Part shown: positions 1 to 64,000 of the stretch, piece by piece | Numbering within the stretch: position 1 is the stretch's first letter | Layout: every line of letters starts with the position of its first letter | From: Vagococcus carniphilus | GTDB lineage: Bacteria; Bacillota; Bacilli; Lactobacillales; Vagococcaceae | Direction of reading: 5' to 3' | DNA: 64,000 nt | Assembly: GCF_014397115.1 (NCBI RefSeq) | Contig: NZ_CP060720.1 | Coordinates: forward strand, 388,001-452,000 | The notes under the pieces: model-generated | Told to the model about the DNA's origin: nothing | Seen by the model: the letters and a program-made list of their open reading frames with translations, nothing else | Databases searched by the model: none | Position numbers and translations under genes: made by a program

Positions 1-1
1 T

Positions 2-1720
2 ATTTTAGGATTAACAATTATTGCTAAAGATTTACCAGCAGCTAATGAATTAGCTAAGGCAATTAATTATCAATATCGAGTGGTTTCTTTAGATGGAGAC
101 GTGATGAATCCAGGTGGTTCTATGACTGGTGGGGCAAGTAAATCTGGTCAAAATAACCAACTGTTTTCTCAAGGGCATGAGTTAAAAGAATTAGAAAAAC
201 AAGTTTCACAGATGGAGCGTCTATACGAAACAAAAGAAAAAGAAGTAAGGGCGTTAAAAGAAAGTTTCCAATTAGCTGAAGAGACGTTAGAAAATGTTCG
301 AAGAGCTGGAGAAGAAGCTCGTTTATTAGAGCAAAATTTAACGAATGAAGTTGCTCAATTAGAACAAAGAAGCAGTCAACAAGAAAAAGAACGTCGTGCC
401 TTTGAATATGAAAAAAGAGAGTTGCAACGTTTCTTAGAGGATTATCAAGAAGAAAAAGAACAGTTAGTGGAAGCTCAAGAAAAACTTGTCGAGAAAAAAG
501 CAGATTTAGATAAGTTGATGAGTCAAACGAGCCAGTTAGAAGAAGAAAACGCTCAAAAAAAAGAAGAAGCTCAAAAACGACTCAACCAAAAACAATCAGA
601 TTTAGCTGTTTTACTTGAAAAAACGGTTCAAGTTGCTAAACGACAAACAGAGAAAAAAGTAGAGCAAGAAGAAGTTGCTTCTCAAAAGAATGCTATTTTA
701 TCTCAATTAGATTCTCAATCAACAGAACATGTGAATCAAGGTGAAAGAAGCCAAGAGATTCAAAAGCATATGGAAGAATTGAAGGAACGTAGAGAAAGCA
801 TTTCAATCACCTTGAACGAATTAAAAGAGACAAGAGAAAACTTGTTTAAAGAAATTTCTCTGTTAGATCAAGAGGTGACTGAAAAAAATCAAGCGATCCA
901 AGAAGCAATGGATACTAAAACAACTTTAGAAGTTGCTAAGAATCGTTCAGAAATTTCTTTGGATACGGCTTTAACTTATTTACAAGAAGAGTATGGCTTG
1001 ACTTATGAGCGAGGAAAATCTTTATACCCATTTGTAGAAGATTTTGAAAAAGGAAAAGTTTCTATTCAAGAGTTAAAAGCAGCTATTCAAACATTAGGCG
1101 TTGTTAACTTATCTTCGATTGAGCAGTACGAAGAAGTTAACGAACGTTATCAATTTTTAATTGCGCAACAAGAAGATTTGGTTCTTGCAAAAAATGAATT
1201 GTTTGAGACAATGAATGAGATGGACGAGTTGGTTATTAAAAAATTCCATGAAGTGTTTACAGATATCAGAGAAGAATTTAGGATTGTCTTTCCTAATATG
1301 TTTGGTGGAGGACATGCCGATTTAGTGCTAACTGACCCAACTGATTTATTACACACAGGGATTGATATTATTGCTCAACCACCAGGTAAAAAACTGCAAA
1401 GCTTAAGTCTGCTTTCAGGTGGAGAACGAGCATTAACAGCTATTGCTTTATTATTTGCCATTATTCAAGCAAGACCTGTTCCTTTCTGTATTTTGGATGA
1501 GGTGGAAGCTGCGTTAGATGATGCGAATGTAACAAGATACGGGAATTATTTACGTCATTTTGGTGAAGATACTCAGTTCATCGTTATCACTCACCGTAAG
1601 GGAACGATGGAAGCTGCCAATGTGTTATACGGTGTGACAATGCAAGAATCAGGCGTTTCTAAAATTGTTTCTGTTCATTTAGAGGAATTAGAAAATCAAG
1701 AAGAGTTAGAAATGCTTTAA
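2..1720 (+). CDS. smc: Chromosome partition protein SMC, C-terminal part (5' end outside window)
   Basis: SMC is the ATPase core of the condensin-like complex that compacts and segregates the chromosome. The frame is open from base 2, so the gene starts before the window and about 572 codons are visible. They hold the end of the hinge with the glycine-rich stretch NPGGSMTGG, a long Glu/Lys/Gln coiled coil over roughly residues 50-390, and the C-terminal head. The head has the ABC signature LSGGERALTAIALLF (about residue 470) and the Walker B/D-loop FCILDEVEAALDD (about 497). It ends 16 bp before a HAD phosphatase and ftsY. The smc-ftsY order is common in Firmicutes and supports co-transcription. 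Confidence 0.97.
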   Translation: MLGLTIIAKDLPAANELAKAINYQYRVVSLDGDVMNPGGSMTGGASKSGQNNQLFSQGHELKELEKQVSQMERLYETKEKEVRALKESFQLAEETLENVRRAGEEARLLEQNLTNEVAQLEQRSSQQEKERRAFEYEKRELQRFLEDYQEEKEQLVEAQEKLVEKKADLDKLMSQTSQLEEENAQKKEEAQKRLNQKQSDLAVLLEKTVQVAKRQTEKKVEQEEVASQKNAILSQLDSQSTEHVNQGERSQEIQKHMEELKERRESISITLNELKETRENLFKEISLLDQEVTEKNQAIQEAMDTKTTLEVAKNRSEISLDTALTYLQEEYGLTYERGKSLYPFVEDFEKGKVSIQELKAAIQTLGVVNLSSIEQYEEVNERYQFLIAQQEDLVLAKNELFETMNEMDELVIKKFHEVFTDIREEFRIVFPNMFGGGHADLVLTDPTDLLHTGIDIIAQPPGKKLQSLSLLSGGERALTAIALLFAIIQARPVPFCILDEVEAALDDANVTRYGNYLRHFGEDTQFIVITHRKGTMEAANVLYGVTMQESGVSKIVSVHLEELENQEELEML

Positions 1721-1736
1721 TATAAGGAGGATATCA

Positions 1737-2549
1737 ATGATTAAGTTGATAGCAATCGATTTAGACGGTACATTGTTAACCGATGAAAAAACAATTACAG
1801 ATAGAAATAAAGAAGTTTTAACAAAAGCTAAAGAGCAAGGCGTGAAAGTTGTTCTTTGTACAGGACGACCACTAATAGCAGTTGAATCTTATCTAAATCG
1901 CTTAGAATTAAGAGACTCGGGTGATTATAGTATTACGTTTAACGGAGGCGCTGTTCAAAAGAATGATACTGGAGAAGAGTTGTTATCTTATTCGTTAACG
2001 TTAAAAGATGTTCAAGATATGGCTGAGATAATGACAGAACTAGATTTACCTTTAGATGTTATTTCTGTTGATACTTGCTATAATTTGACAACATCAAAAA
2101 GTAAAAAATCATTGTATGAAACATTAAATCCTATTTTAGCTTTTAAAACAGTTTCACCAGCTGAATTAGACGAATCAATTACCTTTAATAAAATGGTTGT
2201 TGGAGTAGAACCAGCTTATTTAGATGAAAAATTAAAACAATTGCCACAAGAATGGTATGATAGATTTAACATAATGAAATCTCGTGAGTGTCTACTTGAA
2301 ATTATTCATCCAGAGGTTAGTAAAGCTCATGGTATTGATTTATTAGCCAAGGAATTAGGTATTAAACAATCTGAAGTGATGGCAATTGGTGATGAAGAAA
2401 ATGATGTTTCTATGATTGAATATGCCGGTATGGGTGTTGTTATGGGAAATGGTAATGAACGAGTAAAAAAATTAGCTCAATTTGTGACTAAATCAAATGA
2501 AGAAGATGGCGTTGCTTATGCTGTTGAAAAGTTTGTTTTAACTAAGTAA
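1737..2549 (+). CDS. Cof-type HAD-superfamily sugar-phosphate phosphatase
   Basis: A 270-residue cytoplasmic HAD hydrolase with a C2 cap (Cof/YidA type). Motif I is DLDGTLL with nucleophile Asp8 and Asp10, motif II is CTGRP near residue 42, and the Mg-binding motif GDEENDVSMI lies near residue 218. Members dephosphorylate sugar phosphates or other small phosphate esters, and the substrate cannot be read from sequence. It has a good ribosome site (AAGGAGG) and sits 16 bp after smc and 11 bp before ftsY, so it is probably one operon with them. Confidence 0.9.
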   Translation: MIKLIAIDLDGTLLTDEKTITDRNKEVLTKAKEQGVKVVLCTGRPLIAVESYLNRLELRDSGDYSITFNGGAVQKNDTGEELLSYSLTLKDVQDMAEIMTELDLPLDVISVDTCYNLTTSKSKKSLYETLNPILAFKTVSPAELDESITFNKMVVGVEPAYLDEKLKQLPQEWYDRFNIMKSRECLLEIIHPEVSKAHGIDLLAKELGIKQSEVMAIGDEENDVSMIEYAGMGVVMGNGNERVKKLAQFVTKSNEEDGVAYAVEKFVLTK

Positions 2550-2560
2550 GGAGTGTATTT

Positions 2561-3850
2561 ATGGGATTTTTTGATAAGATAAAAAAAGCAGTTCTGGGAG
2601 AAAAGCCAGAAGAAGAAAAAGAATTACTCTCAACAGAAGAGACTGAAGTAGAAGAATTAGCCGAAGAGACGGACTCTCCCGAGGCTGTCGAAACTACTAC
2701 TGAAGAAGAAGCTAAAGAAGAGATAGAAGAGACCCAAGAAGAGGTTGTTATCGCACCAGAACCTAATATCGAGGAAGCTGTTGTTGAAGAAGTAGTAGAA
2801 GAAGTAGTAGAAACGCCTGTTATCGAAGAGCCTGTTATTAAAGAAGTTAAGGTTGAAATGCCAGTTGTGGAGGAAAAACCAGAACCTGTTGTTACACCAA
2901 AAGAAGAAACCATTGAAAAGTATGATAAAGGTTTAGAAAAATCTCGTCGAACATTCGGTCAATTTATGAATGACTTATTTTCTAACTTCCGTGTAGTAGA
3001 TGATGAGTTTTTTGAAGAGTTAGAAGAAGCTTTGATTAGTGCGGATGTTGGCTTTGAAACAGCCTTACGTATTTCAGATGAACTTCAAGAAGAAGTGAAA
3101 CTGAAAAATGCTAAAAAACAATCTGACGTTCAAAATACAATTATTGAAAAATTAGTTGAAATCTACGAATCTGAGGGTGTAGAAGAAAATAATGAATTAA
3201 ACATCCAAAAAGACGGACCGACGATTATTCTTTTTGTTGGGGTTAATGGTGTGGGTAAAACAACTAGTATTGGTAAATTAGCTTACCGTTACAAACAACA
3301 AGGTAAAAAAGTCTTACTAGCAGCTGCAGATACATTTAGAGCAGGTGCGATTGACCAATTAGCCGTATGGGGTAAGCGAGCTGAAGTAGATGTTGTTAAA
3401 CATAGTGCTGGTAGTGATCCGGCAGCTGTTGTGTTTGACGCTGTAGAGAAAACTAAAAAAGAAAATTACGATATTTTATTAGTGGATACAGCTGGACGTT
3501 TACAAAATAAAGTTCATTTGATGAAAGAGTTAGAAAAAATGAAGCGTGTTATTGAAAGAGAATATCCTTCAGCACCTCACGAAGTATTGCTAGTTGTTGA
3601 CGCAACAACAGGTCAAAATGCAATGACCCAAGCAAAAGAGTTTAAAGATACGACAGATGTAACAGGAATTGTTTTATCTAAACTAGATGGAACAGCTAAA
3701 GGTGGTATGGTTCTAGCTATCCGTAACGAACTACATTTACCAGTTAAATTAGTTGGTTTAGGAGAAAAAATTACTGATTTAGAAGACTTTGAACCAAATC
3801 AATTTGTTTATGGCCTATTTAAAGATTTAATGGCTATGTACGAAAATTAA
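2561..3850 (+). CDS. ftsY: Signal recognition particle receptor FtsY
   Basis: FtsY is the membrane-associated SRP receptor GTPase that docks ribosome-nascent chain complexes on SecYEG. It has 429 residues. Residues 1 to about 120 form a very acidic, repetitive Glu/Val-rich A domain. The NG domain follows, with G1 GVNGVGKTTS (about 226), DTFRAGAIDQL (about 256), DTAGR (about 308) and SKLDGTAKGG (about 372). The long acidic N-terminus is longer than in Bacillus FtsY and closer to enterococcal and streptococcal forms. The gene closes the smc-HAD-ftsY unit and is followed by a clear hairpin terminator. Confidence 0.97.
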   Translation: MGFFDKIKKAVLGEKPEEEKELLSTEETEVEELAEETDSPEAVETTTEEEAKEEIEETQEEVVIAPEPNIEEAVVEEVVEEVVETPVIEEPVIKEVKVEMPVVEEKPEPVVTPKEETIEKYDKGLEKSRRTFGQFMNDLFSNFRVVDDEFFEELEEALISADVGFETALRISDELQEEVKLKNAKKQSDVQNTIIEKLVEIYESEGVEENNELNIQKDGPTIILFVGVNGVGKTTSIGKLAYRYKQQGKKVLLAAADTFRAGAIDQLAVWGKRAEVDVVKHSAGSDPAAVVFDAVEKTKKENYDILLVDTAGRLQNKVHLMKELEKMKRVIEREYPSAPHEVLLVVDATTGQNAMTQAKEFKDTTDVTGIVLSKLDGTAKGGMVLAIRNELHLPVKLVGLGEKITDLEDFEPNQFVYGLFKDLMAMYEN

Positions 3851-3858
3851 AAAATGAG

Positions 3859-3909
3859 GAAGAAATCAAGTAGAATGGTGACGTTCTCCTTTGATTTCTT
3901 CTTTTTTTA
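3859..3909 (+). terminator. Rho-independent terminator after ftsY
   Basis: An 11-bp stem GAAGAAATCAA (3859-3869) pairs with TTGATTTCTTC (3891-3901) and is followed by a T run. It ends the smc-ftsY unit. Confidence 0.85.
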
Positions 3910-3928
3910 GAATTATGAAGGTTTTTGA

Positions 3929-3957
3929 TTGAAAAAGAACGTTTATGATAGTATTAT
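3929..3957 (+). promoter_or_regulatory. Probable sigma-A promoter of the fructose operon
   Basis: TTGAAA (3929-3934), a 17-bp spacer and TATTAT (3952-3957) lie about 20 bp before the fruR start. FruR probably acts here, but no operator was identified with confidence. Confidence 0.6.
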
Positions 3958-3977
3958 AAAAATATGGAGTGATTAAT

Positions 3978-4730
3978 ATGTTAACAGAAGAAAGGCAACA
4001 TAAGATTTTATCTTTATTAAATGAACAAGAAATTATTAAAACAAGAGATTTAATGATGACTTTTGATGTATCAGAATCAACCATTCGTCGTGATTTACAA
4101 GAGATGGAAGAAGCTGGAATTCTAAAAAGAGTTCACGGTGGTGCTAAAGGCATAATCAAGTTAGAAACAGAATTAAACATGCGGGAGAAATCATCCAAAA
4201 ACATTCATGAAAAACAGCGAATTGCTCAATATGCGGCGTCTCTTGTTTCACCAGGAGAATTTATCTATCTAGATGCAGGGACAACAACTTATGAAATGTT
4301 ACCGTTTTTAAAAGAAAAAGACGTTCATGTGATAACGAATTCCGTATATCATGCAAGTGCTGGAGCAGATTTAGGAATTAAAACGACTATGATAGGTGGT
4401 GAAATTCGGATGGCAACAAAAGCCGCTGTTAGCAGTCAGGCCATTGAACAAATTAAATCATGCTATTTTGATAGAGCTTTTATGGGGATAAATGGAATTC
4501 ATTTAGATTATGGATATACGACAGCAGATGCAGAAGAAGCTGCAACTAAAAAAACTGCTATGAATCAAGCGCAACATGTTTTTGTATTGGCAGATAAATC
4601 TAAGTTTAGTAAAGTGAATTTTTCTAAGGTAGGTAATCTAGAAGAAGCTTTAATTATTACAGACTCCTTGGAAGAGGATATCAGTGATCGTCTAAGAACC
4701 AAAACAACCATTAAGGAGGTTTTAAAATGA
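3978..4730 (+). CDS. fruR: DeoR-family fructose operon repressor FruR
   Basis: A 250-residue DeoR-type regulator. The N-terminal winged helix (about residues 5-57, with STIRRDLQEMEEAGILKRVHGG) binds DNA. The C-terminal DeoRC domain carries the DAGTTTYEM motif and binds a phosphorylated sugar, by family precedent fructose-1-phosphate. The ATG at 3978 is preferred over an upstream in-frame GTG at 3969, because GGAG at 3966-3969 is 8 bp from the ATG. It overlaps fruK by 4 bp, so it is first gene and likely autoregulator of fruR-fruK-fruA. Confidence 0.9.
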   Translation: MLTEERQHKILSLLNEQEIIKTRDLMMTFDVSESTIRRDLQEMEEAGILKRVHGGAKGIIKLETELNMREKSSKNIHEKQRIAQYAASLVSPGEFIYLDAGTTTYEMLPFLKEKDVHVITNSVYHASAGADLGIKTTMIGGEIRMATKAAVSSQAIEQIKSCYFDRAFMGINGIHLDYGYTTADAEEAATKKTAMNQAQHVFVLADKSKFSKVNFSKVGNLEEALIITDSLEEDISDRLRTKTTIKEVLK

Positions 4731-5644
4731 TTTATACAGTAACATTAAATCCAGCGATTGATTATGTGATTCGAGTGCCAGAATTCAAGCTAGATGAATT
4801 GAATAAAACAACAGAAGAGTATAAATTTCCAGGTGGTAAAGGTATTAATGTTTCTAGAATTCTGAAAAATTTAAAAGTGGAATCAACTAACTTAGGTTTT
4901 GTCGGTGGTTTTACGGGAACTTTCATCCGTGAAAGGTTGGCAGAAGAGCGATTAATAACTAATTTTATTGAAGTACCAGGAGATACACGGATTAATATCA
5001 AATTAAAAAGTGATGTAGAAACGGAAATTAATGGACAAGGACCAACGATTGAAAAGATTCATTTGGATGCTTTAAAAGCGCAGTTGTTAGATGCAACACC
5101 TGAAGATTTAGTTGTCTTCTCAGGTAGTATTCCTAAAGGTTTACCTAATGATGTCTATATAGAGCTAGTTAAACTTGTAAAGGAAGAGGGAATTCCTTTT
5201 GTTGTAGATATTAGTAATGACCAATTACTAGATATTCTACCATTCAATCCAGTTCTAATTAAACCAAATCATCATGAATTAGCAGCTATCTTTAATACAT
5301 CATTTAATTCTTTTGAAGAGATGATTCCTTATGGGGAAAAATTAGTTGAAATGGGTGCAGAACAGGTACTACTGTCGATGGGAAAAGATGGTGCAGCTTT
5401 GTTTAATGAAACAGGCGTGTACCGTGCACCAGGGTTAACTGGGGCTTTAAAGAATTCAGTAGGAGCAGGAGATTCTATGGTGGCTGGATTTGTCAGTCAA
5501 TACGTTCAAGATAAAGATCCTATAAAGGCATTTACTTATGGGGTTGCTTCAGGAAGCGCAACAGCTTTTAGTGAAGATTTAGCGTTAGGAAAAGATATTT
5601 TAAATTTAGTCGAAAAAGTTAAAATAAATCAAGTTAAAAATTAA
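4727..5644 (+). CDS. fruK: 1-phosphofructokinase
   Basis: A PfkB-family kinase that phosphorylates fructose-1-phosphate to fructose-1,6-bisphosphate with ATP, the step after PTS uptake of fructose. It has 305 residues, with the sugar-binding GGKGINVSR motif near residue 35 and the anion-hole/catalytic motif GAGDSMVAGF near 245, where the Asp is the base. Its start overlaps the fruR stop (ATGA) and fruA follows after 15 bp. FruK is preferred over tagatose-6-phosphate kinase (LacC) because of the fruR and fruA neighbours. Confidence 0.92.
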   Translation: MIYTVTLNPAIDYVIRVPEFKLDELNKTTEEYKFPGGKGINVSRILKNLKVESTNLGFVGGFTGTFIRERLAEERLITNFIEVPGDTRINIKLKSDVETEINGQGPTIEKIHLDALKAQLLDATPEDLVVFSGSIPKGLPNDVYIELVKLVKEEGIPFVVDISNDQLLDILPFNPVLIKPNHHELAAIFNTSFNSFEEMIPYGEKLVEMGAEQVLLSMGKDGAALFNETGVYRAPGLTGALKNSVGAGDSMVAGFVSQYVQDKDPIKAFTYGVASGSATAFSEDLALGKDILNLVEKVKINQVKN

Positions 5645-5659
5645 TAGGAGGAGAAGAAA

Positions 5660-7567
5660 ATGAAAATTATTGATTTGTTGTCAGTTGATGCCATGATTAT
5701 GGACTTACAAGCTACTAAAAAATCAGATGCTATTAAAGAGATGGTCAATAAATTATATGAAGCAGGTCGAATTAATGACAAAGCTACTTTTGAAGCCGGA
5801 ATTGTTGCTAGGGAAGAGCAAACTTCCACCGGTTTAGGAGATGGGATTGCTATGCCCCACTCTAAAAATGGTGCTGTCGTTAAGCCAACTGTTTTATTTG
5901 CTAAGAGTAGCAAAGGCGTTGATTATGAGAGTTTAGATGGTCAACCAACTTTTCTGTTTTTCATGATTGCTGCTCCAGAAGGGGCTAATGATACTCATTT
6001 ACAAGCTTTGGCAGGTCTTTCTCGTTTACTATTGAATCCAGATTTAATCAATCAATTAAAAGGAGCTACTAAACCTAAACAGGTAATTTCTTTATTTGAT
6101 GAAGCTCAAAAGAAATACGATGAAGAGCACAATGAAATGACTGAAGCTAAAGCTTCACCAGAACGACCTTTTGTGGTGGCAGTAACAGCTTGTCCAACTG
6201 GGATTGCTCATACTTATATGGCTGAAGATGCTCTTAAAAATAAAGCTAAAGAAATGAATGTCGATATTAAAGTTGAGACAAACGGTTCAGAAGGAGTTAA
6301 ACATCACTTAACAAAAGAAGATATTGAAAATGCAGTCGGAGTTATTGTAGCCGCAGATAAAAATGTTGAGATGGCTAGATTTGAAGGTAAACATTTAGTT
6401 AATCGCCCTGTTAGTGATGGCATCAAAAAATCAGAAGAGTTAATTGATTTAGCCTTATCTGAAAAAGCACCTGTTTATCATCATAGTGGTAGTAGTGAAG
6501 CTTCAGAAGAAGAGTCAAGTACAGGAAGCATTGGTTCTCAGATTTATAAACATTTAATGAATGGGATTAGCCACATGTTACCATTTGTTATTGGTGGCGG
6601 GATCATTATTGCCCTATCCTTTTTAGTGGACCAAACAATGGGCGTTCCTCATAGTGAATTAAGTAAATTAGGTAGTTATCACCCATTTGCGGCTCAATTA
6701 AATACGATTGGTGGAGCAGCTTTTGGTTTTATGTTACCAGTATTAGCTGGATTTATTGCTTCTAGTATTAGTGACCGTCCTGGTTTAGTTGCAGGTTTTG
6801 CAGCGGGTGCATTAGCAAATGCTGGTGGAGCAGGATTTTTAGGAGCCTTACTAGGTGGTTTTATTGCCGGATATGTCGTTGAATTTTTAAGAAAAGTATT
6901 AAAAGGATTACCAAAATCTTTAGATGGTATTAAAACAATTCTCTTTTATCCTTTATTAGGAGTTCTAATTACAGGTGCTATTATGCTAGTAGTTAATGTA
7001 CCAATGGCAGCTATTAATACAGGTTTGAATAATTTCCTAAATGGTTTATCAGGAGGTAATGCCGCTCTTTTAGGAGCACTACTTGGAGGTATGATGGCTA
7101 TTGATTTAGGAGGCCCTATTAATAAAGCCGCTTACGTTTTTGGTACAGGGACGTTAGCTGCAACAGTTGCCACAGGTGGAAGTCCTATGATGGCAGCGGT
7201 TATGGCTGGTGGTATGGTACCACCTTTAGCGATTGCAATTGCAACTATTCTATTTAAAGATAAATTTAGTCAAAAGGACAAAGACGCTGGTTTAACGAAT
7301 GTGGTAATGGGCTTTTCTTTCATTACAGAAGGAGCGATTCCATTTGCTGCATCTGATCCGTTAAAAATGATTCCAAGTTTTGTGGTTGGTTCAGCTTTGG
7401 CTGGTGCTCTTGTTGGAGGTACAGGTATTAAACTGATGGCTCCTCATGGTGGTATTTTTGTTATTATGTTAGTTAACAAACCAATTTTATACTTATTGTT
7501 CATTTTAATTGGATCATTTGTTAGTGCTCTTGTACTAGGTTTTTTAAAGAAAAAAGTAGCCGAATAA
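5660..7567 (+). CDS. fruA: PTS fructose transporter, fused IIABC
   Basis: A membrane permease that imports fructose and phosphorylates it to fructose-1-phosphate. The 635 residues hold IIA (1 to about 150; phospho-His in GIAMPHSKN near 66), IIB (about 170-265; phospho-Cys in TACPTGIAH near 177) and IIC (about 295-630) with many glycine-rich membrane helices. IIA-IIB-IIC order and length fit the Firmicute fructose family. It is the last gene of the operon and has a strong terminator. Confidence 0.95.
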   Translation: MKIIDLLSVDAMIMDLQATKKSDAIKEMVNKLYEAGRINDKATFEAGIVAREEQTSTGLGDGIAMPHSKNGAVVKPTVLFAKSSKGVDYESLDGQPTFLFFMIAAPEGANDTHLQALAGLSRLLLNPDLINQLKGATKPKQVISLFDEAQKKYDEEHNEMTEAKASPERPFVVAVTACPTGIAHTYMAEDALKNKAKEMNVDIKVETNGSEGVKHHLTKEDIENAVGVIVAADKNVEMARFEGKHLVNRPVSDGIKKSEELIDLALSEKAPVYHHSGSSEASEEESSTGSIGSQIYKHLMNGISHMLPFVIGGGIIIALSFLVDQTMGVPHSELSKLGSYHPFAAQLNTIGGAAFGFMLPVLAGFIASSISDRPGLVAGFAAGALANAGGAGFLGALLGGFIAGYVVEFLRKVLKGLPKSLDGIKTILFYPLLGVLITGAIMLVVNVPMAAINTGLNNFLNGLSGGNAALLGALLGGMMAIDLGGPINKAAYVFGTGTLAATVATGGSPMMAAVMAGGMVPPLAIAIATILFKDKFSQKDKDAGLTNVVMGFSFITEGAIPFAASDPLKMIPSFVVGSALAGALVGGTGIKLMAPHGGIFVIMLVNKPILYLLFILIGSFVSALVLGFLKKKVAE

Positions 7568-7574
7568 ACAAGTA

Positions 7575-7630
7575 GAAGGTAAAAAACGGAACTGATTTAA
7601 TTATCAATTTTGTTTTTACCTTCTTTTTTT
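7575..7630 (+). terminator. Terminator of the fructose operon
   Basis: Stem GAAGGTAAAAAAC (7575-7587) pairs with GTTTTTACCTTC (7612-7623) and is followed by seven T. Confidence 0.88.
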
Positions 7631-7663
7631 TGAAACAGAATTTTAGAGAATGTTTTTAAGGAG

Positions 7664-7672
7664 TGCTATAAT
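7664..7672 (+). promoter_or_regulatory. Extended -10 promoter of gshF
   Basis: TGCTATAAT (7664-7672) is a perfect extended -10 about 40 bp before the gshF start. The -35 is weak, as is usual with an extended -10. Confidence 0.6.
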
Positions 7673-7712
7673 GATTGGAGAAAAGAATGATAAAGGCATA
7701 AGGTGACAAATT

Positions 7713-9992
7713 ATGATAAAAAAAATAAAAGAGACACTGGCGTCTGAAACAATCAGACCTTTATTTAAAGAATTCCGTATTGGCTTGGAAAAAGAGAGTC
7801 AACGTATTACGCCAAAGGGGTGTTTAGCTAAAACGGATCACCCTAAACAAGTGGCAAGTCGAGATATTCATCCTTATATACAAACAGACTTTAGTGAAAC
7901 TCAAATAGAATTAATTACTCCAGTATTTGATTCTAATGAAGAAACACTGCGTTTTTTAGGGGCGTTACATGATGTAACACTACGTTCTTTAGATGATAAT
8001 GAAAGGTTATGGCCTCTAAGTATGCCACCAACCTTACCAGAAGATGACCGAGAAATAATTATTGCTAAATTAAGTGACCAAGGTGACGTGAATTACAGAC
8101 GCTATTTAGCAAAAGTTTACGGAAAAAGAAAACAAATGGTTAGTGGGATTCATTACAATTTTGAGTTTTCAGAAGAGATGTTGAAAGCAATGTATGAAGA
8201 AGAGTCTCGCGAGTTAACATTTGAAGAATTTAGAACTGAAGTTTATTTAAAAACGTCTCGCCACTATTTAAGATATCGCTGGTTAATAACTTATTTATTT
8301 GGTGCAAGTCCATACGCAAAACCAGGTTATTTTACAGAGGAATCACCAAATGAACCAATTAGAAGTATTAGAAATAGTCATTTTGGCTACACCAATCGCC
8401 CAGAGATAAAAGCTTCTTATGAGTCTTTAAATCAATACGTAGATGATATTGAGCATTTAGTTGATAATGGTGATTTGATAGAAGCTAAAGAATTTTATTC
8501 GTCAGTTCGATTGAGAGGAACAGATAATTTAGAAGAGTTACGTCAAAAAGGGGTTCGTTATATTGAGTTGAGAAATATTGACTTAGATCCTTTTGCAGAA
8601 TATGGTACAACTCTTGAAACCTTAGAATTCCTTCACTTATTTGTGATGACTATGTTGTGGTTAGATGAAAGAGATGATATCAAAACACTCTTAGACGAAG
8701 GAGTGGAAATTAATGATCAAGTCTCCTTAGAAAATCCATTTAATAAAACAGCTCTTTATGATGAAGGTATTTGGCTATTAAATCAAATGGAAGAAATGGC
8801 TAATCAATTGAATCTTTCTGATAAAGAAAGAGAATTAATTGAGCGTGGTAAAGAGGCATTAGAAGCACCAGAAAAAACGTTAGCTGCTCGTGTTGTTTTA
8901 GCTGAAGATAAAGAAGTGGCACAAAACAAAGAGTTAGGAACAGAATTAGCAGAACGTTATCATTCACAAGCTTTTGAGCGTCCTTATCAGTTATCAGGTT
9001 ATCGTCATATGGAATTATCGACTCAAATATTTATGTTTGATAGCATTCAAAATGGCGTAAAAGTGGAAGTATTAGATGAGAATGATCAATTCTTAAAGTT
9101 GAGTTTTAATAAACGAGTTGAATATGTAAAAAATGCGAATATGACAAGTAAGGATTCTTATGTTGTGCCACTTTTAATGGAAAATAAAACAGTTACTAAA
9201 AAGGTACTGGCTAAAGCTGGATTTAAAGTCCCTGGAGGAAAAGAATTTTCAACAATGGAAAAGGCAGAAGATAGCTATGAGCTATTTGCCAAAAAAGGAT
9301 TTGTTGTAAAACCTAAATCGACCAATTACGGCTTAGGAATTTCTATTTTTAAAGATGGCGCTTCTTTTGAAGATTACCAAACAGCATTAGAAATCGCTTT
9401 TAAAGAAGATGTTGATGTTCTAGTCGAAGAATTTTTACCAGGAACAGAGTATCGCTTCTTTGTTTTAGATGGTAAAACACGCGCCGTTATGTTGAGAACA
9501 CCTGCTAATGTAGTGGGGGACGGTGTGATGACTGTTGAAGAATTAGTTGTTGAAAAAAATAAAGATAAGCTAAGAGGAACAGATCATAGAGCACCATTAG
9601 AATTAATTCAGCTAGGTGAATTAGAACGGTTAATGCTAAAAGAGCAAGAATTAACGATTTTGAGTGTTCCTAAAAAGGATCAAATTGTTTATTTACGAGA
9701 AAATTCTAACGTGAGTACCGGTGGTGATTCCATTGATGTGACAGAAGAGATGGATGAAAGTTATAAACAAATAGCAGAAGCTGCTACAGAAGCGTTAGGT
9801 GCTAAGATTTGTGGGATTGATTTGATTATTCCAGATAGAAACAGGCCAGGAAATAAAGAAGATGATTCTTATGGTATTATCGAAGGCAACTTTAACCCAG
9901 CTATGCACATGCATATTTATCCGTTTGCAGGTCTTGGTAGACGGTTAACAATGGATGTTTTAAGATTACTTTATCCAGAAATTAAAAAATAA
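7713..9992 (+). CDS. gshF: Bifunctional glutamate-cysteine ligase / glutathione synthetase GshF
   Basis: One cytoplasmic protein makes glutathione in two ATP-dependent steps. It has 759 residues, the usual GshAB size. The N-terminal half is a gamma-glutamylcysteine ligase (EFRIGLEKESQR near residue 20; FSETQIELITP near 60). The C-terminal part, from about residue 490, is an ATP-grasp domain (VVKPKSTNYGLGISIF; VLVEEFLPGTEYRFFVLDG; IIEGNFNPAMHMH). This fusion is typical of enterococci, streptococci and listeriae. It is single-gene, with AGGTGA 7 bp before the ATG, and ends at a strong bidirectional hairpin. Confidence 0.95.
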   Translation: MIKKIKETLASETIRPLFKEFRIGLEKESQRITPKGCLAKTDHPKQVASRDIHPYIQTDFSETQIELITPVFDSNEETLRFLGALHDVTLRSLDDNERLWPLSMPPTLPEDDREIIIAKLSDQGDVNYRRYLAKVYGKRKQMVSGIHYNFEFSEEMLKAMYEEESRELTFEEFRTEVYLKTSRHYLRYRWLITYLFGASPYAKPGYFTEESPNEPIRSIRNSHFGYTNRPEIKASYESLNQYVDDIEHLVDNGDLIEAKEFYSSVRLRGTDNLEELRQKGVRYIELRNIDLDPFAEYGTTLETLEFLHLFVMTMLWLDERDDIKTLLDEGVEINDQVSLENPFNKTALYDEGIWLLNQMEEMANQLNLSDKERELIERGKEALEAPEKTLAARVVLAEDKEVAQNKELGTELAERYHSQAFERPYQLSGYRHMELSTQIFMFDSIQNGVKVEVLDENDQFLKLSFNKRVEYVKNANMTSKDSYVVPLLMENKTVTKKVLAKAGFKVPGGKEFSTMEKAEDSYELFAKKGFVVKPKSTNYGLGISIFKDGASFEDYQTALEIAFKEDVDVLVEEFLPGTEYRFFVLDGKTRAVMLRTPANVVGDGVMTVEELVVEKNKDKLRGTDHRAPLELIQLGELERLMLKEQELTILSVPKKDQIVYLRENSNVSTGGDSIDVTEEMDESYKQIAEAATEALGAKICGIDLIIPDRNRPGNKEDDSYGIIEGNFNPAMHMHIYPFAGLGRRLTMDVLRLLYPEIKK

Positions 9993-10035
9993 AAAATAGC
10001 TGTTGAAAAGTATAATGCTTTTCAACAGCTATTTT
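9993..10035. terminator. Bidirectional terminator between gshF and the convergent unknown gene
   Basis: A perfect 18-bp stem, AAAATAGCTGTTGAAAAG (9993-10010) with its complement at 10018-10035. The A and T flanks allow termination on both strands. Confidence 0.9.
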
Positions 10036-10037
10036 CG

Positions 10038-10418
10038 TTAGGAATGTATACTCATTGTTTGCTTTGTTGGTTCGTCCACTTTCAATCCTGTTTTCTTTTC
10101 CCACCAGTCATTTAATATAGCGACATGAGAGTCAGGGAAATTATGTAAATCAATAGATAGATGAGGATAAGATAAAGCTAAATTACTCTTTAATTCTGCT
10201 AGTAAATTATAATATTGGAAAGCAGCAAAGTATAGATCTTCCTCATTATCAGAGACAAGGGCTTCTGGAATTCGTTCTAACATAAAGCCTAGACTTCTGA
10301 AAACAAAACGTAAAGCTTCTTCTGAATCGTGATCAATTGTATCAATGTCTTTTAATAACATGATGTGAGCATGAAGTGCTTGAGCTAATTCTTTTTTGAT
10401 TAGACTACTTTGTTCCAT
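10038..10418 (-). CDS. Hypothetical protein, 126 aa, helical
   Basis: No family was recognised. The protein is soluble, acidic to neutral, mostly helical and rich in Leu and Glu, with no signal peptide or membrane segment. The C-terminal part has a WWEKKTGLKVDEPTK stretch. The ribosome site (AAAGGAGCGA) is good and the frame is intact, so it is probably a real gene. It is the last of three reverse-strand genes (YueI-like, serine hydrolase, this one), separated by short gaps, and stops just before the bidirectional terminator. Confidence 0.7.
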   Translation of the reverse strand: MEQSSLIKKELAQALHAHIMLLKDIDTIDHDSEEALRFVFRSLGFMLERIPEALVSDNEEDLYFAAFQYYNLLAELKSNLALSYPHLSIDLHNFPDSHVAILNDWWEKKTGLKVDEPTKQTMSIHS

Positions 10419-10456
10419 AACAATCGCTCCTTTAAAATAGACTTACTATAAAAAAA

Positions 10457-11536
10457 TTAAAGTAATAATAATTGTTCATACATGTTAGTCATTAATTGTT
10501 CTGGATACTCATCTTTGGATTGGTTGGAAAGAAAAATGATGACATTTTGATTGGTAATATCACCGTATAGATAACTACTATAGCCACCTCGAGTACCTTC
10601 GGAAGAAATATTTCCAGTTCGTTCAATTAATTGATTGTGTTCAATTCCTAAAAGTTCTAAATAATCTTCATCTTTTAGTAAGACACCGTTGTTTAAAGAA
10701 ATTTCAAAAGTTGCAACATCTTTTGCTGTAGAGTAGAGATTTCCAGCTCCAAGTAAAGTACTCATTAATTCTTCAGAGTAAACGGCGCCATCTGTTACAT
10801 AATCAGAATCATTTCTATGGTAGTACTCAGTTGGAATAGTTTTACCTTTAGGCAGATGATTCCAAAGATAAGTATTATTCATTTCTAAAGGATCTAAAAT
10901 TCTTTTTTGTAAACTTTCTTCATAAGGCATGTCATCAAGCTTTTTAATGATTCCAGCTAAAAGCGTATAGTTTCCATTAGAATAGTTATAGTTGTTGTTA
11001 TCTTGGAAGACACTAGTTTCCAGAGCGTTTGCTAATTGCTCATCCTCAGTTGTTAAAACTTTTCCAATTGATACTTCAGGCATTACATAACCACTTGTGT
11101 GGTCAATTAATTGGCGAATAGTAATTTCATCAGCATGTTCTAAATCAGGATAAAAATCAGTTAAAGTTGTGTCGTAAGTTAACTTATCTTCGCTGATTAA
11201 TTGAGCAATTATGACAGCAGTCATATTTTTTTGAAGAGAAGCAATTGGGTAAATAGTGTCAGTGGTATTTTTGATATTTTTATCTTTATTTGATAAGCCA
11301 TAACTATTGGTATAAACAAATTCACCATCTTTAACAATTGCGACAGTACCAAAAAGATTAGCAGAATTAATTAAGTCATCGATTTTTTCTTCAGCTGGAT
11401 TTGGAGATGAGGCTTCCGTTTTATTTGTTTCAGCATGAAGAATATTATTTTTAAAGTAAAAACTAGAAAACGCGAGAATCACCAAAAAAACAGAAGCGAC
11501 AGGAATGAACCATTTTTTATTCTTAATGTTTGTCAA
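10457..11536 (-). CDS. Membrane-anchored serine hydrolase (beta-lactamase / PBP4* family)
   Basis: The 359-residue protein has an N-terminal membrane anchor (about residues 10-27) after a Lys-rich start, then an extracellular class C beta-lactamase-like domain. The nucleophile motif SLQK is at residues 100-103 and the second motif YSN at 185-187. A clear KTG box is not obvious, and a GTRGG stretch near 325 may take its place. Such proteins include DD-peptidases, D-amino-acid esterases and teichoic-acid-modifying hydrolases, so the substrate is unknown. It lies between two small reverse-strand genes. Confidence 0.85.
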   Translation of the reverse strand: MTNIKNKKWFIPVASVFLVILAFSSFYFKNNILHAETNKTEASSPNPAEEKIDDLINSANLFGTVAIVKDGEFVYTNSYGLSNKDKNIKNTTDTIYPIASLQKNMTAVIIAQLISEDKLTYDTTLTDFYPDLEHADEITIRQLIDHTSGYVMPEVSIGKVLTTEDEQLANALETSVFQDNNNYNYSNGNYTLLAGIIKKLDDMPYEESLQKRILDPLEMNNTYLWNHLPKGKTIPTEYYHRNDSDYVTDGAVYSEELMSTLLGAGNLYSTAKDVATFEISLNNGVLLKDEDYLELLGIEHNQLIERTGNISSEGTRGGYSSYLYGDITNQNVIIFLSNQSKDEYPEQLMTNMYEQLLLL

Positions 11537-11591
11537 AATAAAACCCCTCTTAAATAATGATTAAAATTATCATATCGCGTATTTTTGAAGA

Positions 11592-12047
11592 TTAACTGAA
11601 TATTTTTTTAAAAAACCCAGATTTTTTTTCTTTTTGAACGTTAGGTGTGGTTGTTATTTTTTTAGAAAGTTTTTCTTTTACTGAGATATCTTCTAAGTCA
11701 ATCGGTTTACTTAAAGTAAAAACCATGGCAATATCATCACCCTTTAAACGTTCTGCATCTGAATCTACAAGACGAAAATCAATCTTTTTTTGCTGCGTAA
11801 GCTTCATAAAATGATTTTGAATTGTCATGCTACTATTAGCGTCAATTAATAAAGTACCATCTGGATGATTCGCGAATTTTTCTAAACAAAAAGCATCGTA
11901 GGCATTTTGTTTAGCTTCATCAAATGTCATGATGAAAACAACACGTTCTCGGTAGGTTCCCAGATATTTTTTTTGCTCATCGGGTTTTATTTTGGGTGTT
12001 CCGTACATCCCTTTGTCTAAATAATCTTGAATGTCTTTTTTTGCCAA
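11592..12047 (-). CDS. YueI-family protein (DUF1694)
   Basis: The 151-residue protein matches Bacillus YueI in the N-terminal pattern YLDKGMYGTPKIKPDEQKK followed by LGTYRERVVF. Only the family is recognised; the function is unknown. It is soluble, with a Lys/Phe-rich C-terminal tail. It is the promoter-proximal gene of the reverse-strand group and is divergent from the siderophore operon. Confidence 0.8.
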   Translation of the reverse strand: MAKKDIQDYLDKGMYGTPKIKPDEQKKYLGTYRERVVFIMTFDEAKQNAYDAFCLEKFANHPDGTLLIDANSSMTIQNHFMKLTQQKKIDFRLVDSDAERLKGDDIAMVFTLSKPIDLEDISVKEKLSKKITTTPNVQKEKKSGFFKKIFS

Positions 12048-12121
12048 TTACCTAACTCCTTTCTCTTGTTTAATACCTTAAGTATACCACAGGTTTGATT
12101 AAACATGATTTTATAAAGCTA

Positions 12122-12150
12122 TTGCATTTTTGTTTCAATTTAGTTAAACT
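12122..12150 (+). promoter_or_regulatory. Promoter of the siderophore ABC operon
   Basis: TTGCAT (12122-12127), a 17-bp spacer and TAAACT (12145-12150). A Fur box starts 10 bp downstream, so a repressor bound there would block initiation or early elongation. Confidence 0.55.
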
Positions 12151-12160
12151 GGATTGGAAA

Positions 12161-12175
12161 TGAAAATCATTATCA
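12161..12175 (+). promoter_or_regulatory. Fur box
   Basis: TGAAAATCATTATCA matches the 7-1-7 Fur consensus TGATAATNATTATCA at 14 of 15 positions. It lies 24 bp before the first gene of the iron-siderophore operon, so iron repression by Fur is expected. Confidence 0.85.
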
Positions 12176-12198
12176 ATTAGGAAATTGAAAGGGTTACT

Positions 12199-13146
12199 AT
12201 GAAAAAAACAATACCTATTGGTTTATTAATCTTTTTTTCAGTTTTATCGTTATTTGTTGGTGTTCAGAGTATCTCGATTACTCATCTATTTCAATTTAGT
12301 GATTTAGAGCAACTTGTTTTTTGGAATACGCGCATTCCTCGAACAGCTAGTTTAATCATTGCTGGAGCAACGAGTAGTGTCTGTGGGTTGATTATGCAGC
12401 ACTTAACTCAGAATAAATTTGTTTCACCAACGACAGCAGGAACGATGGACAGTGCAAGATTAGGCATGTTGGTTGCCATGTTATTTTTTCCAGCAAGTTC
12501 AATTTTAATTCGTTCTTTTATCGCTTTTATTTTCGCCTTTTTAGGCACTTACTTATTTATTCAATTAATTAAAAAAATACCGGGAAAAAATCAAATCATG
12601 ATACCTCTTGTGGGCGTTATGTTTGGTAACATTATTGGTTCAGTCGTTACTTTTTTTGCGTATCAATTTCAACTAATTCAAAATATGACTTCATGGCTGC
12701 AGGGTAATTTTGCCACAGTGACTAAAGGAGATTACGAGCTAATCTACGTTTCTGTTCCAATTTTAATTATCTGTTATTTTTTTGCTTACAAATTTACAAT
12801 TGTCGGCATGGGAGAAGACATAGCTGTTAATGTGGGATTAAATTATGAAAGAACTCAAATGCTAGGTCTTTTGTTAGTTGCTGTTACAAGTAGTGTGACA
12901 CTTGTAACTATCGGAGGACTTCCTTTTTTAGGTGTCATTATTCCAAATATCGTTTCTCAATTTTATGGTGATCAGATGAAGCAAACCTTATGGATTACTG
13001 CAGTTTCAGGAAGTTTATTTTTAGTTATGTGTGATATATTATCCCGCGTGATTAGGCAACCTTATGAAGTTCCTGTCAGTTTAATCGTAGGTGTTATTGG
13101 TAGTATCATTTTTATTGTCTTGCTGGTAAAGGGGGCAAAAGAATGA
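12199..13146 (+). CDS. yclN: Iron-siderophore ABC transporter permease (FatD/YclN-like)
   Basis: A FecCD-type integral membrane protein of 315 residues with about 8-9 hydrophobic helices. The hallmark IPRTASLIIAGATSSVCGLIMQHLTQN motif (about residues 48-74) and the coupling-helix region GGLPFLGVIIPNIV near 238 are present. It forms one half of the membrane channel with the next gene. Gene order permease-permease-ATPase-binding protein matches Bacillus yclNOPQ (petrobactin) and fat-type systems. The actual siderophore cannot be read. It overlaps the next gene by 4 bp and is under the Fur box. Confidence 0.9.
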   Translation: MKKTIPIGLLIFFSVLSLFVGVQSISITHLFQFSDLEQLVFWNTRIPRTASLIIAGATSSVCGLIMQHLTQNKFVSPTTAGTMDSARLGMLVAMLFFPASSILIRSFIAFIFAFLGTYLFIQLIKKIPGKNQIMIPLVGVMFGNIIGSVVTFFAYQFQLIQNMTSWLQGNFATVTKGDYELIYVSVPILIICYFFAYKFTIVGMGEDIAVNVGLNYERTQMLGLLLVAVTSSVTLVTIGGLPFLGVIIPNIVSQFYGDQMKQTLWITAVSGSLFLVMCDILSRVIRQPYEVPVSLIVGVIGSIIFIVLLVKGAKE

Positions 13147-14105
13147 GAAAACACATTAAATCAAAAATGATTATTCAATTAGTCTTATTGAGTGTATTGA
13201 CGATAGCAATGATTATGTTGTTTTTAACGTATCAAACATATGGAAATTGGGAATTTGCTTTATTATTAAGAGGAAAAAAATTACTCGCCTTTGTTATTGT
13301 TGGCATTTTAACAAGTTTTTCAACCATTACCTTTCAAACTCTAACTCAAAATCATTTTTTAACACCGAGTATTCTAGGTTTTGATTCTCTATATGTTTTA
13401 ATTCAAACAGTCCTCTTTTTTATTTGGGGAAGTTCTCATCAAAGAGATCCTCGTTTGTTTATCATAAATGTAGTATTGATGGTCTTTTTAAGTGTTCTAC
13501 TTTTTTCAGCGTTGTTGAAAAAAGAGAAACAAGATCTGTTTTTATTGTTAATGATTGGAATGATCTTAGGGACTTTGTTTAAGAGTATGAGTACTTTTTT
13601 ACAAGTGATGATGGATCCAAATGAATATGATAAATTACAAGGGAAATTGTTTGCTAGTTTTAGTAATGTTGAAGTTTCTCTCCTTGTTTTGGTAATACCT
13701 ATTGTAATGTTGCTTGTTATCCTCTTTATGAAGGCAGCTAATAAGCTAGATGTTCTTCATTTGGGAATGGACCAAGCGATTAATTTAGGGATTAACGTAG
13801 GAAGGTTTCAAAAATATCTTCTTTTTTTAATTAGTTTATCCGTTGCTTTAGCAACTGCATTAATTGGTCCTATTACTTTTTTAGGTTTTATTGTCGCTAA
13901 TGTGACATATCAATGGTTAGAAACTTATAAGCACACTTTTCTTTTTTTAGCTGGTGCGTTATTAAGTATTTTATTTCTTGTTTCAGGTCAATTTTTAGTG
14001 GAACAAGTTTTTCAAATGAATACAACCTTAAGTGTTGTAATCGAATTTAGTGGTGGCCTTTACTTTGTTTGGAAACTATTAAAGGAGAGAGGAGGAAATA
14101 CGTGA
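13143..14105 (+). CDS. yclO: Iron-siderophore ABC transporter permease (FatC/YclO-like)
   Basis: The second FecCD-family permease, 320 residues with about 8-9 hydrophobic helices. The FecCD motif is degenerate but visible (SFSTITFQTLTQNHFLTPSIL near 58-78), and GPITFLGFIVANV lies near 240. It pairs with the preceding permease. Its start overlaps the upstream stop (ATGA), and its stop overlaps the ATG of the ATPase gene, which indicates tight translational coupling. Confidence 0.9.
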   Translation: MRKHIKSKMIIQLVLLSVLTIAMIMLFLTYQTYGNWEFALLLRGKKLLAFVIVGILTSFSTITFQTLTQNHFLTPSILGFDSLYVLIQTVLFFIWGSSHQRDPRLFIINVVLMVFLSVLLFSALLKKEKQDLFLLLMIGMILGTLFKSMSTFLQVMMDPNEYDKLQGKLFASFSNVEVSLLVLVIPIVMLLVILFMKAANKLDVLHLGMDQAINLGINVGRFQKYLLFLISLSVALATALIGPITFLGFIVANVTYQWLETYKHTFLFLAGALLSILFLVSGQFLVEQVFQMNTTLSVVIEFSGGLYFVWKLLKERGGNT

Positions 14106-14860
14106 TGCAAATAGATCAAGTGACAAAAAAGTATGGCACAAAAGAAGTTATTCATGAAGTTGATTACCAAGTAACCCCTCATAAATTGACAGCTTTTATT
14201 GGTCCTAATGGGGCTGGAAAGAGTACTCTGCTCTCTATTATGAGCCGTTTGATTGATAAGGATCAAGGAGGCATCTATTTAGAGAAAGAAGAAATAAAAA
14301 CTTGGAATCAACAGCAACTAGCTCAAAAGTTATCGATTCTAAAACAAGCTAATGGAACACAGCTTAAATTAACAGTAAGAGAGTTAGTGGCGTTTGGTCG
14401 GTTTCCCCATAGTAAAGGAAAGTTAACTGCTTTGGATAAAGAAAAAATTGAAGAAGCCTTGTCTTATCTTGGGTTACTTGATTTAGCAGAAGAAAGCATC
14501 AATACACTTTCTGGAGGACAATTACAAAGAGCTTATATTGCAATGGTTCTAGCTCAGGATACAGAGTATATATTCCTAGATGAGCCACTCAATAATTTAG
14601 ATATGAATCATGCGGTTCAATTAATGAAGACAATTCGTCGATTAGTGGATGAAAAGAAAAAAACAGTCATTATAGTACTTCATGATATCAATTTTGCAGC
14701 AAGCTATGCAGATGAAATTGTAGCAATGAAAGAAGGTAAAATTTTTAAAACAGGAACAACAGAAGAAGTTATCACAAAAGAAGTTTTGGATGATCTTTAT
14801 GACATGAGTGTTCGTGTCTGTGAGATGGAAGGAAAGAGATTTTGTTTGTATTTTAATTAA
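14105..14860 (+). CDS. yclP: Iron-siderophore ABC transporter ATP-binding protein
   Basis: The 251-residue cytoplasmic ATPase energises siderophore import. Walker A GPNGAGKST lies near residue 35, the signature LSGGQLQRAY near 135 and Walker B YIFLDEPLNNLD near 156, followed by the switch His in VLHDINF. The ATG at 14105 is chosen because GGAGG (14091-14095) is 9 bp upstream. An upstream in-frame TTG would place the protein inside the previous gene. It shares one base with the preceding stop. Confidence 0.93.
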   Translation: MQIDQVTKKYGTKEVIHEVDYQVTPHKLTAFIGPNGAGKSTLLSIMSRLIDKDQGGIYLEKEEIKTWNQQQLAQKLSILKQANGTQLKLTVRELVAFGRFPHSKGKLTALDKEKIEEALSYLGLLDLAEESINTLSGGQLQRAYIAMVLAQDTEYIFLDEPLNNLDMNHAVQLMKTIRRLVDEKKKTVIIVLHDINFAASYADEIVAMKEGKIFKTGTTEEVITKEVLDDLYDMSVRVCEMEGKRFCLYFN

Positions 14861-14879
14861 GAGGAGCGAATGGAAGAAA

Positions 14880-15845
14880 ATGAAGAAAAAATTAGTCGGC
14901 TTAGTAAGTCTTTTGGCAGTGACAGGATTATTTTTAGGGGCATGTGGCAATAAAGCTGAGGATAAAAAAGAAGAAACAAAAACAAGTAGTGTAGCAAAAG
15001 AAGAAAAAACAATAAAAGTTAAGAATAGTGAAGGGAAAGAAATCGAAGTTCCCAAAAATCCTAAACAAGTAGTTGTTTTTGATATGGGTTCTTTAGATAC
15101 AATCAATCAATTAGGAGCAGGCGATAGCGTTGTAGGAGCTCCATTAAAAACATTACCTAAATACTTATCTAGTTTTGATTCTGTTGAGTCGGCTGGAGGT
15201 ATCAAAGAGCCAGACTTAGAAAAAATCAATGCGATGAAACCAGAATTGATTATTATTTCAGGACGTCAACAAGATTCTCAAGCGGACTTAGAAAAAATTG
15301 CACCAACATTATATTTAGGTGTGGATAGTAGTAAAACATGGGAATCAACGAAACAAAATATTGAAACATTAGGTACTATTTTTGATAAAGAAGATGTAGC
15401 AAAAGAAAAGATTACCAAATTAGAAACAAGCATCAAAGAAGTGAAAGAAAAAGCTGAAAAAAGTAAGGAAAAAGGATTAGTTACTTTAGTGAATGAAGGT
15501 TCACTATCTGCTTACGGTGAAGGTTCACGCTTTGGGATTATCCATGATACATTTGGTGTTGCTTTAGCAGATGATAAAATTGAAGCATCAACTCATGGTC
15601 AAGAAGTGTCTTATGAGTATGTGTTAGAGAAAAATCCAGATATTCTTTTTGTTATTGATAGAACAAAAGCAATTGGTGGAGATGACAGTAAAAATAATGT
15701 TGCTGAAAATGAATTAGTGAAACAAACAAATGCCGGGAAAAATGATAAAGTTATTTCGTTAACACCAGATGTTTGGTATCTGTCAGGTGGTGGAATTGAA
15801 TCAACTGAATTAATGATTGAAGACGTGTTAAAGGCGTTTAAATAA
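14880..15845 (+). CDS. yclQ: Iron-siderophore-binding lipoprotein
   Basis: The 321-residue substrate-binding protein has a lipoprotein signal ending in LFLGAC, so the mature protein would be lipid-anchored at Cys23. A Lys/Glu/Thr/Ser linker follows, then a periplasmic-binding-protein class III fold (PKQVVVFDMGSLDTINQLG; PELIIISGRQ), as in FatB/CeuA/YclQ. The ATG at 14880 is preferred because it gives a normal signal peptide; a longer frame start lies inside the ATPase gene. It is the last gene of the Fur-controlled operon. Confidence 0.93.
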   Translation: MKKKLVGLVSLLAVTGLFLGACGNKAEDKKEETKTSSVAKEEKTIKVKNSEGKEIEVPKNPKQVVVFDMGSLDTINQLGAGDSVVGAPLKTLPKYLSSFDSVESAGGIKEPDLEKINAMKPELIIISGRQQDSQADLEKIAPTLYLGVDSSKTWESTKQNIETLGTIFDKEDVAKEKITKLETSIKEVKEKAEKSKEKGLVTLVNEGSLSAYGEGSRFGIIHDTFGVALADDKIEASTHGQEVSYEYVLEKNPDILFVIDRTKAIGGDDSKNNVAENELVKQTNAGKNDKVISLTPDVWYLSGGGIESTELMIEDVLKAFK

Positions 15846-15856
15846 CATAAATAAAG

Positions 15857-15898
15857 GGCTGTGATTTAAGTTTTATACTTATTATCACAGCCTTTTTT
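15857..15898. terminator. Bidirectional terminator after the siderophore operon
   Basis: GGCTGTGAT (15857-15865) pairs with ATCACAGCC (15884-15892), flanked by AAA and TTTTTT. The convergent kinase gene ends at 15900 and can use it as well. Confidence 0.85.
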
Positions 15899-15899
15899 G

Positions 15900-16760
15900 T
15901 TATATATATAAAACACCGTTAGTTCCACTAGAAGTTGTTATTAAGTTTACTGTATAACCAGTATCAGTTAAATTTTTTAGAAAATGAGTTTGAATAGCCT
16001 TATTCTTAGTGATGACACTTCCTTCTAAGGCGATACTCAAAACTTTTTCACCAGTTGTTTCTGTAGAAGAAAGAACTAAATTAGCTAAATGGTTAGCACA
16101 TTCCTTATTTAAATCTTGAATAAACTCTGCTTGTTTAAAATCCTCTGTGAGTTGAGCTATTTCAGCAACATATGCTTTAGGTTTTCGGTAAACTAATTCG
16201 ATTACTTCTTTTTTAGAAGGGAATAACTTTAAAAGTTCTGGGATTAGAATGTCAGCATCTTTTAATAATGGTGATTGATCGAAGTAAGCCATTAGTTGTT
16301 TTAGTAATTGTAACCCTAACCAATAAGCACTCCCTTCATCACCTAAAATATGTCCCCAACCACCCTTTTGATAAAATTGTCCATTCTTTCGGTATAAACA
16401 AGATGAACCAGTTCCAGCAATAAGCAAAATACCGTCTTTATTATTAAAAGTGGCTATATGACTGAGTGATAAATCGCTCATAACAATGACTGAGGTTTGA
16501 AATTTTTTTTCAAAATAATGAGTCATCTCTTCAACGTAACCACCTGATTCGGCACCTGCAGAACCAATTGCGATTTTTTTTAGTGGGCTTGGTGAGGCAT
16601 CAATTAAATTATCAATAGCCTCTTCAATATTATTTAAAGCTTCTCTGTAATTAATTAAAGGATTACCAAATCCTGTTTTAACAGTTTTAATAATGTTTCC
16701 ATCTGAGTTAAATAGTTGAGCTGTTGTTTTAGTTCCTCCAGCATCAATTCCAATTTTCAT
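15900..16760 (-). CDS. murK: Amino-sugar kinase, BadF/BadG family (MurK/NagK-like)
   Basis: An ASKHA-fold kinase of 286 residues. Phosphate-binding motif GIDAGGTKT lies at residues 3-11, LIAGTGSSCLYR near 105-117, and GDEGSAYWLG just after. The family includes the N-acetylglucosamine kinase and MurK, which phosphorylates MurNAc and GlcNAc at the 6-position. Divergence from murQ by 144 bp, with MupG downstream, suggests it phosphorylates the GlcNAc or MurNAc freed inside the cell. GAGGTGA lies 7 bp before the ATG. The MurK versus NagK specificity is inferred. Confidence 0.8.
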   Translation of the reverse strand: MKIGIDAGGTKTTAQLFNSDGNIIKTVKTGFGNPLINYREALNNIEEAIDNLIDASPSPLKKIAIGSAGAESGGYVEEMTHYFEKKFQTSVIVMSDLSLSHIATFNNKDGILLIAGTGSSCLYRKNGQFYQKGGWGHILGDEGSAYWLGLQLLKQLMAYFDQSPLLKDADILIPELLKLFPSKKEVIELVYRKPKAYVAEIAQLTEDFKQAEFIQDLNKECANHLANLVLSSTETTGEKVLSIALEGSVITKNKAIQTHFLKNLTDTGYTVNLITTSSGTNGVLYI

Positions 16761-16813
16761 GTCTTATCACCTCGAAATGATTGTACCAAAAAAAAGATGA
16801 AAAATCTTGTTAA

Positions 16814-16860
16814 TGAAAATATATTTCTTTTTTTAAACAAAAACATTGAAATATTATTTT
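16814..16860. promoter_or_regulatory. Candidate MurR operator: two similar AT-rich half-palindromes
   Basis: TGAAAATATATTTC (16814-16827) and TGAAATATTATTTT (16847-16860) are similar and 33 bp apart, about three helical turns. They lie in the murK-murQ intergenic region, and the second overlaps the -35. The spacing suits a dimer-of-dimers regulator. AT richness makes chance similarity possible. Confidence 0.35.
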
Positions 16861-16873
16861 ATTGTGATACACT
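16846..16873 (+). promoter_or_regulatory. Promoter of the murQ operon
   Basis: TTGAAA (16846-16851), a 16-bp spacer and TACACT (16868-16873), about 30 bp before the murQ start. Confidence 0.55.
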
Positions 16874-16904
16874 GTGTGTGAGAAAAGAAAAAGGGGGGCG
16901 GGAA

Positions 16905-17822
16905 ATGAAAATAGATTTATCGAAATTAGAAACAGAAAATCGAAATCCACATTCATTGGCAATTGATTCACTCTCTGTGGATGAGCTGATTGAATTAATT
17001 AACCGAGAAGATGAAACCGTTTCTAAAGCAGTTAAAAAGGCTAGTCCAGCAATTGAAAAAGCCATTCAAACAGCGCTAGAAAAGTTCAAAACAGGCGGAA
17101 GAATCATTTATATTGGTGCAGGTACATCTGGGAGGTTAGGCGTTCTAGATGCTGTTGAGTGTCTACCAACTTATGGTGTTTCAGAAGAGTATATTTTTGG
17201 TATCTTAGCTGGTGGAGTTAATGCCATGTTTAAAGCAGTAGAAGGCGCGGAAGATTCAAAAGAACTTGCCATTGAAGATTTAAAACATAATAAATTAACT
17301 AGTAAAGATTGTTTAATTGGTATTGCAGCTTCTGGACGAACACCTTATGTTATTGGAGCTTTAGAATATGCTAATAGTATCGGAGCAGAAACCATTTCAG
17401 TTTCATGTGTTTCCAATTCAGAAGTTGGTAAAGTGAGTCATTATCCAATTGAGGTGGTGACAGGACCAGAAGTTGTAACAGGTTCAACAAGAATGAAAGC
17501 GGGCACAGCCCAAAAAATGGTTCTAAATATGATTTCAACAATTCTGATGATTCAAACGGGTAAGGTATACAGCAATTTAATGGTGGATGTAAAACCAACG
17601 AATGAAAAACTAGTTGTTAGAGCTAAAAACATTATTAAAGCTGCAACTAATTGTGATGATGATATTGCTGAAAAAACATTTATTGCTTCAGAGCAAAATG
17701 TGAAAGTTGCTATTCTAATGATTTTACTTGAAGTATCGAATGAAGAAGCAAAAAATCTTTTAGTCAATTCTTCAGGAAAAATCTATGACATTGTTAATCA
17801 AAAAGAAAAGGAGGGAATGTAA
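16905..17822 (+). CDS. murQ: N-acetylmuramic acid 6-phosphate etherase
   Basis: MurQ cleaves the lactyl ether of MurNAc-6-phosphate to give GlcNAc-6-phosphate and D-lactate. It has 305 residues with one SIS domain. IGAGTSGRLGVLDAVE ends at Glu85, with EGAED near 113-117, matching the two catalytic glutamates of E. coli MurQ; GSTRMKAGTAQKM is also conserved. The ATG at 16905 follows a very G-rich ribosome site (GGGGGGCGGG). It is the first gene of the forward operon, and its stop overlaps the IIA start by one base. Confidence 0.95.
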   Translation: MKIDLSKLETENRNPHSLAIDSLSVDELIELINREDETVSKAVKKASPAIEKAIQTALEKFKTGGRIIYIGAGTSGRLGVLDAVECLPTYGVSEEYIFGILAGGVNAMFKAVEGAEDSKELAIEDLKHNKLTSKDCLIGIAASGRTPYVIGALEYANSIGAETISVSCVSNSEVGKVSHYPIEVVTGPEVVTGSTRMKAGTAQKMVLNMISTILMIQTGKVYSNLMVDVKPTNEKLVVRAKNIIKAATNCDDDIAEKTFIASEQNVKVAILMILLEVSNEEAKNLLVNSSGKIYDIVNQKEKEGM

Positions 17823-18148
17823 TGAGTGAACAAGAAAATATGGAACTAATTATTTTTAATATTATTAATTACGGCGGAACAGCAAAATCTTTATCATATG
17901 AAGCATTAGCTGCTGCTGAAAAAGGTGACTATGATGAAGCAGATCGTTTATTAAAAGAAGCAGATCAAAATCTAATTGAGTCACATAAAGTTCAAACTAG
18001 TTTGATTTCAAAAGAAGCTGCTGGTGAAAAAACAGAAGTTAGTTTATTAATGGTTCATGCACAAGATCATTTGATGACGGCAATTGAAGCTAAATCATTA
18101 ATTGAATGTATGATTAGCATGCATAAAAAAATGGATGCATTAAAATAA
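17822..18148 (+). CDS. PTS lactose/cellobiose-type IIA component
   Basis: The 108-residue cytoplasmic IIA protein accepts phosphate from HPr and passes it to IIB. The Lac-family active-site motif is LLMVHAQDHLMTAIEA, with phospho-His79. It is all-helical and probably trimeric by family precedent. Its ATG overlaps the murQ stop. Lac-type IIA is not the classical partner of MurNAc uptake (MurP is glucose-type), so its place here points to a different MurNAc or MurNAc-GlcNAc importer. Confidence 0.92.
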   Translation: MSEQENMELIIFNIINYGGTAKSLSYEALAAAEKGDYDEADRLLKEADQNLIESHKVQTSLISKEAAGEKTEVSLLMVHAQDHLMTAIEAKSLIECMISMHKKMDALK

Positions 18149-18173
18149 AGAGCAATGAAAATGAGGGATAAAC

Positions 18174-18431
18174 ATGATTCTTTTTAAAGTCATTATTTTT
18201 ATGGTTGTTTTCTTGTTGTCTATTCATTTGGGCCAGTATGTTTATCAAGAGTTTAAGAAAAGAAAATATATTTTAGTTGGGATGTTGGTCGTAACCATTT
18301 TCCCAACCCTTCTTTTTAAATCTGTTCCAGCGATTGTTCAATACTTGATAATTTTGAATGGGGTTTCAATGGTAGTCGCAGGTTTTGAAGTATCGAGAAT
18401 AAAAATGAGTGATTTAAAAATTAAGTTTTAA
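18174..18431 (+). CDS. Small membrane protein, 85 aa, inside the MurNAc PTS operon
   Basis: No family was recognised. There are about three hydrophobic segments (residues 1-24, 33-49 and 53-70), with a basic loop (EFKKRKY) after the first and a basic C-terminus. It lies between IIA and IIC genes with short gaps on either side (25 and 14 bp) and a GAGGGAT ribosome site. The position suggests an accessory of the permease, but this is inference from context only. Confidence 0.75.
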   Translation: MILFKVIIFMVVFLLSIHLGQYVYQEFKKRKYILVGMLVVTIFPTLLFKSVPAIVQYLIILNGVSMVVAGFEVSRIKMSDLKIKF

Positions 18432-18445
18432 GGGGAGAGTAAAAA

Positions 18446-19723
18446 GTGAATAAATTTTTTAGTTGGATTGAAAATAAAATGTTGCCTCCAATGGCAAAAT
18501 TAGCCGAACAAAAGCATCTAAGAGCAGTTCGTGATGGTATTATCTCAACCATGCCATTAATTATGATTGGTAGTTTCTTTGTCTTATTAGTTAATTTCCC
18601 GATTCCTGCATGGACTGAGTTTATTCAACCGTATGTTCCATCTATTATGTTACCGTATCGTATTACTGTTGGTTTGATGGCGCTTTATGCCTCATATGGT
18701 ATGGGTTACTCGCTGGCTAAGTCCTATGAATTAGATGGTGTTTCTGGAGGTAGTTTGGCTCTTGGAACATTCTTAATGACTATGACACCAGTTATAGGGA
18801 CAGCGGCTGAAAGTGGAGAAGAATTAGGCTGGGTTTTACCAATGAATTTCCTTGGTGGCGGAGGTATGTTTACTGCCATCTTAACAATGATTTTAGCAGT
18901 TGAAATTTTACGTTTCTGTAAGGAAAAAAATGTCACGATTAAATTACCAGAACAAGTACCAGATTCTGTTGCACGTTCTTTTGAAGCAATTATTCCAGGT
19001 ATGATTTCTCTTACATTAATTTGGTTCGTTTGTCATATTTTAAAGTTCAACATCAACGAAGCTATTATGAAAGTTTTCGAACCAGTAGTTGATATTGCAG
19101 GAAATACTTACTTAGGTGTTTTAATTCCAGTATTACTAATTTGTTTACTATGGTCTGCAGGTGTACATGGTGTTTCTGTTATTGGTTCAATTGTTCGTCC
19201 GTTATGGTTAGTTTTATTAGAACAAAATATTACAGAAGTTGCTAATGGCGGTGTTGCTCAAAATATTGGGACTGAGGGATTCTTTGATTTATTTATTTGG
19301 ATCGGTGGTTCAGGTGGTACGCTAGCTCTTTGTATTTTATTCATGATGAGTAAATCAACTTATATGAAACAAATCGGTAAACTATCATTAATTCCAGGTA
19401 TCTTTAATATAAATGAGCCAATCATGTTTGGAGCTCCAATTGTATTAAACCCAATCTTAGCTATTCCATTTGTGGTAGCACCAGTTGTGACAACAACAAT
19501 TACCTACGTTGTAATGAAACTTGATTTTGTTGCTAAAGTTTCAGTGGTAACACCATTTGCGATTCCAGCACCAATTAAAGCTTACTTATCAACAAACGGA
19601 GACTGGAGAGCAATTATTTTAGTAATGATTAACCTAGCAATTTACTTTATTATTTATTACCCATTTGTTAAAGCTTATGACAAGAAAATGTATGCTGAGG
19701 AAATGGCTCAAGAAGCAAACTAG
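18446..19723 (+). CDS. PTS lactose/cellobiose-type IIC permease
   Basis: A 425-residue membrane permease of the Lac/CelB family, with about ten hydrophobic helices. The N-terminal amphipathic stretch is FSWIENKMLPPMAKLAEQ, then RDGIISTMPLIMIGSF. The substrate motif region LIPGIFNINEPIMFGAPIVLNP near 320-345 is conserved in CelB-type permeases. It starts with GTG behind GGGGAGAG. With the separate IIA and IIB genes it should import a beta-linked or N-acetylated sugar. The neighbours argue for MurNAc or MurNAc-GlcNAc. Confidence 0.92.
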   Translation: MNKFFSWIENKMLPPMAKLAEQKHLRAVRDGIISTMPLIMIGSFFVLLVNFPIPAWTEFIQPYVPSIMLPYRITVGLMALYASYGMGYSLAKSYELDGVSGGSLALGTFLMTMTPVIGTAAESGEELGWVLPMNFLGGGGMFTAILTMILAVEILRFCKEKNVTIKLPEQVPDSVARSFEAIIPGMISLTLIWFVCHILKFNINEAIMKVFEPVVDIAGNTYLGVLIPVLLICLLWSAGVHGVSVIGSIVRPLWLVLLEQNITEVANGGVAQNIGTEGFFDLFIWIGGSGGTLALCILFMMSKSTYMKQIGKLSLIPGIFNINEPIMFGAPIVLNPILAIPFVVAPVVTTTITYVVMKLDFVAKVSVVTPFAIPAPIKAYLSTNGDWRAIILVMINLAIYFIIYYPFVKAYDKKMYAEEMAQEAN

Positions 19724-19774
19724 AAATCAATTAGTATTTGAAGTAAACTAAGATTAAAAAGGGAGGAAATTAGA

Positions 19775-20080
19775 ATGAAAGTATTATTCGTATGTTCACA
19801 AGGTATGTCAAGTACTATCGCAGTAAACGCATTGAAAAAAGAGGCAGCATCTAAAGGAATGGAAATGGATGTTTTAGCTGTTAGTACACAACAATTTCCA
19901 GATGAAGTGAAAAAAGGTTACGATGTTTCTATGGTAGCTCCTCAAATTAAGCATCGCTTTGCTCTTTTAAAAGAAGAAGCAGATAAAGCTGGTGTTCCAT
20001 GTGGACAAATTGAACCAATGGCATATAGCCCATTAGGCGGTCCAAAACTTTTACAACAAGTAAAAGACTTGCTTGGCTAA
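19775..20080 (+). CDS. PTS lactose/cellobiose-type IIB component
   Basis: The 101-residue IIB protein carries the phosphorylatable Cys7 in VCSQGMSSTIAVNAL and has a Rossmann-like fold. It passes phosphate from IIA to the sugar at IIC. It lies 51 bp after IIC with a GGGAGGAA ribosome site. The spread of IIA, small membrane protein, IIC and IIB over separate genes is typical of the Lac family. Confidence 0.93.
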   Translation: MKVLFVCSQGMSSTIAVNALKKEAASKGMEMDVLAVSTQQFPDEVKKGYDVSMVAPQIKHRFALLKEEADKAGVPCGQIEPMAYSPLGGPKLLQQVKDLLG

Positions 20081-20155
20081 AAAATAAACCGTTTTGGAGT
20101 GGGAATACAGTTATTGTGTCCTCACTCCTTTAATTTTATGAAAAGAGGCAAAATC

Positions 20156-21253
20156 ATGAGAAAATTAGGTATTTCCATTTATCCCGAAAAATCAACTGTT
20201 GAAGAAATGAAAAACTATATAGAAAAAGCTCATCAAGCAGGATTCTCAAGAATTTTTTCTTGCTTATTATCTGTGGACAGTCAAGACAAAGATGTGTTAG
20301 TTAATGAATTTAAAGAAATTAATGAATTTGCTAAAAATTTAGGGTTTGAAATTATTATTGATATTAGTCCTAAAGTTTTTACTGATTTAGACATTAGCTA
20401 TGATGATTTAAGTTTCTTTAAAGAGATGCAAGCAGATGGCATTCGTCTTGATTATGGTTATGGTGGTAGCGAAGAATCGTTAATGACTTTTAATCCTCAA
20501 GGGTTAAGCATTGAAGTCAACATGAGCAACAATACTCATTACATTGAAACTGTTATGGATTTCTTACCAAATCAATACAATTTAAGAGGCTGTCATAATT
20601 TTTATCCACATCGTTATTCAGGATTGACGATGGATTACTTTTTAGAGTGTACTGATAGATTTAAGAAATTTGGATTAAGAACGGCAGCCTTTATAACAAG
20701 TCAATCACCAGATAGTTATGGTCCATGGCCTGTGACAGATGGTTTACCAACATTAGAGATGCACCGTAATTTACCGTTAGCGACTCAAATTAAACATTTC
20801 ATTTCAATTAACGCTGTGGATGATATTATCATTTCAAACTGTTTTGCATCAGACGAAGAATTTGATTCTATAAAAGGATTAGACTTAACTAAGCTTTGTT
20901 TGGATGTTGAATTAGTAGAAAGTATTCCCGATGTAGAGCGCTCAATTGTTTTAGAAGAGCCGCATTATAACCGTGGTGATTTTTCAGGTAATATTGCTCG
21001 ATCTACGATGAGTCGTGTGAAATATAAAGGGCATCCTTTCCCAGTTTTTAACGCACCTCAAATGATTAAAAAGGGAGATATTATTATTGAAAGTGATCTA
21101 TACGGTCATTATGCTGGTGAATTGCAAATTGCTTTGAGTGATATGGAAAATTCAGGTAAATCAAATGTAGTTGGAAGAGTCGTAGAAGAAGAATTATTCT
21201 TGTTAGATACAATAAAACCGTGGCAAAAATTTTATTTTAGAGAAAGAGGTTAG
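20156..21253 (+). CDS. mupG: 6-phospho-N-acetylmuramidase MupG (DUF871)
   Basis: MupG hydrolyses MurNAc-6-phosphate-GlcNAc in the cytoplasm, releasing MurNAc-6-phosphate for MurQ and free GlcNAc. This 365-residue protein has the DUF871 TIM barrel with the start LGISIYPEKSTVEEM, LRGCHNFYPHRYSGL near 155 and a C-terminal beta domain with NRGDFSGNIARST. The ATG at 20156 has AGAGG 7 bp upstream; an upstream in-frame start lacks a ribosome site. There is no signal peptide, consistent with cytoplasmic action after PTS uptake. MupG was described in Staphylococcus aureus beside murQ and murP. Confidence 0.88.
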   Translation: MRKLGISIYPEKSTVEEMKNYIEKAHQAGFSRIFSCLLSVDSQDKDVLVNEFKEINEFAKNLGFEIIIDISPKVFTDLDISYDDLSFFKEMQADGIRLDYGYGGSEESLMTFNPQGLSIEVNMSNNTHYIETVMDFLPNQYNLRGCHNFYPHRYSGLTMDYFLECTDRFKKFGLRTAAFITSQSPDSYGPWPVTDGLPTLEMHRNLPLATQIKHFISINAVDDIIISNCFASDEEFDSIKGLDLTKLCLDVELVESIPDVERSIVLEEPHYNRGDFSGNIARSTMSRVKYKGHPFPVFNAPQMIKKGDIIIESDLYGHYAGELQIALSDMENSGKSNVVGRVVEEELFLLDTIKPWQKFYFRERG

Positions 21254-21259
21254 GTTAAC

Positions 21260-22387
21260 ATGAGTATCGTTCAAAATGGCATTGATTATCTAAAAGGTTC
21301 TCCTTTTGAAGAAAACCTTAAAGGGAAAAAAGTAGGATTGATCACTAATGTTACTGGTTTAACAAAAGAGTTTGATTCGAGTGTTTCCGTTTTGGATGAG
21401 TTATGTGATTTAACTATCCTTTTTGCACCAGAGCATGGGATTCGTGGAGAAGCTCAAGCAGGTGAAGATGTAGCAAGCTATTTTGATCCTTATTTCTCTA
21501 AAAAAGTGATTAGTTTGTATGGTGATAAAAGAGCTCCTTCTCTTGAAGACATTAAAGAGTTAGATGTTTTAGTTTATGATATTCAAGATATTGGTTCTCG
21601 TTACTATACCTACATCTATACGATGTATCTAAGTATGAAAGTAGCTAAAGAGGCAGATATTCAATTTATCGTCTTAGATAGAGTGGACGTTTTGGGCGGT
21701 AATCATGTCTTTGGTCATTTGATGCCAGAAGCTTATTTTTCTTTTGTGGGAATGTTACCGATTCCTAATGTATATGGTATGACAGTTGGAGAATTAGCCT
21801 ATTTTTGTAATGAAGAATTAGCAGTTCAAGCAGATCTAGTGGTGGTTCCAATTAAGGGATGGAAACGCGGCATGACTTTTGAAGAAACTGGATTACCTTG
21901 GGTGATGCCGTCACCAAATATTCCAACACCAGAAACCGCTTGGCTTTACACAGGAACTTGTTTGATTGAAGGCACCAATCTCTCAGAAGGAAGAGGTACA
22001 ACAAAACCTTTTGAAATAATTGGAGCTCCGTTTATTAATGGAACGAAATTAGCTGAAAATTTAAATGAATTAAGCTTGTCCGGAATAAAATTTAGACCTG
22101 TCTTTTTTACACCGACTTTTTCTAAGCATCAAGGTGAAGCCTGTGAAGGGGTTCAGTGCCATGTGTTTGATAAAGAAAAGAGTGAGCCTCTTGACGCGGT
22201 GTATAAATTATTAAGGATGATTCAAGAGATGTACCCGGATCAATTAGAAGTGAAGATTCCTTTTGAAACCTCTCCCCATTTATTCTTCACTCATTTAGCA
22301 GGTCACCCATATGAAGTAAGTATGGATGATGAAGAGTTAGTGATAGAATTTAAAGAAAAAAGAAGCAAATACCTTTTATATAAGTAG
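21260..22387 (+). CDS. namZ: Exo-beta-N-acetylmuramidase NamZ-like (DUF1343), no signal peptide
   Basis: The DUF1343 family includes Bacillus NamZ (YbbC), which removes MurNAc from the non-reducing end of peptidoglycan fragments. Conserved motifs are APEHGIRGE near residue 57 (with the likely catalytic Glu), YDIQDIGSRYYTYIYTM near 107, PSPNIPTPE near 216 and GTNLSEGRGTTKPFE near 238. The length of 375 residues fits the catalytic core. The protein starts directly with MSIVQNGIDYL, with no signal peptide, unlike the secreted Bacillus enzyme. It starts 6 bp after mupG. Confidence 0.87.
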   Translation: MSIVQNGIDYLKGSPFEENLKGKKVGLITNVTGLTKEFDSSVSVLDELCDLTILFAPEHGIRGEAQAGEDVASYFDPYFSKKVISLYGDKRAPSLEDIKELDVLVYDIQDIGSRYYTYIYTMYLSMKVAKEADIQFIVLDRVDVLGGNHVFGHLMPEAYFSFVGMLPIPNVYGMTVGELAYFCNEELAVQADLVVVPIKGWKRGMTFEETGLPWVMPSPNIPTPETAWLYTGTCLIEGTNLSEGRGTTKPFEIIGAPFINGTKLAENLNELSLSGIKFRPVFFTPTFSKHQGEACEGVQCHVFDKEKSEPLDAVYKLLRMIQEMYPDQLEVKIPFETSPHLFFTHLAGHPYEVSMDDEELVIEFKEKRSKYLLYK

Positions 22388-22395
22388 GTGATAAC

Positions 22396-23547
22396 ATGGA
22401 TATTCGTAGAATAGAATCAAATGAAATAGATCAAATGGTTCCACTAAGAGATTATTGTTTCAGCAGAAAGTATACTGGAGATAAACTAACCGATTATATT
22501 AATTGGACAAAGCATTCAACTAGCACGGGAGCTTTTTCAGATGGCAAACTTGTTGGTCAAATGATGTCACTTCCATTATCTCAACAACTGTACCAGCATA
22601 CCTTTAAAATGGCAGGTGTGGGATTTGTAGGAGTTTATCCTGAATTTCGCAGTGGTGGTGTAATGAAACAAATTATCAAAGAATCATTAAAATTGATGAG
22701 AGAAGAAGAACAATATGTTTCTGTTTTAGGTCCTTTTTCTGTTGGTTACTACCGAAAAATGGGCTGGGAAGTGATGTTTGATAGTATTAATTATGAAATT
22801 GATATGCGTGATTTTCCAGAGATTAAATTAGATAGTGTGCCAGTTTTTCATCGATTTGATTTTAATGATTGGCCTAAAGAGAAGATACAGATATTGTATA
22901 ATGAAGTGGCTGAAATGAAACATGGTTGGATGTTCCGTGATGAGCTTTGGTGGGAACGACTGGAATTAAGAGAAGCAGATAGTTATTTTGTTTTGGTGGA
23001 AGATGGATTCATGCGTTATCGAAAATCAGGGACTACCTTTTTGATGGAAGATTTGGTAACGAAAACGTATGAAGCGCAAAAACAATTGCTTCACTACATA
23101 ACACTTCATCGTTCTAACTTCTTTAAAATTCAAGGGGTCTCAAGTATCCATCACCCATTAAATTATTTTCTAACAGCTGTTCCATGTGATCGTTTGGTAG
23201 GAAATCAATTTATGGGAAGAATAGTAGATGTTGAAAAAACGATGTCTGTTGTGCCAGTAAAAACAACAACTAATTGTTTTTATTTAAACATTCAAGACCC
23301 ACTGTGTGAATGGAACGATGGACTATTCAAGGTTGAAAATGGAAAAATAGAGAGAATTAATGATCAAGTAGCAAATGATGATGTTATAATAGAAATTAGT
23401 ATACAGGCGTTGTCAGCATTATTTTTTGGCTACAAGACAATAGAAGAATTAAGTTATCTTAATTTGATTGAATGTTCCAAAGAAAGTTTAAACCAATTTT
23501 CTGAAACATATCAATTCCAACCTGTTGAAATATTTGATCATTTTTAA
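22396..23547 (+). CDS. Eis-like GNAT acetyltransferase with C-terminal SCP2-like domain
   Basis: The 383-residue protein has an N-terminal GNAT fold (GVGFVGVYPEFRSGGVMKQIIKES near 75-98, the acetyl-CoA site), a second GNAT-like middle domain and a C-terminal sterol-carrier-like domain. This is the Eis/YkcE architecture. Eis acetylates amines of aminoglycosides and peptides. The substrate here is unknown; in this operon an amino sugar such as glucosamine from de-acetylated peptidoglycan is a guess. It lies 8 bp after namZ and 16 bp before the regulator. Confidence 0.82.
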   Translation: MDIRRIESNEIDQMVPLRDYCFSRKYTGDKLTDYINWTKHSTSTGAFSDGKLVGQMMSLPLSQQLYQHTFKMAGVGFVGVYPEFRSGGVMKQIIKESLKLMREEEQYVSVLGPFSVGYYRKMGWEVMFDSINYEIDMRDFPEIKLDSVPVFHRFDFNDWPKEKIQILYNEVAEMKHGWMFRDELWWERLELREADSYFVLVEDGFMRYRKSGTTFLMEDLVTKTYEAQKQLLHYITLHRSNFFKIQGVSSIHHPLNYFLTAVPCDRLVGNQFMGRIVDVEKTMSVVPVKTTTNCFYLNIQDPLCEWNDGLFKVENGKIERINDQVANDDVIIEISIQALSALFFGYKTIEELSYLNLIECSKESLNQFSETYQFQPVEIFDHF

Positions 23548-23563
23548 TTAGGAGAACGTCTAT

Positions 23564-24418
23564 ATGATGACAATAAATGTGAAAAGAAGAATAGAGAGCA
23601 TTTACGAAGAACTAACAAAATCAGAAAAGAAAATTGCTGATTTTGTTTTAATCAATCCGGTTGAGGTAACGGCAATGACTACATCGGATTTAGCTGAAAA
23701 AACAGGTGCTAGTCCTGCAACGGTTATTCGTTTTTGTAAAAGTATTGGGATTGATAGCTTTACTCAATTGAAGGTGTCACTAGCTTCAGGGGTGACTAAA
23801 TCAGAACCAACTCAATTCTCAGATATTGAAGCTAATGAGCCTGTTGAAAGTATAAAAGAAAAGTTATTATATAATGCTTATCAGTCAATGGCGGACACAA
23901 CTAAATATTTAGATGATGCTAAAATTGAGACAGCTGTAAAAGCAATTGAAAAAGCACCAGTTATATATGCTTTTGGCATCGGAGCTTCTTGGTTGGTGGC
24001 AGAGAACTTTATGCAAAAATTTAATAGAGTAGGTCAAAGTGTTATTGCGATTTCAGATGTTCATATTATGCTAGCTAGTCTTGTTTCCGCTCCTAAAAAT
24101 GCAGTTATGCTTTTAGTTTCTAATTCGGGAAACACAAAAGAGATTACTTATTTAGTAGAGGCTGGCAATCAACATGGTATTAAAACAATTGGTATTTCCC
24201 AATTTGGCTCTAATTATCTATCTAAAAAATCAGATATAGCTTTACATACAGTAAAACCAAAAGAAGCAGAATTACGAAGTGCGGCAACTAGCTCACTTCA
24301 TGCCCAATTTATGGTAGTAGATATTTTATTTTTTAGTTACGCAACGAGAAACTATGAGAAAATTTACTCTACTATTGAAACATCAAGACAAGAGGTTAAA
24401 GATTACAATAAATTATAG
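23564..24418 (+). CDS. murR: MurR/RpiR-family transcriptional regulator
   Basis: The 284-residue regulator has an N-terminal RpiR helix-turn-helix (about residues 1-77; TSDLAEKTGASPATVIRFCKSIG) and a C-terminal SIS domain (about 125-260; YAFGIGASWLVAENFMQKF, LLVSNSGNTKEI) that binds a phosphosugar. MurR of E. coli senses MurNAc-6-phosphate. Position inside the operon supports that ligand here and autoregulation at the murK-murQ intergenic region. Two adjacent ATGs are possible starts; the first has GGAGAA upstream. Confidence 0.88.
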   Translation: MMTINVKRRIESIYEELTKSEKKIADFVLINPVEVTAMTTSDLAEKTGASPATVIRFCKSIGIDSFTQLKVSLASGVTKSEPTQFSDIEANEPVESIKEKLLYNAYQSMADTTKYLDDAKIETAVKAIEKAPVIYAFGIGASWLVAENFMQKFNRVGQSVIAISDVHIMLASLVSAPKNAVMLLVSNSGNTKEITYLVEAGNQHGIKTIGISQFGSNYLSKKSDIALHTVKPKEAELRSAATSSLHAQFMVVDILFFSYATRNYEKIYSTIETSRQEVKDYNKL

Positions 24419-24432
24419 GAGGTCATGGAAAA

Positions 24433-24663
24433 ATGATCGTAGTAAATACAGCATTATGTCAAGATAAAGTAATAGAATATGTTAACAGTTTTAACTATGA
24501 AGGAACGACGTTTACTTTCAAAGAAAAAAAAGGTATCCAGTTAATGTTTGATGCGTCAGATACAAGTATTGATTTAGATAAGGCAGCTCGCGCAATTAAA
24601 TTAGGTATTAAAGAGCAAGAATGGGGAGCAGTCCTGTTCTATCAATGTACGGCTAAAAAATAA
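24433..24663 (+). CDS. Small hypothetical protein, 76 aa, last gene of MurNAc operon
   Basis: No family was recognised. It is a soluble mixed alpha/beta protein with no signal or membrane segment, and two cysteines (residue 9 and near the C-terminus). The AGGAGG ribosome site is strong, 7 bp before the ATG, and it is 14 bp after murR, so it is clearly expressed with the operon. A strong terminator follows. Role unknown. Confidence 0.8.
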   Translation: MIVVNTALCQDKVIEYVNSFNYEGTTFTFKEKKGIQLMFDASDTSIDLDKAARAIKLGIKEQEWGAVLFYQCTAKK

Positions 24664-24669
24664 AAATCA

Positions 24670-24715
24670 AAAAAGATGAGTCAGCACAATCAGTGTGAAC
24701 TCATCTTTTTTTATT
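24670..24715. terminator. Terminator of the MurNAc recycling operon
   Basis: AAAAAGATGAGT (24670-24681) pairs with ACTCATCTTTTT (24699-24710). The A flank also allows termination of the convergent photolyase gene. Confidence 0.9.
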
Positions 24716-26123
24716 ATTTAAACCACTCTAAAGCAAATGCACGAGCTAATTTATGATCAACAATTGGTTTTGGGTAGTCGATTCCTACTTGAAATTGGAA
24801 CTCTTCTTGCTTTTTAGATGACATGGTACTTGGTTCATGAATGAATTTAGCTGGAAGAGAAGCTAGTTCTGGTAGATAGGTTTTAATAAAAAGGCAGTCT
24901 TTATCAAACTTTTTTCCTTGGGTTGTGGGATTAAAAATACGAAAATAAGGAACAGCATCCGTACCAGTAGAAGCAGCCCATTGCCATCCACCAATATTAC
25001 TAGCAGCATCATAATCGATAAGTTGTTCGGCAAAATAACGTTCACCTAATCGCCAATCAATTAGGAGATCTTTTGTTAAAAATGAAGCAACTAACATTCG
25101 TAAACGATTATGCATCCAACCGGTTTGTTGAAGTTGCCTCATAGCAGCATCAATAATCGGATAGCCAGTTTGCCCATTTTTCCATTGGTTAAATAATTCT
25201 TCATTGGTTTGCCAAGGTAATTGTCGATATTTTTCTATTAGTTCTTCCTTGTATTGATCAGGGTGATAGTGATAAATCATATGGTAAAAATCCCGCCAAG
25301 CAAGCTCTTTAATAAAAGTATCTTTTCCGTTGCTAGAAGGCATTGCCTGGCAAGCATGAAATACTTTTCTAATCGAAATAGATCCTGTTGAAAGATGAGA
25401 AGATAGACGACTGGTTCCGTCGATCCCAGGAAAGTCCCTCTCTTGTTCGTAAGAATCTAATTGATTTAATACAAAGTCATTTAATCGCTCAGTTGCCCTT
25501 TCTTCACCTACCTCTAAAGAAAAATCTGTCTGTCTTAAATCCAGTAATTTTTTAAATAGTTTGTCGCCTTCTTTGAAAAATTCAGAATCTTGTTTGATTT
25601 GTTTGATATTGGGAATGTTAAAGTCTGGCTGAAACATTGGTTTAGAAAGTGAGAGCCATCTTTTATAATAAGGAGTAAATTTTTTATAAGAAGAGCCATC
25701 AGGTTTTGTAATTTCAGTTGCTTGGTGTAGGTGGTTTTCTTCAAAAGTTGTTACTCGTATTTCTTTTGATTCTAAAAAATGAAGAGCGGTTAAATCTCTT
25801 TTTAAGCCGTATCCTCTGTTGTCTAAGTTAAAATAAATATCAGACCAATCTGGAAATTGTTGTTTTAGGTTATCGAAAGCTGAAAATAAATCACCTGATA
25901 AAAAATAAATGAAAACGCCTTTTTCTTTAGCTGATTTTTGAAAATTATTTAAAGTAGAAAAAAAGTAATCATGAGCGTGACAACCTATTCTAAATTGTTG
26001 TTCATCTAAGTGGAAAACACAAAGTAACTGATCTTTTTTATCAAGAGAAGTAAGAGCATAATTTAAGGCAGTGTTGTCTTCTAAGCGTAAATCTTTTCTA
26101 AACCACATCATATGGGTAGCCAT
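24714..26123 (-). CDS. phr: Deoxyribodipyrimidine photolyase (class I CPD)
   Basis: A 469-residue photolyase that repairs UV-induced pyrimidine dimers using light and FADH. The N-terminal antenna domain starts MWFRKDLRLEDNTAL. The C-terminal FAD domain contains WRDFYHMIYHYHP, then TGWMHNRLRMLVASF and the strongly conserved IDYDAASNIGGWQWAAS. The ribosome site is AAAGGAGG. It stands alone on the reverse strand between two terminators. Confidence 0.95.
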   Translation of the reverse strand: MATHMMWFRKDLRLEDNTALNYALTSLDKKDQLLCVFHLDEQQFRIGCHAHDYFFSTLNNFQKSAKEKGVFIYFLSGDLFSAFDNLKQQFPDWSDIYFNLDNRGYGLKRDLTALHFLESKEIRVTTFEENHLHQATEITKPDGSSYKKFTPYYKRWLSLSKPMFQPDFNIPNIKQIKQDSEFFKEGDKLFKKLLDLRQTDFSLEVGEERATERLNDFVLNQLDSYEQERDFPGIDGTSRLSSHLSTGSISIRKVFHACQAMPSSNGKDTFIKELAWRDFYHMIYHYHPDQYKEELIEKYRQLPWQTNEELFNQWKNGQTGYPIIDAAMRQLQQTGWMHNRLRMLVASFLTKDLLIDWRLGERYFAEQLIDYDAASNIGGWQWAASTGTDAVPYFRIFNPTTQGKKFDKDCLFIKTYLPELASLPAKFIHEPSTMSSKKQEEFQFQVGIDYPKPIVDHKLARAFALEWFK

Positions 26124-26221
26124 GATTAGTCCTCCTTTTTTCTGTATTATATCAAAATATTTAGTAAAATTAAGTTATACTGAATTTAACAAGTTAAAAA
26201 TAAATTTCTGGAATAGGAGAA

Positions 26222-26890
26222 ATGATGACATTAACAAATAACGAAAAAGAACAAATAATAGCTATTGAAAAATATACAGAGGAAGTTTTAGCAGGGGACA
26301 AAACGGGCCATAGCATGGACCATATTTATCGTGTTGTAAATAATGCTAAAAAAATACAAAAAAAAGAAGGTGGAAATCTTTTTTTGATTTTAGCAGGAGC
26401 TTACCTTCATGATGTGACAGATGATAAACTAGTTGAGGATTCAGAAATAGCAAAAAAAGAGTTAGTTCATTTTTTAGAATCTCTACAATTATCATCTCAA
26501 ACAATTCAAGAAATATTAAGGATTATTGAAAGAGTTTCTTTTAGTCATCAGCTAGCATCTAATGAAAAAATAAGTTTAACGTTAGAAGAAAAAATCGTTC
26601 AAGATGCGGATCGATTAGATGCTATCGGGGCAATTGGTATTGGGCGAACTTTTTATTATGGTGGTAAAAAAGGACATGCGATGTATGACTCTAATATTCC
26701 TCCAAGAGAAAATCTTACAAAAGAAGAATACCGAGTGAATCAAACGGTTATAAATCATTTTTACGAGAAATTATTCAAATTAAAAGAGATGATGCAGACA
26801 GAAACAGGAAAAGAATTAGCAGAAAAAAGAGACAAAATAATGCGAATCTTTGTAGAGAGTTTTTTAGAAGAGTGGGGAGAAAATAAATAG
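26222..26890 (+). CDS. HD-domain phosphohydrolase
   Basis: The 222-residue HD-superfamily protein resembles YedJ/YpgQ. Metal ligands are visible as H in GHSMDHIYRV, HD in AYLHDVTDD and the later D in QDADRLDAIGAIGIGRTF. Family members are nucleotidases or pyrophosphohydrolases, with the substrate not assignable here. It is monocistronic, followed by a strong hairpin. Two ATGs next to each other are both possible starts behind AGGAGA. Confidence 0.88.
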   Translation: MMTLTNNEKEQIIAIEKYTEEVLAGDKTGHSMDHIYRVVNNAKKIQKKEGGNLFLILAGAYLHDVTDDKLVEDSEIAKKELVHFLESLQLSSQTIQEILRIIERVSFSHQLASNEKISLTLEEKIVQDADRLDAIGAIGIGRTFYYGGKKGHAMYDSNIPPRENLTKEEYRVNQTVINHFYEKLFKLKEMMQTETGKELAEKRDKIMRIFVESFLEEWGENK

Positions 26891-26919
26891 TGATTTTTAT
26901 GAAAAAAATAGGATAAGTT

Positions 26920-26956
26920 AAAAGTCGTTTGGCGTTATGCAAAACGACTTTTTTGT
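26920..26956 (+). terminator. Terminator after the HD hydrolase
   Basis: AAAAGTCGTTT (26920-26930) pairs with AAACGACTTTT (26942-26952), followed by T. Confidence 0.88.
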
Positions 26957-26995
26957 TCTGTTAAACCTAATAGTTATTCTAAACAAAGATCTATC

Positions 26996-27859
26996 TTAAG
27001 GATGTGACAAGTCATTATTTTTAAATAGTTTAATTTCTTTTTTTATAGGTATAGAGAGATTGTCATCATCTAAAATATTTAATAAATTTAGTCCTTTTTC
27101 TATTTCAGACTCGTTATTAAAAATAATTCCATATCGTATGGAAGCAGTTGCTATATAATCGATTCGTTTACTTTTATATGCTTTTTTTAAAGCGATTTTC
27201 ACAAATTTTTTAGCATATTCTAAATTATTTTCTAATAAAAAAAGCATTGTTAAATTTAAATAAATAGATATTTCCAAAACAATTATATTAGTAAAATTCT
27301 TGTATTTATCTAAAGTTTTTATTACTTGATCACTTATGTGAATATATGTATTAGGTTCAAAAAAATAGAGACAACAATTAATGATTTTCAAATCTAATAA
27401 CGTCCATGAATCAATATCAGATAGAATATTCCACACATCTGCTACATATATTTTTGAATGGCAATTTAATTTATTTTCACTTATGTTCAAATGTTTTAAT
27501 GCAAATAAAGTGTTCAAAATACATTGTACTGATTTACTATAATTTTCTTTTAGATATTCTTCACATAACACAATTAATTTTTCAATATTGTAATTATCAG
27601 CATTTGAAAAAAGTTGATTAAACAGTACGATGATCTCTTCTTTTCTTTTGTATGAATAATCATTTTTTATGTAGTTAAATTCTTCTACTGATATATCTAA
27701 AGAGTCTAGTAAAAAATGAAAATTAGTGGCTGACAAAGTTACCTTATTATTTTCAAATTTTGAAATAGTTGTTCTTGAAAGCTCTCCTTTAGATATTTCA
27801 TTTTGAGAAATGTTACGTGATTTCCTAATTGTTTTGAAAATTTGACCATCATCTATCAT
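26996..27859 (-). CDS. Rgg/MutR-family transcriptional regulator
   Basis: The 287-residue protein has an N-terminal XRE helix-turn-helix (about residues 7-62) in the Rgg/MutR form: IRKSRNISQNEISKGELS, then TISKFENNK and LDISVEEFNYI. The rest is Leu/Asn/Lys-rich helices, as in the peptide-binding TPR-like domain of Rgg proteins, and the length is the usual one. Rgg proteins sense short peptides and control adjacent genes. ATG 27859 has AAGGAGAG 8 bp upstream and is preferred over a GTG three codons earlier. Very AT-rich compared with its neighbours. It is divergent from a peptide-sized ORF and an MFS exporter. Confidence 0.82.
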   Translation of the reverse strand: MIDDGQIFKTIRKSRNISQNEISKGELSRTTISKFENNKVTLSATNFHFLLDSLDISVEEFNYIKNDYSYKRKEEIIVLFNQLFSNADNYNIEKLIVLCEEYLKENYSKSVQCILNTLFALKHLNISENKLNCHSKIYVADVWNILSDIDSWTLLDLKIINCCLYFFEPNTYIHISDQVIKTLDKYKNFTNIIVLEISIYLNLTMLFLLENNLEYAKKFVKIALKKAYKSKRIDYIATASIRYGIIFNNESEIEKGLNLLNILDDDNLSIPIKKEIKLFKNNDLSHP

Positions 27860-27962
27860 AGGAAACACTCTCCTTTTTTATGTGATTATAGTTTACACCT
27901 TAAGTTAATTGTTTCACAACATGTTTTAATTAATTTTATCTGAACAAGGAGAGGTAGTAAAT

Positions 27963-28064
27963 ATGTAGAAGAGTGAAGAGTTTTATTAAATTGATAGAAA
28001 TTATTACGAATGTAATGAATCTCAAAAAGATATATTAAATGAATGTAAAGTGGTGATTGTTTGA
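27963..28064 (+). pseudogene. Start-stop ORF or decayed small peptide gene before the MFS exporter
   Basis: A strong ribosome site (AAGGAGAGG) is followed by ATG at 27963 and at once TAG at 27966. Reading on in this frame there is one further stop (TAA, 27987), then 24 open codons (IDRNYYECNESQKDILNECK and four more) to a TGA at 28062 that overlaps the TTG start of the MFS gene. Both stops differ by one base from Lys codons. It may be a broken 33-codon peptide gene or a regulatory start-stop element. Confidence 0.4.
27973..28038 (+). CDS. Candidate short peptide (21 aa) divergent from the Rgg regulator
   Basis: A GTG-started frame of 21 codons begins MKSFIKLIEI and ends LKKIY, basic at both ends with a hydrophobic middle, resembling short hydrophobic peptide pheromones of Rgg systems. 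It overlaps the start-stop ORF in another frame. The weak point is the ribosome site: AAGGAGAGG is about 20 bp away, and only AGAAGA lies close to the GTG. Speculative. Confidence 0.25.
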   Translation: MKSFIKLIEIITNVMNLKKIY

Positions 28065-29278
28065 AAAATAAACTTTATATGCAGTGGAGGTCGTTAGAGT
28101 GGATTAGCCTATTAGGGGATAGCCTTTATTATCTGGCTTTATTGTCATATGCGAGTAAGTTATCTAATCCTTCTCTAGCAGTTATGATTGTCAGTATTTC
28201 TGAAACAATTCCTAATTTTTTTCAAATTTTATTAGGTGTTTTAGCTGATTCAACTAGGCAAAGAACTAAACGTTTTTTTCAATCTGGTATAGTCAGGGGA
28301 ATGATTTATGCCATAATTGGATTAATTATTATGTTTACAGATTCTATCTATGCCATTTTTTTTATAGGTATTTTAAATTCGGTAAGTGACCTATTTGGGA
28401 GATATGTTTCTTTATGTATTGATCCTTTTATAAAATTTATAGTTTCAGAAGAAAATTTGGAAAAAGCATTATCTATAAATTTTGTAGTTAGAAGTAGTAT
28501 TAGTATGTTTGCAAACTTTTTAGGAGTAATTCTTATTAGCATAGTAGGTATTTTTCAATTAGCTTTTATAAATGCGGCTACCTTTTTTATTGTATCAATA
28601 GGAATTAGTGTAATTCATCCTAAGTTAGAAAAAATAGAATTAGAAATTGAGTCTCAAAAGTATAATAGTGTAAAAGATGTCTTTTCTTATGTTATTTCAT
28701 CATTAAAAAAACTTCTTGAAATTAAGAAAATGAGAACTCTATTTATTATTGCAGCAGGGTTAAATAGTGTTGCTGTTACAATTGTTCCGATTAGTACGAT
28801 AGCTTTATCTTATAACTCTGAATATACAATTATTAATATTTCATTTTCTATAGCAATGATACAAGCTCTTATTATGGTTAGTGGTATTGTTGGTAGTTGG
28901 GTAGGTGCCAATTATCTAAAAAAAATACCTACAAAAACGCTATTATTCACATCATTCTTAGGTAACTTATTATATGTAGCAATGCTTTTTATAGATCAGT
29001 TATGGTTAGGTATAGTAGTGTTGTTAATGTCAATATTTACAACAAGTATATTTAATTTAAGATTTAGTTCAGAAATAATAAAAAGTACATCTGCCGAACA
29101 GATGGGAACAATTTATGCCTGTATGGATAGCTTTTTTCTAGTAGTTCCATCAATCATATCAATGATATTTATGGGAATAGCTAATATAAGTTTGGTCTGC
29201 TACATATTTGTAATTGCTATTTTTTGTTTGCTTTATATGCTATTTATACTAACTAAAGAAAAAAGCGTATATTTTTAG
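28061..29278 (+). CDS. MFS transporter
   Basis: The 405-residue major facilitator protein has 11-12 hydrophobic segments. It starts QWRSLEWISLLGDSLYYLAL, with the loop-2 motif GVLADSTRQRTKR near residue 62. MFS proteins of this group are often drug or peptide exporters; substrate not assignable. The TTG start at 28061 overlaps the TGA of the short upstream frame. Very AT-rich, Ile/Phe-heavy and rich in ATA codons compared with core genes, as are the Rgg gene and the next gene, suggesting acquisition as a unit. Confidence 0.85.
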   Translation: MKNKLYMQWRSLEWISLLGDSLYYLALLSYASKLSNPSLAVMIVSISETIPNFFQILLGVLADSTRQRTKRFFQSGIVRGMIYAIIGLIIMFTDSIYAIFFIGILNSVSDLFGRYVSLCIDPFIKFIVSEENLEKALSINFVVRSSISMFANFLGVILISIVGIFQLAFINAATFFIVSIGISVIHPKLEKIELEIESQKYNSVKDVFSYVISSLKKLLEIKKMRTLFIIAAGLNSVAVTIVPISTIALSYNSEYTIINISFSIAMIQALIMVSGIVGSWVGANYLKKIPTKTLLFTSFLGNLLYVAMLFIDQLWLGIVVLLMSIFTTSIFNLRFSSEIIKSTSAEQMGTIYACMDSFFLVVPSIISMIFMGIANISLVCYIFVIAIFCLLYMLFILTKEKSVYF

Positions 29279-29326
29279 TAAGGTTATTCATCTAGAGATT
29301 ATTTCCTCTATAAATACTTCTTAACT

Positions 29327-29410
29327 TTATTTAATTCTCATCAATCGTAAACTATTCAGAGTAATGATAACAGTGGCTCTTGTGTCATCAATGATAAAAA
29401 AGAAAAACTC
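29327..29410 (-). pseudogene. cadA: Remnant of a CadA-type heavy-metal P-type ATPase (C-terminal tail)
   Basis: On the reverse strand an 84-bp frame ends with IIDDTRATVIITLNSLRLMR plus Ile-Lys and a stop. This matches the C-terminal tail of cadmium-exporting P-type ATPases, where family members end in a GAT-x-LVALNSLRLMRVK pattern. In-frame stops lie just upstream (TAG TAG, next to 29410) and no other part of the gene is present. It is a fragment left after deletion. Confidence 0.65.
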
Positions 29411-29472
29411 CTACTAGGATGACATTTGAATGATATAATGAATAAAAGTAGTGTTTTAAGGAGGTAGAATAA

Positions 29473-29898
29473 GTGTACTCATTTAAAACAAATCCAAAGA
29501 ATAAAAGAAAAATTATTTTTCTAGCTATAATCTATTTGGTAATTATAATATTTTTTATCGACCCAATAACTGACAAAGGAGAATTATTAATAACTAGTAT
29601 TCTTTGTATCATGCCCTTTTTATTTCTCTATTTGGAAGGAAAAGCCACTTTCACTGTTACTGAGGATAGTTACATTTATAATTATTTTGGAGAAAAAATA
29701 TTTTCAAAAGATAAATATAAATTAAGAGCAGGTGGACTCACTGTAAGAGGTTTTGGTGATAAAGCTGAGACTTGTTACCAACTACGAATCATTCACAACG
29801 ATTCGTATGAAATGGCTCAGGAAATAAAAATGTCAATGGAATATACTGAATATACTAAACATTGTTTAGCGTTAAAAAGAATAGGTGAATTTAAATAG
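29473..29898 (+). CDS. Hypothetical membrane protein with two N-terminal helices, 141 aa
   Basis: No family was recognised. Two hydrophobic helices (about residues 13-30 and 38-55) are followed by a 85-residue soluble domain with alternating beta pattern (FTVTEDSYIYNYFGEKIFS), reminiscent of PH-like/YdbT-type domains. The GTG start at 29473 has a strong AAGGAGGT 7 bp upstream. It lies at the edge of the AT-rich patch, 30 bp before mtnN. Confidence 0.7.
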   Translation: MYSFKTNPKNKRKIIFLAIIYLVIIIFFIDPITDKGELLITSILCIMPFLFLYLEGKATFTVTEDSYIYNYFGEKIFSKDKYKLRAGGLTVRGFGDKAETCYQLRIIHNDSYEMAQEIKMSMEYTEYTKHCLALKRIGEFK

Positions 29899-29928
29899 TT
29901 AAGCTGATTAAGAGAAAGGAAAGTAAAG

Positions 29929-30606
29929 ATGAAAATAGGTGTTGTTACGGCTATGCCAATAGAGCTGGCTTATATTTTAGAGCAAGTGACGGTTAAAGAA
30001 GAGATAAAAATGAACCGTAATACTTTTTATGTAGCTGAATATGAAGGTAATGAATTAGTTATGGTAACAAGTGGTGTTAGTAAAACAAATGCTGTCACCT
30101 ATACACAAATGCTGATTGATCATTTTAAACCGGCTTGTGTGTTTAACTTGGGAATTGCTGGTGGCTTGAAACAAGGATTAAAACCAGCAGATATTGTGGT
30201 TGGTGAATTTTATAGCCATCATGATGTCAAAATTAACCAAATGGAAGAGCTATTTCCTTATATATCAAAATTTGAAACAAACGAATTGTTGTTAGATTTT
30301 GTATCAGAAAATATGGAAGAAGTCATTAAAGGTGGAATTGTTTCAGGGGAGCGTTTTGTAGAAAGTAATGAGCAAAGAGATCAAATTATTAGAGATTTTG
30401 AGGCTTCGGCAGTAGATATGGAATCAAGTGCAATTGCTCATTGTTGTTACATTAATCAATTACCATTTATGGCAATCAGAGGTATTTCTGATTTAGCAGA
30501 TGATAGTGCTAAAGATACCTATGATTTTAATGAAAAGTTTGTCAGTGATAAGGTAGGAAAATCTTTCTTGAAGATGATTGCTTTAAAGCAATTAAAAAGT
30601 GAATAG
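29929..30606 (+). CDS. mtnN: 5'-methylthioadenosine/S-adenosylhomocysteine nucleosidase
   Basis: MtnN removes adenine from methylthioadenosine and S-adenosylhomocysteine; the S-ribosylhomocysteine product feeds LuxS where present. It has 225 residues. Family motifs are GVVTAMPIELAYIL at the start, FNLGIAGGLKQGL near 75, VDMESSAIAHCCY near 163 (with the substrate-binding Met-Glu) and GISDLADD near 185 (with the catalytic Asp). It may be co-transcribed with the preceding small membrane protein and is followed by a strong terminator. Confidence 0.93.
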   Translation: MKIGVVTAMPIELAYILEQVTVKEEIKMNRNTFYVAEYEGNELVMVTSGVSKTNAVTYTQMLIDHFKPACVFNLGIAGGLKQGLKPADIVVGEFYSHHDVKINQMEELFPYISKFETNELLLDFVSENMEEVIKGGIVSGERFVESNEQRDQIIRDFEASAVDMESSAIAHCCYINQLPFMAIRGISDLADDSAKDTYDFNEKFVSDKVGKSFLKMIALKQLKSE

Positions 30607-30617
30607 AATATACAAAA

Positions 30618-30660
30618 AAACGGTATCACAGAAGCTTTCGTGATACCGTTTCTTTTTTTT
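30618..30660. terminator. Bidirectional terminator between mtnN and the AraC gene
   Basis: AAACGGTATCAC (30618-30629) pairs with GTGATACCGTTT (30640-30651) and is followed by T8; the A flank serves the other strand. Confidence 0.9.
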
Positions 30661-31516
30661 ATTCTTCTTTGTTAATAGGAATCCAAATTTCAGTGATGTG
30701 ATTCTCAGACATCGGATCCATATCTAATGGATAGGATTCAAACTCAGGTAAATTTTTAGGAGAGTAAGGTGTGCTTGGAAAGAAAGATTCATAAATTTCT
30801 TGATAGGTTGTTCTAATAGCGTCAGGGACTTTCCCTACAGCTTTAAAAATAACCCAATCAGTTTCTGGTAGTGTGATTGTTTCAAGATTTTCTTGTTTAG
30901 TTACTTCCGTCGCATTAACACCAATCAAGTAATTGTAAGCACCATTTTCGCCGGGTAAACAAATACCTAAAACTGTATTTGGACCTGAACTATCTTTTTC
31001 TTTAACGACTTGATCAAAAAGACTAGACTCATTGAATTTATCCCAAAATAAGGGGATTTTACTTTGACCTTCATCGACAGAAGTGTAGCTTTCTTTGATA
31101 CCTGTGACTAAAAATGATTCTTTTTTAATAATTTGATAATTCATTTCAGTTCCTCCTTTAATTTGAACGCGAATCGTAAGCTTTGGAAACAATGTTAATT
31201 GATTCATTGTTTTTCGAGCGTTAGAAGGTGAGATTTGGAATAATTGCTGAAAGGCTCTGCTGTAGCTTTCTGAAGACTGATAACCGTATTTGAAAGCAAT
31301 ATCTATAATTTTTGTGTCAGTTTCCTTCAAGTCATAAAAGGATTTGGAAAGGCGCCTTTTTCGAATGTACTCTCCTAGAGAAATACCTGACAAAACTGAA
31401 AAAATTTTTTGAAAATTAAATTCTGACATTTGAGAAAGCCGTTCTATTTCCTTCATATCAATGGTATCGGTTAAATGATCTTCAATGTAGTTGATTACTT
31501 TAGCAAACTCGTTCAT
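30659..31516 (-). CDS. AraC-family regulator with GyrI-like effector domain
   Basis: The 285-residue regulator has two helix-turn-helix motifs in the N-terminal 105 residues (YIEDHLTDTIDMKEIERLS; DIAFKYGYQSSESYSRAFQ), then a GyrI/SOUL-like small-molecule-binding domain from about residue 125. This N-HTH plus C-GyrI layout matches the Rob/YdeE type, which respond to amphipathic toxic compounds. The ligand is unknown. No obvious divergent target adjoins, so its regulon is unknown. Confidence 0.88.
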   Translation of the reverse strand: MNEFAKVINYIEDHLTDTIDMKEIERLSQMSEFNFQKIFSVLSGISLGEYIRKRRLSKSFYDLKETDTKIIDIAFKYGYQSSESYSRAFQQLFQISPSNARKTMNQLTLFPKLTIRVQIKGGTEMNYQIIKKESFLVTGIKESYTSVDEGQSKIPLFWDKFNESSLFDQVVKEKDSSGPNTVLGICLPGENGAYNYLIGVNATEVTKQENLETITLPETDWVIFKAVGKVPDAIRTTYQEIYESFFPSTPYSPKNLPEFESYPLDMDPMSENHITEIWIPINKEE

Positions 31517-31600
31517 AGTTGTTCCTCTCTTTCTTCTTGAGATTAGTCTATTCCTTTTTTAAAAGAGTTACTTGATGATTCTTGGCAATTTTTGTCGATT

Positions 31601-31633
31601 AAAAAAGAGGGCGACATAAGAAAAGTCACCCTC
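31601..31633 (-). terminator. Terminator of the 178-aa unknown gene
   Basis: On the reverse strand GAGGGTGAC pairs with GTCGCCCTC (31607-31615 and 31625-31633; one mismatch), followed by six T. Confidence 0.75.
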
Positions 31634-31649
31634 TATAAAATTCATTTTT

Positions 31650-32186
31650 TTATTTACTTTCGAAAACTTTTTTTTCAGGTAAAACATATTCACTTGCATC
31701 TTCATTATCAGCAAGTAATGCTTCGTTGAAATCATCGATACTTAAATCAATTTTTCTAGATAAATCAAATACACTATGTAGCACATCATGGAAGTACATT
31801 GAGTTACCTTGTTCAAAGTAAGCTTTGTATTCAGGTGATGTGTTGCTATGACCTGTTTCTTCTTGATATTTTTTAGCTTCTTCTAAGTAATAGTTGAAAT
31901 GTGCTTTTGTGTAATCTGCAAAGTGGTTAAAAATGTTAATGGCTAAAGAAAGATCTGTAAACCAAGTAGCATAATTTTTCTTAGCTAATCCACCTTGAAC
32001 TTCGATTAATTCAAAGTTTTCATTTCTTAAGTATTGAGTGATTAACATATCAATGTTTAAGCTAATCCCAGTATAAGAAACATCATCAAATTTAAATTCT
32101 TTTAAGTCTTCTAATTCTTTTAATAGGCTTTCAGGGGTAAAGTTACGATTTTCCAAACTTTTATACACTTTTTGTTGTTGAAACAT
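31650..32186 (-). CDS. Hypothetical protein, 178 aa, helical and acidic
   Basis: No family was recognised. It is soluble, acidic and rich in Tyr, Phe and Asn, probably all-helical, with no signal peptide or membrane segment. The ATG at 32186 follows GGAGGA by 7 bp and is preferred over an in-frame TTG five codons earlier that overlaps that ribosome site. A near-consensus promoter and its own terminator make it monocistronic, and it looks well expressed. Confidence 0.75.
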   Translation of the reverse strand: MFQQQKVYKSLENRNFTPESLLKELEDLKEFKFDDVSYTGISLNIDMLITQYLRNENFELIEVQGGLAKKNYATWFTDLSLAINIFNHFADYTKAHFNYYLEEAKKYQEETGHSNTSPEYKAYFEQGNSMYFHDVLHSVFDLSRKIDLSIDDFNEALLADNEDASEYVLPEKKVFESK

Positions 32187-32222
32187 GGACTTGTCCTCCA
32201 ATAATAGTATTTTTATACCTTT

Positions 32223-32251
32223 ATTATAAGCTATCAGCGCTAAAGTACCAA
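32223..32251 (-). promoter_or_regulatory. Strong promoter of the 178-aa unknown gene
   Basis: On the reverse strand TTGGTA (32246-32251), a 17-bp spacer and TATAAT (32223-32228). The spacer holds AGCGCT. Confidence 0.7.
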
Positions 32252-32270
32252 GACTAATTCTAAAAATAAA

Positions 32271-32294
32271 TGCTATTGTTAGCTGAAAATAGCA
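32271..32294 (-). terminator. Probable weak terminator after mntH
   Basis: On the reverse strand TGCTATT pairs with AATAGCA around a 10-base loop, followed by a T-rich run. Confidence 0.5.
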
Positions 32295-32309
32295 AAAATT
32301 AAGTGAATT

Positions 32310-33656
32310 TTAAAGAAAAGTAGAAATAATCAAGTAAATATTTAAAATAGTAAGGATGATTGAAATAGCCCAAGCTAAGATAGTTAAGAATTTTTTATTA
32401 GTGAAATCCCCCATTAGTTCCTTTTGACTTGTAAAGAGTGTTAAGGGAATAATAGAGATAGGAAGTGCAGCGCTCAAGAAAACTTGAGAATAAATCAATA
32501 ATTTTTCAACGACTTCCTCTGAATCACCAAATAAAATAATCGCAATCACAACAGGCGTAACAGCTAGTAATCTTGTGATTAGTCTTCTAGCCCATGTTGG
32601 AATATGAAGCTTGATAAAGCCTTCCATAATAATTTGTCCAGACAAAGTACCAGTGATAGTGGAATTTTGTCCAGAGGCAAGTAGGGCGACTGCAAAAAGA
32701 ACACTGAGTAGTGGAGAGGCGATGGCACCGACAATGGCTGAATCAGATAAAGCATGATACAAAGACCCCAGAGTAGATAAAGCTTCTCCGTGCCCAAAGA
32801 AAAGAGTTGCTCCTAAAGTAAGTAATAGACAATTAACGATAAAAGCAAAGAATAATTGAATATTAGAGTCCCATTTGGCAAATCTAATAGCTTCTTTGAT
32901 TTCAGCTGGATTATGACGGTCGTATTGTCTAGATTGGACAATAGAAGAGTGTAAATATAGATTATGTGGCATGACTGTAGCTCCAACAATACCAAGAGCA
33001 AGTAGTAACGCACTTTTATCTGTCACCACTTCTTTTTTTGGAATAAAGCCTTGAACTAATTCTGGTAAATTAGGTTGACCTAGAATAACTTCGTACATAA
33101 AAATAACAAAAATAGTAGCAATAAGCGTCATGACTATCGCTTCAATTTTTCTAAAGCCTAATTTGGTTAAAGTAAGTAATAGGAAGACATCTAAAACAGT
33201 AATGAATACGCCAACTAGAAGTGGAAAACCAAATAATAAATTTAGAGCAACAGCACTACCGATAACTTCGGCAATGTCAGTTGCCATAATAGCTAGTTCA
33301 TTAACTATCCATAGAAAAATACCCGTTTTTTTCTTTGTGTGAACACGTGTGGCTTGAGCTAAATCCATTCCAGTTACAATACCTAATTTTGCTGACATGT
33401 ATTGAAGCATCATAGCAATTAAGCTAGAGATTAGAATAACTGATAGTAAGAGATATCCAAATTGAGCGCCCCCAGCAATAGAGGTGACCCAATTACCTGG
33501 ATCCATATAGCCAACGGCAACAAGAGCACCAGGTCCTGAATAGGCAAGTAGTTTTTTTAGAAAACTAGCATTTTGAGGAATTGAAACAGAATTATTTATT
33601 TCAGGTAAACTTAAACCATTAAGCTTATCTTTTAATAAAGTTTGATGTTTGTTCAT
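32310..33656 (-). CDS. mntH: NRAMP-family Mn2+/H+ symporter MntH
   Basis: A 448-residue proton-coupled divalent-metal importer, probably Mn2+. The metal-binding motif [17 protein letters not shown] lies near residue 51 on helix 1, and [21 protein letters not shown] near 224 on helix 6 carries the conserved MPH. About 11 membrane helices are visible. The promoter has a perfect DtxR/MntR-type palindrome at the start point, so manganese or iron repression is expected. The ribosome site is AAGGAAGTG. Confidence 0.95.
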
Positions 33657-33673
33657 TGATAAGACACTTCCTT

Positions 33674-33689
33674 TTTAGGTCTACCTAAA
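33674..33689 (-). promoter_or_regulatory. DtxR/MntR-family operator at mntH
   Basis: TTTAGGTCTACCTAAA is a perfect 7-2-7 inverted repeat fitting the TTAGGTNNACCTAA pattern of DtxR-family metalloregulators (EfaR/MntR/SloR type). It abuts the mntH -10 and covers the likely transcription start. Confidence 0.8.
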
Positions 33690-33717
33690 TTGTATTTTTC
33701 ATTAGAAAAAATTGCAA
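33689..33717 (-). promoter_or_regulatory. mntH promoter
   Basis: On the reverse strand TTGCAA (33712-33717), a 17-bp spacer and TACAAT (33689-33694). Confidence 0.7.
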
Positions 33718-33792
33718 GTATTTAAACTTTGAGTTATTCGATTAATTAGGAGTATAATAAATGAAAATAAATGAGATAGGGAAGTGTGAGTT

Positions 33793-34062
33793 ATGTTCCA
33801 AGAAGAAAAAAATAGATTTGTATTAAAAGAAGAGGGAAAAGACGTTGCTGAGATTACTTGGCAAATGAAAGGTTTAAGACATATGGTAGTGGATCATACG
33901 TTTGTTGATTCAAGCCAAAGAGGAAAAGGTCTTGCTGAAAAATTGGTTTTAGCTGTAATTGAAAAAGCTAAAAAAGAAGATTTGAAAATTATACCAACGT
34001 GTTCTTATGTTGTGAGCTATTTTGATAAACATAAAGAATATAATGATTTAATAGCTAGATAA
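33793..34062 (+). CDS. Small GNAT-like N-acetyltransferase (NATD1/YjdJ type)
   Basis: The 89-residue protein is a minimal GNAT fold of the GCN5-related NATD1-type family (beta-strand ITWQMKGLRHMVVDHTFVDSSQRGKGLAEKLV, read in two pieces around the acetyl-CoA loop QRGKGLAEKL, then CSYVVSYFDKH). Such proteins bind acetyl-CoA but their substrates are mostly unknown. It is monocistronic. Confidence 0.85.
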   Translation: MFQEEKNRFVLKEEGKDVAEITWQMKGLRHMVVDHTFVDSSQRGKGLAEKLVLAVIEKAKKEDLKIIPTCSYVVSYFDKHKEYNDLIAR

Positions 34063-34077
34063 TTTTTTAGAAAATAA

Positions 34078-34105
34078 AAAAAGACCGTCCAAAGACAGCC
34101 TTAGC
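34078..34105 (-). terminator. Reverse-strand hairpin with T run between the small GNAT and metG
   Basis: On the reverse strand AAGGCTGTC, a TTTG loop, GACGGTCTT and seven T form a 9-bp stem with two G-U pairs. No reverse-strand gene ends here, so it may end a small RNA, or antisense read-through from metG-side transcription. A TATAAT on the same strand lies about 50 bp upstream, near 34155. Confidence 0.5.
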
Positions 34106-34214
34106 CTAAAATATGATGTATGAACACCACAAAATTAAATTATAGTGGATTATACTACAAAAAACAACCGAAAATTAAACAAACATCAATAAATTAATGA
34201 TTATCTAAAAAAAT

Positions 34215-34262
34215 AAGAGATACTTGCGGATACTTTTTAAAGTAACAAGTATTTCTTTTTTT
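34215..34262 (+). terminator. Hairpin terminator upstream of metG
   Basis: AAGAGATACTTG (34215-34226) pairs with CAAGTATTTCTT (34246-34257; one G-U) and is followed by a T run. The 34063-34359 gap has no T-box hallmark, so this probably ends the transcript of the upstream small GNAT gene. Confidence 0.65.
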
Positions 34263-34281
34263 GTTTTACTGAAAAAGGTAA

Positions 34282-36369
<2,088 letters not shown>

Positions 36370-36373
36370 TCAA

Positions 36374-36419
36374 AAAACGATTGAAAGATAAGCTTTTGTT
36401 CTTTCAGTCGTTTTCTTTT
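36374..36419 (+). terminator. Terminator after metG
   Basis: AAAACGATTGAAAGA (36374-36388) pairs with TCTTTCAGTCGTTTT (36400-36414; one G-U), then T-rich. Confidence 0.82.
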
Positions 36420-36451
36420 GTGTTAAACTAAAGAAGATTGGAGTGAAACAA

Positions 36452-37221
36452 ATGATATTTGATACTCATACCCATTTGAACGTAGAACAATTTAAAGATG
36501 AAATTCCAGAAGTAATAGAAAGAGCAAAAGAACTTGGTGTAACTGAAATGGCGGTTGTAGGGTTTGATACCCCAACAATAGATAAATCATTAGAACTTAG
36601 TCAGACTTATAAAGATATTTATAGTATTATCGGCTGGCATCCAACAGAAGCGGGTAGTTATACGAAAGAAATTGAATCACGTTTACAATATCAATTAGAA
36701 GAAGAAAAAGTTGTCGCATTAGGTGAGATTGGTCTAGATTATTATTGGATGGAAGATCCTAAAGAAGTTCAAGATAAAATATTTAGAAGACAAATTGCAA
36801 TTGCAAAAGAGATGAATTTACCGATTAGTATTCATACGAGAGATGCGATTGAAGATACATACAAAATTTTAAAAGAAGAAAAAATTCATGATATCGGTGG
36901 CATTATGCATAGCTTCAGCGGAGACGGTGAGTGGGCAAAACGCTTTTTAGACCTAGGTATGCACATTTCTTTTAGTGGTGTTTTAACCTTTAAAAAAGCA
37001 TTTGAAGTTCATGAGGCAGCTGGGATTGTACCAATGGATAGATTACTAGTTGAAACTGACGCACCATACTTAGCGCCAATGCCATACCGTGGTAAGCGAA
37101 ACGAGCCAGGATACACACGATATGTTGTTGAAAGAATGGCTGAAATAAGAGAGCTTCCTGTTGAGCAAGTGGCTGAAATAACCCGAAATAACGCTCACCG
37201 ATTATTTAGGATTGGTGAATA

Positions 37222-37222
<1 letters not shown>
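36452..37222 (+). CDS. tatD: TatD-family metal-dependent deoxyribonuclease
   Basis: A 256-residue amidohydrolase-fold nuclease (YabD in Bacillus), thought to act on DNA 3' ends. Metal ligands are H in DTHTHLN at the start, E in [11 protein letters not shown] near 93, H in SIHTRDA, H in IMHSFSGD and D in [12 protein letters not shown] near 203. The ATG at 36452 has GGAG 8 bp upstream and gives the usual IFDTHTHLN start; an upstream GTG overlaps that site. It overlaps rnmV by one base. Confidence 0.93.
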
Positions 37223-38677
<1,455 letters not shown>

Positions 38678-38697
38678 TATTTATAAAAAAACGTTCG

Positions 38698-38726
38698 TTG
38701 ACATTTCTCTGTGAATTCGATATCAT
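38698..38726 (+). promoter_or_regulatory. Strong promoter of the ECF S-component gene
   Basis: A consensus TTGACA (38698-38703), a 17-bp spacer and TATCAT (38721-38726). Confidence 0.75.
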
Positions 38727-38754
38727 AGTGAAAAAGATGTTGGGGATGAATTAG

Positions 38755-39336
38755 ATGAAAAAAATGTCAGTACAGTCATTAACTTATGCATCGTTACTTA
38801 TTGCTTTAGGAATTATGATTCCGTTAGTCATGCCAGTTAAAGTTGTTATTGGTCCTGCCTCTTATACTTTAGCAAGTCATGTGCCAGTATTTTTAGCAAT
38901 GTTCGTATCTCCTTGGGTTGCTGTATTAGTAGCTTTAGGAACAGCATTTGGTTTCTTTTTATCATTACCATTTATTATTGGATTCAGAGCGTTATCACAT
39001 GTTATTTTTGCTTTTTTCGGAGCTCTTTATTTGTCAAAAAGACCTTCGATAATAGATTCACCAAAAAAAATGATGTTATTTAATGTCGTGATTGGTTTGA
39101 TACATGCTACTTGTGAGACTTTAGTCGTTACGCTATTTTTCATGACAGGTAAGTTATCAGCAGAAAGTTATACATCAGGATTTTTCATGACTGTCATTGT
39201 ATTTGTTGGTGTAGGTGGTTTTATTCATAGTTTGATTGATTATGGAATAGCCTTTTCAGTTGCTCAAAAACTAGGAACGAAATTTAAATTTCCAGTTTAT
39301 TTAAAAGCACAACAATTAAAAAGTAAAAAAGCTTGA
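38755..39336 (+). CDS. ECF-type transporter S-component, substrate uncertain (possibly niacin, NiaX-like)
   Basis: The 193-residue membrane protein has about six hydrophobic helices, in the size and style of ECF vitamin S-components (YASLLIALGIMIPLVMP; GPASYTLASHVPVFLAMFVSPWVAVL). The shared ECF A, A' and T proteins must be elsewhere. Niacin (NiaX) is a possible substrate but this is a weak guess. It stands alone, with its own consensus promoter and terminator, and no riboswitch was seen in the 77-bp leader. Confidence 0.7.
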   Translation: MKKMSVQSLTYASLLIALGIMIPLVMPVKVVIGPASYTLASHVPVFLAMFVSPWVAVLVALGTAFGFFLSLPFIIGFRALSHVIFAFFGALYLSKRPSIIDSPKKMMLFNVVIGLIHATCETLVVTLFFMTGKLSAESYTSGFFMTVIVFVGVGGFIHSLIDYGIAFSVAQKLGTKFKFPVYLKAQQLKSKKA

Positions 39337-39364
39337 TTCTTTTTTAGAATCAAGCTTTTTAATT
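39325..39364 (+). terminator. Terminator after the ECF S-component gene
   Basis: AAAAAGCTTGATTCT (39326-39340) pairs with AGAATCAAGCTTTTT (39346-39360). Confidence 0.88.
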
Positions 39365-39408
39365 TTCACTTTGTTGGTTAATAAAAAGTGAAAGAGGGAA
39401 TACTTTTA

Positions 39409-40515
39409 TTATCTGATAACCATTTCTGTTTCTGCATCGAAGAAATGACCTTTATTTAAATTGAAAGCAAGCTCGATACGTTCACCAGGAACATAAGCAG
39501 AACGAGCATCTACTTTAGAAATAAATTCAGTTTGACCAGTACGAGTGTAAAGCATTGTTTCAGCACCTAATAATTCAGAAACGACTACTTCAGAGTTAAC
39601 AACGCTACTTGGTGATGCGTCTTTTACAATTGGTTCACTATGAATATCTTCAGGGCGAATACCAAAAATAACTTCTTTACCAGCATAGCCTTTTTCTCTA
39701 AGGACTTTAAATTTACCTTCTGGAACTTCTAGACGTAAGTCATGACCATCTGTGATGTAGCCATCTTCTCCCAAAGTAACATTGAAAAGGTTCATAGCTG
39801 GTGAACCGATAAATCCAGCAACGAAAACATTGTTAGGTGTGTCATATACTTCTTTAGGTGTACCGATTTGTTGAATAAAGCCGTCTTTCATAATAACAAT
39901 ACGGTCAGCCATTGTCATCGCTTCAGTTTGATCATGAGTTACATAGATTGTAGTTGTTTCTAAGCGACGGTGTAATTTAGCGATTTCAGCACGCATAGCA
40001 ACACGTAATTTAGCATCTAAGTTTGATAAAGGCTCATCCATTAAGAATACTTTAGCATCACGAACAATTGCACGACCTAATGCCACACGTTGTCTTTGTC
40101 CACCAGACAACGCTGCTGGTTTACGGTCTAGATATTCTGTTAAACCTAAAATATCAGCTGCGTTATCCACGCGTTTTTTGATTTCAGCTTTGTCATATTT
40201 ACGAAGTTTTAAACCAAAGGCCATATTATCAAATACAGTCATATGTGGATAAAGTGCGTAGTTTTGGAATACCATGGCAATGTCACGGTCTTTAGGAGCT
40301 ACGTCGTTTACTAAACGATCTCCAATCCATAGTTCACCTTCTGAAATATCTTCAAGACCAGCTACCATACGTAATGTAGTTGATTTACCACAACCAGATG
40401 GTCCAACGAATACGATGAATTCTTGATCTTTAATATCTAAGTTAAAGTCGGTTACCGAATAGTTAGGGTTTCCGTCATATTTTTTATGTATGTGTTTTAA
40501 TGCGATTTCTACCAT
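39409..40515 (-). CDS. msmK: Sugar ABC transporter ATP-binding protein (MsmK/UgpC type)
   Basis: A 368-residue ATPase of the CUT1 carbohydrate family that energises several sugar importers. Walker A GPSGCGKST lies near residue 37, signature LSGGQRQRVALGRAI near 134, Walker B VFLMDEPLSNLD near 155, and the C-terminal TOBE/regulatory domain covers about 240-368. No permease or binding-protein genes adjoin, so it is probably a shared ATPase, as MsmK is in streptococci. A cre-like site overlaps its -35. Confidence 0.93.
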   Translation of the reverse strand: MVEIALKHIHKKYDGNPNYSVTDFNLDIKDQEFIVFVGPSGCGKSTTLRMVAGLEDISEGELWIGDRLVNDVAPKDRDIAMVFQNYALYPHMTVFDNMAFGLKLRKYDKAEIKKRVDNAADILGLTEYLDRKPAALSGGQRQRVALGRAIVRDAKVFLMDEPLSNLDAKLRVAMRAEIAKLHRRLETTTIYVTHDQTEAMTMADRIVIMKDGFIQQIGTPKEVYDTPNNVFVAGFIGSPAMNLFNVTLGEDGYITDGHDLRLEVPEGKFKVLREKGYAGKEVIFGIRPEDIHSEPIVKDASPSSVVNSEVVVSELLGAETMLYTRTGQTEFISKVDARSAYVPGERIELAFNLNKGHFFDAETEMVIR

Positions 40516-40552
40516 TTCTAAATTTCCTTCTTTCGCTTCATTTGTTACATAG

Positions 40553-40582
40553 AGTATAATGGAAAATGTAATACGCTTACAA
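40553..40582 (-). promoter_or_regulatory. msmK promoter with overlapping cre-like site
   Basis: On the reverse strand TTGTAA (40577-40582), an 18-bp spacer and TATACT (40553-40558). TGTAAGCGTATTACA (40567-40581) resembles a CcpA cre box (TGTAANCG half, then TTACA) but with one extra base, so the binding is uncertain. Confidence 0.5.
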
Positions 40583-40642
40583 TGTGAAAGGTGACCAATT
40601 TTTTATGTCAAAATGACGAAAATTTAAAAAAGGGGAGTTTTT

Positions 40643-41029
40643 ATGAAAATAGCATTGATTGCTCATGATAAAAAGAAGAAAGAAATTATCCGAATTTCAA
40701 AAGAATACGAAGAGATTTTATCAAAGCATGAATTATTTGGAACTGGTACAACTGGAACCAAAATTATGAAAGCGACAGATTTGAAGATTCATCTATTTAA
40801 ATCGGGTCCTTTAGGTGGGGATCAACAAATTGGAGCAAGGGTTTCTGAAGGTGAAATGGATATGATTATTTTTTTAAGAGATCCTTTGACATCACAACCT
40901 CATGAACCTGATGTTAATGCGCTAATTCGTTTAAGTGACGTCTATGAAATACCACTTGCTACTAATAAAAGTACGGCTATTTTATTATTTAAAGAACTTG
41001 AAAATTTGGCGAAAAATAGACTGTCATAA
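40643..41029 (+). CDS. mgsA: Methylglyoxal synthase
   Basis: The 128-residue enzyme converts dihydroxyacetone phosphate to methylglyoxal and phosphate, a bypass of lower glycolysis under phosphate limitation or sugar excess. Motifs are [13 protein letters not shown] at the start, TGTTGTKI near 35, [14 protein letters not shown] near 52-65 and [20 protein letters not shown] near 74-93, with the catalytic Asp and the His. Length is standard. Monocistronic. Confidence 0.95.
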
Positions 41030-41035
41030 GCTTTA

Positions 41036-41063
41036 TTGTAATTCAAAAAAAATATGATATAGT
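41036..41063 (+). promoter_or_regulatory. Promoter of the THF riboswitch/folT transcript
   Basis: TTGTAA (41036-41041), a 16-bp spacer and TATAGT (41058-41063), about 20 bp before the riboswitch. Confidence 0.6.
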
Positions 41064-41083
41064 TTTAGTGTAAAACAAAAAAA

Positions 41084-41205
41084 CAGAGTAGAAAATAAAG
41101 CGTCAAGTGCCAATGGGATGGGATGTTGCCTATTGGACGAAAAGTGCTAATGGAGCACTTGCGACATTATTTTTGCATTCGCTGCATAATGGATGTAGCA
41201 ACTCT
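41084..41205 (+). promoter_or_regulatory. Tetrahydrofolate (THF) riboswitch
   Basis: The leader of folT contains the THF aptamer cores in order: AGAGTAG, GCGTCAAGTG, GGGATG (near 41115), ACGAA (41137-41141), a variable stem AAGTGCTaatggAGCACTT (41142-41160), GCG and TTGCATTCGCT. AGAGT (41085-41089) can close with ACTCT (41201-41205). A hairpin GCTGCAT/ATGTAGC (41181-41199) follows the core. The ribosome site AAGGAGAT lies just downstream, which suggests translational control by folate. Confidence 0.82.
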
Positions 41206-41226
41206 ATCTAAAAAGGAGATGCTAGA

Positions 41227-41751
41227 ATGGAGAAACAACGTTTTACTGCTAGAACTATTGCGTTAATGGGGGTATTAATGGCGCTTCGGATTATCTTGTC
41301 ACAATTTTTATCGATTACAACCGGTTTTGTAAAGATTAGTTTTTTCTTTATCCCAGTTGTGATTATGGCAATTTTATTTGGTCCAATTATTGCTGGATCA
41401 GCTAATGCGCTATGTGACTTTATTGGAGCGATGTTGTTTCCAGCAGGAGGATTATACTTCCCTGGATTCACATTAACGGCTTTTTTATCAGGAATTATCT
41501 ATAGTAGTTTCTATTATAAAAAAGATTTAACCCTAAAACGAATCATAATCGTAAATATTATTGTTACGTTTATTTTGAGTTTACCGCTTAATACACTATG
41601 GTTATACATGATGCAAGGAAATGCAGTATTTGCATTTTTACCAGCACGTATCATAAGCTCAAGTATTATGTGTGTGGTTCAAATCTTTATAACGTACGCT
41701 ATGGTTAATGTTAGCGTGTTCCAAAAACAAATTATTAAGTTTAATGTATAA
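41227..41751 (+). CDS. folT: ECF folate transporter S-component FolT
   Basis: The 174-residue membrane protein has about six helices and begins with the folate-family pattern RFTARTIALMGVLMALRIIL, then GFVKISFFFIPVVIMAILFGP and the loop LCDFIGAMLFPAGGLYFPGFT. It binds folate and works with the shared ECF module encoded elsewhere. The THF riboswitch in the leader independently supports the substrate. AAGGAGA lies 7 bp before the ATG; a terminator follows. Confidence 0.92.
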   Translation: MEKQRFTARTIALMGVLMALRIILSQFLSITTGFVKISFFFIPVVIMAILFGPIIAGSANALCDFIGAMLFPAGGLYFPGFTLTAFLSGIIYSSFYYKKDLTLKRIIIVNIIVTFILSLPLNTLWLYMMQGNAVFAFLPARIISSSIMCVVQIFITYAMVNVSVFQKQIIKFNV

Positions 41752-41754
41752 GAT

Positions 41755-41790
41755 AAAATAAGGATGCTTGCTAATAGCATCCTTATTTTT
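41755..41790. terminator. Bidirectional terminator between folT and the SDR gene
   Basis: AAAATAAGGATGCT (41755-41768) pairs with AGCATCCTTATTTT (41776-41789). Confidence 0.9.
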
Positions 41791-42524
41791 TATGCTTGTT
41801 GCTTAGTAGCGGCAATTGCTATTTCTCTAATTGTTACTTCTTGAGGCATATCATAGATAAATTTAATGGTTTCAGCAACTTTTTCAGGATCTAAAGTTAA
41901 TCCTCCCATACTATCCTTCCAAGCAAGATAATCATCAAGTGATTTTTCATTAGTTACATGTGTCAGTAATTCTGTTTCAGCAGCGCCAGGAGATACTAGT
42001 GAGATACGAACATTTGAGTTAGCTACTTCCTGACGGACTGTTTCAGTCAATCCGTGTACTCCAAATTTACTTGCGCCATATGCAGCATGATCAGTAAAGG
42101 CTTTAAAACCAGCAATAGAAGAAATGTTAATGATTGTTCCGCTGTTTCTACTTGTCATATCTTCTAAAACGATTTTCATTCCATTTAAGACGCCAATAAT
42201 ATTTGTTTGTAACATTTTCTGCCACTCATCTTCAGATTGTGTTACGATATTTCCAAGTAACATAATACCTGCATTATTTACAAGTAAATCTGTGGGGCCA
42301 TAAATAGCTTCTGCCTTTTTGATAGCTTGTTTAAATTCTTGACTGTTTGAGACATCAACTTGCTCAATTAAAACATTGTTAAAATCTAAAGGTAACTCTT
42401 TTATTTTTTCAATTCGACGAGCAAGAAGCAGTAATGGGTAACCTGCTTGATTAAATAGTTGAGCTGTTTTAGCACCAAAGCCTGAGCTGGCACCTGTAAT
42501 AACAATTAATGGTTTGTTTGCCAT
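41790..42524 (-). CDS. Short-chain dehydrogenase/reductase
   Basis: A 244-residue classical SDR. NAD(P) motif GASSGFGAKTAQLF lies near residue 11, NNAGIMLLG near 85, the catalytic Ser in INISSIAG near 139, and YGASK (Tyr and Lys) near 154. Substrate unknown; the paired MerR regulator suggests induction by an electrophile or aldehyde, by analogy with other SDR-MerR pairs. The ATG at 42524 fits the AAGGA spacing better than one four codons upstream. Confidence 0.9.
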   Translation of the reverse strand: MANKPLIVITGASSGFGAKTAQLFNQAGYPLLLLARRIEKIKELPLDFNNVLIEQVDVSNSQEFKQAIKKAEAIYGPTDLLVNNAGIMLLGNIVTQSEDEWQKMLQTNIIGVLNGMKIVLEDMTSRNSGTIINISSIAGFKAFTDHAAYGASKFGVHGLTETVRQEVANSNVRISLVSPGAAETELLTHVTNEKSLDDYLAWKDSMGGLTLDPEKVAETIKFIYDMPQEVTIREIAIAATKQQA

Positions 42525-42558
42525 TGTTAAACACATCCTTCATTTGTAATATGTGATG

Positions 42559-42589
42559 AGAATAAACCTTGGAGTTAACTCCAAGTCAA
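42559..42589 (-). promoter_or_regulatory. MerR-type promoter with 19-bp spacer and perfect palindromic operator
   Basis: On the reverse strand TTGACT (42584-42589), a 19-bp spacer and TATTCT (42559-42564). The spacer region holds the perfect palindrome CTTGGAGTTAACTCCAAG (42568-42585). A 19-bp spacer with an operator between the boxes is the hallmark of MerR activation by DNA distortion. It drives the SDR gene; the merR gene lies on the other side. Confidence 0.88.
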
Positions 42590-42606
42590 GGGAAAAGAGG
42601 AAAAAA

Positions 42607-43095
42607 ATGTATTCAATTGGTGAAGTGTCAAAATTAACCCATATTTCTGCAGATACATTAAGGTATTACGATAAAATAGGGCTCATCCCATTTGTTAAAA
42701 GAAATGATTCAGGGCATCGGATTTTTAGTGAGTCAGATTTAAAATATTTAGAAGTGATTCAATGTTTAAAGTTATCTGATGTACCAGTGAAAGAAATTGG
42801 TCAGTTTGTTGAATGGACAATGGAGGGGGATTCGACTTTAGAAAAAAGAAAACTTTTTTTTACAGAAAAAGAATTAGAATTAGAGAAGAAGATCGCTTCT
42901 CTAGAGACGATGTTATCTTTTTTAAAATGGAAGAAATGGTACTATGAAACAGCTTGTCATGCAGGAGAAGAAAAAATTCATTTTATAGAGGGAACAAAAG
43001 AATTGAATCCAGAGGTTCTAACCCATTATAATGAATTACAAAGTGAAGAAAAAAGAAAAGTGAGTCAAACGCCACATCATTTTAAATCACATTAA
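42607..43095 (+). CDS. MerR-family regulator
   Basis: The 162-residue regulator has a MerR helix-turn-helix at residues 1-70 (YSIGEVSKLTHISADTLRYYDKIGLIPFVKR), then a long dimerisation coiled coil (about 78-118) and a short C-terminal tail with one Cys in YETACHAGEEKIHF. It is divergent from the SDR gene and probably activates it via the palindrome between them. The ATG at 42607 gives the family's normal N-terminus. AAAGAGG lies upstream. Confidence 0.9.
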   Translation: MYSIGEVSKLTHISADTLRYYDKIGLIPFVKRNDSGHRIFSESDLKYLEVIQCLKLSDVPVKEIGQFVEWTMEGDSTLEKRKLFFTEKELELEKKIASLETMLSFLKWKKWYYETACHAGEEKIHFIEGTKELNPEVLTHYNELQSEEKRKVSQTPHHFKSH

Positions 43096-43118
43096 ATTAA
43101 GGTAAATGAGGGGAAATT

Positions 43119-43817
43119 ATGAAGACATACAAATATATTATTTTTGATTTAGATAATACATTATTAAATTTTACAAAATCAGAACATTACGCTTTACAGG
43201 ATTTATTTGCTAAATATGGAGTTATATTTAACGAGGAAAATTTTTCAACGTATAAAGAAATTAATCATGAATTATGGTCAAAACTAGAAGAAGGTACTAT
43301 TCAGAAAGCTGCTGTATTAGAAACACGATTTGCTAGATTTTTTGCTGCTCAAGGTCTTCAAGTAGATGGAAAAAAAGCTGATGATGAATATCGTCAATTT
43401 TTAGAAGGTCGAAATGATTTAATAGATGGAGCTTACGAGTTACTCGACTATTTAACTGAGGAAGGATACATTCTGTTTGCTGGAACTAATGGAGTAGGAA
43501 GAACTCAAAGACAACGTTTAAAAAATGCAGAAATGACTCATTACTTTAAAGAGCTTTACATTTCAGAAGAAGTTGGGTTTGAAAAACCAGATGTTCGCTT
43601 TTTTGATACTATTTTCACTCAAGAAAATATTAAAGATCTTTCAAAAGTATTAATGATAGGAGATAGTTTGAGTTCGGATATTAGAGGAGCTAATCGAGTG
43701 GGAATTGACTCTATTTGGTTGAATTTGTATTCGGATAAATCGGTAGAAGATAAACCGACTTATGAGTGCCTCTCTTTGAAAAAAATAAAAGAGTTAATGA
43801 ATAATAATAATTTATAA
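43119..43817 (+). CDS. YjjG-family HAD nucleotidase
   Basis: The 232-residue HAD hydrolase has the C1 cap. Motif I FDLDNTLLNF lies near residue 9 (Asp10 and Asp12), motif II AGTNGVGRTQRQRL near 126, Lys in EEVGFEKPDVRFFD near 153 and motif IV MIGDSLSSDIRGA near 184. YjjG-type enzymes hydrolyse non-canonical pyrimidine nucleotides, a housecleaning role. It is 23 bp after the merR gene and may be in its operon. Confidence 0.88.
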   Translation: MKTYKYIIFDLDNTLLNFTKSEHYALQDLFAKYGVIFNEENFSTYKEINHELWSKLEEGTIQKAAVLETRFARFFAAQGLQVDGKKADDEYRQFLEGRNDLIDGAYELLDYLTEEGYILFAGTNGVGRTQRQRLKNAEMTHYFKELYISEEVGFEKPDVRFFDTIFTQENIKDLSKVLMIGDSLSSDIRGANRVGIDSIWLNLYSDKSVEDKPTYECLSLKKIKELMNNNNL

Positions 43818-43877
43818 TGATTATTATTCTAATAACTAGTATAATGTTATATATAATAAAAAAAAGGGAGTGGCTTA

Positions 43878-44363
43878 GTGAGACAACTTTTTATGAAGCG
43901 AAAGGTATCTAACCCAAGCGAAACATTCACTGTGACAAACCGTAATGAAAAAGACGTATACGGAGTGTCAGTAAACTCGGTTGAAAACTCTCAGCTAATT
44001 ACAATACATAAATCTGAAAATCAACAAGTGGCTATGGTCACAAAGGAACAATCAAATGATGGATCAACATTTATAGTTGAAGTTGATAATAAAAAAGTAT
44101 TTATTATTGAAAAGGGACTAGTTCAAGGAACGTCAAAGTATATTGCTACTAGTGATGAGTTAACAATTGATGGAGACTTATTTGGTATGTCCTTTAATGT
44201 TATGTTGGGCTATCGTAAAGTGGCTAAAGTTAGAAAACGTTGGACATCTATAGGAGATTCATATGAAATAACTATTTTTGAAGATGATAATGAAGCTAGT
44301 CTAGTAGGCCTTGTAACGACACTTGATTACATCAAATCAAATGAACAATTAGAAATTGCTTAA
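43878..44363 (+). CDS. LURP-one-related (scramblase-like beta-barrel) protein
   Basis: The 161-residue protein has the LURP-one/DUF567 Tubby-like fold pattern: FMKRKVSNPSETFTVTNRNEKDVYGV at the start (in beta strands), then TIDGDLFGMSFNVML and VAKVRKRWTSIGDSYEITIF near 115-135. Function of the bacterial members is unknown. The start is GTG at 43878 with GGGAGTGG upstream. Confidence 0.82.
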   Translation: MRQLFMKRKVSNPSETFTVTNRNEKDVYGVSVNSVENSQLITIHKSENQQVAMVTKEQSNDGSTFIVEVDNKKVFIIEKGLVQGTSKYIATSDELTIDGDLFGMSFNVMLGYRKVAKVRKRWTSIGDSYEITIFEDDNEASLVGLVTTLDYIKSNEQLEIA

Positions 44364-44393
44364 AGATAAGTTTGTATGAAGATACATTTCGCA

Positions 44394-44436
44394 AAAAAAA
44401 GCATCAAAGCTGGTAAACGGCCTTGATGCTTTTTTA
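44394..44436. terminator. Bidirectional terminator between the LURP gene and the ABC exporter
   Basis: A-flanked GCATCAA (44401-44407) pairs with TTGATGC (44423-44429), followed by TTTTTT. Confidence 0.8.
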
Positions 44437-46182
44437 TTATAAATGTTTAAATTGTGCATGATAAAGAGTGTAGTAAAAACCATTTTTAATTTTAAGGAGT
44501 TCGTCATGGGAACCAATTTCGACGACTTCACCAGCTTCCATAACAAGAATAGTGTCTGCTTCTCTTATAGTTGATAGACGATGAGCAATAACAAAGCTTG
44601 TTTTATCTTTCATCATGTTTAAAAAGGCATCTTGAATGAGTTGTTCTGTTAACGTATCGACTGAACTAGTAGCTTCATCTAAAATCAACATTTTAGGTTG
44701 GCTAATCATTGTTCTAGCAATCGTTAGAAGTTGTTTTTGACCATCAGAAATACTTAAACCTCGTTGGCCTAATTGTGTTTCAAAACCATCAGGTAAAGTA
44801 GTGATAAAGTGATAGATGGAGGCATCTTTACAAGCTGTGATAACTTCTTCTTTTGTTGCATTGGGATTTCCAAAAGTTAAATTTTCCCAAATAGTACCTT
44901 GGAACAACCATGTTTCTTGAAGAACCATACCAAAAGATTGGCGAAGCGTATCTCTTGGTATTTCTTTAATAGGTACATTATCTATCAAAATTTCTCCTGA
45001 AGTCACTTCATAAAAACGCATTAAAAGGTTAACTAGTGTTGATTTACCAGCGCCAGTCTTTCCAACAATTGCAATTGTTTTACCAGGTTCAACGAGTAAA
45101 TTAAAATTCTCTATTAAAGGTGTTTCTTTTTGATAGGAGAAGGCAACTTCTTTAAATTCAATTTTACCTTCTTCAATAATTGCATCAGTTTTTTCATTGG
45201 AATAAATTTTTTCCTCAGGTTCATCCATTAACTGAAAAATTCGACTTAATCCAGCTAAAGCAGTTTGAATTTGAGGAGTAATTCCAGATAATTCAATAAA
45301 TGGCTTTGAGAATTGACTGGAGTAAATGATAAAACTAGTGATAATTCCAATTGTGATATTTCCAATTTGATTAATAATAAGAACACCACTAACAACACCA
45401 ATTGCTAAATAACCCAAATGATCAACAAACCTAGAAAGGGGATTGGTTAAAGAAGAAATGAACTGAGCTTTTTCTCCGACTTTTTGAAGTGTTGCATTTT
45501 GATTACTAAATTGTTCGTAAGATTTTTCTTCACCTTGAAACGCCTTAATTACCTTTTGGCCTTCAATTGTTTCAGATAAAAAACCGGAGAGATCTCCAAC
45601 TATTTTTTGTTGTTTTTGAAATTGTTTTTGGCTACCTTGAGCTACTAACCAATTAACAAGGAAAATAAAACCAGTTGTTGTTAAAACTAGTAGTGTCAAA
45701 ATTGGGCTTAAGAAAAACATACTGATAAGAGAAATAATGACAATAGTCATTCCAGAAAAAATAGTATTAAAAATCGCCACGCAAGCTTCAGAAACAAAAT
45801 CTAAATCATTGGTAAATCGGCTCATAATATCTCCGTGAGCTGTTTGATCGTAAAATTTTAGTGGTAACTTATTTAAATGGGTAAACGCATCTTTTCTTAG
45901 ATGAGCAATAGAAAAATAAGCAACTCGATTAGCTAAACGTTGAATCAACCACTGTGAAAGAGTTGTGGTAAGAGTAATACCGATTAAAAGAATTAGGATG
46001 GACATCAAAGATTTTAGTTTGACTTCATGAATGCTTACCATAGTGTCAATTGCTTTCCCAATATAAAAAGTCATCATCACAGCAGAAGTGCCATTAATTA
46101 AACCTAAAAGAGCTGCTAAAATAATTTCTTTTTTTAAATCAGTGAGGTAAGGTAAAAAACGCTGAATATTTCTTTTAGACAT
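44437..46182 (-). CDS. Heterodimeric ABC exporter, subunit 2 (catalytic-site NBD)
   Basis: A 581-residue half-transporter with six N-terminal helices (about 20-310) and a C-terminal ATPase. Walker A is GKTGAGKST near 370; Walker B LILDEATSSVD near 498 keeps the catalytic Glu. The signature is degenerate, LSISDGQ in place of LSGGQ. The partner gene lies 4 bp upstream and has the opposite defects, as in LmrCD/EfrAB/BmrCD-type multidrug exporters. Drug specificity cannot be read. Confidence 0.92.
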   Translation of the reverse strand: MSKRNIQRFLPYLTDLKKEIILAALLGLINGTSAVMMTFYIGKAIDTMVSIHEVKLKSLMSILILLIGITLTTTLSQWLIQRLANRVAYFSIAHLRKDAFTHLNKLPLKFYDQTAHGDIMSRFTNDLDFVSEACVAIFNTIFSGMTIVIISLISMFFLSPILTLLVLTTTGFIFLVNWLVAQGSQKQFQKQQKIVGDLSGFLSETIEGQKVIKAFQGEEKSYEQFSNQNATLQKVGEKAQFISSLTNPLSRFVDHLGYLAIGVVSGVLIINQIGNITIGIITSFIIYSSQFSKPFIELSGITPQIQTALAGLSRIFQLMDEPEEKIYSNEKTDAIIEEGKIEFKEVAFSYQKETPLIENFNLLVEPGKTIAIVGKTGAGKSTLVNLLMRFYEVTSGEILIDNVPIKEIPRDTLRQSFGMVLQETWLFQGTIWENLTFGNPNATKEEVITACKDASIYHFITTLPDGFETQLGQRGLSISDGQKQLLTIARTMISQPKMLILDEATSSVDTLTEQLIQDAFLNMMKDKTSFVIAHRLSTIREADTILVMEAGEVVEIGSHDELLKIKNGFYYTLYHAQFKHL

Positions 46183-46186
46183 AATC

Positions 46187-47932
46187 TTATTCTACCTCTC
46201 TTTCTTTTTGAGAATTGACAATATCTCTATAGGTTCTGGAGTTTCCTAGTAATCTTTCATGAGAATCGTAACCAACTTGTTTTCCGTTTTTTAAGACTAA
46301 AATATTGTCTGCATTTTTAACAGAAGAAACACGTTGAGAGATAATAATGACAGTTGTTTTTGTCATTTTTTCTTTGAGTGCTTGTCTAATTAATAAATCG
46401 GTTTGATAATCAAGAGCACTTAAAGAATCATCCATTATAAGTAAATCTGGACGCTTGATAAGAGCACGAGCAATACTTAGACGCTGCTTTTGACCACCAG
46501 AAAAGTTTTTACCGTTGGCGAAAACCTCTGAATCTAATTTGTCTGGCAGAGACATAACGAATTCTAAACATTGAGCCATATCTAAAGCTTCATAGCATTC
46601 TTCTTCGGTGGCGTCGGGTTTTCCAAGTAATAAATTACTACGAATTGTTCCACTGAAAAGAGTACTTTTTTGAGGAACAGTAGCAATATGTTGACGTAGT
46701 TGCCCTGTTTTAAAAGAATTAACAGATTGATTATTAAGTAAAATAGTTCCTTCATTTGTTGAATAAAAATGTGGGATTAATTGAATTAAGGTAGACTTAC
46801 CACTACCTGTGGGTCCAATAATTCCTAGAGTCTGATTTTTCTTCAAATTAAAATTAATATCTTCTAAAGCATAACCACTTTTTTCAGTGTACTTAAATGA
46901 GACATGTTGAAAAGATAACAGAGTTTCTTCATTCCAGGGTAATTCATTTTCAATAGGAGTTGTCTCGATTTCTGGTTGTGTTTGAAATACTTCTTCTACA
47001 CGATTAGCAGAAGCGAAAGCACGAGTGAAAATAACAACTAAATTTGCGACAACAATTAGAGCGAGTAACATTTGTGTCATATAGTTAATGAGTGCTAGAA
47101 CTTGCCCAGTTTGAAGATAGCCAGTATTAACGCGAATGCCACCAAAATAGAGAATGAAAATAATAGAGAAATTCATAATAAGAATAGTTGTTGGTGATAA
47201 TAAAGCAGATAGATTTGTCACATTATTATAAGCTTGAGCTAAATCATCACTAACTTCACCAAAGTTTTCTACATCTTTTTCTTTTTTTGAGAAGGCGCGA
47301 ATGACACGAACACCGCTTAAATTTTCTGAGACAACTAAGTTAAGATGATCAATTTTTTGTTGTACTTTTTTATATAAAGGTACTGTCTTTTTCATGATGA
47401 AAAAGAGAATTAAAGAAAAAACAGGGATTGTGATTAAGAAAATAAATCCCATTTGTGTATCAATATAAAAAGCCATAATAATGGAGCCAATGCTTAAAAA
47501 GGGAGCTCGAATGACTAAGCGAATTAGCATAGCTAAAGCTAATTGAAGCTGATTGATATCGCTTGTGGCTCGAGTAATAAGTGTGGCTGAGCCAAAGGAA
47601 TCAATTTCACGATGGGAAAATTGGTTAATCTTTTTCATCATTTCATTTCGAAGTTCGGTTCCAAACCCTTGAGAAGCAATAGAGGAATAGTATTGGCAAA
47701 TCATGACACAAATTAATCCAACGATAGACATAATCAGCATGTAAATACCCATTTTAATGGTATAAGCTAAATCGTTTTGTCTGATTCCTTGATCAATCAG
47801 TTTTGCCATATAAAAAGGAAGAAATAACTCGAGGATGGCCTCAAGTAATTTAAAGAATGGTCCTAAAATTAATTGTTTTTTATATTTGCTTGCATAGCTC
47901 ATAAGAGACAGCACAGAATCATCTTCTTTCAT
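46187..47932 (-). CDS. Heterodimeric ABC exporter, subunit 1 (degenerate-site NBD)
   Basis: A 581-residue half-transporter, six helices then an ATPase domain. Walker A is GPTGSGKST near 376 and the signature is FSGGQKQRLSIARAL near 475, but Walker B is LLIMDDSLSALD, with Asp in place of the catalytic Glu. So its own Walker site is the non-hydrolytic one and its signature completes the active site of the partner. The ATG at 47932 has no good ribosome site, so the true start may lie a few codons in. Confidence 0.92.
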   Translation of the reverse strand: MKEDDSVLSLMSYASKYKKQLILGPFFKLLEAILELFLPFYMAKLIDQGIRQNDLAYTIKMGIYMLIMSIVGLICVMICQYYSSIASQGFGTELRNEMMKKINQFSHREIDSFGSATLITRATSDINQLQLALAMLIRLVIRAPFLSIGSIIMAFYIDTQMGFIFLITIPVFSLILFFIMKKTVPLYKKVQQKIDHLNLVVSENLSGVRVIRAFSKKEKDVENFGEVSDDLAQAYNNVTNLSALLSPTTILIMNFSIIFILYFGGIRVNTGYLQTGQVLALINYMTQMLLALIVVANLVVIFTRAFASANRVEEVFQTQPEIETTPIENELPWNEETLLSFQHVSFKYTEKSGYALEDINFNLKKNQTLGIIGPTGSGKSTLIQLIPHFYSTNEGTILLNNQSVNSFKTGQLRQHIATVPQKSTLFSGTIRSNLLLGKPDATEEECYEALDMAQCLEFVMSLPDKLDSEVFANGKNFSGGQKQRLSIARALIKRPDLLIMDDSLSALDYQTDLLIRQALKEKMTKTTVIIISQRVSSVKNADNILVLKNGKQVGYDSHERLLGNSRTYRDIVNSQKEREVE

Positions 47933-47987
47933 TTTTATTGAATACCCACATTGTACGATAAGAGCGCTTGTTTTTAAAGTTAAGTTA

Positions 47988-48029
47988 AAAAGACAGAGTA
48001 AAAGCTATTTTGCCTTTACTCTGTCTTTT
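47988..48029. terminator. Terminator between the deoxyribosyltransferase and the ABC exporter
   Basis: AAAAGACAGAGTAAA (47988-48002) pairs with TTTACTCTGTCTTTT (48015-48029). On the reverse strand it is followed by T and ends the upstream gene. Confidence 0.88.
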
Positions 48030-48038
48030 GTTTTAAAC

Positions 48039-48518
48039 TTATAAATATGTAGTAATTTCTTTTAACCAGTCTTTTTCGTTATTTAAAATTTGACCATTTA
48101 ACTTGATTAATCCTGATGTATAGAGATTCATGTAAGGAAATTGAGACTCTCCAACTTCTTTTAAAGCGGTGATTTTTTTGGGGTTATCTGCACCTTGTTG
48201 TCTTGAATCTGTAAATAAACCTAAAACAGGAATTCCTGCCTGATAAGCAACGCCTATTTCAGAGGCTACACCTACATCAATTGATACGCCATCTAAAATG
48301 GCTAAGACAAGTTGACTATTAAGTAGTGCATCAGTATCGTATTTAGCAATCATTTTAGCGTCAGCATAACTTTCCTTATCATTGATTTCACCCTGTTCTT
48401 GAGGTAAGTAAACGTTAAGCTCAGGATACATGGTTCTGATTTTTTTAACGAGGGATTCATTATAAACTCGTTCCATATCTGAAAATAAAGGGCTAGCAAA
48501 ATAGATTTGTTTTGACAT
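48039..48518 (-). CDS. Nucleoside 2-deoxyribosyltransferase
   Basis: The 159-residue enzyme exchanges bases between 2'-deoxyribonucleosides, a purine/pyrimidine salvage step common in lactobacilli and relatives. Motifs are IYFASPLFSDMERVYNE at the start, LAILDGVSIDVGVASEIGVAYQAGIPVLGLFTD near 92-124 (with the catalytic Glu), and an acidic C-terminus. Monocistronic. Confidence 0.92.
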   Translation of the reverse strand: MSKQIYFASPLFSDMERVYNESLVKKIRTMYPELNVYLPQEQGEINDKESYADAKMIAKYDTDALLNSQLVLAILDGVSIDVGVASEIGVAYQAGIPVLGLFTDSRQQGADNPKKITALKEVGESQFPYMNLYTSGLIKLNGQILNNEKDWLKEITTYL

Positions 48519-48641
48519 AAAAAAACTCCTAACTGTTACATGATTAAGTATAGCTTAGCTTAAAATGTAACAATTTGTAAAGAGATTGTTACATTGAATG
48601 AAGTATCTTCTTGTATAATTGGTAAAGAATAAAAGGACGGT

Positions 48642-48749
48642 ATGAAATTGAAAGGTGTTGTCATTGTTGAAAGTAAAAGGACTATCATTAATGCTTTTAT
48701 CTTCTATAGTAGCTGTAGCAGCTACACCAGTAGTGTCTTTAGCTGCTGA
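48642..48749 (+). other. Short upstream frame overlapping the start of the 3D-domain gene
   Basis: An ATG at 48642 with AAGGACGG just upstream opens a 35-codon frame (MKLKGVVIVES...) that overlaps the signal-peptide region of the 3D-domain gene in another frame. It is either a leader peptide, or the true start of that gene separated from it by a one-base frameshift between 48645 and 48663. Confidence 0.35.
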
Positions 48750-49773
48750 TAGTAAAGAAGAATCTGTGAAAAAAGAAAGCATCGAAATTAGTAGTAAGAT
48801 AGACAAAGCACTTGATTCGGTTAACACGAAATATCAAGAAGTGGAGTCACTTAAATCAGAGGTTGCTGAGACTGAAGGAACTATTAAAGAAACACAAAAT
48901 AAAATTCAAGAAACAGAAAAAAGTATTGCTAAAAGAACTGAGTTAATGGGAGACCGCATGAAGAGCATGCAAGAAAATAGTTCTTCAATGAACTTGATGG
49001 ATGCTCTATTAACAGCTGACAATATGTCAGATTTCTTTAATCGTGCTTATGCTGTTACAGTACTTCAAGGAGCTGAAAAATCAAAAGTTGATTCTTTAGC
49101 TAATGATAAAGATAAATTAGATGAATTAAAAGTATCTTTGGAAGATAGTAAATCATCATTATCTGAAAAACAAACAGCGATGGAAACAGAAGCAAGCTCA
49201 TTAGAAAAGAACGTAGCTTCATTAAAAGAAGAGTTAAGTGATAATCAAGCAGTACTTGAAAAATTATCAAAAGATCGTATTGCTAAAGAAGCTCAAGCTA
49301 AAAAAGCAGCAGTAGAGGAAGCAAATAGAAAAGAATTGGATGCTAAGATTCAAGAAAAAGAATCTAAAAAAGCAGATGAAACAAAAAATGAAGCACCAAT
49401 TACATCTACTTCTAAAGTATCACAACCAGTTAAAGAAGAAGTAGTGGAAGAAGAACAACCAACTCCAGCACCAACTGAAACATCATCAGGTTCTCAAGTG
49501 TTACAAATGGAAGCTACAGGCTATTCATATACACAACCTGGTTTATCAAACTTTACAGCAACAGGTATTGATTTACGTGAAAACTCACGTGTTATTGCTG
49601 TAGATCCAAGCGTTATACCTTTAGGGTCTGTTGTAGAAGTTTCAGGATATGGTTATGCTGTAGCCGGAGACACTGGTGGAGCTATCATTGGTAATCGTAT
49701 TGATTTACATTTCAATACAGTTGCAGAATGTACACAATGGGGACGTAGAAGCGTTACCGTAACAGTTAAATAA
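48664..49773 (+). CDS. Secreted coiled-coil protein with C-terminal 3D domain (cell-wall hydrolase-like)
   Basis: The protein has about 369 residues. Residues 1 to about 30 form a signal peptide (basic start, then LSLMLLSSIVAVAATPVVSLAA). An N-terminal coiled coil of about 190 residues resembles PcsB/SagA-like secreted proteins. A Glu/Pro/Thr-rich linker follows, then a 3D domain from about 285 (GYSYTQPGLSNFTATGIDL; VIPLGSVVEVSGYG; GDTGGAIIGNRIDLHF), whose three Asp match MltA-like lytic enzymes. No ATG is in frame; TTG 48664 behind AAAGGTG is the best start. Confidence 0.85.
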   Translation: MLKVKGLSLMLLSSIVAVAATPVVSLAADSKEESVKKESIEISSKIDKALDSVNTKYQEVESLKSEVAETEGTIKETQNKIQETEKSIAKRTELMGDRMKSMQENSSSMNLMDALLTADNMSDFFNRAYAVTVLQGAEKSKVDSLANDKDKLDELKVSLEDSKSSLSEKQTAMETEASSLEKNVASLKEELSDNQAVLEKLSKDRIAKEAQAKKAAVEEANRKELDAKIQEKESKKADETKNEAPITSTSKVSQPVKEEVVEEEQPTPAPTETSSGSQVLQMEATGYSYTQPGLSNFTATGIDLRENSRVIAVDPSVIPLGSVVEVSGYGYAVAGDTGGAIIGNRIDLHFNTVAECTQWGRRSVTVTVK

Positions 49774-49780
49774 TAATTCT

Positions 49781-49814
49781 AAAAGACGAACTTATGGGTT
49801 CGTCTTTTTTATTT
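49781..49814 (+). terminator. Terminator after the 3D-domain gene
   Basis: AAAAGACGAAC (49781-49791) pairs with GTTCGTCTTTT (49798-49808), then T. Confidence 0.85.
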
Positions 49815-49823
49815 GAAAGTTAA

Positions 49824-49860
49824 TAAAAAAACTAGACTCGTTCATTTGAACTCGTCTAGT
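49824..49860 (-). terminator. Terminator of the M-box transcript
   Basis: On the reverse strand ACTAGACGAGTTC pairs with GAACGAGTCTAGT (49848-49860 and 49831-49843; two internal mismatches), followed by T7. It overlaps the stop codon of the microprotein. Confidence 0.8.
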
Positions 49861-50000
49861 TAAGGGCGTGTTAATGGTTTTATATTGCTAAAAACGGTGG
49901 GATCTGGTTCGTCTAACTCAACAGTAGTAGCTGTGATTTCAGTCATGTTATGTCCAACAATATGTGCCGCAATAACAAAAGATGCTAAAATAATAGTCAT
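49860..50000 (-). CDS. 46-aa membrane microprotein under M-box control
   Basis: The ATG at 50000 has a consensus AAGGAGGT 8 bp upstream. The protein starts MTIILASFVIAAHIVGHN, a single membrane helix (about residues 1-17), then a 28-residue polar, acidic tail (VELDEPDPTVFSN) ending in Arg-Pro. No family was recognised. It is the only gene between an M-box riboswitch and a terminator, so its expression should rise when Mg2+ is low. It may act on a Mg2+ transporter, as small proteins MgtS and MgtR do in enterobacteria; this is analogy only. Confidence 0.72.
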   Translation of the reverse strand: MTIILASFVIAAHIVGHNMTEITATTVELDEPDPTVFSNIKPLTRP

Positions 50001-50019
50001 ACTAATCCACCTCCTTAAA

Positions 50020-50053
50020 TAAAAAAACTTCTTGCTAAAAATAGGCAAGAAGT
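50020..50053 (-). terminator. Riboswitch-controlled terminator in the M-box leader
   Basis: On the reverse strand ACTTCTTGC pairs with GCAAGAAGT (50045-50053 and 50027-50035), followed by seven T (50020-50026). It lies between the M-box and the ribosome site of the microprotein, the usual place for Mg2+-dependent termination. Confidence 0.85.
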
Positions 50054-50089
50054 AACAGTCTAATAAATTTGAAACAATGATTAGAATGT

Positions 50090-50240
50090 TGAGCTTTAGC
50101 ACTATACAACGTAAAGATAAATCTTAGCTATTTTGAGAAAAGCCTTGTGTTCGACAGTTCTTGTCCTACCCATTGGTGTCTCTCGACATTTTTGGGCAAT
50201 AGCCTATGTTTGTATAGGAGCCTCACCTAACAATATTTAA
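50090..50240 (-). promoter_or_regulatory. M-box (ykoK) Mg2+ riboswitch
   Basis: Read on the reverse strand the RNA has the M-box cores in order: GTTAGGTGAGGCTCCTATAC, AGGCTATTGCCC, GTCGAGAGAC followed by CCAATGGGT, and TAGTGCTAAAGCTC (50091-50104). These match the ykoK leader consensus very closely. A terminator follows. It senses cytoplasmic Mg2+ and normally turns genes off when Mg2+ is plentiful. Confidence 0.93.
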
Positions 50241-50252
50241 TTAACGTACATA

Positions 50253-50281
50253 AAGTTAACATGTTTTTTTTGATGTGTCAA
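50253..50281 (-). promoter_or_regulatory. Promoter of the M-box transcript
   Basis: On the reverse strand a consensus TTGACA (50276-50281), a 17-bp spacer and TAACTT (50253-50258). The -35 overlaps the end of the YibE/F gene, so this is an independent transcription unit. Confidence 0.75.
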
Positions 50282-51030
50282 CTTTTTTGAATAATAGAGC
50301 GAGTAATAAGAAGAGTTGAGATAGGAATGGTTAAAATAATTGCTATTCCACTTAAGAGTAAATTACTCCATTCTATTACTAAAATTTTAGTATTTAATAA
50401 CTGATGGAAAGAATAGTTTAGATCACTAACCCAAACAAATAATGCTAATTGCCCGCCGACTAAAGCAAAGATTAAAGTGTTCATCGTAGAACCTAAGACA
50501 TCTTTTCCAATAACAATACCAGAGTGAATCAATTCTCTTTTGGTTAGAGTAGGTGAGTTTCGTTTTAATTCATAAATGGCAGAAGTAATAGAAATAGCAA
50601 TGTCATTGATTGCCCCTACAACACTCATAACCATAACGGAGGTACTTAAAGAAACAAAAGAGATGCCAATATTTAAAGAATACATATCCATCTCCATTAA
50701 CTCCTCGCTTGGGAGACCTTGAAGGTGCATAAGTTTAACAGATGACAAAATAAGTAACATCATAATGATTAAGACAATTAAACTACTAAGAAAAGCAGTA
50801 ATTGTTTTAGCGTGATAACCGTTAATAAAGAATAAATTCATTGCGGTGATGGCAATGCTCGTTATAAGTGTAAGTAATATACTAGAAAATCCCCAATTAA
50901 TTAAAATTAACATGATAAACATAAATAATAGATTGAAGAATAGGGCACACAAAGCTAGACGACCTTTGCTTTTACCAATATAGCTCATCAAAAAAGCTAG
51001 AATTAAAAATAAAATAAAATTAACGCTCAT
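50278..51030 (-). CDS. YibE/F-family membrane protein (short subunit)
   Basis: The 250-residue protein has about seven hydrophobic helices and the YibE/F motif block MSVVGAINDIAISITSAIYEL followed by FSIGKDVLGSTMNTLIFA-like residues (SGIVIGKDVLGSTMNTLIFA). The family is of unknown function, sometimes found near phosphate or metal stress genes. It overlaps the longer YibE/F gene by 11 bp, and the pair is divergent from a TetR gene. Confidence 0.85.
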   Translation of the reverse strand: MSVNFILFLILAFLMSYIGKSKGRLALCALFFNLLFMFIMLILINWGFSSILLTLITSIAITAMNLFFINGYHAKTITAFLSSLIVLIIMMLLILSSVKLMHLQGLPSEELMEMDMYSLNIGISFVSLSTSVMVMSVVGAINDIAISITSAIYELKRNSPTLTKRELIHSGIVIGKDVLGSTMNTLIFALVGGQLALFVWVSDLNYSFHQLLNTKILVIEWSNLLLSGIAIILTIPISTLLITRSIIQKS

Positions 51031-52129
51031 TTAAAGCACCTCGTCTCAAGAAAAAGGTAGTTAATTTGATAGATAAAGGGATGGTTAAAACAATGCCAAT
51101 ACTACCGACTAGAGCTCTAGCAACTTCTAAAGATAAAACAATTGAAAAGGCATAATTAAAGGACATATTATTTCTTAGAAAGATAAGAATAAGCGGAATC
51201 GCACCACTTAGGTAAGAAAAAAACATAATATTTATCATTGGTCCCATAATATCTTCTCCAATTTTTTTACCAGTTTCTGTTATTTCTTCTTTTGTGACGT
51301 TAGGTTTAGTCTGTGTTAACTCATAAAGAGAAGAAATAATGGTCATAGAAACATCCATAACAGCTCCGACACAACCAATGAGTAAACTACTTAGAAATAA
51401 AATATGTGGTGGTCTGGTAACTAATTCCATCTCTTCATAGCGAAGCCCCTTATGAGCTAATAACTCAATAACTAAAAAGCCAATAAGAAAAGTGACTGCA
51501 CTGCCAATTACCGTAGAAGTAATCGCTATTTTTGTTTTTTTATTCCATCCATTAGCAACAGTCAAAGTAAGCGTAACAATCAAAGGAATGCCAGCAATAA
51601 AAAGAAGTAATAGCAAATGGCTATTGATTTGTTTGTACCACCAGAACAAAAGGCAAAGTATAGCGCCGTTAAGAATAAAACTGAAAAAAGTCAATATTCC
51701 GGATAAATCATATATTAATATTAGTAGAAACAAGAGTAAACTAACTAGAATAATTAAAAAATGGTCACGTTTTAACTCTAAAAGGGTACCGAAAAGTTCT
51801 TTTCCTTGATGAGAGACATCGATGTAAACATACTCATTTTTATGATAGTGGTGGTCCTTGATTTGAGAGTAACTATAAGTGTTGGTGATAGTTACTTCTT
51901 TTCCTTTATATTTGTGGTTCAAAATGAGTAGCTTAACTTGTTGAGTGGTTAGTTTATCTGTATTCCCATGTTCATCAACTTGTTTCTCAGAATGAACCGT
52001 TTTTTCTTCCATTACTTTCCCAACAGTTTGTTCTTGATGACTAAATTGAAAAGTTCCGAAAATAGCTATGATTGTGAAAAGTAATAAAAGGAATAAACTG
52101 ATTTTTTTTGTTTTTGTCATTGAAAGCAT
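51020..52129 (-). CDS. YibE/F-family membrane protein (long subunit)
   Basis: The 369-residue protein has an N-terminal helix (about 8-27), an extracytoplasmic domain of about 85 residues with an OB-like pattern (VTITNTYSYSQIKDHHYHKNEY), and then about seven helices with the family motif GAVMDVSMTIISSLYELTQ and IGEDIMGPMINIMFFSYL. Together with the next gene it forms a pair as in many enterococci. Function unknown. It starts 124 bp from the divergent TetR gene. Confidence 0.85.
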   Translation of the reverse strand: MLSMTKTKKISLFLLLLFTIIAIFGTFQFSHQEQTVGKVMEEKTVHSEKQVDEHGNTDKLTTQQVKLLILNHKYKGKEVTITNTYSYSQIKDHHYHKNEYVYIDVSHQGKELFGTLLELKRDHFLIILVSLLLFLLILIYDLSGILTFFSFILNGAILCLLFWWYKQINSHLLLLLFIAGIPLIVTLTLTVANGWNKKTKIAITSTVIGSAVTFLIGFLVIELLAHKGLRYEEMELVTRPPHILFLSSLLIGCVGAVMDVSMTIISSLYELTQTKPNVTKEEITETGKKIGEDIMGPMINIMFFSYLSGAIPLILIFLRNNMSFNYAFSIVLSLEVARALVGSIGIVLTIPLSIKLTTFFLRRGALNER

Positions 52130-52211
52130 GAATTCAGCTCCTTAGAATGGATCATATTCAAAATAGTAACATTATTTTAAAGAGGAAGGAAATAAAATAA
52201 AAAATAAGAAA

Positions 52212-52220
52212 TGTTATAAT
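52212..52220 (+). promoter_or_regulatory. Extended -10 promoter of the TetR gene
   Basis: TGTTATAAT (52212-52220) is an extended -10 with a perfect TATAAT, about 34 bp before the tetR-type gene. Confidence 0.55.
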
Positions 52221-52253
52221 ATATTTAATAAAAATGACGTGAGGAAGATAAAA

Positions 52254-52865
52254 ATGCAATTAAAGAAAAAAGATGTCCAAATGGCTATTCAGGAAACAGC
52301 TTTAGAGCTTTTTTATCAAAAAGGCTACTTTAAGACTAAAATGAGTGATATTGCTAAACAGATGAATATGTCAGTTGGAAATATCTATACTTATTTCAAA
52401 AATAAAGATGAATTATTTGATACAGTCATAACGACTGACACTGTAGATTATATTGAAGAAACCATTGTCAATTTAGCAAAAACATGCAATGAATATCACT
52501 TAGGAAAGGATACAGCTTCTATAGACGATGCCATTGAAAAATATTTAAGAGTAATTGTTAATAACTACAGAGAAGTAGTGATTATACTTGATAAAAGTGA
52601 AGGAATGGTTTATGAAAAGAAACGATGCTCAATCATTGAAAAAATTATTGAGGTAAGATGTTCGACAGGATTAAGGCCAAGTTATATTGGAAGTTCTTTT
52701 GAAGTAAGGAAAAAATTCGACAAAATAATAATTAATGGGATTTTTGATGTCATTTTAATGGGATTGAAAGAGGATACGGCAACTAGTGAAGAGCGATATG
52801 AATTATGTTTAGCTCTTTTTAAATTTCAAATAGGGAAAAATTATGATAGCTATCCTAAAGCGTAA
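52254..52865 (+). CDS. TetR-family regulator
   Basis: The 203-residue regulator has a TetR DNA-binding domain at residues 5-55 (AIQETALELFYQKGYFKTKM then DIAKQMNMSVGNIYTYFKNKDELF). The C-terminal ligand domain has no recognisable specificity. The ATG at 52254 is chosen since GAGGAAG lies 7 bp upstream; an in-frame GTG five codons earlier overlaps that site. Divergence suggests it represses the YibE/F pair. Confidence 0.9.
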   Translation: MQLKKKDVQMAIQETALELFYQKGYFKTKMSDIAKQMNMSVGNIYTYFKNKDELFDTVITTDTVDYIEETIVNLAKTCNEYHLGKDTASIDDAIEKYLRVIVNNYREVVIILDKSEGMVYEKKRCSIIEKIIEVRCSTGLRPSYIGSSFEVRKKFDKIIINGIFDVILMGLKEDTATSEERYELCLALFKFQIGKNYDSYPKA

Positions 52866-52947
52866 AAAAGTTGCTCTTTTTTTAAGCTTATTGATATTTT
52901 TATTATTTCTTAGATGATATATTGTATGTGAAAGGGTGTGGTGATTG

Positions 52948-53201
52948 ATGAAATTTTCTAAGTTTTTATTTCTATTATTGCCTTTTACTTTTTTAGTCTC
53001 TTGTACGTCAAAAAGGAAGAAATACCTACAGATACGATTGAAAACAAACAGCATACAAGAGCAACTGATACGATAGATAAAGAAAGTATAACGCCTCAAA
53101 AAGAAAAAGTAGAAGCTACTACAGGATTTGAAGATACCTTTAAAGTAATTGAACCTGGTGAAGAAAAAGAAGGATTACCAGTTGTTGGAAATAGTCACTA
53201 A
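52948..53201 (+). pseudogene. Small lipoprotein gene with a frameshift in a poly-A tract
   Basis: An ATG at 52948 encodes a lipoprotein signal peptide (FSKFLFLLLPFTFLVSC). The frame then fails at an A5 run (53010-53014) and stops soon after. One extra A there joins the signal to the second frame (KKEEIPTDTIENKQHTRATD onward), giving an 84-residue acidic lipoprotein ending at 53201. The downstream frame has no start of its own with a ribosome site. Either a true frameshift, a sequencing error or a slippery A-tract. Confidence 0.65.
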
Positions 53202-53247
53202 ATGATAGTAGGAACTACAAATAGAATTTTAAGAAAGTGAAGTAAGT

Positions 53248-53276
53248 TTGACTATTACCGCTTTCAATGAGATACT
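53248..53276 (+). promoter_or_regulatory. Promoter of the TPP riboswitch/thiT transcript
   Basis: TTGACT (53248-53253), a 17-bp spacer and GATACT (53271-53276), about 30 bp before the riboswitch. Confidence 0.5.
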
Positions 53277-53304
53277 ATTTCACGAAGACATTTAAATACC
53301 GGTA

Positions 53305-53397
53305 CCATCACAAAGGGGAGCTTTAGCTGAGATTGAGTAAAATTATTCTAAACCCTAGAACCTGAAATTGTTAGGACAAGCGTAGGAATTGTGATGG
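53305..53397 (+). promoter_or_regulatory. TPP riboswitch
   Basis: P1 is CCATCACAA (53305-53313) with TTGTGATGG (53389-53397). The core motifs GGGGAGC, GCTGAGA (53326-53332), ACCC, GAACCTGA and GCGTAGGAA appear in the conserved order. It precedes thiT, so thiamine pyrophosphate should repress the gene. Confidence 0.95.
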
Positions 53398-53464
53398 AGT
53401 AAAATAAAACAAGTTTACTCCTCTTTGGTTGTGTGGTCGGTTGACAATACAAGTGAAGGGGAGT
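53396..53464 (+). promoter_or_regulatory. Expression platform of the thiT riboswitch (ribosome-site sequestration)
   Basis: GGAGTAAA (53396-53403) can pair perfectly with TTTACTCC (53414-53421), sharing GG with the P1 3' strand. If P1 forms, ACTCCTC (53417-53423) is free to pair with the ribosome site GGGGAGT (53458-53464; one G-U). The two hairpins exclude each other, so TPP binding should block translation. Confidence 0.7.
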
Positions 53465-53470
53465 TTTATT

Positions 53471-54028
53471 ATGGTGTCATCAAGGTCAAGAGTATGGTTA
53501 GAAGGAGCAATTGCGGCAGCATTTGCCATGGCATTATCTTTTATTCCATTAAAGTTTGGACCAGGATTTTCTATTTCAATTGGAATGTTACCAATTGTAG
53601 TTTACTCTTTTAGAAGAGGAACAAAAGCAGGTTTATATAGTGGTTTAATCTGGGGATTACTCCATTTTTTACTTGGGAAAGCATATATTTTAACAGTTTC
53701 TCAAGCTTTAATTGAGTATTTATTAGCTTATACTTTTATTGGCTTTTCTGGAATTTATGCAACTAAAATTCAGAAAGCGATCAAGGAAAACAGTGGTAAA
53801 CTAGGCTATCTTCTATTTATTGGGACTTTTGTCGGAACCTTAGCGCGTTATATTTGTCATTTTGTAGCTGGGTTCATTTTTTGGGGCAAGTACGCTCTTT
53901 GGGGATTAAGTCCTGTGGTTTATTCTCTAGTTATTAATGGAACAAATGCTGTTCTAACAGGAATTGCTACTTTTGTTATTGTTTTATTACTAGTTAAGAA
54001 AAGTCCTAAATTATTTTTAGTTGAATAA
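53471..54028 (+). CDS. thiT: ECF thiamine transporter S-component ThiT
   Basis: The 185-residue membrane protein has six hydrophobic helices and the ThiT pattern LEGAIAAAFAMALSFIPLKF, then SFRRGTKAGLYSGLIWGLLHFLLGKAY and the thiamine-binding region RYICHFVAGFIFWG near 132-146. It works with the shared ECF energising module. The ATG at 53471, 7 bp after GGGGAG, is preferred; an upstream in-frame start would lie inside the leader. The TPP riboswitch supports the substrate. Confidence 0.95.
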   Translation: MVSSRSRVWLEGAIAAAFAMALSFIPLKFGPGFSISIGMLPIVVYSFRRGTKAGLYSGLIWGLLHFLLGKAYILTVSQALIEYLLAYTFIGFSGIYATKIQKAIKENSGKLGYLLFIGTFVGTLARYICHFVAGFIFWGKYALWGLSPVVYSLVINGTNAVLTGIATFVIVLLLVKKSPKLFLVE

Positions 54029-54034
54029 AAAAAT

Positions 54035-54072
54035 AAACAGCCGATGAGGGGGATCATCGGCTGTTTTCTTTA
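54035..54072. terminator. Bidirectional terminator between thiT and panT
   Basis: AAACAGCCGATGA (54035-54047) pairs with TCATCGGCTGTTT (54054-54066). The A-rich 5' flank gives a T run on the reverse strand too. Confidence 0.88.
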
Positions 54073-54235
54073 CATTGTTAATTAAATTCAGTTAGAAGGA
54101 TTTTGAATCAATTAGAAAAACCAAGTCCTGTTTCGTAGTTTGAATAGCTACCATGATTTTTTAATTAGTTAGTTTCAATTTCCTGTATCGTTGATAAACT
54201 TATATTAACACCTAATTAAAAATATCGCGTCAACC

Positions 54236-54856
54236 TTAAGACTGATTTTTTTGATAGACCTTTAGTAGGACAATTGCAACGGCACTTGTTGCAATTCCTG
54301 CAACTAAAGCTTCTGGAACACCGTTTATAAAGACAACAGAAAGAACTGCTTTATATAAGCCGGCCCCCACTTCCATTTTCTTTGAAGCTGCATAAGCATC
54401 TTGGAAAACAAAATAGATTAAATTCATGACAAGGATAGTGTTGACCATTGAGCCAGCTGCCCCTGAAATGAAAAGAGATGTTTTGTCTCCAACTTTCTTT
54501 TTTTGTAGCCATTTGAAAACATAATAAGGAATAACTCCTGTTAAGATTCTAGGGACTAGTGCAATTACAATGGCCCAAAGACTAGTTTCGTTAGTTCCTA
54601 ATACTGGAATAAAGGGTGAAAAAGCAAAGGATAAAATAGATGGTGTCATGGTATTAATTACCATACTTAAAACACCAAAAGATAAGCCTAAAAGAGCTCC
54701 TATTTTAGGGCCGAGTACAATCGCACCAATGATAACAGGAATATGAACAAGTGTAGCTTTTATAAATCCTAGATTAATAAACCCAAGTGGGGTGAATGAA
54801 AATAAGATAATGATAGATAAGAAAATAGCTGTTAATGTCAGTTGTTTAGTTTTCAA
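54236..54856 (-). CDS. panT: ECF-type S-component, probable pantothenate transporter PanT
   Basis: The 206-residue membrane protein has about six helices in ECF S-component style (INLGFIKATLVHIPVIIGAI then VLGPKIGALLGLSFGVLSM). It directly follows coaC and coaB, which process phosphopantothenate, so pantothenate is the likely substrate, as for PanT of lactobacilli. The evidence for the substrate is context only. It starts 5 bp after coaC. Energising subunits are elsewhere. Confidence 0.8.
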   Translation of the reverse strand: MKTKQLTLTAIFLSIIILFSFTPLGFINLGFIKATLVHIPVIIGAIVLGPKIGALLGLSFGVLSMVINTMTPSILSFAFSPFIPVLGTNETSLWAIVIALVPRILTGVIPYYVFKWLQKKKVGDKTSLFISGAAGSMVNTILVMNLIYFVFQDAYAASKKMEVGAGLYKAVLSVVFINGVPEALVAGIATSAVAIVLLKVYQKNQS

Positions 54857-54861
54857 TAGAA

Positions 54862-55410
54862 TTACTCCTCAGTACCGTTTAATTGAGCACAAATGGCTGT
54901 AACAATTGTATCAACATCTGCTAGAGCTCCTTTTCCATAATCACCACAAGCTAACAAACTTGTTTTTGGCTCAATGAAAGAATACCCGTAACGGTCTAGT
55001 TTTTTTAAGTTATCTTGCATCGCTGGATTTTCATACATATAAGTATTCATCGCAGGAGCAATTAATTTCGGTATGTCATGGACAGCTAAAGCTGTTGTTG
55101 AAAGCATATCATCAGCAATACCATTTGCTATTTTTCCAATAATATTTGCTGAAGCAGGTGCAATGACAAATAAATCAGCACGTTTAACTAAATCAATATG
55201 GTTAATGTCAGTTGGTTGGTCTTCTCTCATAACATCTGTATGGACTCTATTTTTTGAAAGAACCTGTAATGTTAATTCTGGAATAATTTTAGTGCTATTG
55301 GTAGTCATGATTACTTCGACATCGATTTGTTTTTTTCGCAATTGGCTAACGATATCGGCTGCTTTATAAGCTGATATACTAGCTGAAACACCTAATAGTA
55401 CAGTGGTCAT
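54862..55410 (-). CDS. coaC: Phosphopantothenoylcysteine decarboxylase
   Basis: The 182-residue flavoprotein decarboxylates phosphopantothenoylcysteine to phosphopantetheine in CoA synthesis. GVSASISAYKAADIVSQL lies at the start (with the Ser and FMN site), then HIDLVKRADLFVIAPASANI near 70 with the active-site His, and APAMNTYMYENPAMQDNL near 118 with the Asn-rich clamp. The Cys of the LLACGDYGKG lid is near 155. In Lactobacillales CoaC is separate from CoaB, as here. It is 13 bp from coaB. Confidence 0.94.
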   Translation of the reverse strand: MTTVLLGVSASISAYKAADIVSQLRKKQIDVEVIMTTNSTKIIPELTLQVLSKNRVHTDVMREDQPTDINHIDLVKRADLFVIAPASANIIGKIANGIADDMLSTTALAVHDIPKLIAPAMNTYMYENPAMQDNLKKLDRYGYSFIEPKTSLLACGDYGKGALADVDTIVTAICAQLNGTEE

Positions 55411-55423
55411 AATAAATCCTCCT

Positions 55424-56179
55424 CTAATTTTTCAGGATAAGTTGCTTCATTCCTTGAGCAATTTCTTTTTTGGTATTAAAGCGTTGTTCTATTCCTTGTT
55501 TTGAAACGAATAAGCCAATGTGTTGATCACCTTTAATATGAGTTAAATCATTGGCTAAAATGTAGTCTGCCTTGTTTTTTTCAATGCTGTCTTGTGCAAC
55601 ACTAACTAATTCCTCTTCTGAAACATCTACTAATAGTTTAAAACCAATGAGATGTGTGCTAGGCTGCCAAGTTTTTATTTGAGAAATGACTTTTGGTGCT
55701 TTTTTCATGACTAAAATTAATTTATCGTTTTTAGAACTGATTTTCTTTTGTGCAGGTTGTGCTGATTGATGAGAGTCAGTTAGAACTTGTTTAATGAGTT
55801 GAGCTAACTCTTCTTTGGTTTTATATTCTTCGCTAATTATTTTTTCAGCAATTTGTTCTGACAGTAATGCTTCATTAGTTGCTGTATCTAGTTCATAATC
55901 ACTAACAGCCATACTATGAATAACATAGTCAAAAGAAATAGTGGTTAGTAATTTTTTCATTGTGTCATAAAGGTCTTGAACAGAATGAATTGGAAAGAAA
56001 TGAATTGCATCATTCTCAGGTAAAACAGCTTGTGGTCCATGAACATAATAAACGTTCACAGCCTCATTTTTCAAGGAATTAGCAATTTCTTTTCCTAAAC
56101 TTCCAGTTGCGTGATTTGTTAAGTGGCGAACTTCATCGATTTTTTCAGATGTTCCGCCAGCAGTGATAAGTATATTCAT
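55424..56179 (-). CDS. coaB: Phosphopantothenate-cysteine ligase
   Basis: The 251-residue enzyme joins phosphopantothenate and cysteine. It opens with the CoaB motif ITAGGTSEKIDEVRHLTNHA then TGSLGKEIA, and has the region KADYILANDL near 205 that binds the nucleotide; VIHSMAVSDYEL near 87 matches the Asn/Ala/Asp loop. Separate CoaB is typical of streptococci and enterococci, which use CTP or ATP. It is the second gene of the reverse operon SDR-coaB-coaC-panT. Confidence 0.93.
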   Translation of the reverse strand: MNILITAGGTSEKIDEVRHLTNHATGSLGKEIANSLKNEAVNVYYVHGPQAVLPENDAIHFFPIHSVQDLYDTMKKLLTTISFDYVIHSMAVSDYELDTATNEALLSEQIAEKIISEEYKTKEELAQLIKQVLTDSHQSAQPAQKKISSKNDKLILVMKKAPKVISQIKTWQPSTHLIGFKLLVDVSEEELVSVAQDSIEKNKADYILANDLTHIKGDQHIGLFVSKQGIEQRFNTKKEIAQGMKQLILKN

Positions 56180-56199
56180 GTTAAAAGCTCCTTTTTATA

Positions 56200-56829
56200 T
56201 TAATGAATATCTGAGATTAATTTATAACTTGGTTCTGAGATTTCATTGAGTATTTGATGAACCAGACTGTTTAAAGAAGTGGGATAAACGGTTTTTACTA
56301 TAGACTTGAGAAGAGGGACATAAGTTGCTCCCTTTATTAACAAGCCTTGTATATAAGTAAAAGGACGTTCTTTGGTTGTCACTAAGCCACTTCGAATAAT
56401 AATTGTAGGATTATTTTTATCAAATAATGACTCTTCTGCAGCTTTTTTAGCTTTAATGTAACCATGAGGCCCACCTTTAGCAGATAAAAAGAGGTAAGGG
56501 CAATTCTTTTTTTCAGCTTCAGTGCTGATTAATCGGTTAGCTTCTACAATCATTTTGTCATAAGTTAAGCCTTTTTTCTTATTTTCAAATAGAATACCGA
56601 TCAGGTTAATACAGCATGTATCAGAAGAGAGGTGATTTTTCCAAGAATCATCTTTAAAAACATCTATAGCACACCAAGTTATTAAAGGGTTTGACATCCA
56701 TTTGTCATTAGTTTTGGGTTTACCATGTTTGGAGATACTGACAACAGACATATGGCGATTAAGAGCTTCTTTACAGAGGGCTTGACCAATAAAACCGCTT
56801 CCGCCAAAAACGATGAGTGTTGCTGTCAT
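56200..56829 (-). CDS. Atypical SDR / NAD(P)-binding epimerase-like protein
   Basis: The 209-residue Rossmann protein has VFGGSGFIGQALCKEAL near residue 7, the GxxGxxG dinucleotide motif, and FLSAKGGPHGYIKAKKAAEE near 111, in which the usual YxxxK is reduced. Resembles the YLBE/NDUFA9-type or quinone-binding atypical SDRs. Function unknown. First gene of the coaB-coaC-panT operon; 20 bp gap to coaB. Confidence 0.82.
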   Translation of the reverse strand: MTATLIVFGGSGFIGQALCKEALNRHMSVVSISKHGKPKTNDKWMSNPLITWCAIDVFKDDSWKNHLSSDTCCINLIGILFENKKKGLTYDKMIVEANRLISTEAEKKNCPYLFLSAKGGPHGYIKAKKAAEESLFDKNNPTIIIRSGLVTTKERPFTYIQGLLIKGATYVPLLKSIVKTVYPTSLNSLVHQILNEISEPSYKLISDIH

Positions 56830-56979
56830 TTTAGACTCACTCCTTTAACCTATTTTTATGTTAATCATTCTAACACATTCTATTGAAAGAATGGTGAAAG
56901 TAAAATCAAGATTGCTTTTATTTAAGGTCAAAAATTGATAGAATATAGCAAGTAGCTAATTAGAAAAGAGGAGTCATTC

Positions 56980-57780
56980 ATGCGAATTTTATTCTGCGGA
57001 GACGTAGTAGGATCATTAGGAAGAGAAACAATTACCACTTATTTACCAAAATTAAAAAAGAAGTATAGACCACAGGTGACTATTGTTAATGGAGAAAATG
57101 CAGCAGCAGGTCGTGGTATTACTGAAAAAATATATAAAAAATTACTTCAAGACGGAGCAGATGTTGTCACACTAGGAAACCATGCTTGGGATAATCACCA
57201 AATTTTTGAGTTTATTGAAGACGCTAAAAAAATGGTTCGTCCAGCAAACTTCCCCAAAGAAACAACACCTGGTGTCGGAATGGTTTTTGTAAAGGTTAAT
57301 CAACAAGAGTTAGCCGTTATTAATCTTCAAGCAAGAGCTTTTATGACAGCGATAGATGATCCTTTTACGGTCATTGACGAATTAATTGAAGAAGCAAGAG
57401 AGAGAACTCCTCATATTTTTGTAGATTTTCACGGTGAAACAACGAGTGAAAAACAAGCTATGAGTTGGTATATTGACGGACGTGTATCAGCAATTGTTGG
57501 AACTCATACCCACGTTCAAACAAATGATGCAAGAATCTTGCCACAAGGAACAGGCTATATCACTGATGTAGGGATGACTGGTCCTTATGACGGTATTTTA
57601 GGAATGGATAGAACAGCTGTTATTGAGAAATTTAGAACAGCCTTACCTCATCGTTTTGAAGTGGTCACAGAAGGTCGAGAACTATTATCTTATTGTGTGA
57701 TTGATATTGATGATGTAACAGGAAAGACGAAAAAGATTGAAGCTAATCTTATTAATCCAGACCGTCCCTTTAAAGAATAG
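56980..57780 (+). CDS. ymdB: YmdB-family metallophosphoesterase (2',3'-cyclic nucleotide phosphodiesterase)
   Basis: The 266-residue dinuclear metal enzyme of the TIGR00282 family. Metal ligands are in ILFCGDVVGSLGRE at the start, VNGENAAAG near 38, TLGNHAWDNH near 65, VDFHGETTSEKQA near 148 and VGTHTHVQTND near 175. Bacillus YmdB hydrolyses 2',3'-cAMP and affects biofilm and RNase Y. It heads a cluster with ymcA, mutS and mutL. Confidence 0.94.
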   Translation: MRILFCGDVVGSLGRETITTYLPKLKKKYRPQVTIVNGENAAAGRGITEKIYKKLLQDGADVVTLGNHAWDNHQIFEFIEDAKKMVRPANFPKETTPGVGMVFVKVNQQELAVINLQARAFMTAIDDPFTVIDELIEEARERTPHIFVDFHGETTSEKQAMSWYIDGRVSAIVGTHTHVQTNDARILPQGTGYITDVGMTGPYDGILGMDRTAVIEKFRTALPHRFEVVTEGRELLSYCVIDIDDVTGKTKKIEANLINPDRPFKE

Positions 57781-57799
57781 AAGAAAGGACGAGGAAATA

Positions 57800-58195
57800 G
57801 TGGAAGAACGAGAGTTTCAGTACGAGGAAACGATTCAGTTAGCTTTAGATAATTTATTGGAAAAGATAAGTGATAACGAAATCATTGTTTCATATAAACA
57901 AATTGCTGAAAAAGTCGATCAGCATGAAGGATTAAAGCAAATGGTTGAAGAAATAAAGGCACTTCAAAAGGATGCGGTTCAATTTGCTCATTATGATAAA
58001 CCAGAAGCAGAAAGAGAAGCCATTCGTTTGGCAGATGCTAAGCAAAAAGAATTTGATGAGCATCCATTAGTCATTGCTTACCGAGAAAAATTAGTTGAGG
58101 CAAATGATTTATTACAACATGTAACACATTCCCTTGAGAAAAAAGTGAATGAAGGATTAGAAGAGGAATTAAACAAGGCAGTAGAAGGGGAGTAA
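57800..58195 (+). CDS. ymcA: YmcA/YlbF-family (RicA-like) regulator
   Basis: The 131-residue all-helical protein of the YlbF/YmcA superfamily; in Bacillus these form a complex with RicF/RicT that controls RNase Y and biofilm decisions. The region QIAEKVDQHEGLKQMVEEIKALQKDAV fits the family core (given in two parts: QIAEKVDQHE and VEEIKALQKDAV). The GTG at 57800 is chosen because GAGGAA lies just upstream; a longer frame start lies inside ymdB. It starts 19 bp after ymdB and ends 4 bp before mutS. Confidence 0.88.
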   Translation: MEEREFQYEETIQLALDNLLEKISDNEIIVSYKQIAEKVDQHEGLKQMVEEIKALQKDAVQFAHYDKPEAEREAIRLADAKQKEFDEHPLVIAYREKLVEANDLLQHVTHSLEKKVNEGLEEELNKAVEGE

Positions 58196-58199
58196 TTAG

Positions 58200-60788
58200 A
58201 TGCCTCAAAAAACGAAACACACACCAATGATGGAACAGTATTTTAGCATTAAAGCCGACTATCCAGATGCTTTTTTATTCTACCGTCTAGGTGATTTTTA
58301 TGAATTATTTTATGATGACGCAGAACAAGTTTCTCAGTTGTTAGAATTAACTTTAACAAGTCGCAATAAAAACGCAGATGACCCAATTCCTATGTGTGGT
58401 GTTCCTCACCATGCAGCGGCTAACTATATTGATACGTTGATTGAAAAAGGATACAAAGTAGCAGTTTGCGAGCAGGTAGAAGACCCGAAAACAACAAAGG
58501 GAATGGTGAAACGAGAAGTTGTTCAATTAGTGACACCAGGAACGAGAGTAGCTTCGGGAGAAGTCGCATCTAGAGAAAATAATTATTTAACAGCTGTGAC
58601 CTTTATTGAAGAAAATAAACAATATAGTTTTTCTTATGCAGATTTAAGTACAGGAGAAATTAAAGTTAGTTTACTTGAAACGGTAGATGACATCATTAAT
58701 GAATGTGAAAGCTTACAGACCAAAGAAATCGTGATTGGCTCAAGCATTGATACAGGCTTGGAAGAAAAATTAGATCAACATAATATTGTCATCTCAAAAC
58801 ATGAAGTCGCTGAAAAACCAGTTGCCCAGATGAGTCATTTAGTCGTTCATTTAGAAAATGAAGCCCTTAAAACAGGGGCTAAGACACTGATTTCTTATTT
58901 ACAAGTGACACAAAAAAGAAATTTGGATCACTTACAACAAGCGATTAGTTATCAATCAGATCACTTTTTAAAAATGGATTATTATTCTAAATACAATTTA
59001 GAATTAGCAAAATCGATTCGGACAGGTGAGAAAAAAGGCACTCTTTTGTGGTTACTAGATGAAACCAATACAGCGATGGGAGCTAGACTTTTAAAACAAT
59101 GGCTAGATCGTCCTCTTGTTCAAGAAAAACAAATTGTAACTCGTCAAAATATGGTTGAAAGCTTATTAAATGCTTATTTTGAACGAATGGATTTAAAAGA
59201 TCGTTTGAAAAAAGTTTATGATTTAGAACGTTTAGCTGGAAGAGTGGCATTTGGCACGGTAAATGGTCGTGATTTAATCCAATTAAAAACCTCATTGAAC
59301 CAAGTACCAGGTATCCGCCAAGTGCTTGAAGGCATTAATCAGGGCGAGTGGGATGAGCTTTTAGTTGATTTAGTGCCAGCTTTTGAGCTTGTTGAAATGA
59401 TTGACGCGTCTATTAATGAAGATGCGCCATTAGCGATTACAGAAGGTAATGTGATTAAGGACGGTTACAATGAGCAATTAGATGTTTACCGAGATGCTAT
59501 GCGTAATGGGAAACAATGGATTGCAGAACTTGAAGCTAAAGAACGAAAAGAAACAGGCATTAAAACCTTAAAAATAAAATTCAATCGTGTATTTGGTTAC
59601 TTTATTGAAATTACTAAAAGTAACATTGATTTATTACCAGAAGGGCGTTATGAAAGAAAGCAAACGTTAGCCAATGCTGAACGTTACATTACACCAGAGT
59701 TAAAAGAAATTGAAACGTTGATTTTAGAGTCAGAAGAAAAATCTCAAGAATTAGAATATCAATTATTTTTATCTGTGCGTGAAGAAGTCAAAAAAGAAAT
59801 TGATTTTTTACAAAAGTTGGCCAAATCAATAGCAAGCTTAGATGTTTTAAAAAGTTTTGCTGACATTAGTGAGTCATATCATTATGTTAGACCAGAATTA
59901 GTGAGCCACAAACATGAACTTGAACTTATTGAAGGACGACATCCAGTTGTTGAAAAAGTATTAGGACAACAAGAGTATGTACCAAACTCTGTTTTAATGG
60001 ATGAAGAAACATCAATATTACTAATTACAGGACCAAATATGTCAGGTAAAAGTACTTATATGAGACAACTAGCTTTAACGGTTATTATGGCTCAAATTGG
60101 TTGTTTCGTTCCATGTGAAAAAGCAGTGTTACCAATTTTTGATCAAATCTTTACACGAATCGGGGCTTCAGATGATTTAATCTCAGGTCAAAGTACTTTC
60201 ATGGTTGAAATGATGGAAGCTAATCAAGCTTTATCTTATGCAACACCAAGAAGTTTAATTTTGTTTGACGAGATTGGTCGAGGGACAGCTACTTATGACG
60301 GCATGGCTTTAGCTCAAGCTATTATTGAATACATCCATAAAAATGTAAAAGCTAAAACGTTGTTCTCAACTCACTATCATGAAATAACGGTACTTGAAGA
60401 AGAGTTGTCTGGTTTGAAAAACATTCATGTTGGAGCTGTTGAAAAGGATGGAGAAGTTGTCTTTTTACATAAAATGATGACAGGACCTGCTGACAAAAGT
60501 TATGGTGTCCATGTTGCTAAACTGGCAGGTTTACCAGATGATCTATTAGAAAGAGCTTCAGATATATTGGTTCATTTAGAGGCTAAAACAACGGACGTAA
60601 CAATAGAATCTATCAAAGAACAACCTATTCAACAAGATGTGGTGGAAGAAACAGAGCAGCTTTCTTTATTTGGCGGTTTATCTGAATCAGAAACAACCGT
60701 TTTAACAGAATTAAAAGAATTGAGTTTATTGGAAATGACACCAATGGATGCTCTTAATTGTCTATTTAAATTACAAAAGAAACTTTAA
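58200..60788 (+). CDS. mutS: DNA mismatch repair protein MutS
   Basis: The 862-residue mismatch-recognition ATPase. The mismatch-binding motif is [13 protein letters not shown] near residue 23 (Phe-x-Glu). The ATPase domain has Walker [14 protein letters not shown] near 618, then [18 protein letters not shown] near 692 and STHYHE near 724. Length and order match MutS1. It lies 4 bp after ymcA and 21 bp before mutL, so mismatch repair genes are in one operon. Confidence 0.98.
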
Positions 60789-60809
60789 TAAGTATAGGAG
60801 GCAGAGTGA

Positions 60810-62705
60810 ATGACGAAAATTGAAGAATTATCTCAAACGCTTGCCAATCAGATTGCGGCAGGTGAAGTGGTTGAACGACCAGCATCCGTTGTAAAAGAGT
60901 TAGTTGAAAATGCGATTGATGCTGGAAGTACGCAAATCGATATTTATTTAGAAGAATCAGGATTAAAAAAAATTCAAGTAGTGGATAATGGTGAAGGAAT
61001 TGAAGCAGATGATGTTTTAAATGCCTTCAAACGCCACGCTACTAGTAAAATTCATAACCGAGATGACTTATTCCGAATTCGTTCGTTAGGATTTAGGGGA
61101 GAAGCTCTACCCAGTATTGCGTCAGTTTCTGAAATAACCTTAGAAACATCAACTGGAGAAGGAAATGGTAGCTATTTATTTCTTTCAGGAGGAAAAGTAG
61201 AAGAACATAAACCTCATTCGTTACGTAAGGGGACTAGTATTACAGTTGAAAATTTATTTTTTAATACGCCAGCTAGACTTAAATACGTTAAGACACTTCA
61301 AACAGAACTAGCCAATATTGGAGATATCGTTAATCGGTTAGCTATGAGTCATCCTAACGTTGCTTTTCGATTAGTTCATGATGACAACCGGATGTTGGTA
61401 ACAACTGGTAGTGGTGATTTGAAGCAAACCATTGCTGGTATTTACGGTGTGGCAACAGCTAAGAAGATGTTGAAAATTGAGAGTGAAGATTTGGATTTTA
61501 AACTTTCAGGTTATATTTCCTTACCAGAAGTGACAAGAGCCAGCAGAAATTATCTGTCCTTAATTATCAATGGCCGTTTTATTAAAAATTATGTTTTGAA
61601 TAAAGCCATCATTGAAGGCTATGGTTCAAAATTAATGGTAGGTAGATTTCCTCTAGTGGTTTTACAAATTGAGATGGATCCTTTATTAGTGGATGTAAAT
61701 GTCCATCCAACTAAACAAGAAGTACGTCTAAGTAAAGAAAAAGAATTAGTTGTTCTAATTAGAGAGGCTATCCAATCCGTTTTAATGGACCAAGTGCTAA
61801 TTCCTAATGCGAGTGACAGTGCTCCTTACAGAAAAAGAATGGCTCCAGAAGAAAAAGTAGAACAACTTGATTTAGATTTTTCTAAACCAAAAGTAATAGA
61901 AAAATCAGTTGAATCACGTGTACCAAGTGATTTAGCTTATGATAGAGAATCTGGTGATTTTTATTTAAAAAATCAGCCGGAAGAAAAAAGCCAACCATTT
62001 GTTGAAATGTCGCAACCAAGTGTATTAAAAGAGCAAGAGCACTTTCATGTAGAGGAAGTTGCTACTGAAATACCTGTGTTTGAAGAAGAAAAAGAAATCA
62101 AAGAAGAAATCGAAAGTTTTCCGGACTTGGATTATTTTGGTCAGATGCATGGCACTTATTTGTTTGCTCAAAATAAAGATGGCCTCTTTATTATCGATCA
62201 ACATGCAGCTCAAGAGCGAATCAAGTATGAATATTTCAGACAAAAAATTGGAGAAGTATCAAACGACTTACAAGAGCTACTTGTTCCAATTGTCTTAGAG
62301 TACTCTGCTGATGATGTTTTGAGGATTAAAGAAAATCAATCTGTGTTAGAAGAAGTCGGTATTTATTTAGAAGATTTTGGCAATAACAGTTTAATTGTCA
62401 GAAGTCATCCGACTTGGTATATTAAAGGGCAAGAAGAAAGTATCATCCGTGAAATGATCGATATATTTTTAGAAACAGGAAAAGCAAGTGTGGCAAAATT
62501 TAGAGAAGATACAGCGATAATGATGAGTTGTAAGAGATCGATTAAAGCTAATCACTATCTAGATGAAAAACAAGCACGTGCTCTTCTAGAAGATTTAAAA
62601 CACTGTGAAAATCCATTTAATTGCCCTCATGGTAGACCAGTATTAATCCGCTTCACCAATAAAGATATGGAGAAACTGTTCAAACGAATACAAGATCCGC
62701 ATTAG
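60810..62705 (+). CDS. mutL: DNA mismatch repair protein MutL (endonuclease type)
   Basis: The 631-residue GHKL ATPase links MutS to strand removal. N-terminal motifs are [20 protein letters not shown] near 18-38, DNGEGI and [15 protein letters not shown] near 92. The C-terminal domain carries the nicking motif [12 protein letters not shown] near 472 and the zinc motifs [12 protein letters not shown] and NCPHGRP. The presence of this endonuclease site matches bacteria that lack MutH. The linker from about 330 to 440 is acidic. It follows mutS. Confidence 0.97.
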
Positions 62706-62716
62706 GAGGATAAAAA

Positions 62717-63271
62717 ATGTCAGTGATATTAGCCTCAAGTTCACCTAGAAGAAAAGAATTACTTAGTAAATCAGTTAAAGAGTTTGACATCATGCCTGCT
62801 GATATTGATGAAACTGTACAAGTAGGAGAAGAGCCTTTAGCTTATGTTGAGAGAATGGCTAAAGAAAAAGCAATGTGCTTAATTAAAGATAAGCCAAAAG
62901 ATATTGTGATTGGATGTGATACAACAGTTGTTTTAGGAAATGAGATTATGGGAAAACCAAAAAATGATGAGGACGCTTATCGAATGTTGGAAAAATTAAG
63001 TGACACAACCCACCAAGTGTTAACCAGTGTTTATATAAACACTGAACAAGGGGTTTTTCAAAAAACAGAAACAGTAGATGTTGTTTTTTACCCATTAGAA
63101 GAAGAGGACATTAATTGCTATATCGAGACTAAAGAGCACCAAGATAAAGCTGGAGCTTACGGGATTCAAGGTCAAGGTGCGCTATTTGTTAAAGAAATTT
63201 CTGGGGATTATTATTCCATTGTCGGATTTCCAATCGGTTATGTTAATCAAGTTATGAAAAAAGTTCTTTAA
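62717..63271 (+). CDS. maf: Maf-family nucleoside triphosphate pyrophosphatase
   Basis: The 184-residue housecleaning NTPase hydrolyses non-canonical or modified nucleotides, and in Bacillus affects septation. Motifs are [12 protein letters not shown] at the start, DETVQ near 33, [16 protein letters not shown] near 69 and [21 protein letters not shown] near 142 in family order. It is 11 bp after mutL. Confidence 0.94.
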
Positions 63272-63288
63272 AAAAAGGAGCCAGAATA

Positions 63289-63717
63289 ATGAAAAAAAAT
63301 GAAGCAGATTTAAGAGCAAAATTAACCCCACTACAATACCAAGTGACTCAAGAAAACGGAACAGAACACCCTTTTACGAGTGAATTTGATCAATTTTCTG
63401 AAGAAGGTATTTATGTAGATATAGTAAGCGGAGAACCGTTATTTTCTTCAAAGGATAAATATGATGCTGGATGTGGCTGGCCATCATTTACCAAACCGAT
63501 TGCTACGTTACAAGAATTAGAAGATACGACTCTTTCTCGTGTGCGGACAGAAGTTAGAAGTAAGGAAGCTGATTCTCACTTAGGCCATGTCTTTCCTGAC
63601 GGCCCCACATCTGAAGGTGGCTTGCGCTATTGTATTAACGGAGCAGCTTTACGTTTTGTTCCAGTTGGAAAAATGCGTGAAGAAGGTTACGGAAGCTATT
63701 TACAATTATTTAATTAA
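63289..63717 (+). CDS. msrB: Peptide-methionine (R)-S-oxide reductase
   Basis: The 142-residue enzyme reduces methionine-R-sulfoxide in proteins. Motifs are [14 protein letters not shown] near 59-72, [18 protein letters not shown] near 88-105 and [16 protein letters not shown] near 109-124, with the catalytic Cys in RYCINGAAL. The usual two zinc CxxC pairs are missing, as in the zinc-free MsrB type. It is 17 bp after maf and is followed by a terminator. Confidence 0.95.
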
Positions 63718-63757
63718 AAAAAGGGATTGTGATTATTTAAGTCACAATCCTTTTTTG
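63718..63757. terminator. Bidirectional terminator after msrB
   Basis: A-flanked GGATTGTGA (63724-63732) pairs with TCACAATCC (63742-63750), followed by T6. Confidence 0.85.
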
Positions 63758-63758
63758 T

Positions 63759-64000
63759 CTATTCTGTTAAGAAATCTTTTTCTAAGTATGAAGGATTTGG
63801 GTAAGTATAAAATCCTTGTCCGGATTGAATACCAAGGTGTCCTTTATCAAGGTAATTTTCTTTTAAGAATTGAGCGATTTTTTTAGAATCGTCTGTGTCT
63901 TTACTAAGAGCAATATTGTAAGCCGTATTTAAACCAACAATATCTAAAATACCAAATGGACCACGTGGTGATTTAGTTGCAATCATCCATGTTTTATCAA
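63759..64000 (-). CDS. 3-hydroxyacyl-CoA dehydrogenase, C-terminal part (gene continues past window)
   Basis: The reverse-strand frame is open to the window edge, so only the last 80 codons are visible. They contain ATKSPRGPFGILDIVGLNTAYNI and the region GHLGIQSGQGFYTYPNP, typical of the C-terminal dimerisation domain of 3-hydroxybutyryl-CoA/3-hydroxyacyl-CoA dehydrogenases. The N-terminal NAD domain is outside. The pathway role is not readable here. Confidence 0.8.
   Translation of the reverse strand, partial: DKTWMIATKSPRGPFGILDIVGLNTAYNIALSKDTDDSKKIAQFLKENYLDKGHLGIQSGQGFYTYPNPSYLEKDFLTE

Follow-up and report, generated by a model that had tools for sequence, protein, structure and literature searches.

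The unit described here is encoded on the minus strand. The window, i.e. the whole stretch of Vagococcus carniphilus DNA that was analyzed, spans 64 kb (64,000 nucleotides). In the direction of transcription, it comprises a promoter, an M-box riboswitch, a platform terminator, a Shine-Dalgarno (SD) sequence, a 46-codon ORF, and a second terminator (Table 1). The promoter and both terminators were identified by eye and by folding. The M-box had been said to serve the small ORF only, and this held: past the second terminator, the sole gene is a convergent one, and a check for a larger gene read from the same leader found none in sense ahead of it. Elsewhere in the window, on the plus strand, we observed THF and TPP riboswitches (41082-41186 and 53304-53405, respectively), each located before a multi-helix membrane-like ORF that by eye resembles an ECF-type substrate protein.

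Table 1. Features of the M-box/microprotein locus and its neighbours, in window coordinates.
Feature	Position	Strand	Basis and remarks
-35 hexamer TTGACA	50276..50281	-	By eye; overlaps the yibF stop codon (50280-50278)
Extended -10 TGT-TAACTT	50253..50261	-	By eye; 17 nt from -35; weak
M-box (Mg2+) riboswitch aptamer, RF00380	50073..50241	-	cmscan, 146.9 bits
Platform terminator, hairpin and U-tract, between aptamer and gene	50021..50053	-	By eye, folding; stem 50053-50045 / 50035-50027, U-tract reaching 50021
Shine-Dalgarno AAGGAGG	50010..50016	-	9 nt before ATG 50000
46-codon microprotein gene and TAA	49860..50000	-	ORF; five further genomes have homologues
Codons 2-23, predicted single helix	49932..49997	-	AF2 without alignment
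Codons 13-21, invariant H13, H17, E21 (HxxxHxxxE) with G16, N18, T20	49938..49964	-	Six-sequence alignment
Codons 30-35, DEPDPT, acidic/proline tail; P32, P34, T35 invariant	49896..49913	-	Alignment
Second terminator, hairpin and U-tract, transcript end	49824..49860	-	By eye, folding; hairpin 49860-49831, U-tract to about 49825
YibF-type membrane protein (PF07907), upstream neighbour	50278..51030	-	Profile E 5.6e-63
YibE-type membrane protein (PF07907)	51020..52129	-	Profile E 1.1e-58
3D-domain / PcsB coiled-coil cell-wall protein, convergent; boundary of the unit	48655..49773	+	Profile match

The sequence-only reading had named a clear M-box, a terminator platform before the gene, a single gene of 46 codons preceded by an ideal ribosome site, and a second terminator behind it. 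We recovered all of these, and the ribosome site is a strong one. The aptamer matched the RF00380 covariance model over its full length (1-169 of 169, E 2.4e-33), far above the gathering score of 44. With this high-scoring aptamer and its terminator platform the leader resembles the known M-box (ykoK) class, and it differs from the usual members in that the only gene served is the 46-codon ORF. The description of the promoter as a consensus one was overstated. The -35 hexamer is perfect, whereas the -10 hexamer TAACTT agrees with the consensus at 3/6 positions (counted by hand), accompanied by an extended TGn element. The relatives carry TGT-TAAAAT at 16 nt, and the overlap of the -35 with the yibF stop codon is readable in all five of them. 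A simple promoter/terminator scan listed neither the promoter of the unit nor either of its minus-strand terminators, probably because of its limits on the -10, loop, and stem. Terminator-like hairpins were predicted 5′ and 3′ of the ORF in 6/6 units, with hairpin sequences in our genome unlike those of the relatives, and GGAGGTGGAT and its spacing to the ATG were identical in all six. A chance arrangement is unlikely, given that five other genomes carry the complete unit.

In truncated leaders lacking the 3′ arm of the platform terminator, the 5′ arm paired with the 5′ strand of the aptamer in all six folds, which were run without a shuffle control. In the five relatives the arm contacted aptamer bases 11-16. 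In our sequence it contacted bases 16-21, and there the antiterminator is weak, with three of six pairs being G-U by our reading of the fold. The predicted pairing fits the switching between two folds that an off-switch should show, and it is weaker in our sequence.

Homologues of the 46-codon ORF have the same length in all six carriers, counted from the ATG nine bases after GGAGG. An alternative 48-residue start in the relatives was considered less likely, as it lies only three bases from GGAGG. Among the five close relatives, dN was below dS in 10/10 pairs (ratios about 0.12-0.53), and variable sites were distributed 12/4/18 over codon positions 1/2/3. As length, place, and motifs are shared by six genomes and dN is below dS, we take the ORF to be a protein gene; at the sequence level, it looks like a real gene under purifying selection on the protein. 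Identity between our protein and its homologues in the relatives is 40-42%, and 16 columns of the six-sequence alignment are invariant (M1, I3, A6, A12, H13, I14, G16, H17, N18, T20, E21, I22, L29, P32, P34, T35). H13, H17, and E21 are spaced four residues apart, which would place them on one face of the helix. The tail of our protein contains EPDP at residues 31-34, where the five relatives have DPHP.

The single helix proposed earlier was also obtained with AF2 run without an alignment, at residues 2-23. The confidence was modest, with a mean pLDDT of 67.7 from a single sequence, block values of 79 and 76 for residues 1-20, and about 60 in the tail. In all six proteins, the best 15-residue hydropathy window covers residues 1-15. 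The N-terminal helix is likely to lie in the membrane, judging from these predictions; insertion is not certain because only about 15 residues form the hydrophobic stretch and positively charged residues are missing around it.

Searches of Pfam, NCBIfam, and PHROGs returned no family above chance level for the microprotein (best E 0.049 and 0.085). The segments AHIVGHNATEI and DPHPTL are reminiscent of the C-terminal domain of dihydrolipoamide dehydrogenase-type enzymes, and a weak match to a glutathione reductase was seen (E 0.87). Against a Pyr_redox_dim (PF02852) profile built from 30 Vagococcus domains, the six microproteins scored 3.0-7.7 bits over about 20 residues. In the control, 4/2000 shuffles of the G007 protein beat its 6.7 bits (top 8.7), i.e. 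the score is somewhat above random. We rejected this origin, as the family was picked post hoc among thousands.

A protein search found the homologue in 6/14 Vagococcus genomes, our own included, and a profile search returned the same six, among them Vagococcus bubulae. Each of the six sits directly behind an M-box. The gene is dispensable in the genus, since eight of the 14 genomes lack it. No homologue was present in 15 other genomes of the family. The search of the order (395 genomes) gave weak matches (E 0.0044-0.096) at 17 places in 15 genomes outside the genus. All 17 were inspected and judged chance-like, and no M-box motif was present in any of these loci. Five fall within a single reading frame that encodes a large protein (a P-type ATPase by eye). 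Three, all in genome G101, lie on the strand opposite a repeated ORF, and the others are parts of larger, short, or interrupted frames. At class level (E <= 0.001), 4/398 genomes matched, all of them Vagococcus. A contig set of 84,980 species, scanned with a single short motif as the query, yielded 43 pattern matches with one confirmed relative, V. bubulae. No homologue was found in the plasmids or phages searched, and of eight matching stretches in viral contigs none was confirmed. The gene was thus detected in one genus only, and these searches found no convincing homologue outside Vagococcus. A literature search, with most subscription journals outside its reach, found nothing on the Vagococcus unit.

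The unit directly follows yibF in all six carriers, and the gene beyond it differs between them. YibE/F matches were also present in 7/8 non-carriers, in two of which (G006, G011) a frame of the pair is broken. The region behind the second YibE/F match was read in all seven (in G011, from the first stop onward) and contained no unit. In one non-carrier, G002, yibF and the 3D-domain gene flank the site as they do in our genome, and by eye nothing but a terminator-like stretch separates them. In a YibF tree, our genome stood apart from a clade of five carrier species, with non-carriers between; the tree is unrooted and was built from one protein and 12 sequences, two of them partial, with outgroups not recovered. 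As the two carrier lineages are apart on this tree, the unit is probably old. The simplest history that the sequences suggest would be an old unit at the yibF site that was lost several times.

Our genome contains three M-boxes. Besides that of the unit, one precedes an MgtA-type P-ATPase (N-terminal domain by Pfam) and one an 868-residue ORF, a P-ATPase by eye. For a survey of leaders, we used 155 loci among the matches listed in M-box searches of 60 and 395 genomes. These gave 131 leaders distinct over 140 aptamer bases, 17 repeats, and nine loci without the motif, which were dropped (L048, L049, L050, L057, L065, L184, L189, L199, L214). In 126 of these 131 leaders, an ORF of 90 codons or longer begins on the same strand at +150 to +1000, and the five without a larger ORF all belong to the microprotein family. 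The sixth family member, G009, has an aptamer identical to that of G007. The number of lone-ORF leaders is at least five, because spurious long ORFs could hide more. That Mg2+ transporters are the normal targets of M-boxes is broadly correct; in related genomes these riboswitches also precede MgtC, LCP, FtsW/RodA, and acetyltransferase genes. M-boxes before LCP (LytR_cpsA_psr) and/or FtsW/RodA-type cell-wall genes were seen in related genera at L035, L037, L038, and L040 (L037 by eye). An acetyltransferase-like gene follows the M-box at L044, L048, L050, L051, L056, and L070 (by eye; Pfam for L051), and in our own genome (L070) it lies between the M-box and mgtA. We also observed tandem M-boxes about 335 bases apart before one P-ATPase-like gene (L024/L039, G023). 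The literature searched held no paper on 'M-box riboswitch' with Enterococcus.

In many leaders of the order, short ORFs starting with MDDS, MEDS, or similar were present between the M-box and the next gene, mostly a P-ATPase by eye. Examples are L070 2984-3082 (our genome, behind the M-box of the MgtA-type gene), L144, L165, L168, and L182, among others. Under a fixed rule (an SD, M[DE][DE], 10-50 codons, region +170 to +620), 29/131 leaders among the matches listed had such an ORF, against a mean of 0.25 (maximum 1) in 20 rounds of dinucleotide shuffling and 0 on the reverse strand. The L070 copy lies outside this region and is not counted in the 29. A looser rule, run with no control, gave 54/131 among the matches listed. 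At least two of the 29, L044 and L051, precede acetyltransferase genes. As reported in PMC11282234, early acidic codons make MgtL drop ribosomes in low Mg2+. The analogy suggests that the MDDS-type ORFs may be MgtL-style ribosome-destabilizing leaders behind an M-box, i.e. two Mg2+ sensors in series. We found no paper joining M-box, leader peptide, and MgtA in the literature searched.

A different ORF of 33-42 residues with one helix (in our genome MPELVIFLLFIGVGC...) directly precedes mgtA at L070 3145-3264, L006, L007, L008, and L018. This separate form occurs in four Vagococcus genomes, our own included, and in six Vagococcus genomes (L012, L017, L019, L020, L021, L033) a helix of this kind continues in frame into the N-terminus of the pump. 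It is possible that the helix before mgtA is a pump subunit. The MgtA-type gene of our genome (L070 3230-5892) has a frame that breaks after about 118 codons and continues in another; that of the relatives is unbroken as far as fetched. The break is either an assembly error or a sign of a pseudogene.

In our model, the M-box would fold at high Mg2+, its P1 helix would keep the 5′ strand, and the platform terminator would form. Once Mg2+ drops, the freed 5′ strand would pair with the 5′ arm of the terminator and RNA polymerase would read on, with the 46-residue protein as the sole product. This protein would have an N-terminal helix, probably in the membrane, with the HxxxHxxxE stripe near the helix end, followed by a flexible acidic, proline-bearing tail. 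It would most likely bind a membrane transporter and, under Mg2+ shortage, change how stable or active that transporter is, in the way MgtS acts on MgtA in E. coli. The locus would then be a stand-alone Mg2+ off-switch gene for a membrane microprotein that probably tunes a transporter, a reading to which we give an even chance. We infer the switch logic and the membrane location; the binding partner and the effect are our guess by analogy. Tuning of a transporter is proposed because MgtS (31 aa) binds and stabilizes MgtA, and the same source adds that how stable MgtA is depends on small proteins of fewer than 50 aa (PMC10925321). The leading candidates for the partner are the M-box-controlled P-type ATPases and the adjacent YibE/F, between which our data do not choose. 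CorA (14/14 genus genomes) and MgtE (13/14) do not track the microprotein gene. The fused MgtA N-terminus showed no clear link either, as it is found in the five close carriers but also in G008, and our genome has the separate form.

The nearest published case that we found is the pe20 M-box of M. tuberculosis. This M-box is reported to control Rv1805A (PMC12810186), a small ORF without an assigned role that is conserved within its genus and restricted to it. Rv1805A heads the pe20 operon and is subject to translational and Rho-dependent control. Compared by description, both systems have an M-box directly controlling a conserved genus-restricted small ORF; in contrast to Rv1805A, the Vagococcus ORF stands alone behind an intrinsic terminator, with another terminator directly 3′. 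M-box control of a small ORF as such had been published before. Also by description only, the protein resembles MgtS as a short, predicted one-helix protein tied to low Mg2+ (a tie that we infer here), and differs from it in its M-box and longer acidic tail. It likewise resembles MgrB, a PhoQ inhibitor of 47 aa that sits in the membrane and belongs to the PhoQ/PhoP regulon (PMC8404706), in size, probable membrane location, and presumed link to Mg2+, and differs in being under riboswitch control.

Other readings of the unit have to be weighed. The microprotein may work with YibE/F and not with a Mg2+ pump, as a third component or inhibitor induced by low Mg2+. The position right behind yibF, with the -35 on its stop codon, in 6/6 carriers, and its recurrence in our genome and in the distant five-species clade argue for this, yet adjacency can be inherited without function, seven of eight non-carriers retain a YibE/F match without the unit, and no paper treating YibE together with YibF was found in the literature searched, so we regard it as rather unlikely. 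Less probable, and in our view a long shot, is that the HxxxHxxxE helix would hold a transition metal where it meets the edge of the membrane. The protein, made only once Mg2+ runs out, would in that case gate YibE/F or an M-box P-type ATPase and so protect the cell from mis-metallation. It is very unlikely that the ORF is itself a Mg2+-sensing, MgtL-like leader peptide, with EPDPT/DPHPT as the segment that would cause ribosomes to dissociate when Mg2+ is low. Our protein does share the destabilizing EPDP of MgtL (PMC11282234), and the enrichment of short M[DE][DE] ORFs behind M-boxes of the order (29/131 leaders among the matches listed vs 0.25 in shuffles) shows that such ORFs are found in these leaders. 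However, the ORF is followed in all six units by a terminator and then by convergent or distant genes, leaving no gene to control, and selection is seen over the ORF. Moreover, the motif is late (residues 30-35) and is replaced by DPHP in the five relatives, and the EttA-dependent effect, according to the same source, needs acidic residues within the first 30, whereas here they are at 30-33.

Type I toxins have a short hydrophobic helix and a charged tail. The microprotein has that look, and a small membrane toxin-like peptide of the type I toxin-antitoxin style under Mg2+ control was considered. Pairing of the SD with the 3′ end was predicted in all six full mRNA folds. For four relatives the duplex energy was -11.6, a value beaten by only 1/42 other genes of the window (-12.0); that of our own sequence (-8.4) was beaten by five. 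Against dinucleotide-shuffled 3′ regions, however, the pairing is not unusual: of 500 shuffles, 286 were as good or better for our genome, 240 for G003, 101 for G004, 73 for G007, 87 for G009, and 90 for G012. The fold-back of the SD on the 3′-UTR was consequently not counted as shown. With no family match and no antisense promoter established, we hold the toxin reading to be highly improbable. The lowest probability goes to a small RNA made in low Mg2+ as the functional product, with the ORF incidental; a short monocistronic RNA between terminators would suit it, and purifying selection on the protein, the constant length, and the strong SD argue against it. Antisense action on the convergent gene was rejected as well, since a terminator precedes that gene and the gene beyond the unit varies among carriers. 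According to PMC9943018, 27 M-boxes are antisense-acting versus 828 in sense.

We return to the reading of a stand-alone, Mg2+-controlled gene for a membrane microprotein. Low-Mg2+ microproteins are known mainly from PhoPQ-controlled genes of enterobacteria, and the Vagococcus unit would add a Gram-positive, riboswitch-driven case to these few. We must also note that the MDDS-type leaders may matter as much as the microprotein unit itself. If the HxxxHxxxE stripe did bind metal, the riboswitch of this unit would have a metal-reading microprotein of the membrane as its one and only output. With one switch, one gene, and natural presence or absence in related species, as in G002, which keeps the flanks without the unit, the effect of the microprotein is directly testable, and the unit may offer a handle on the uncharacterized YibE/F family.
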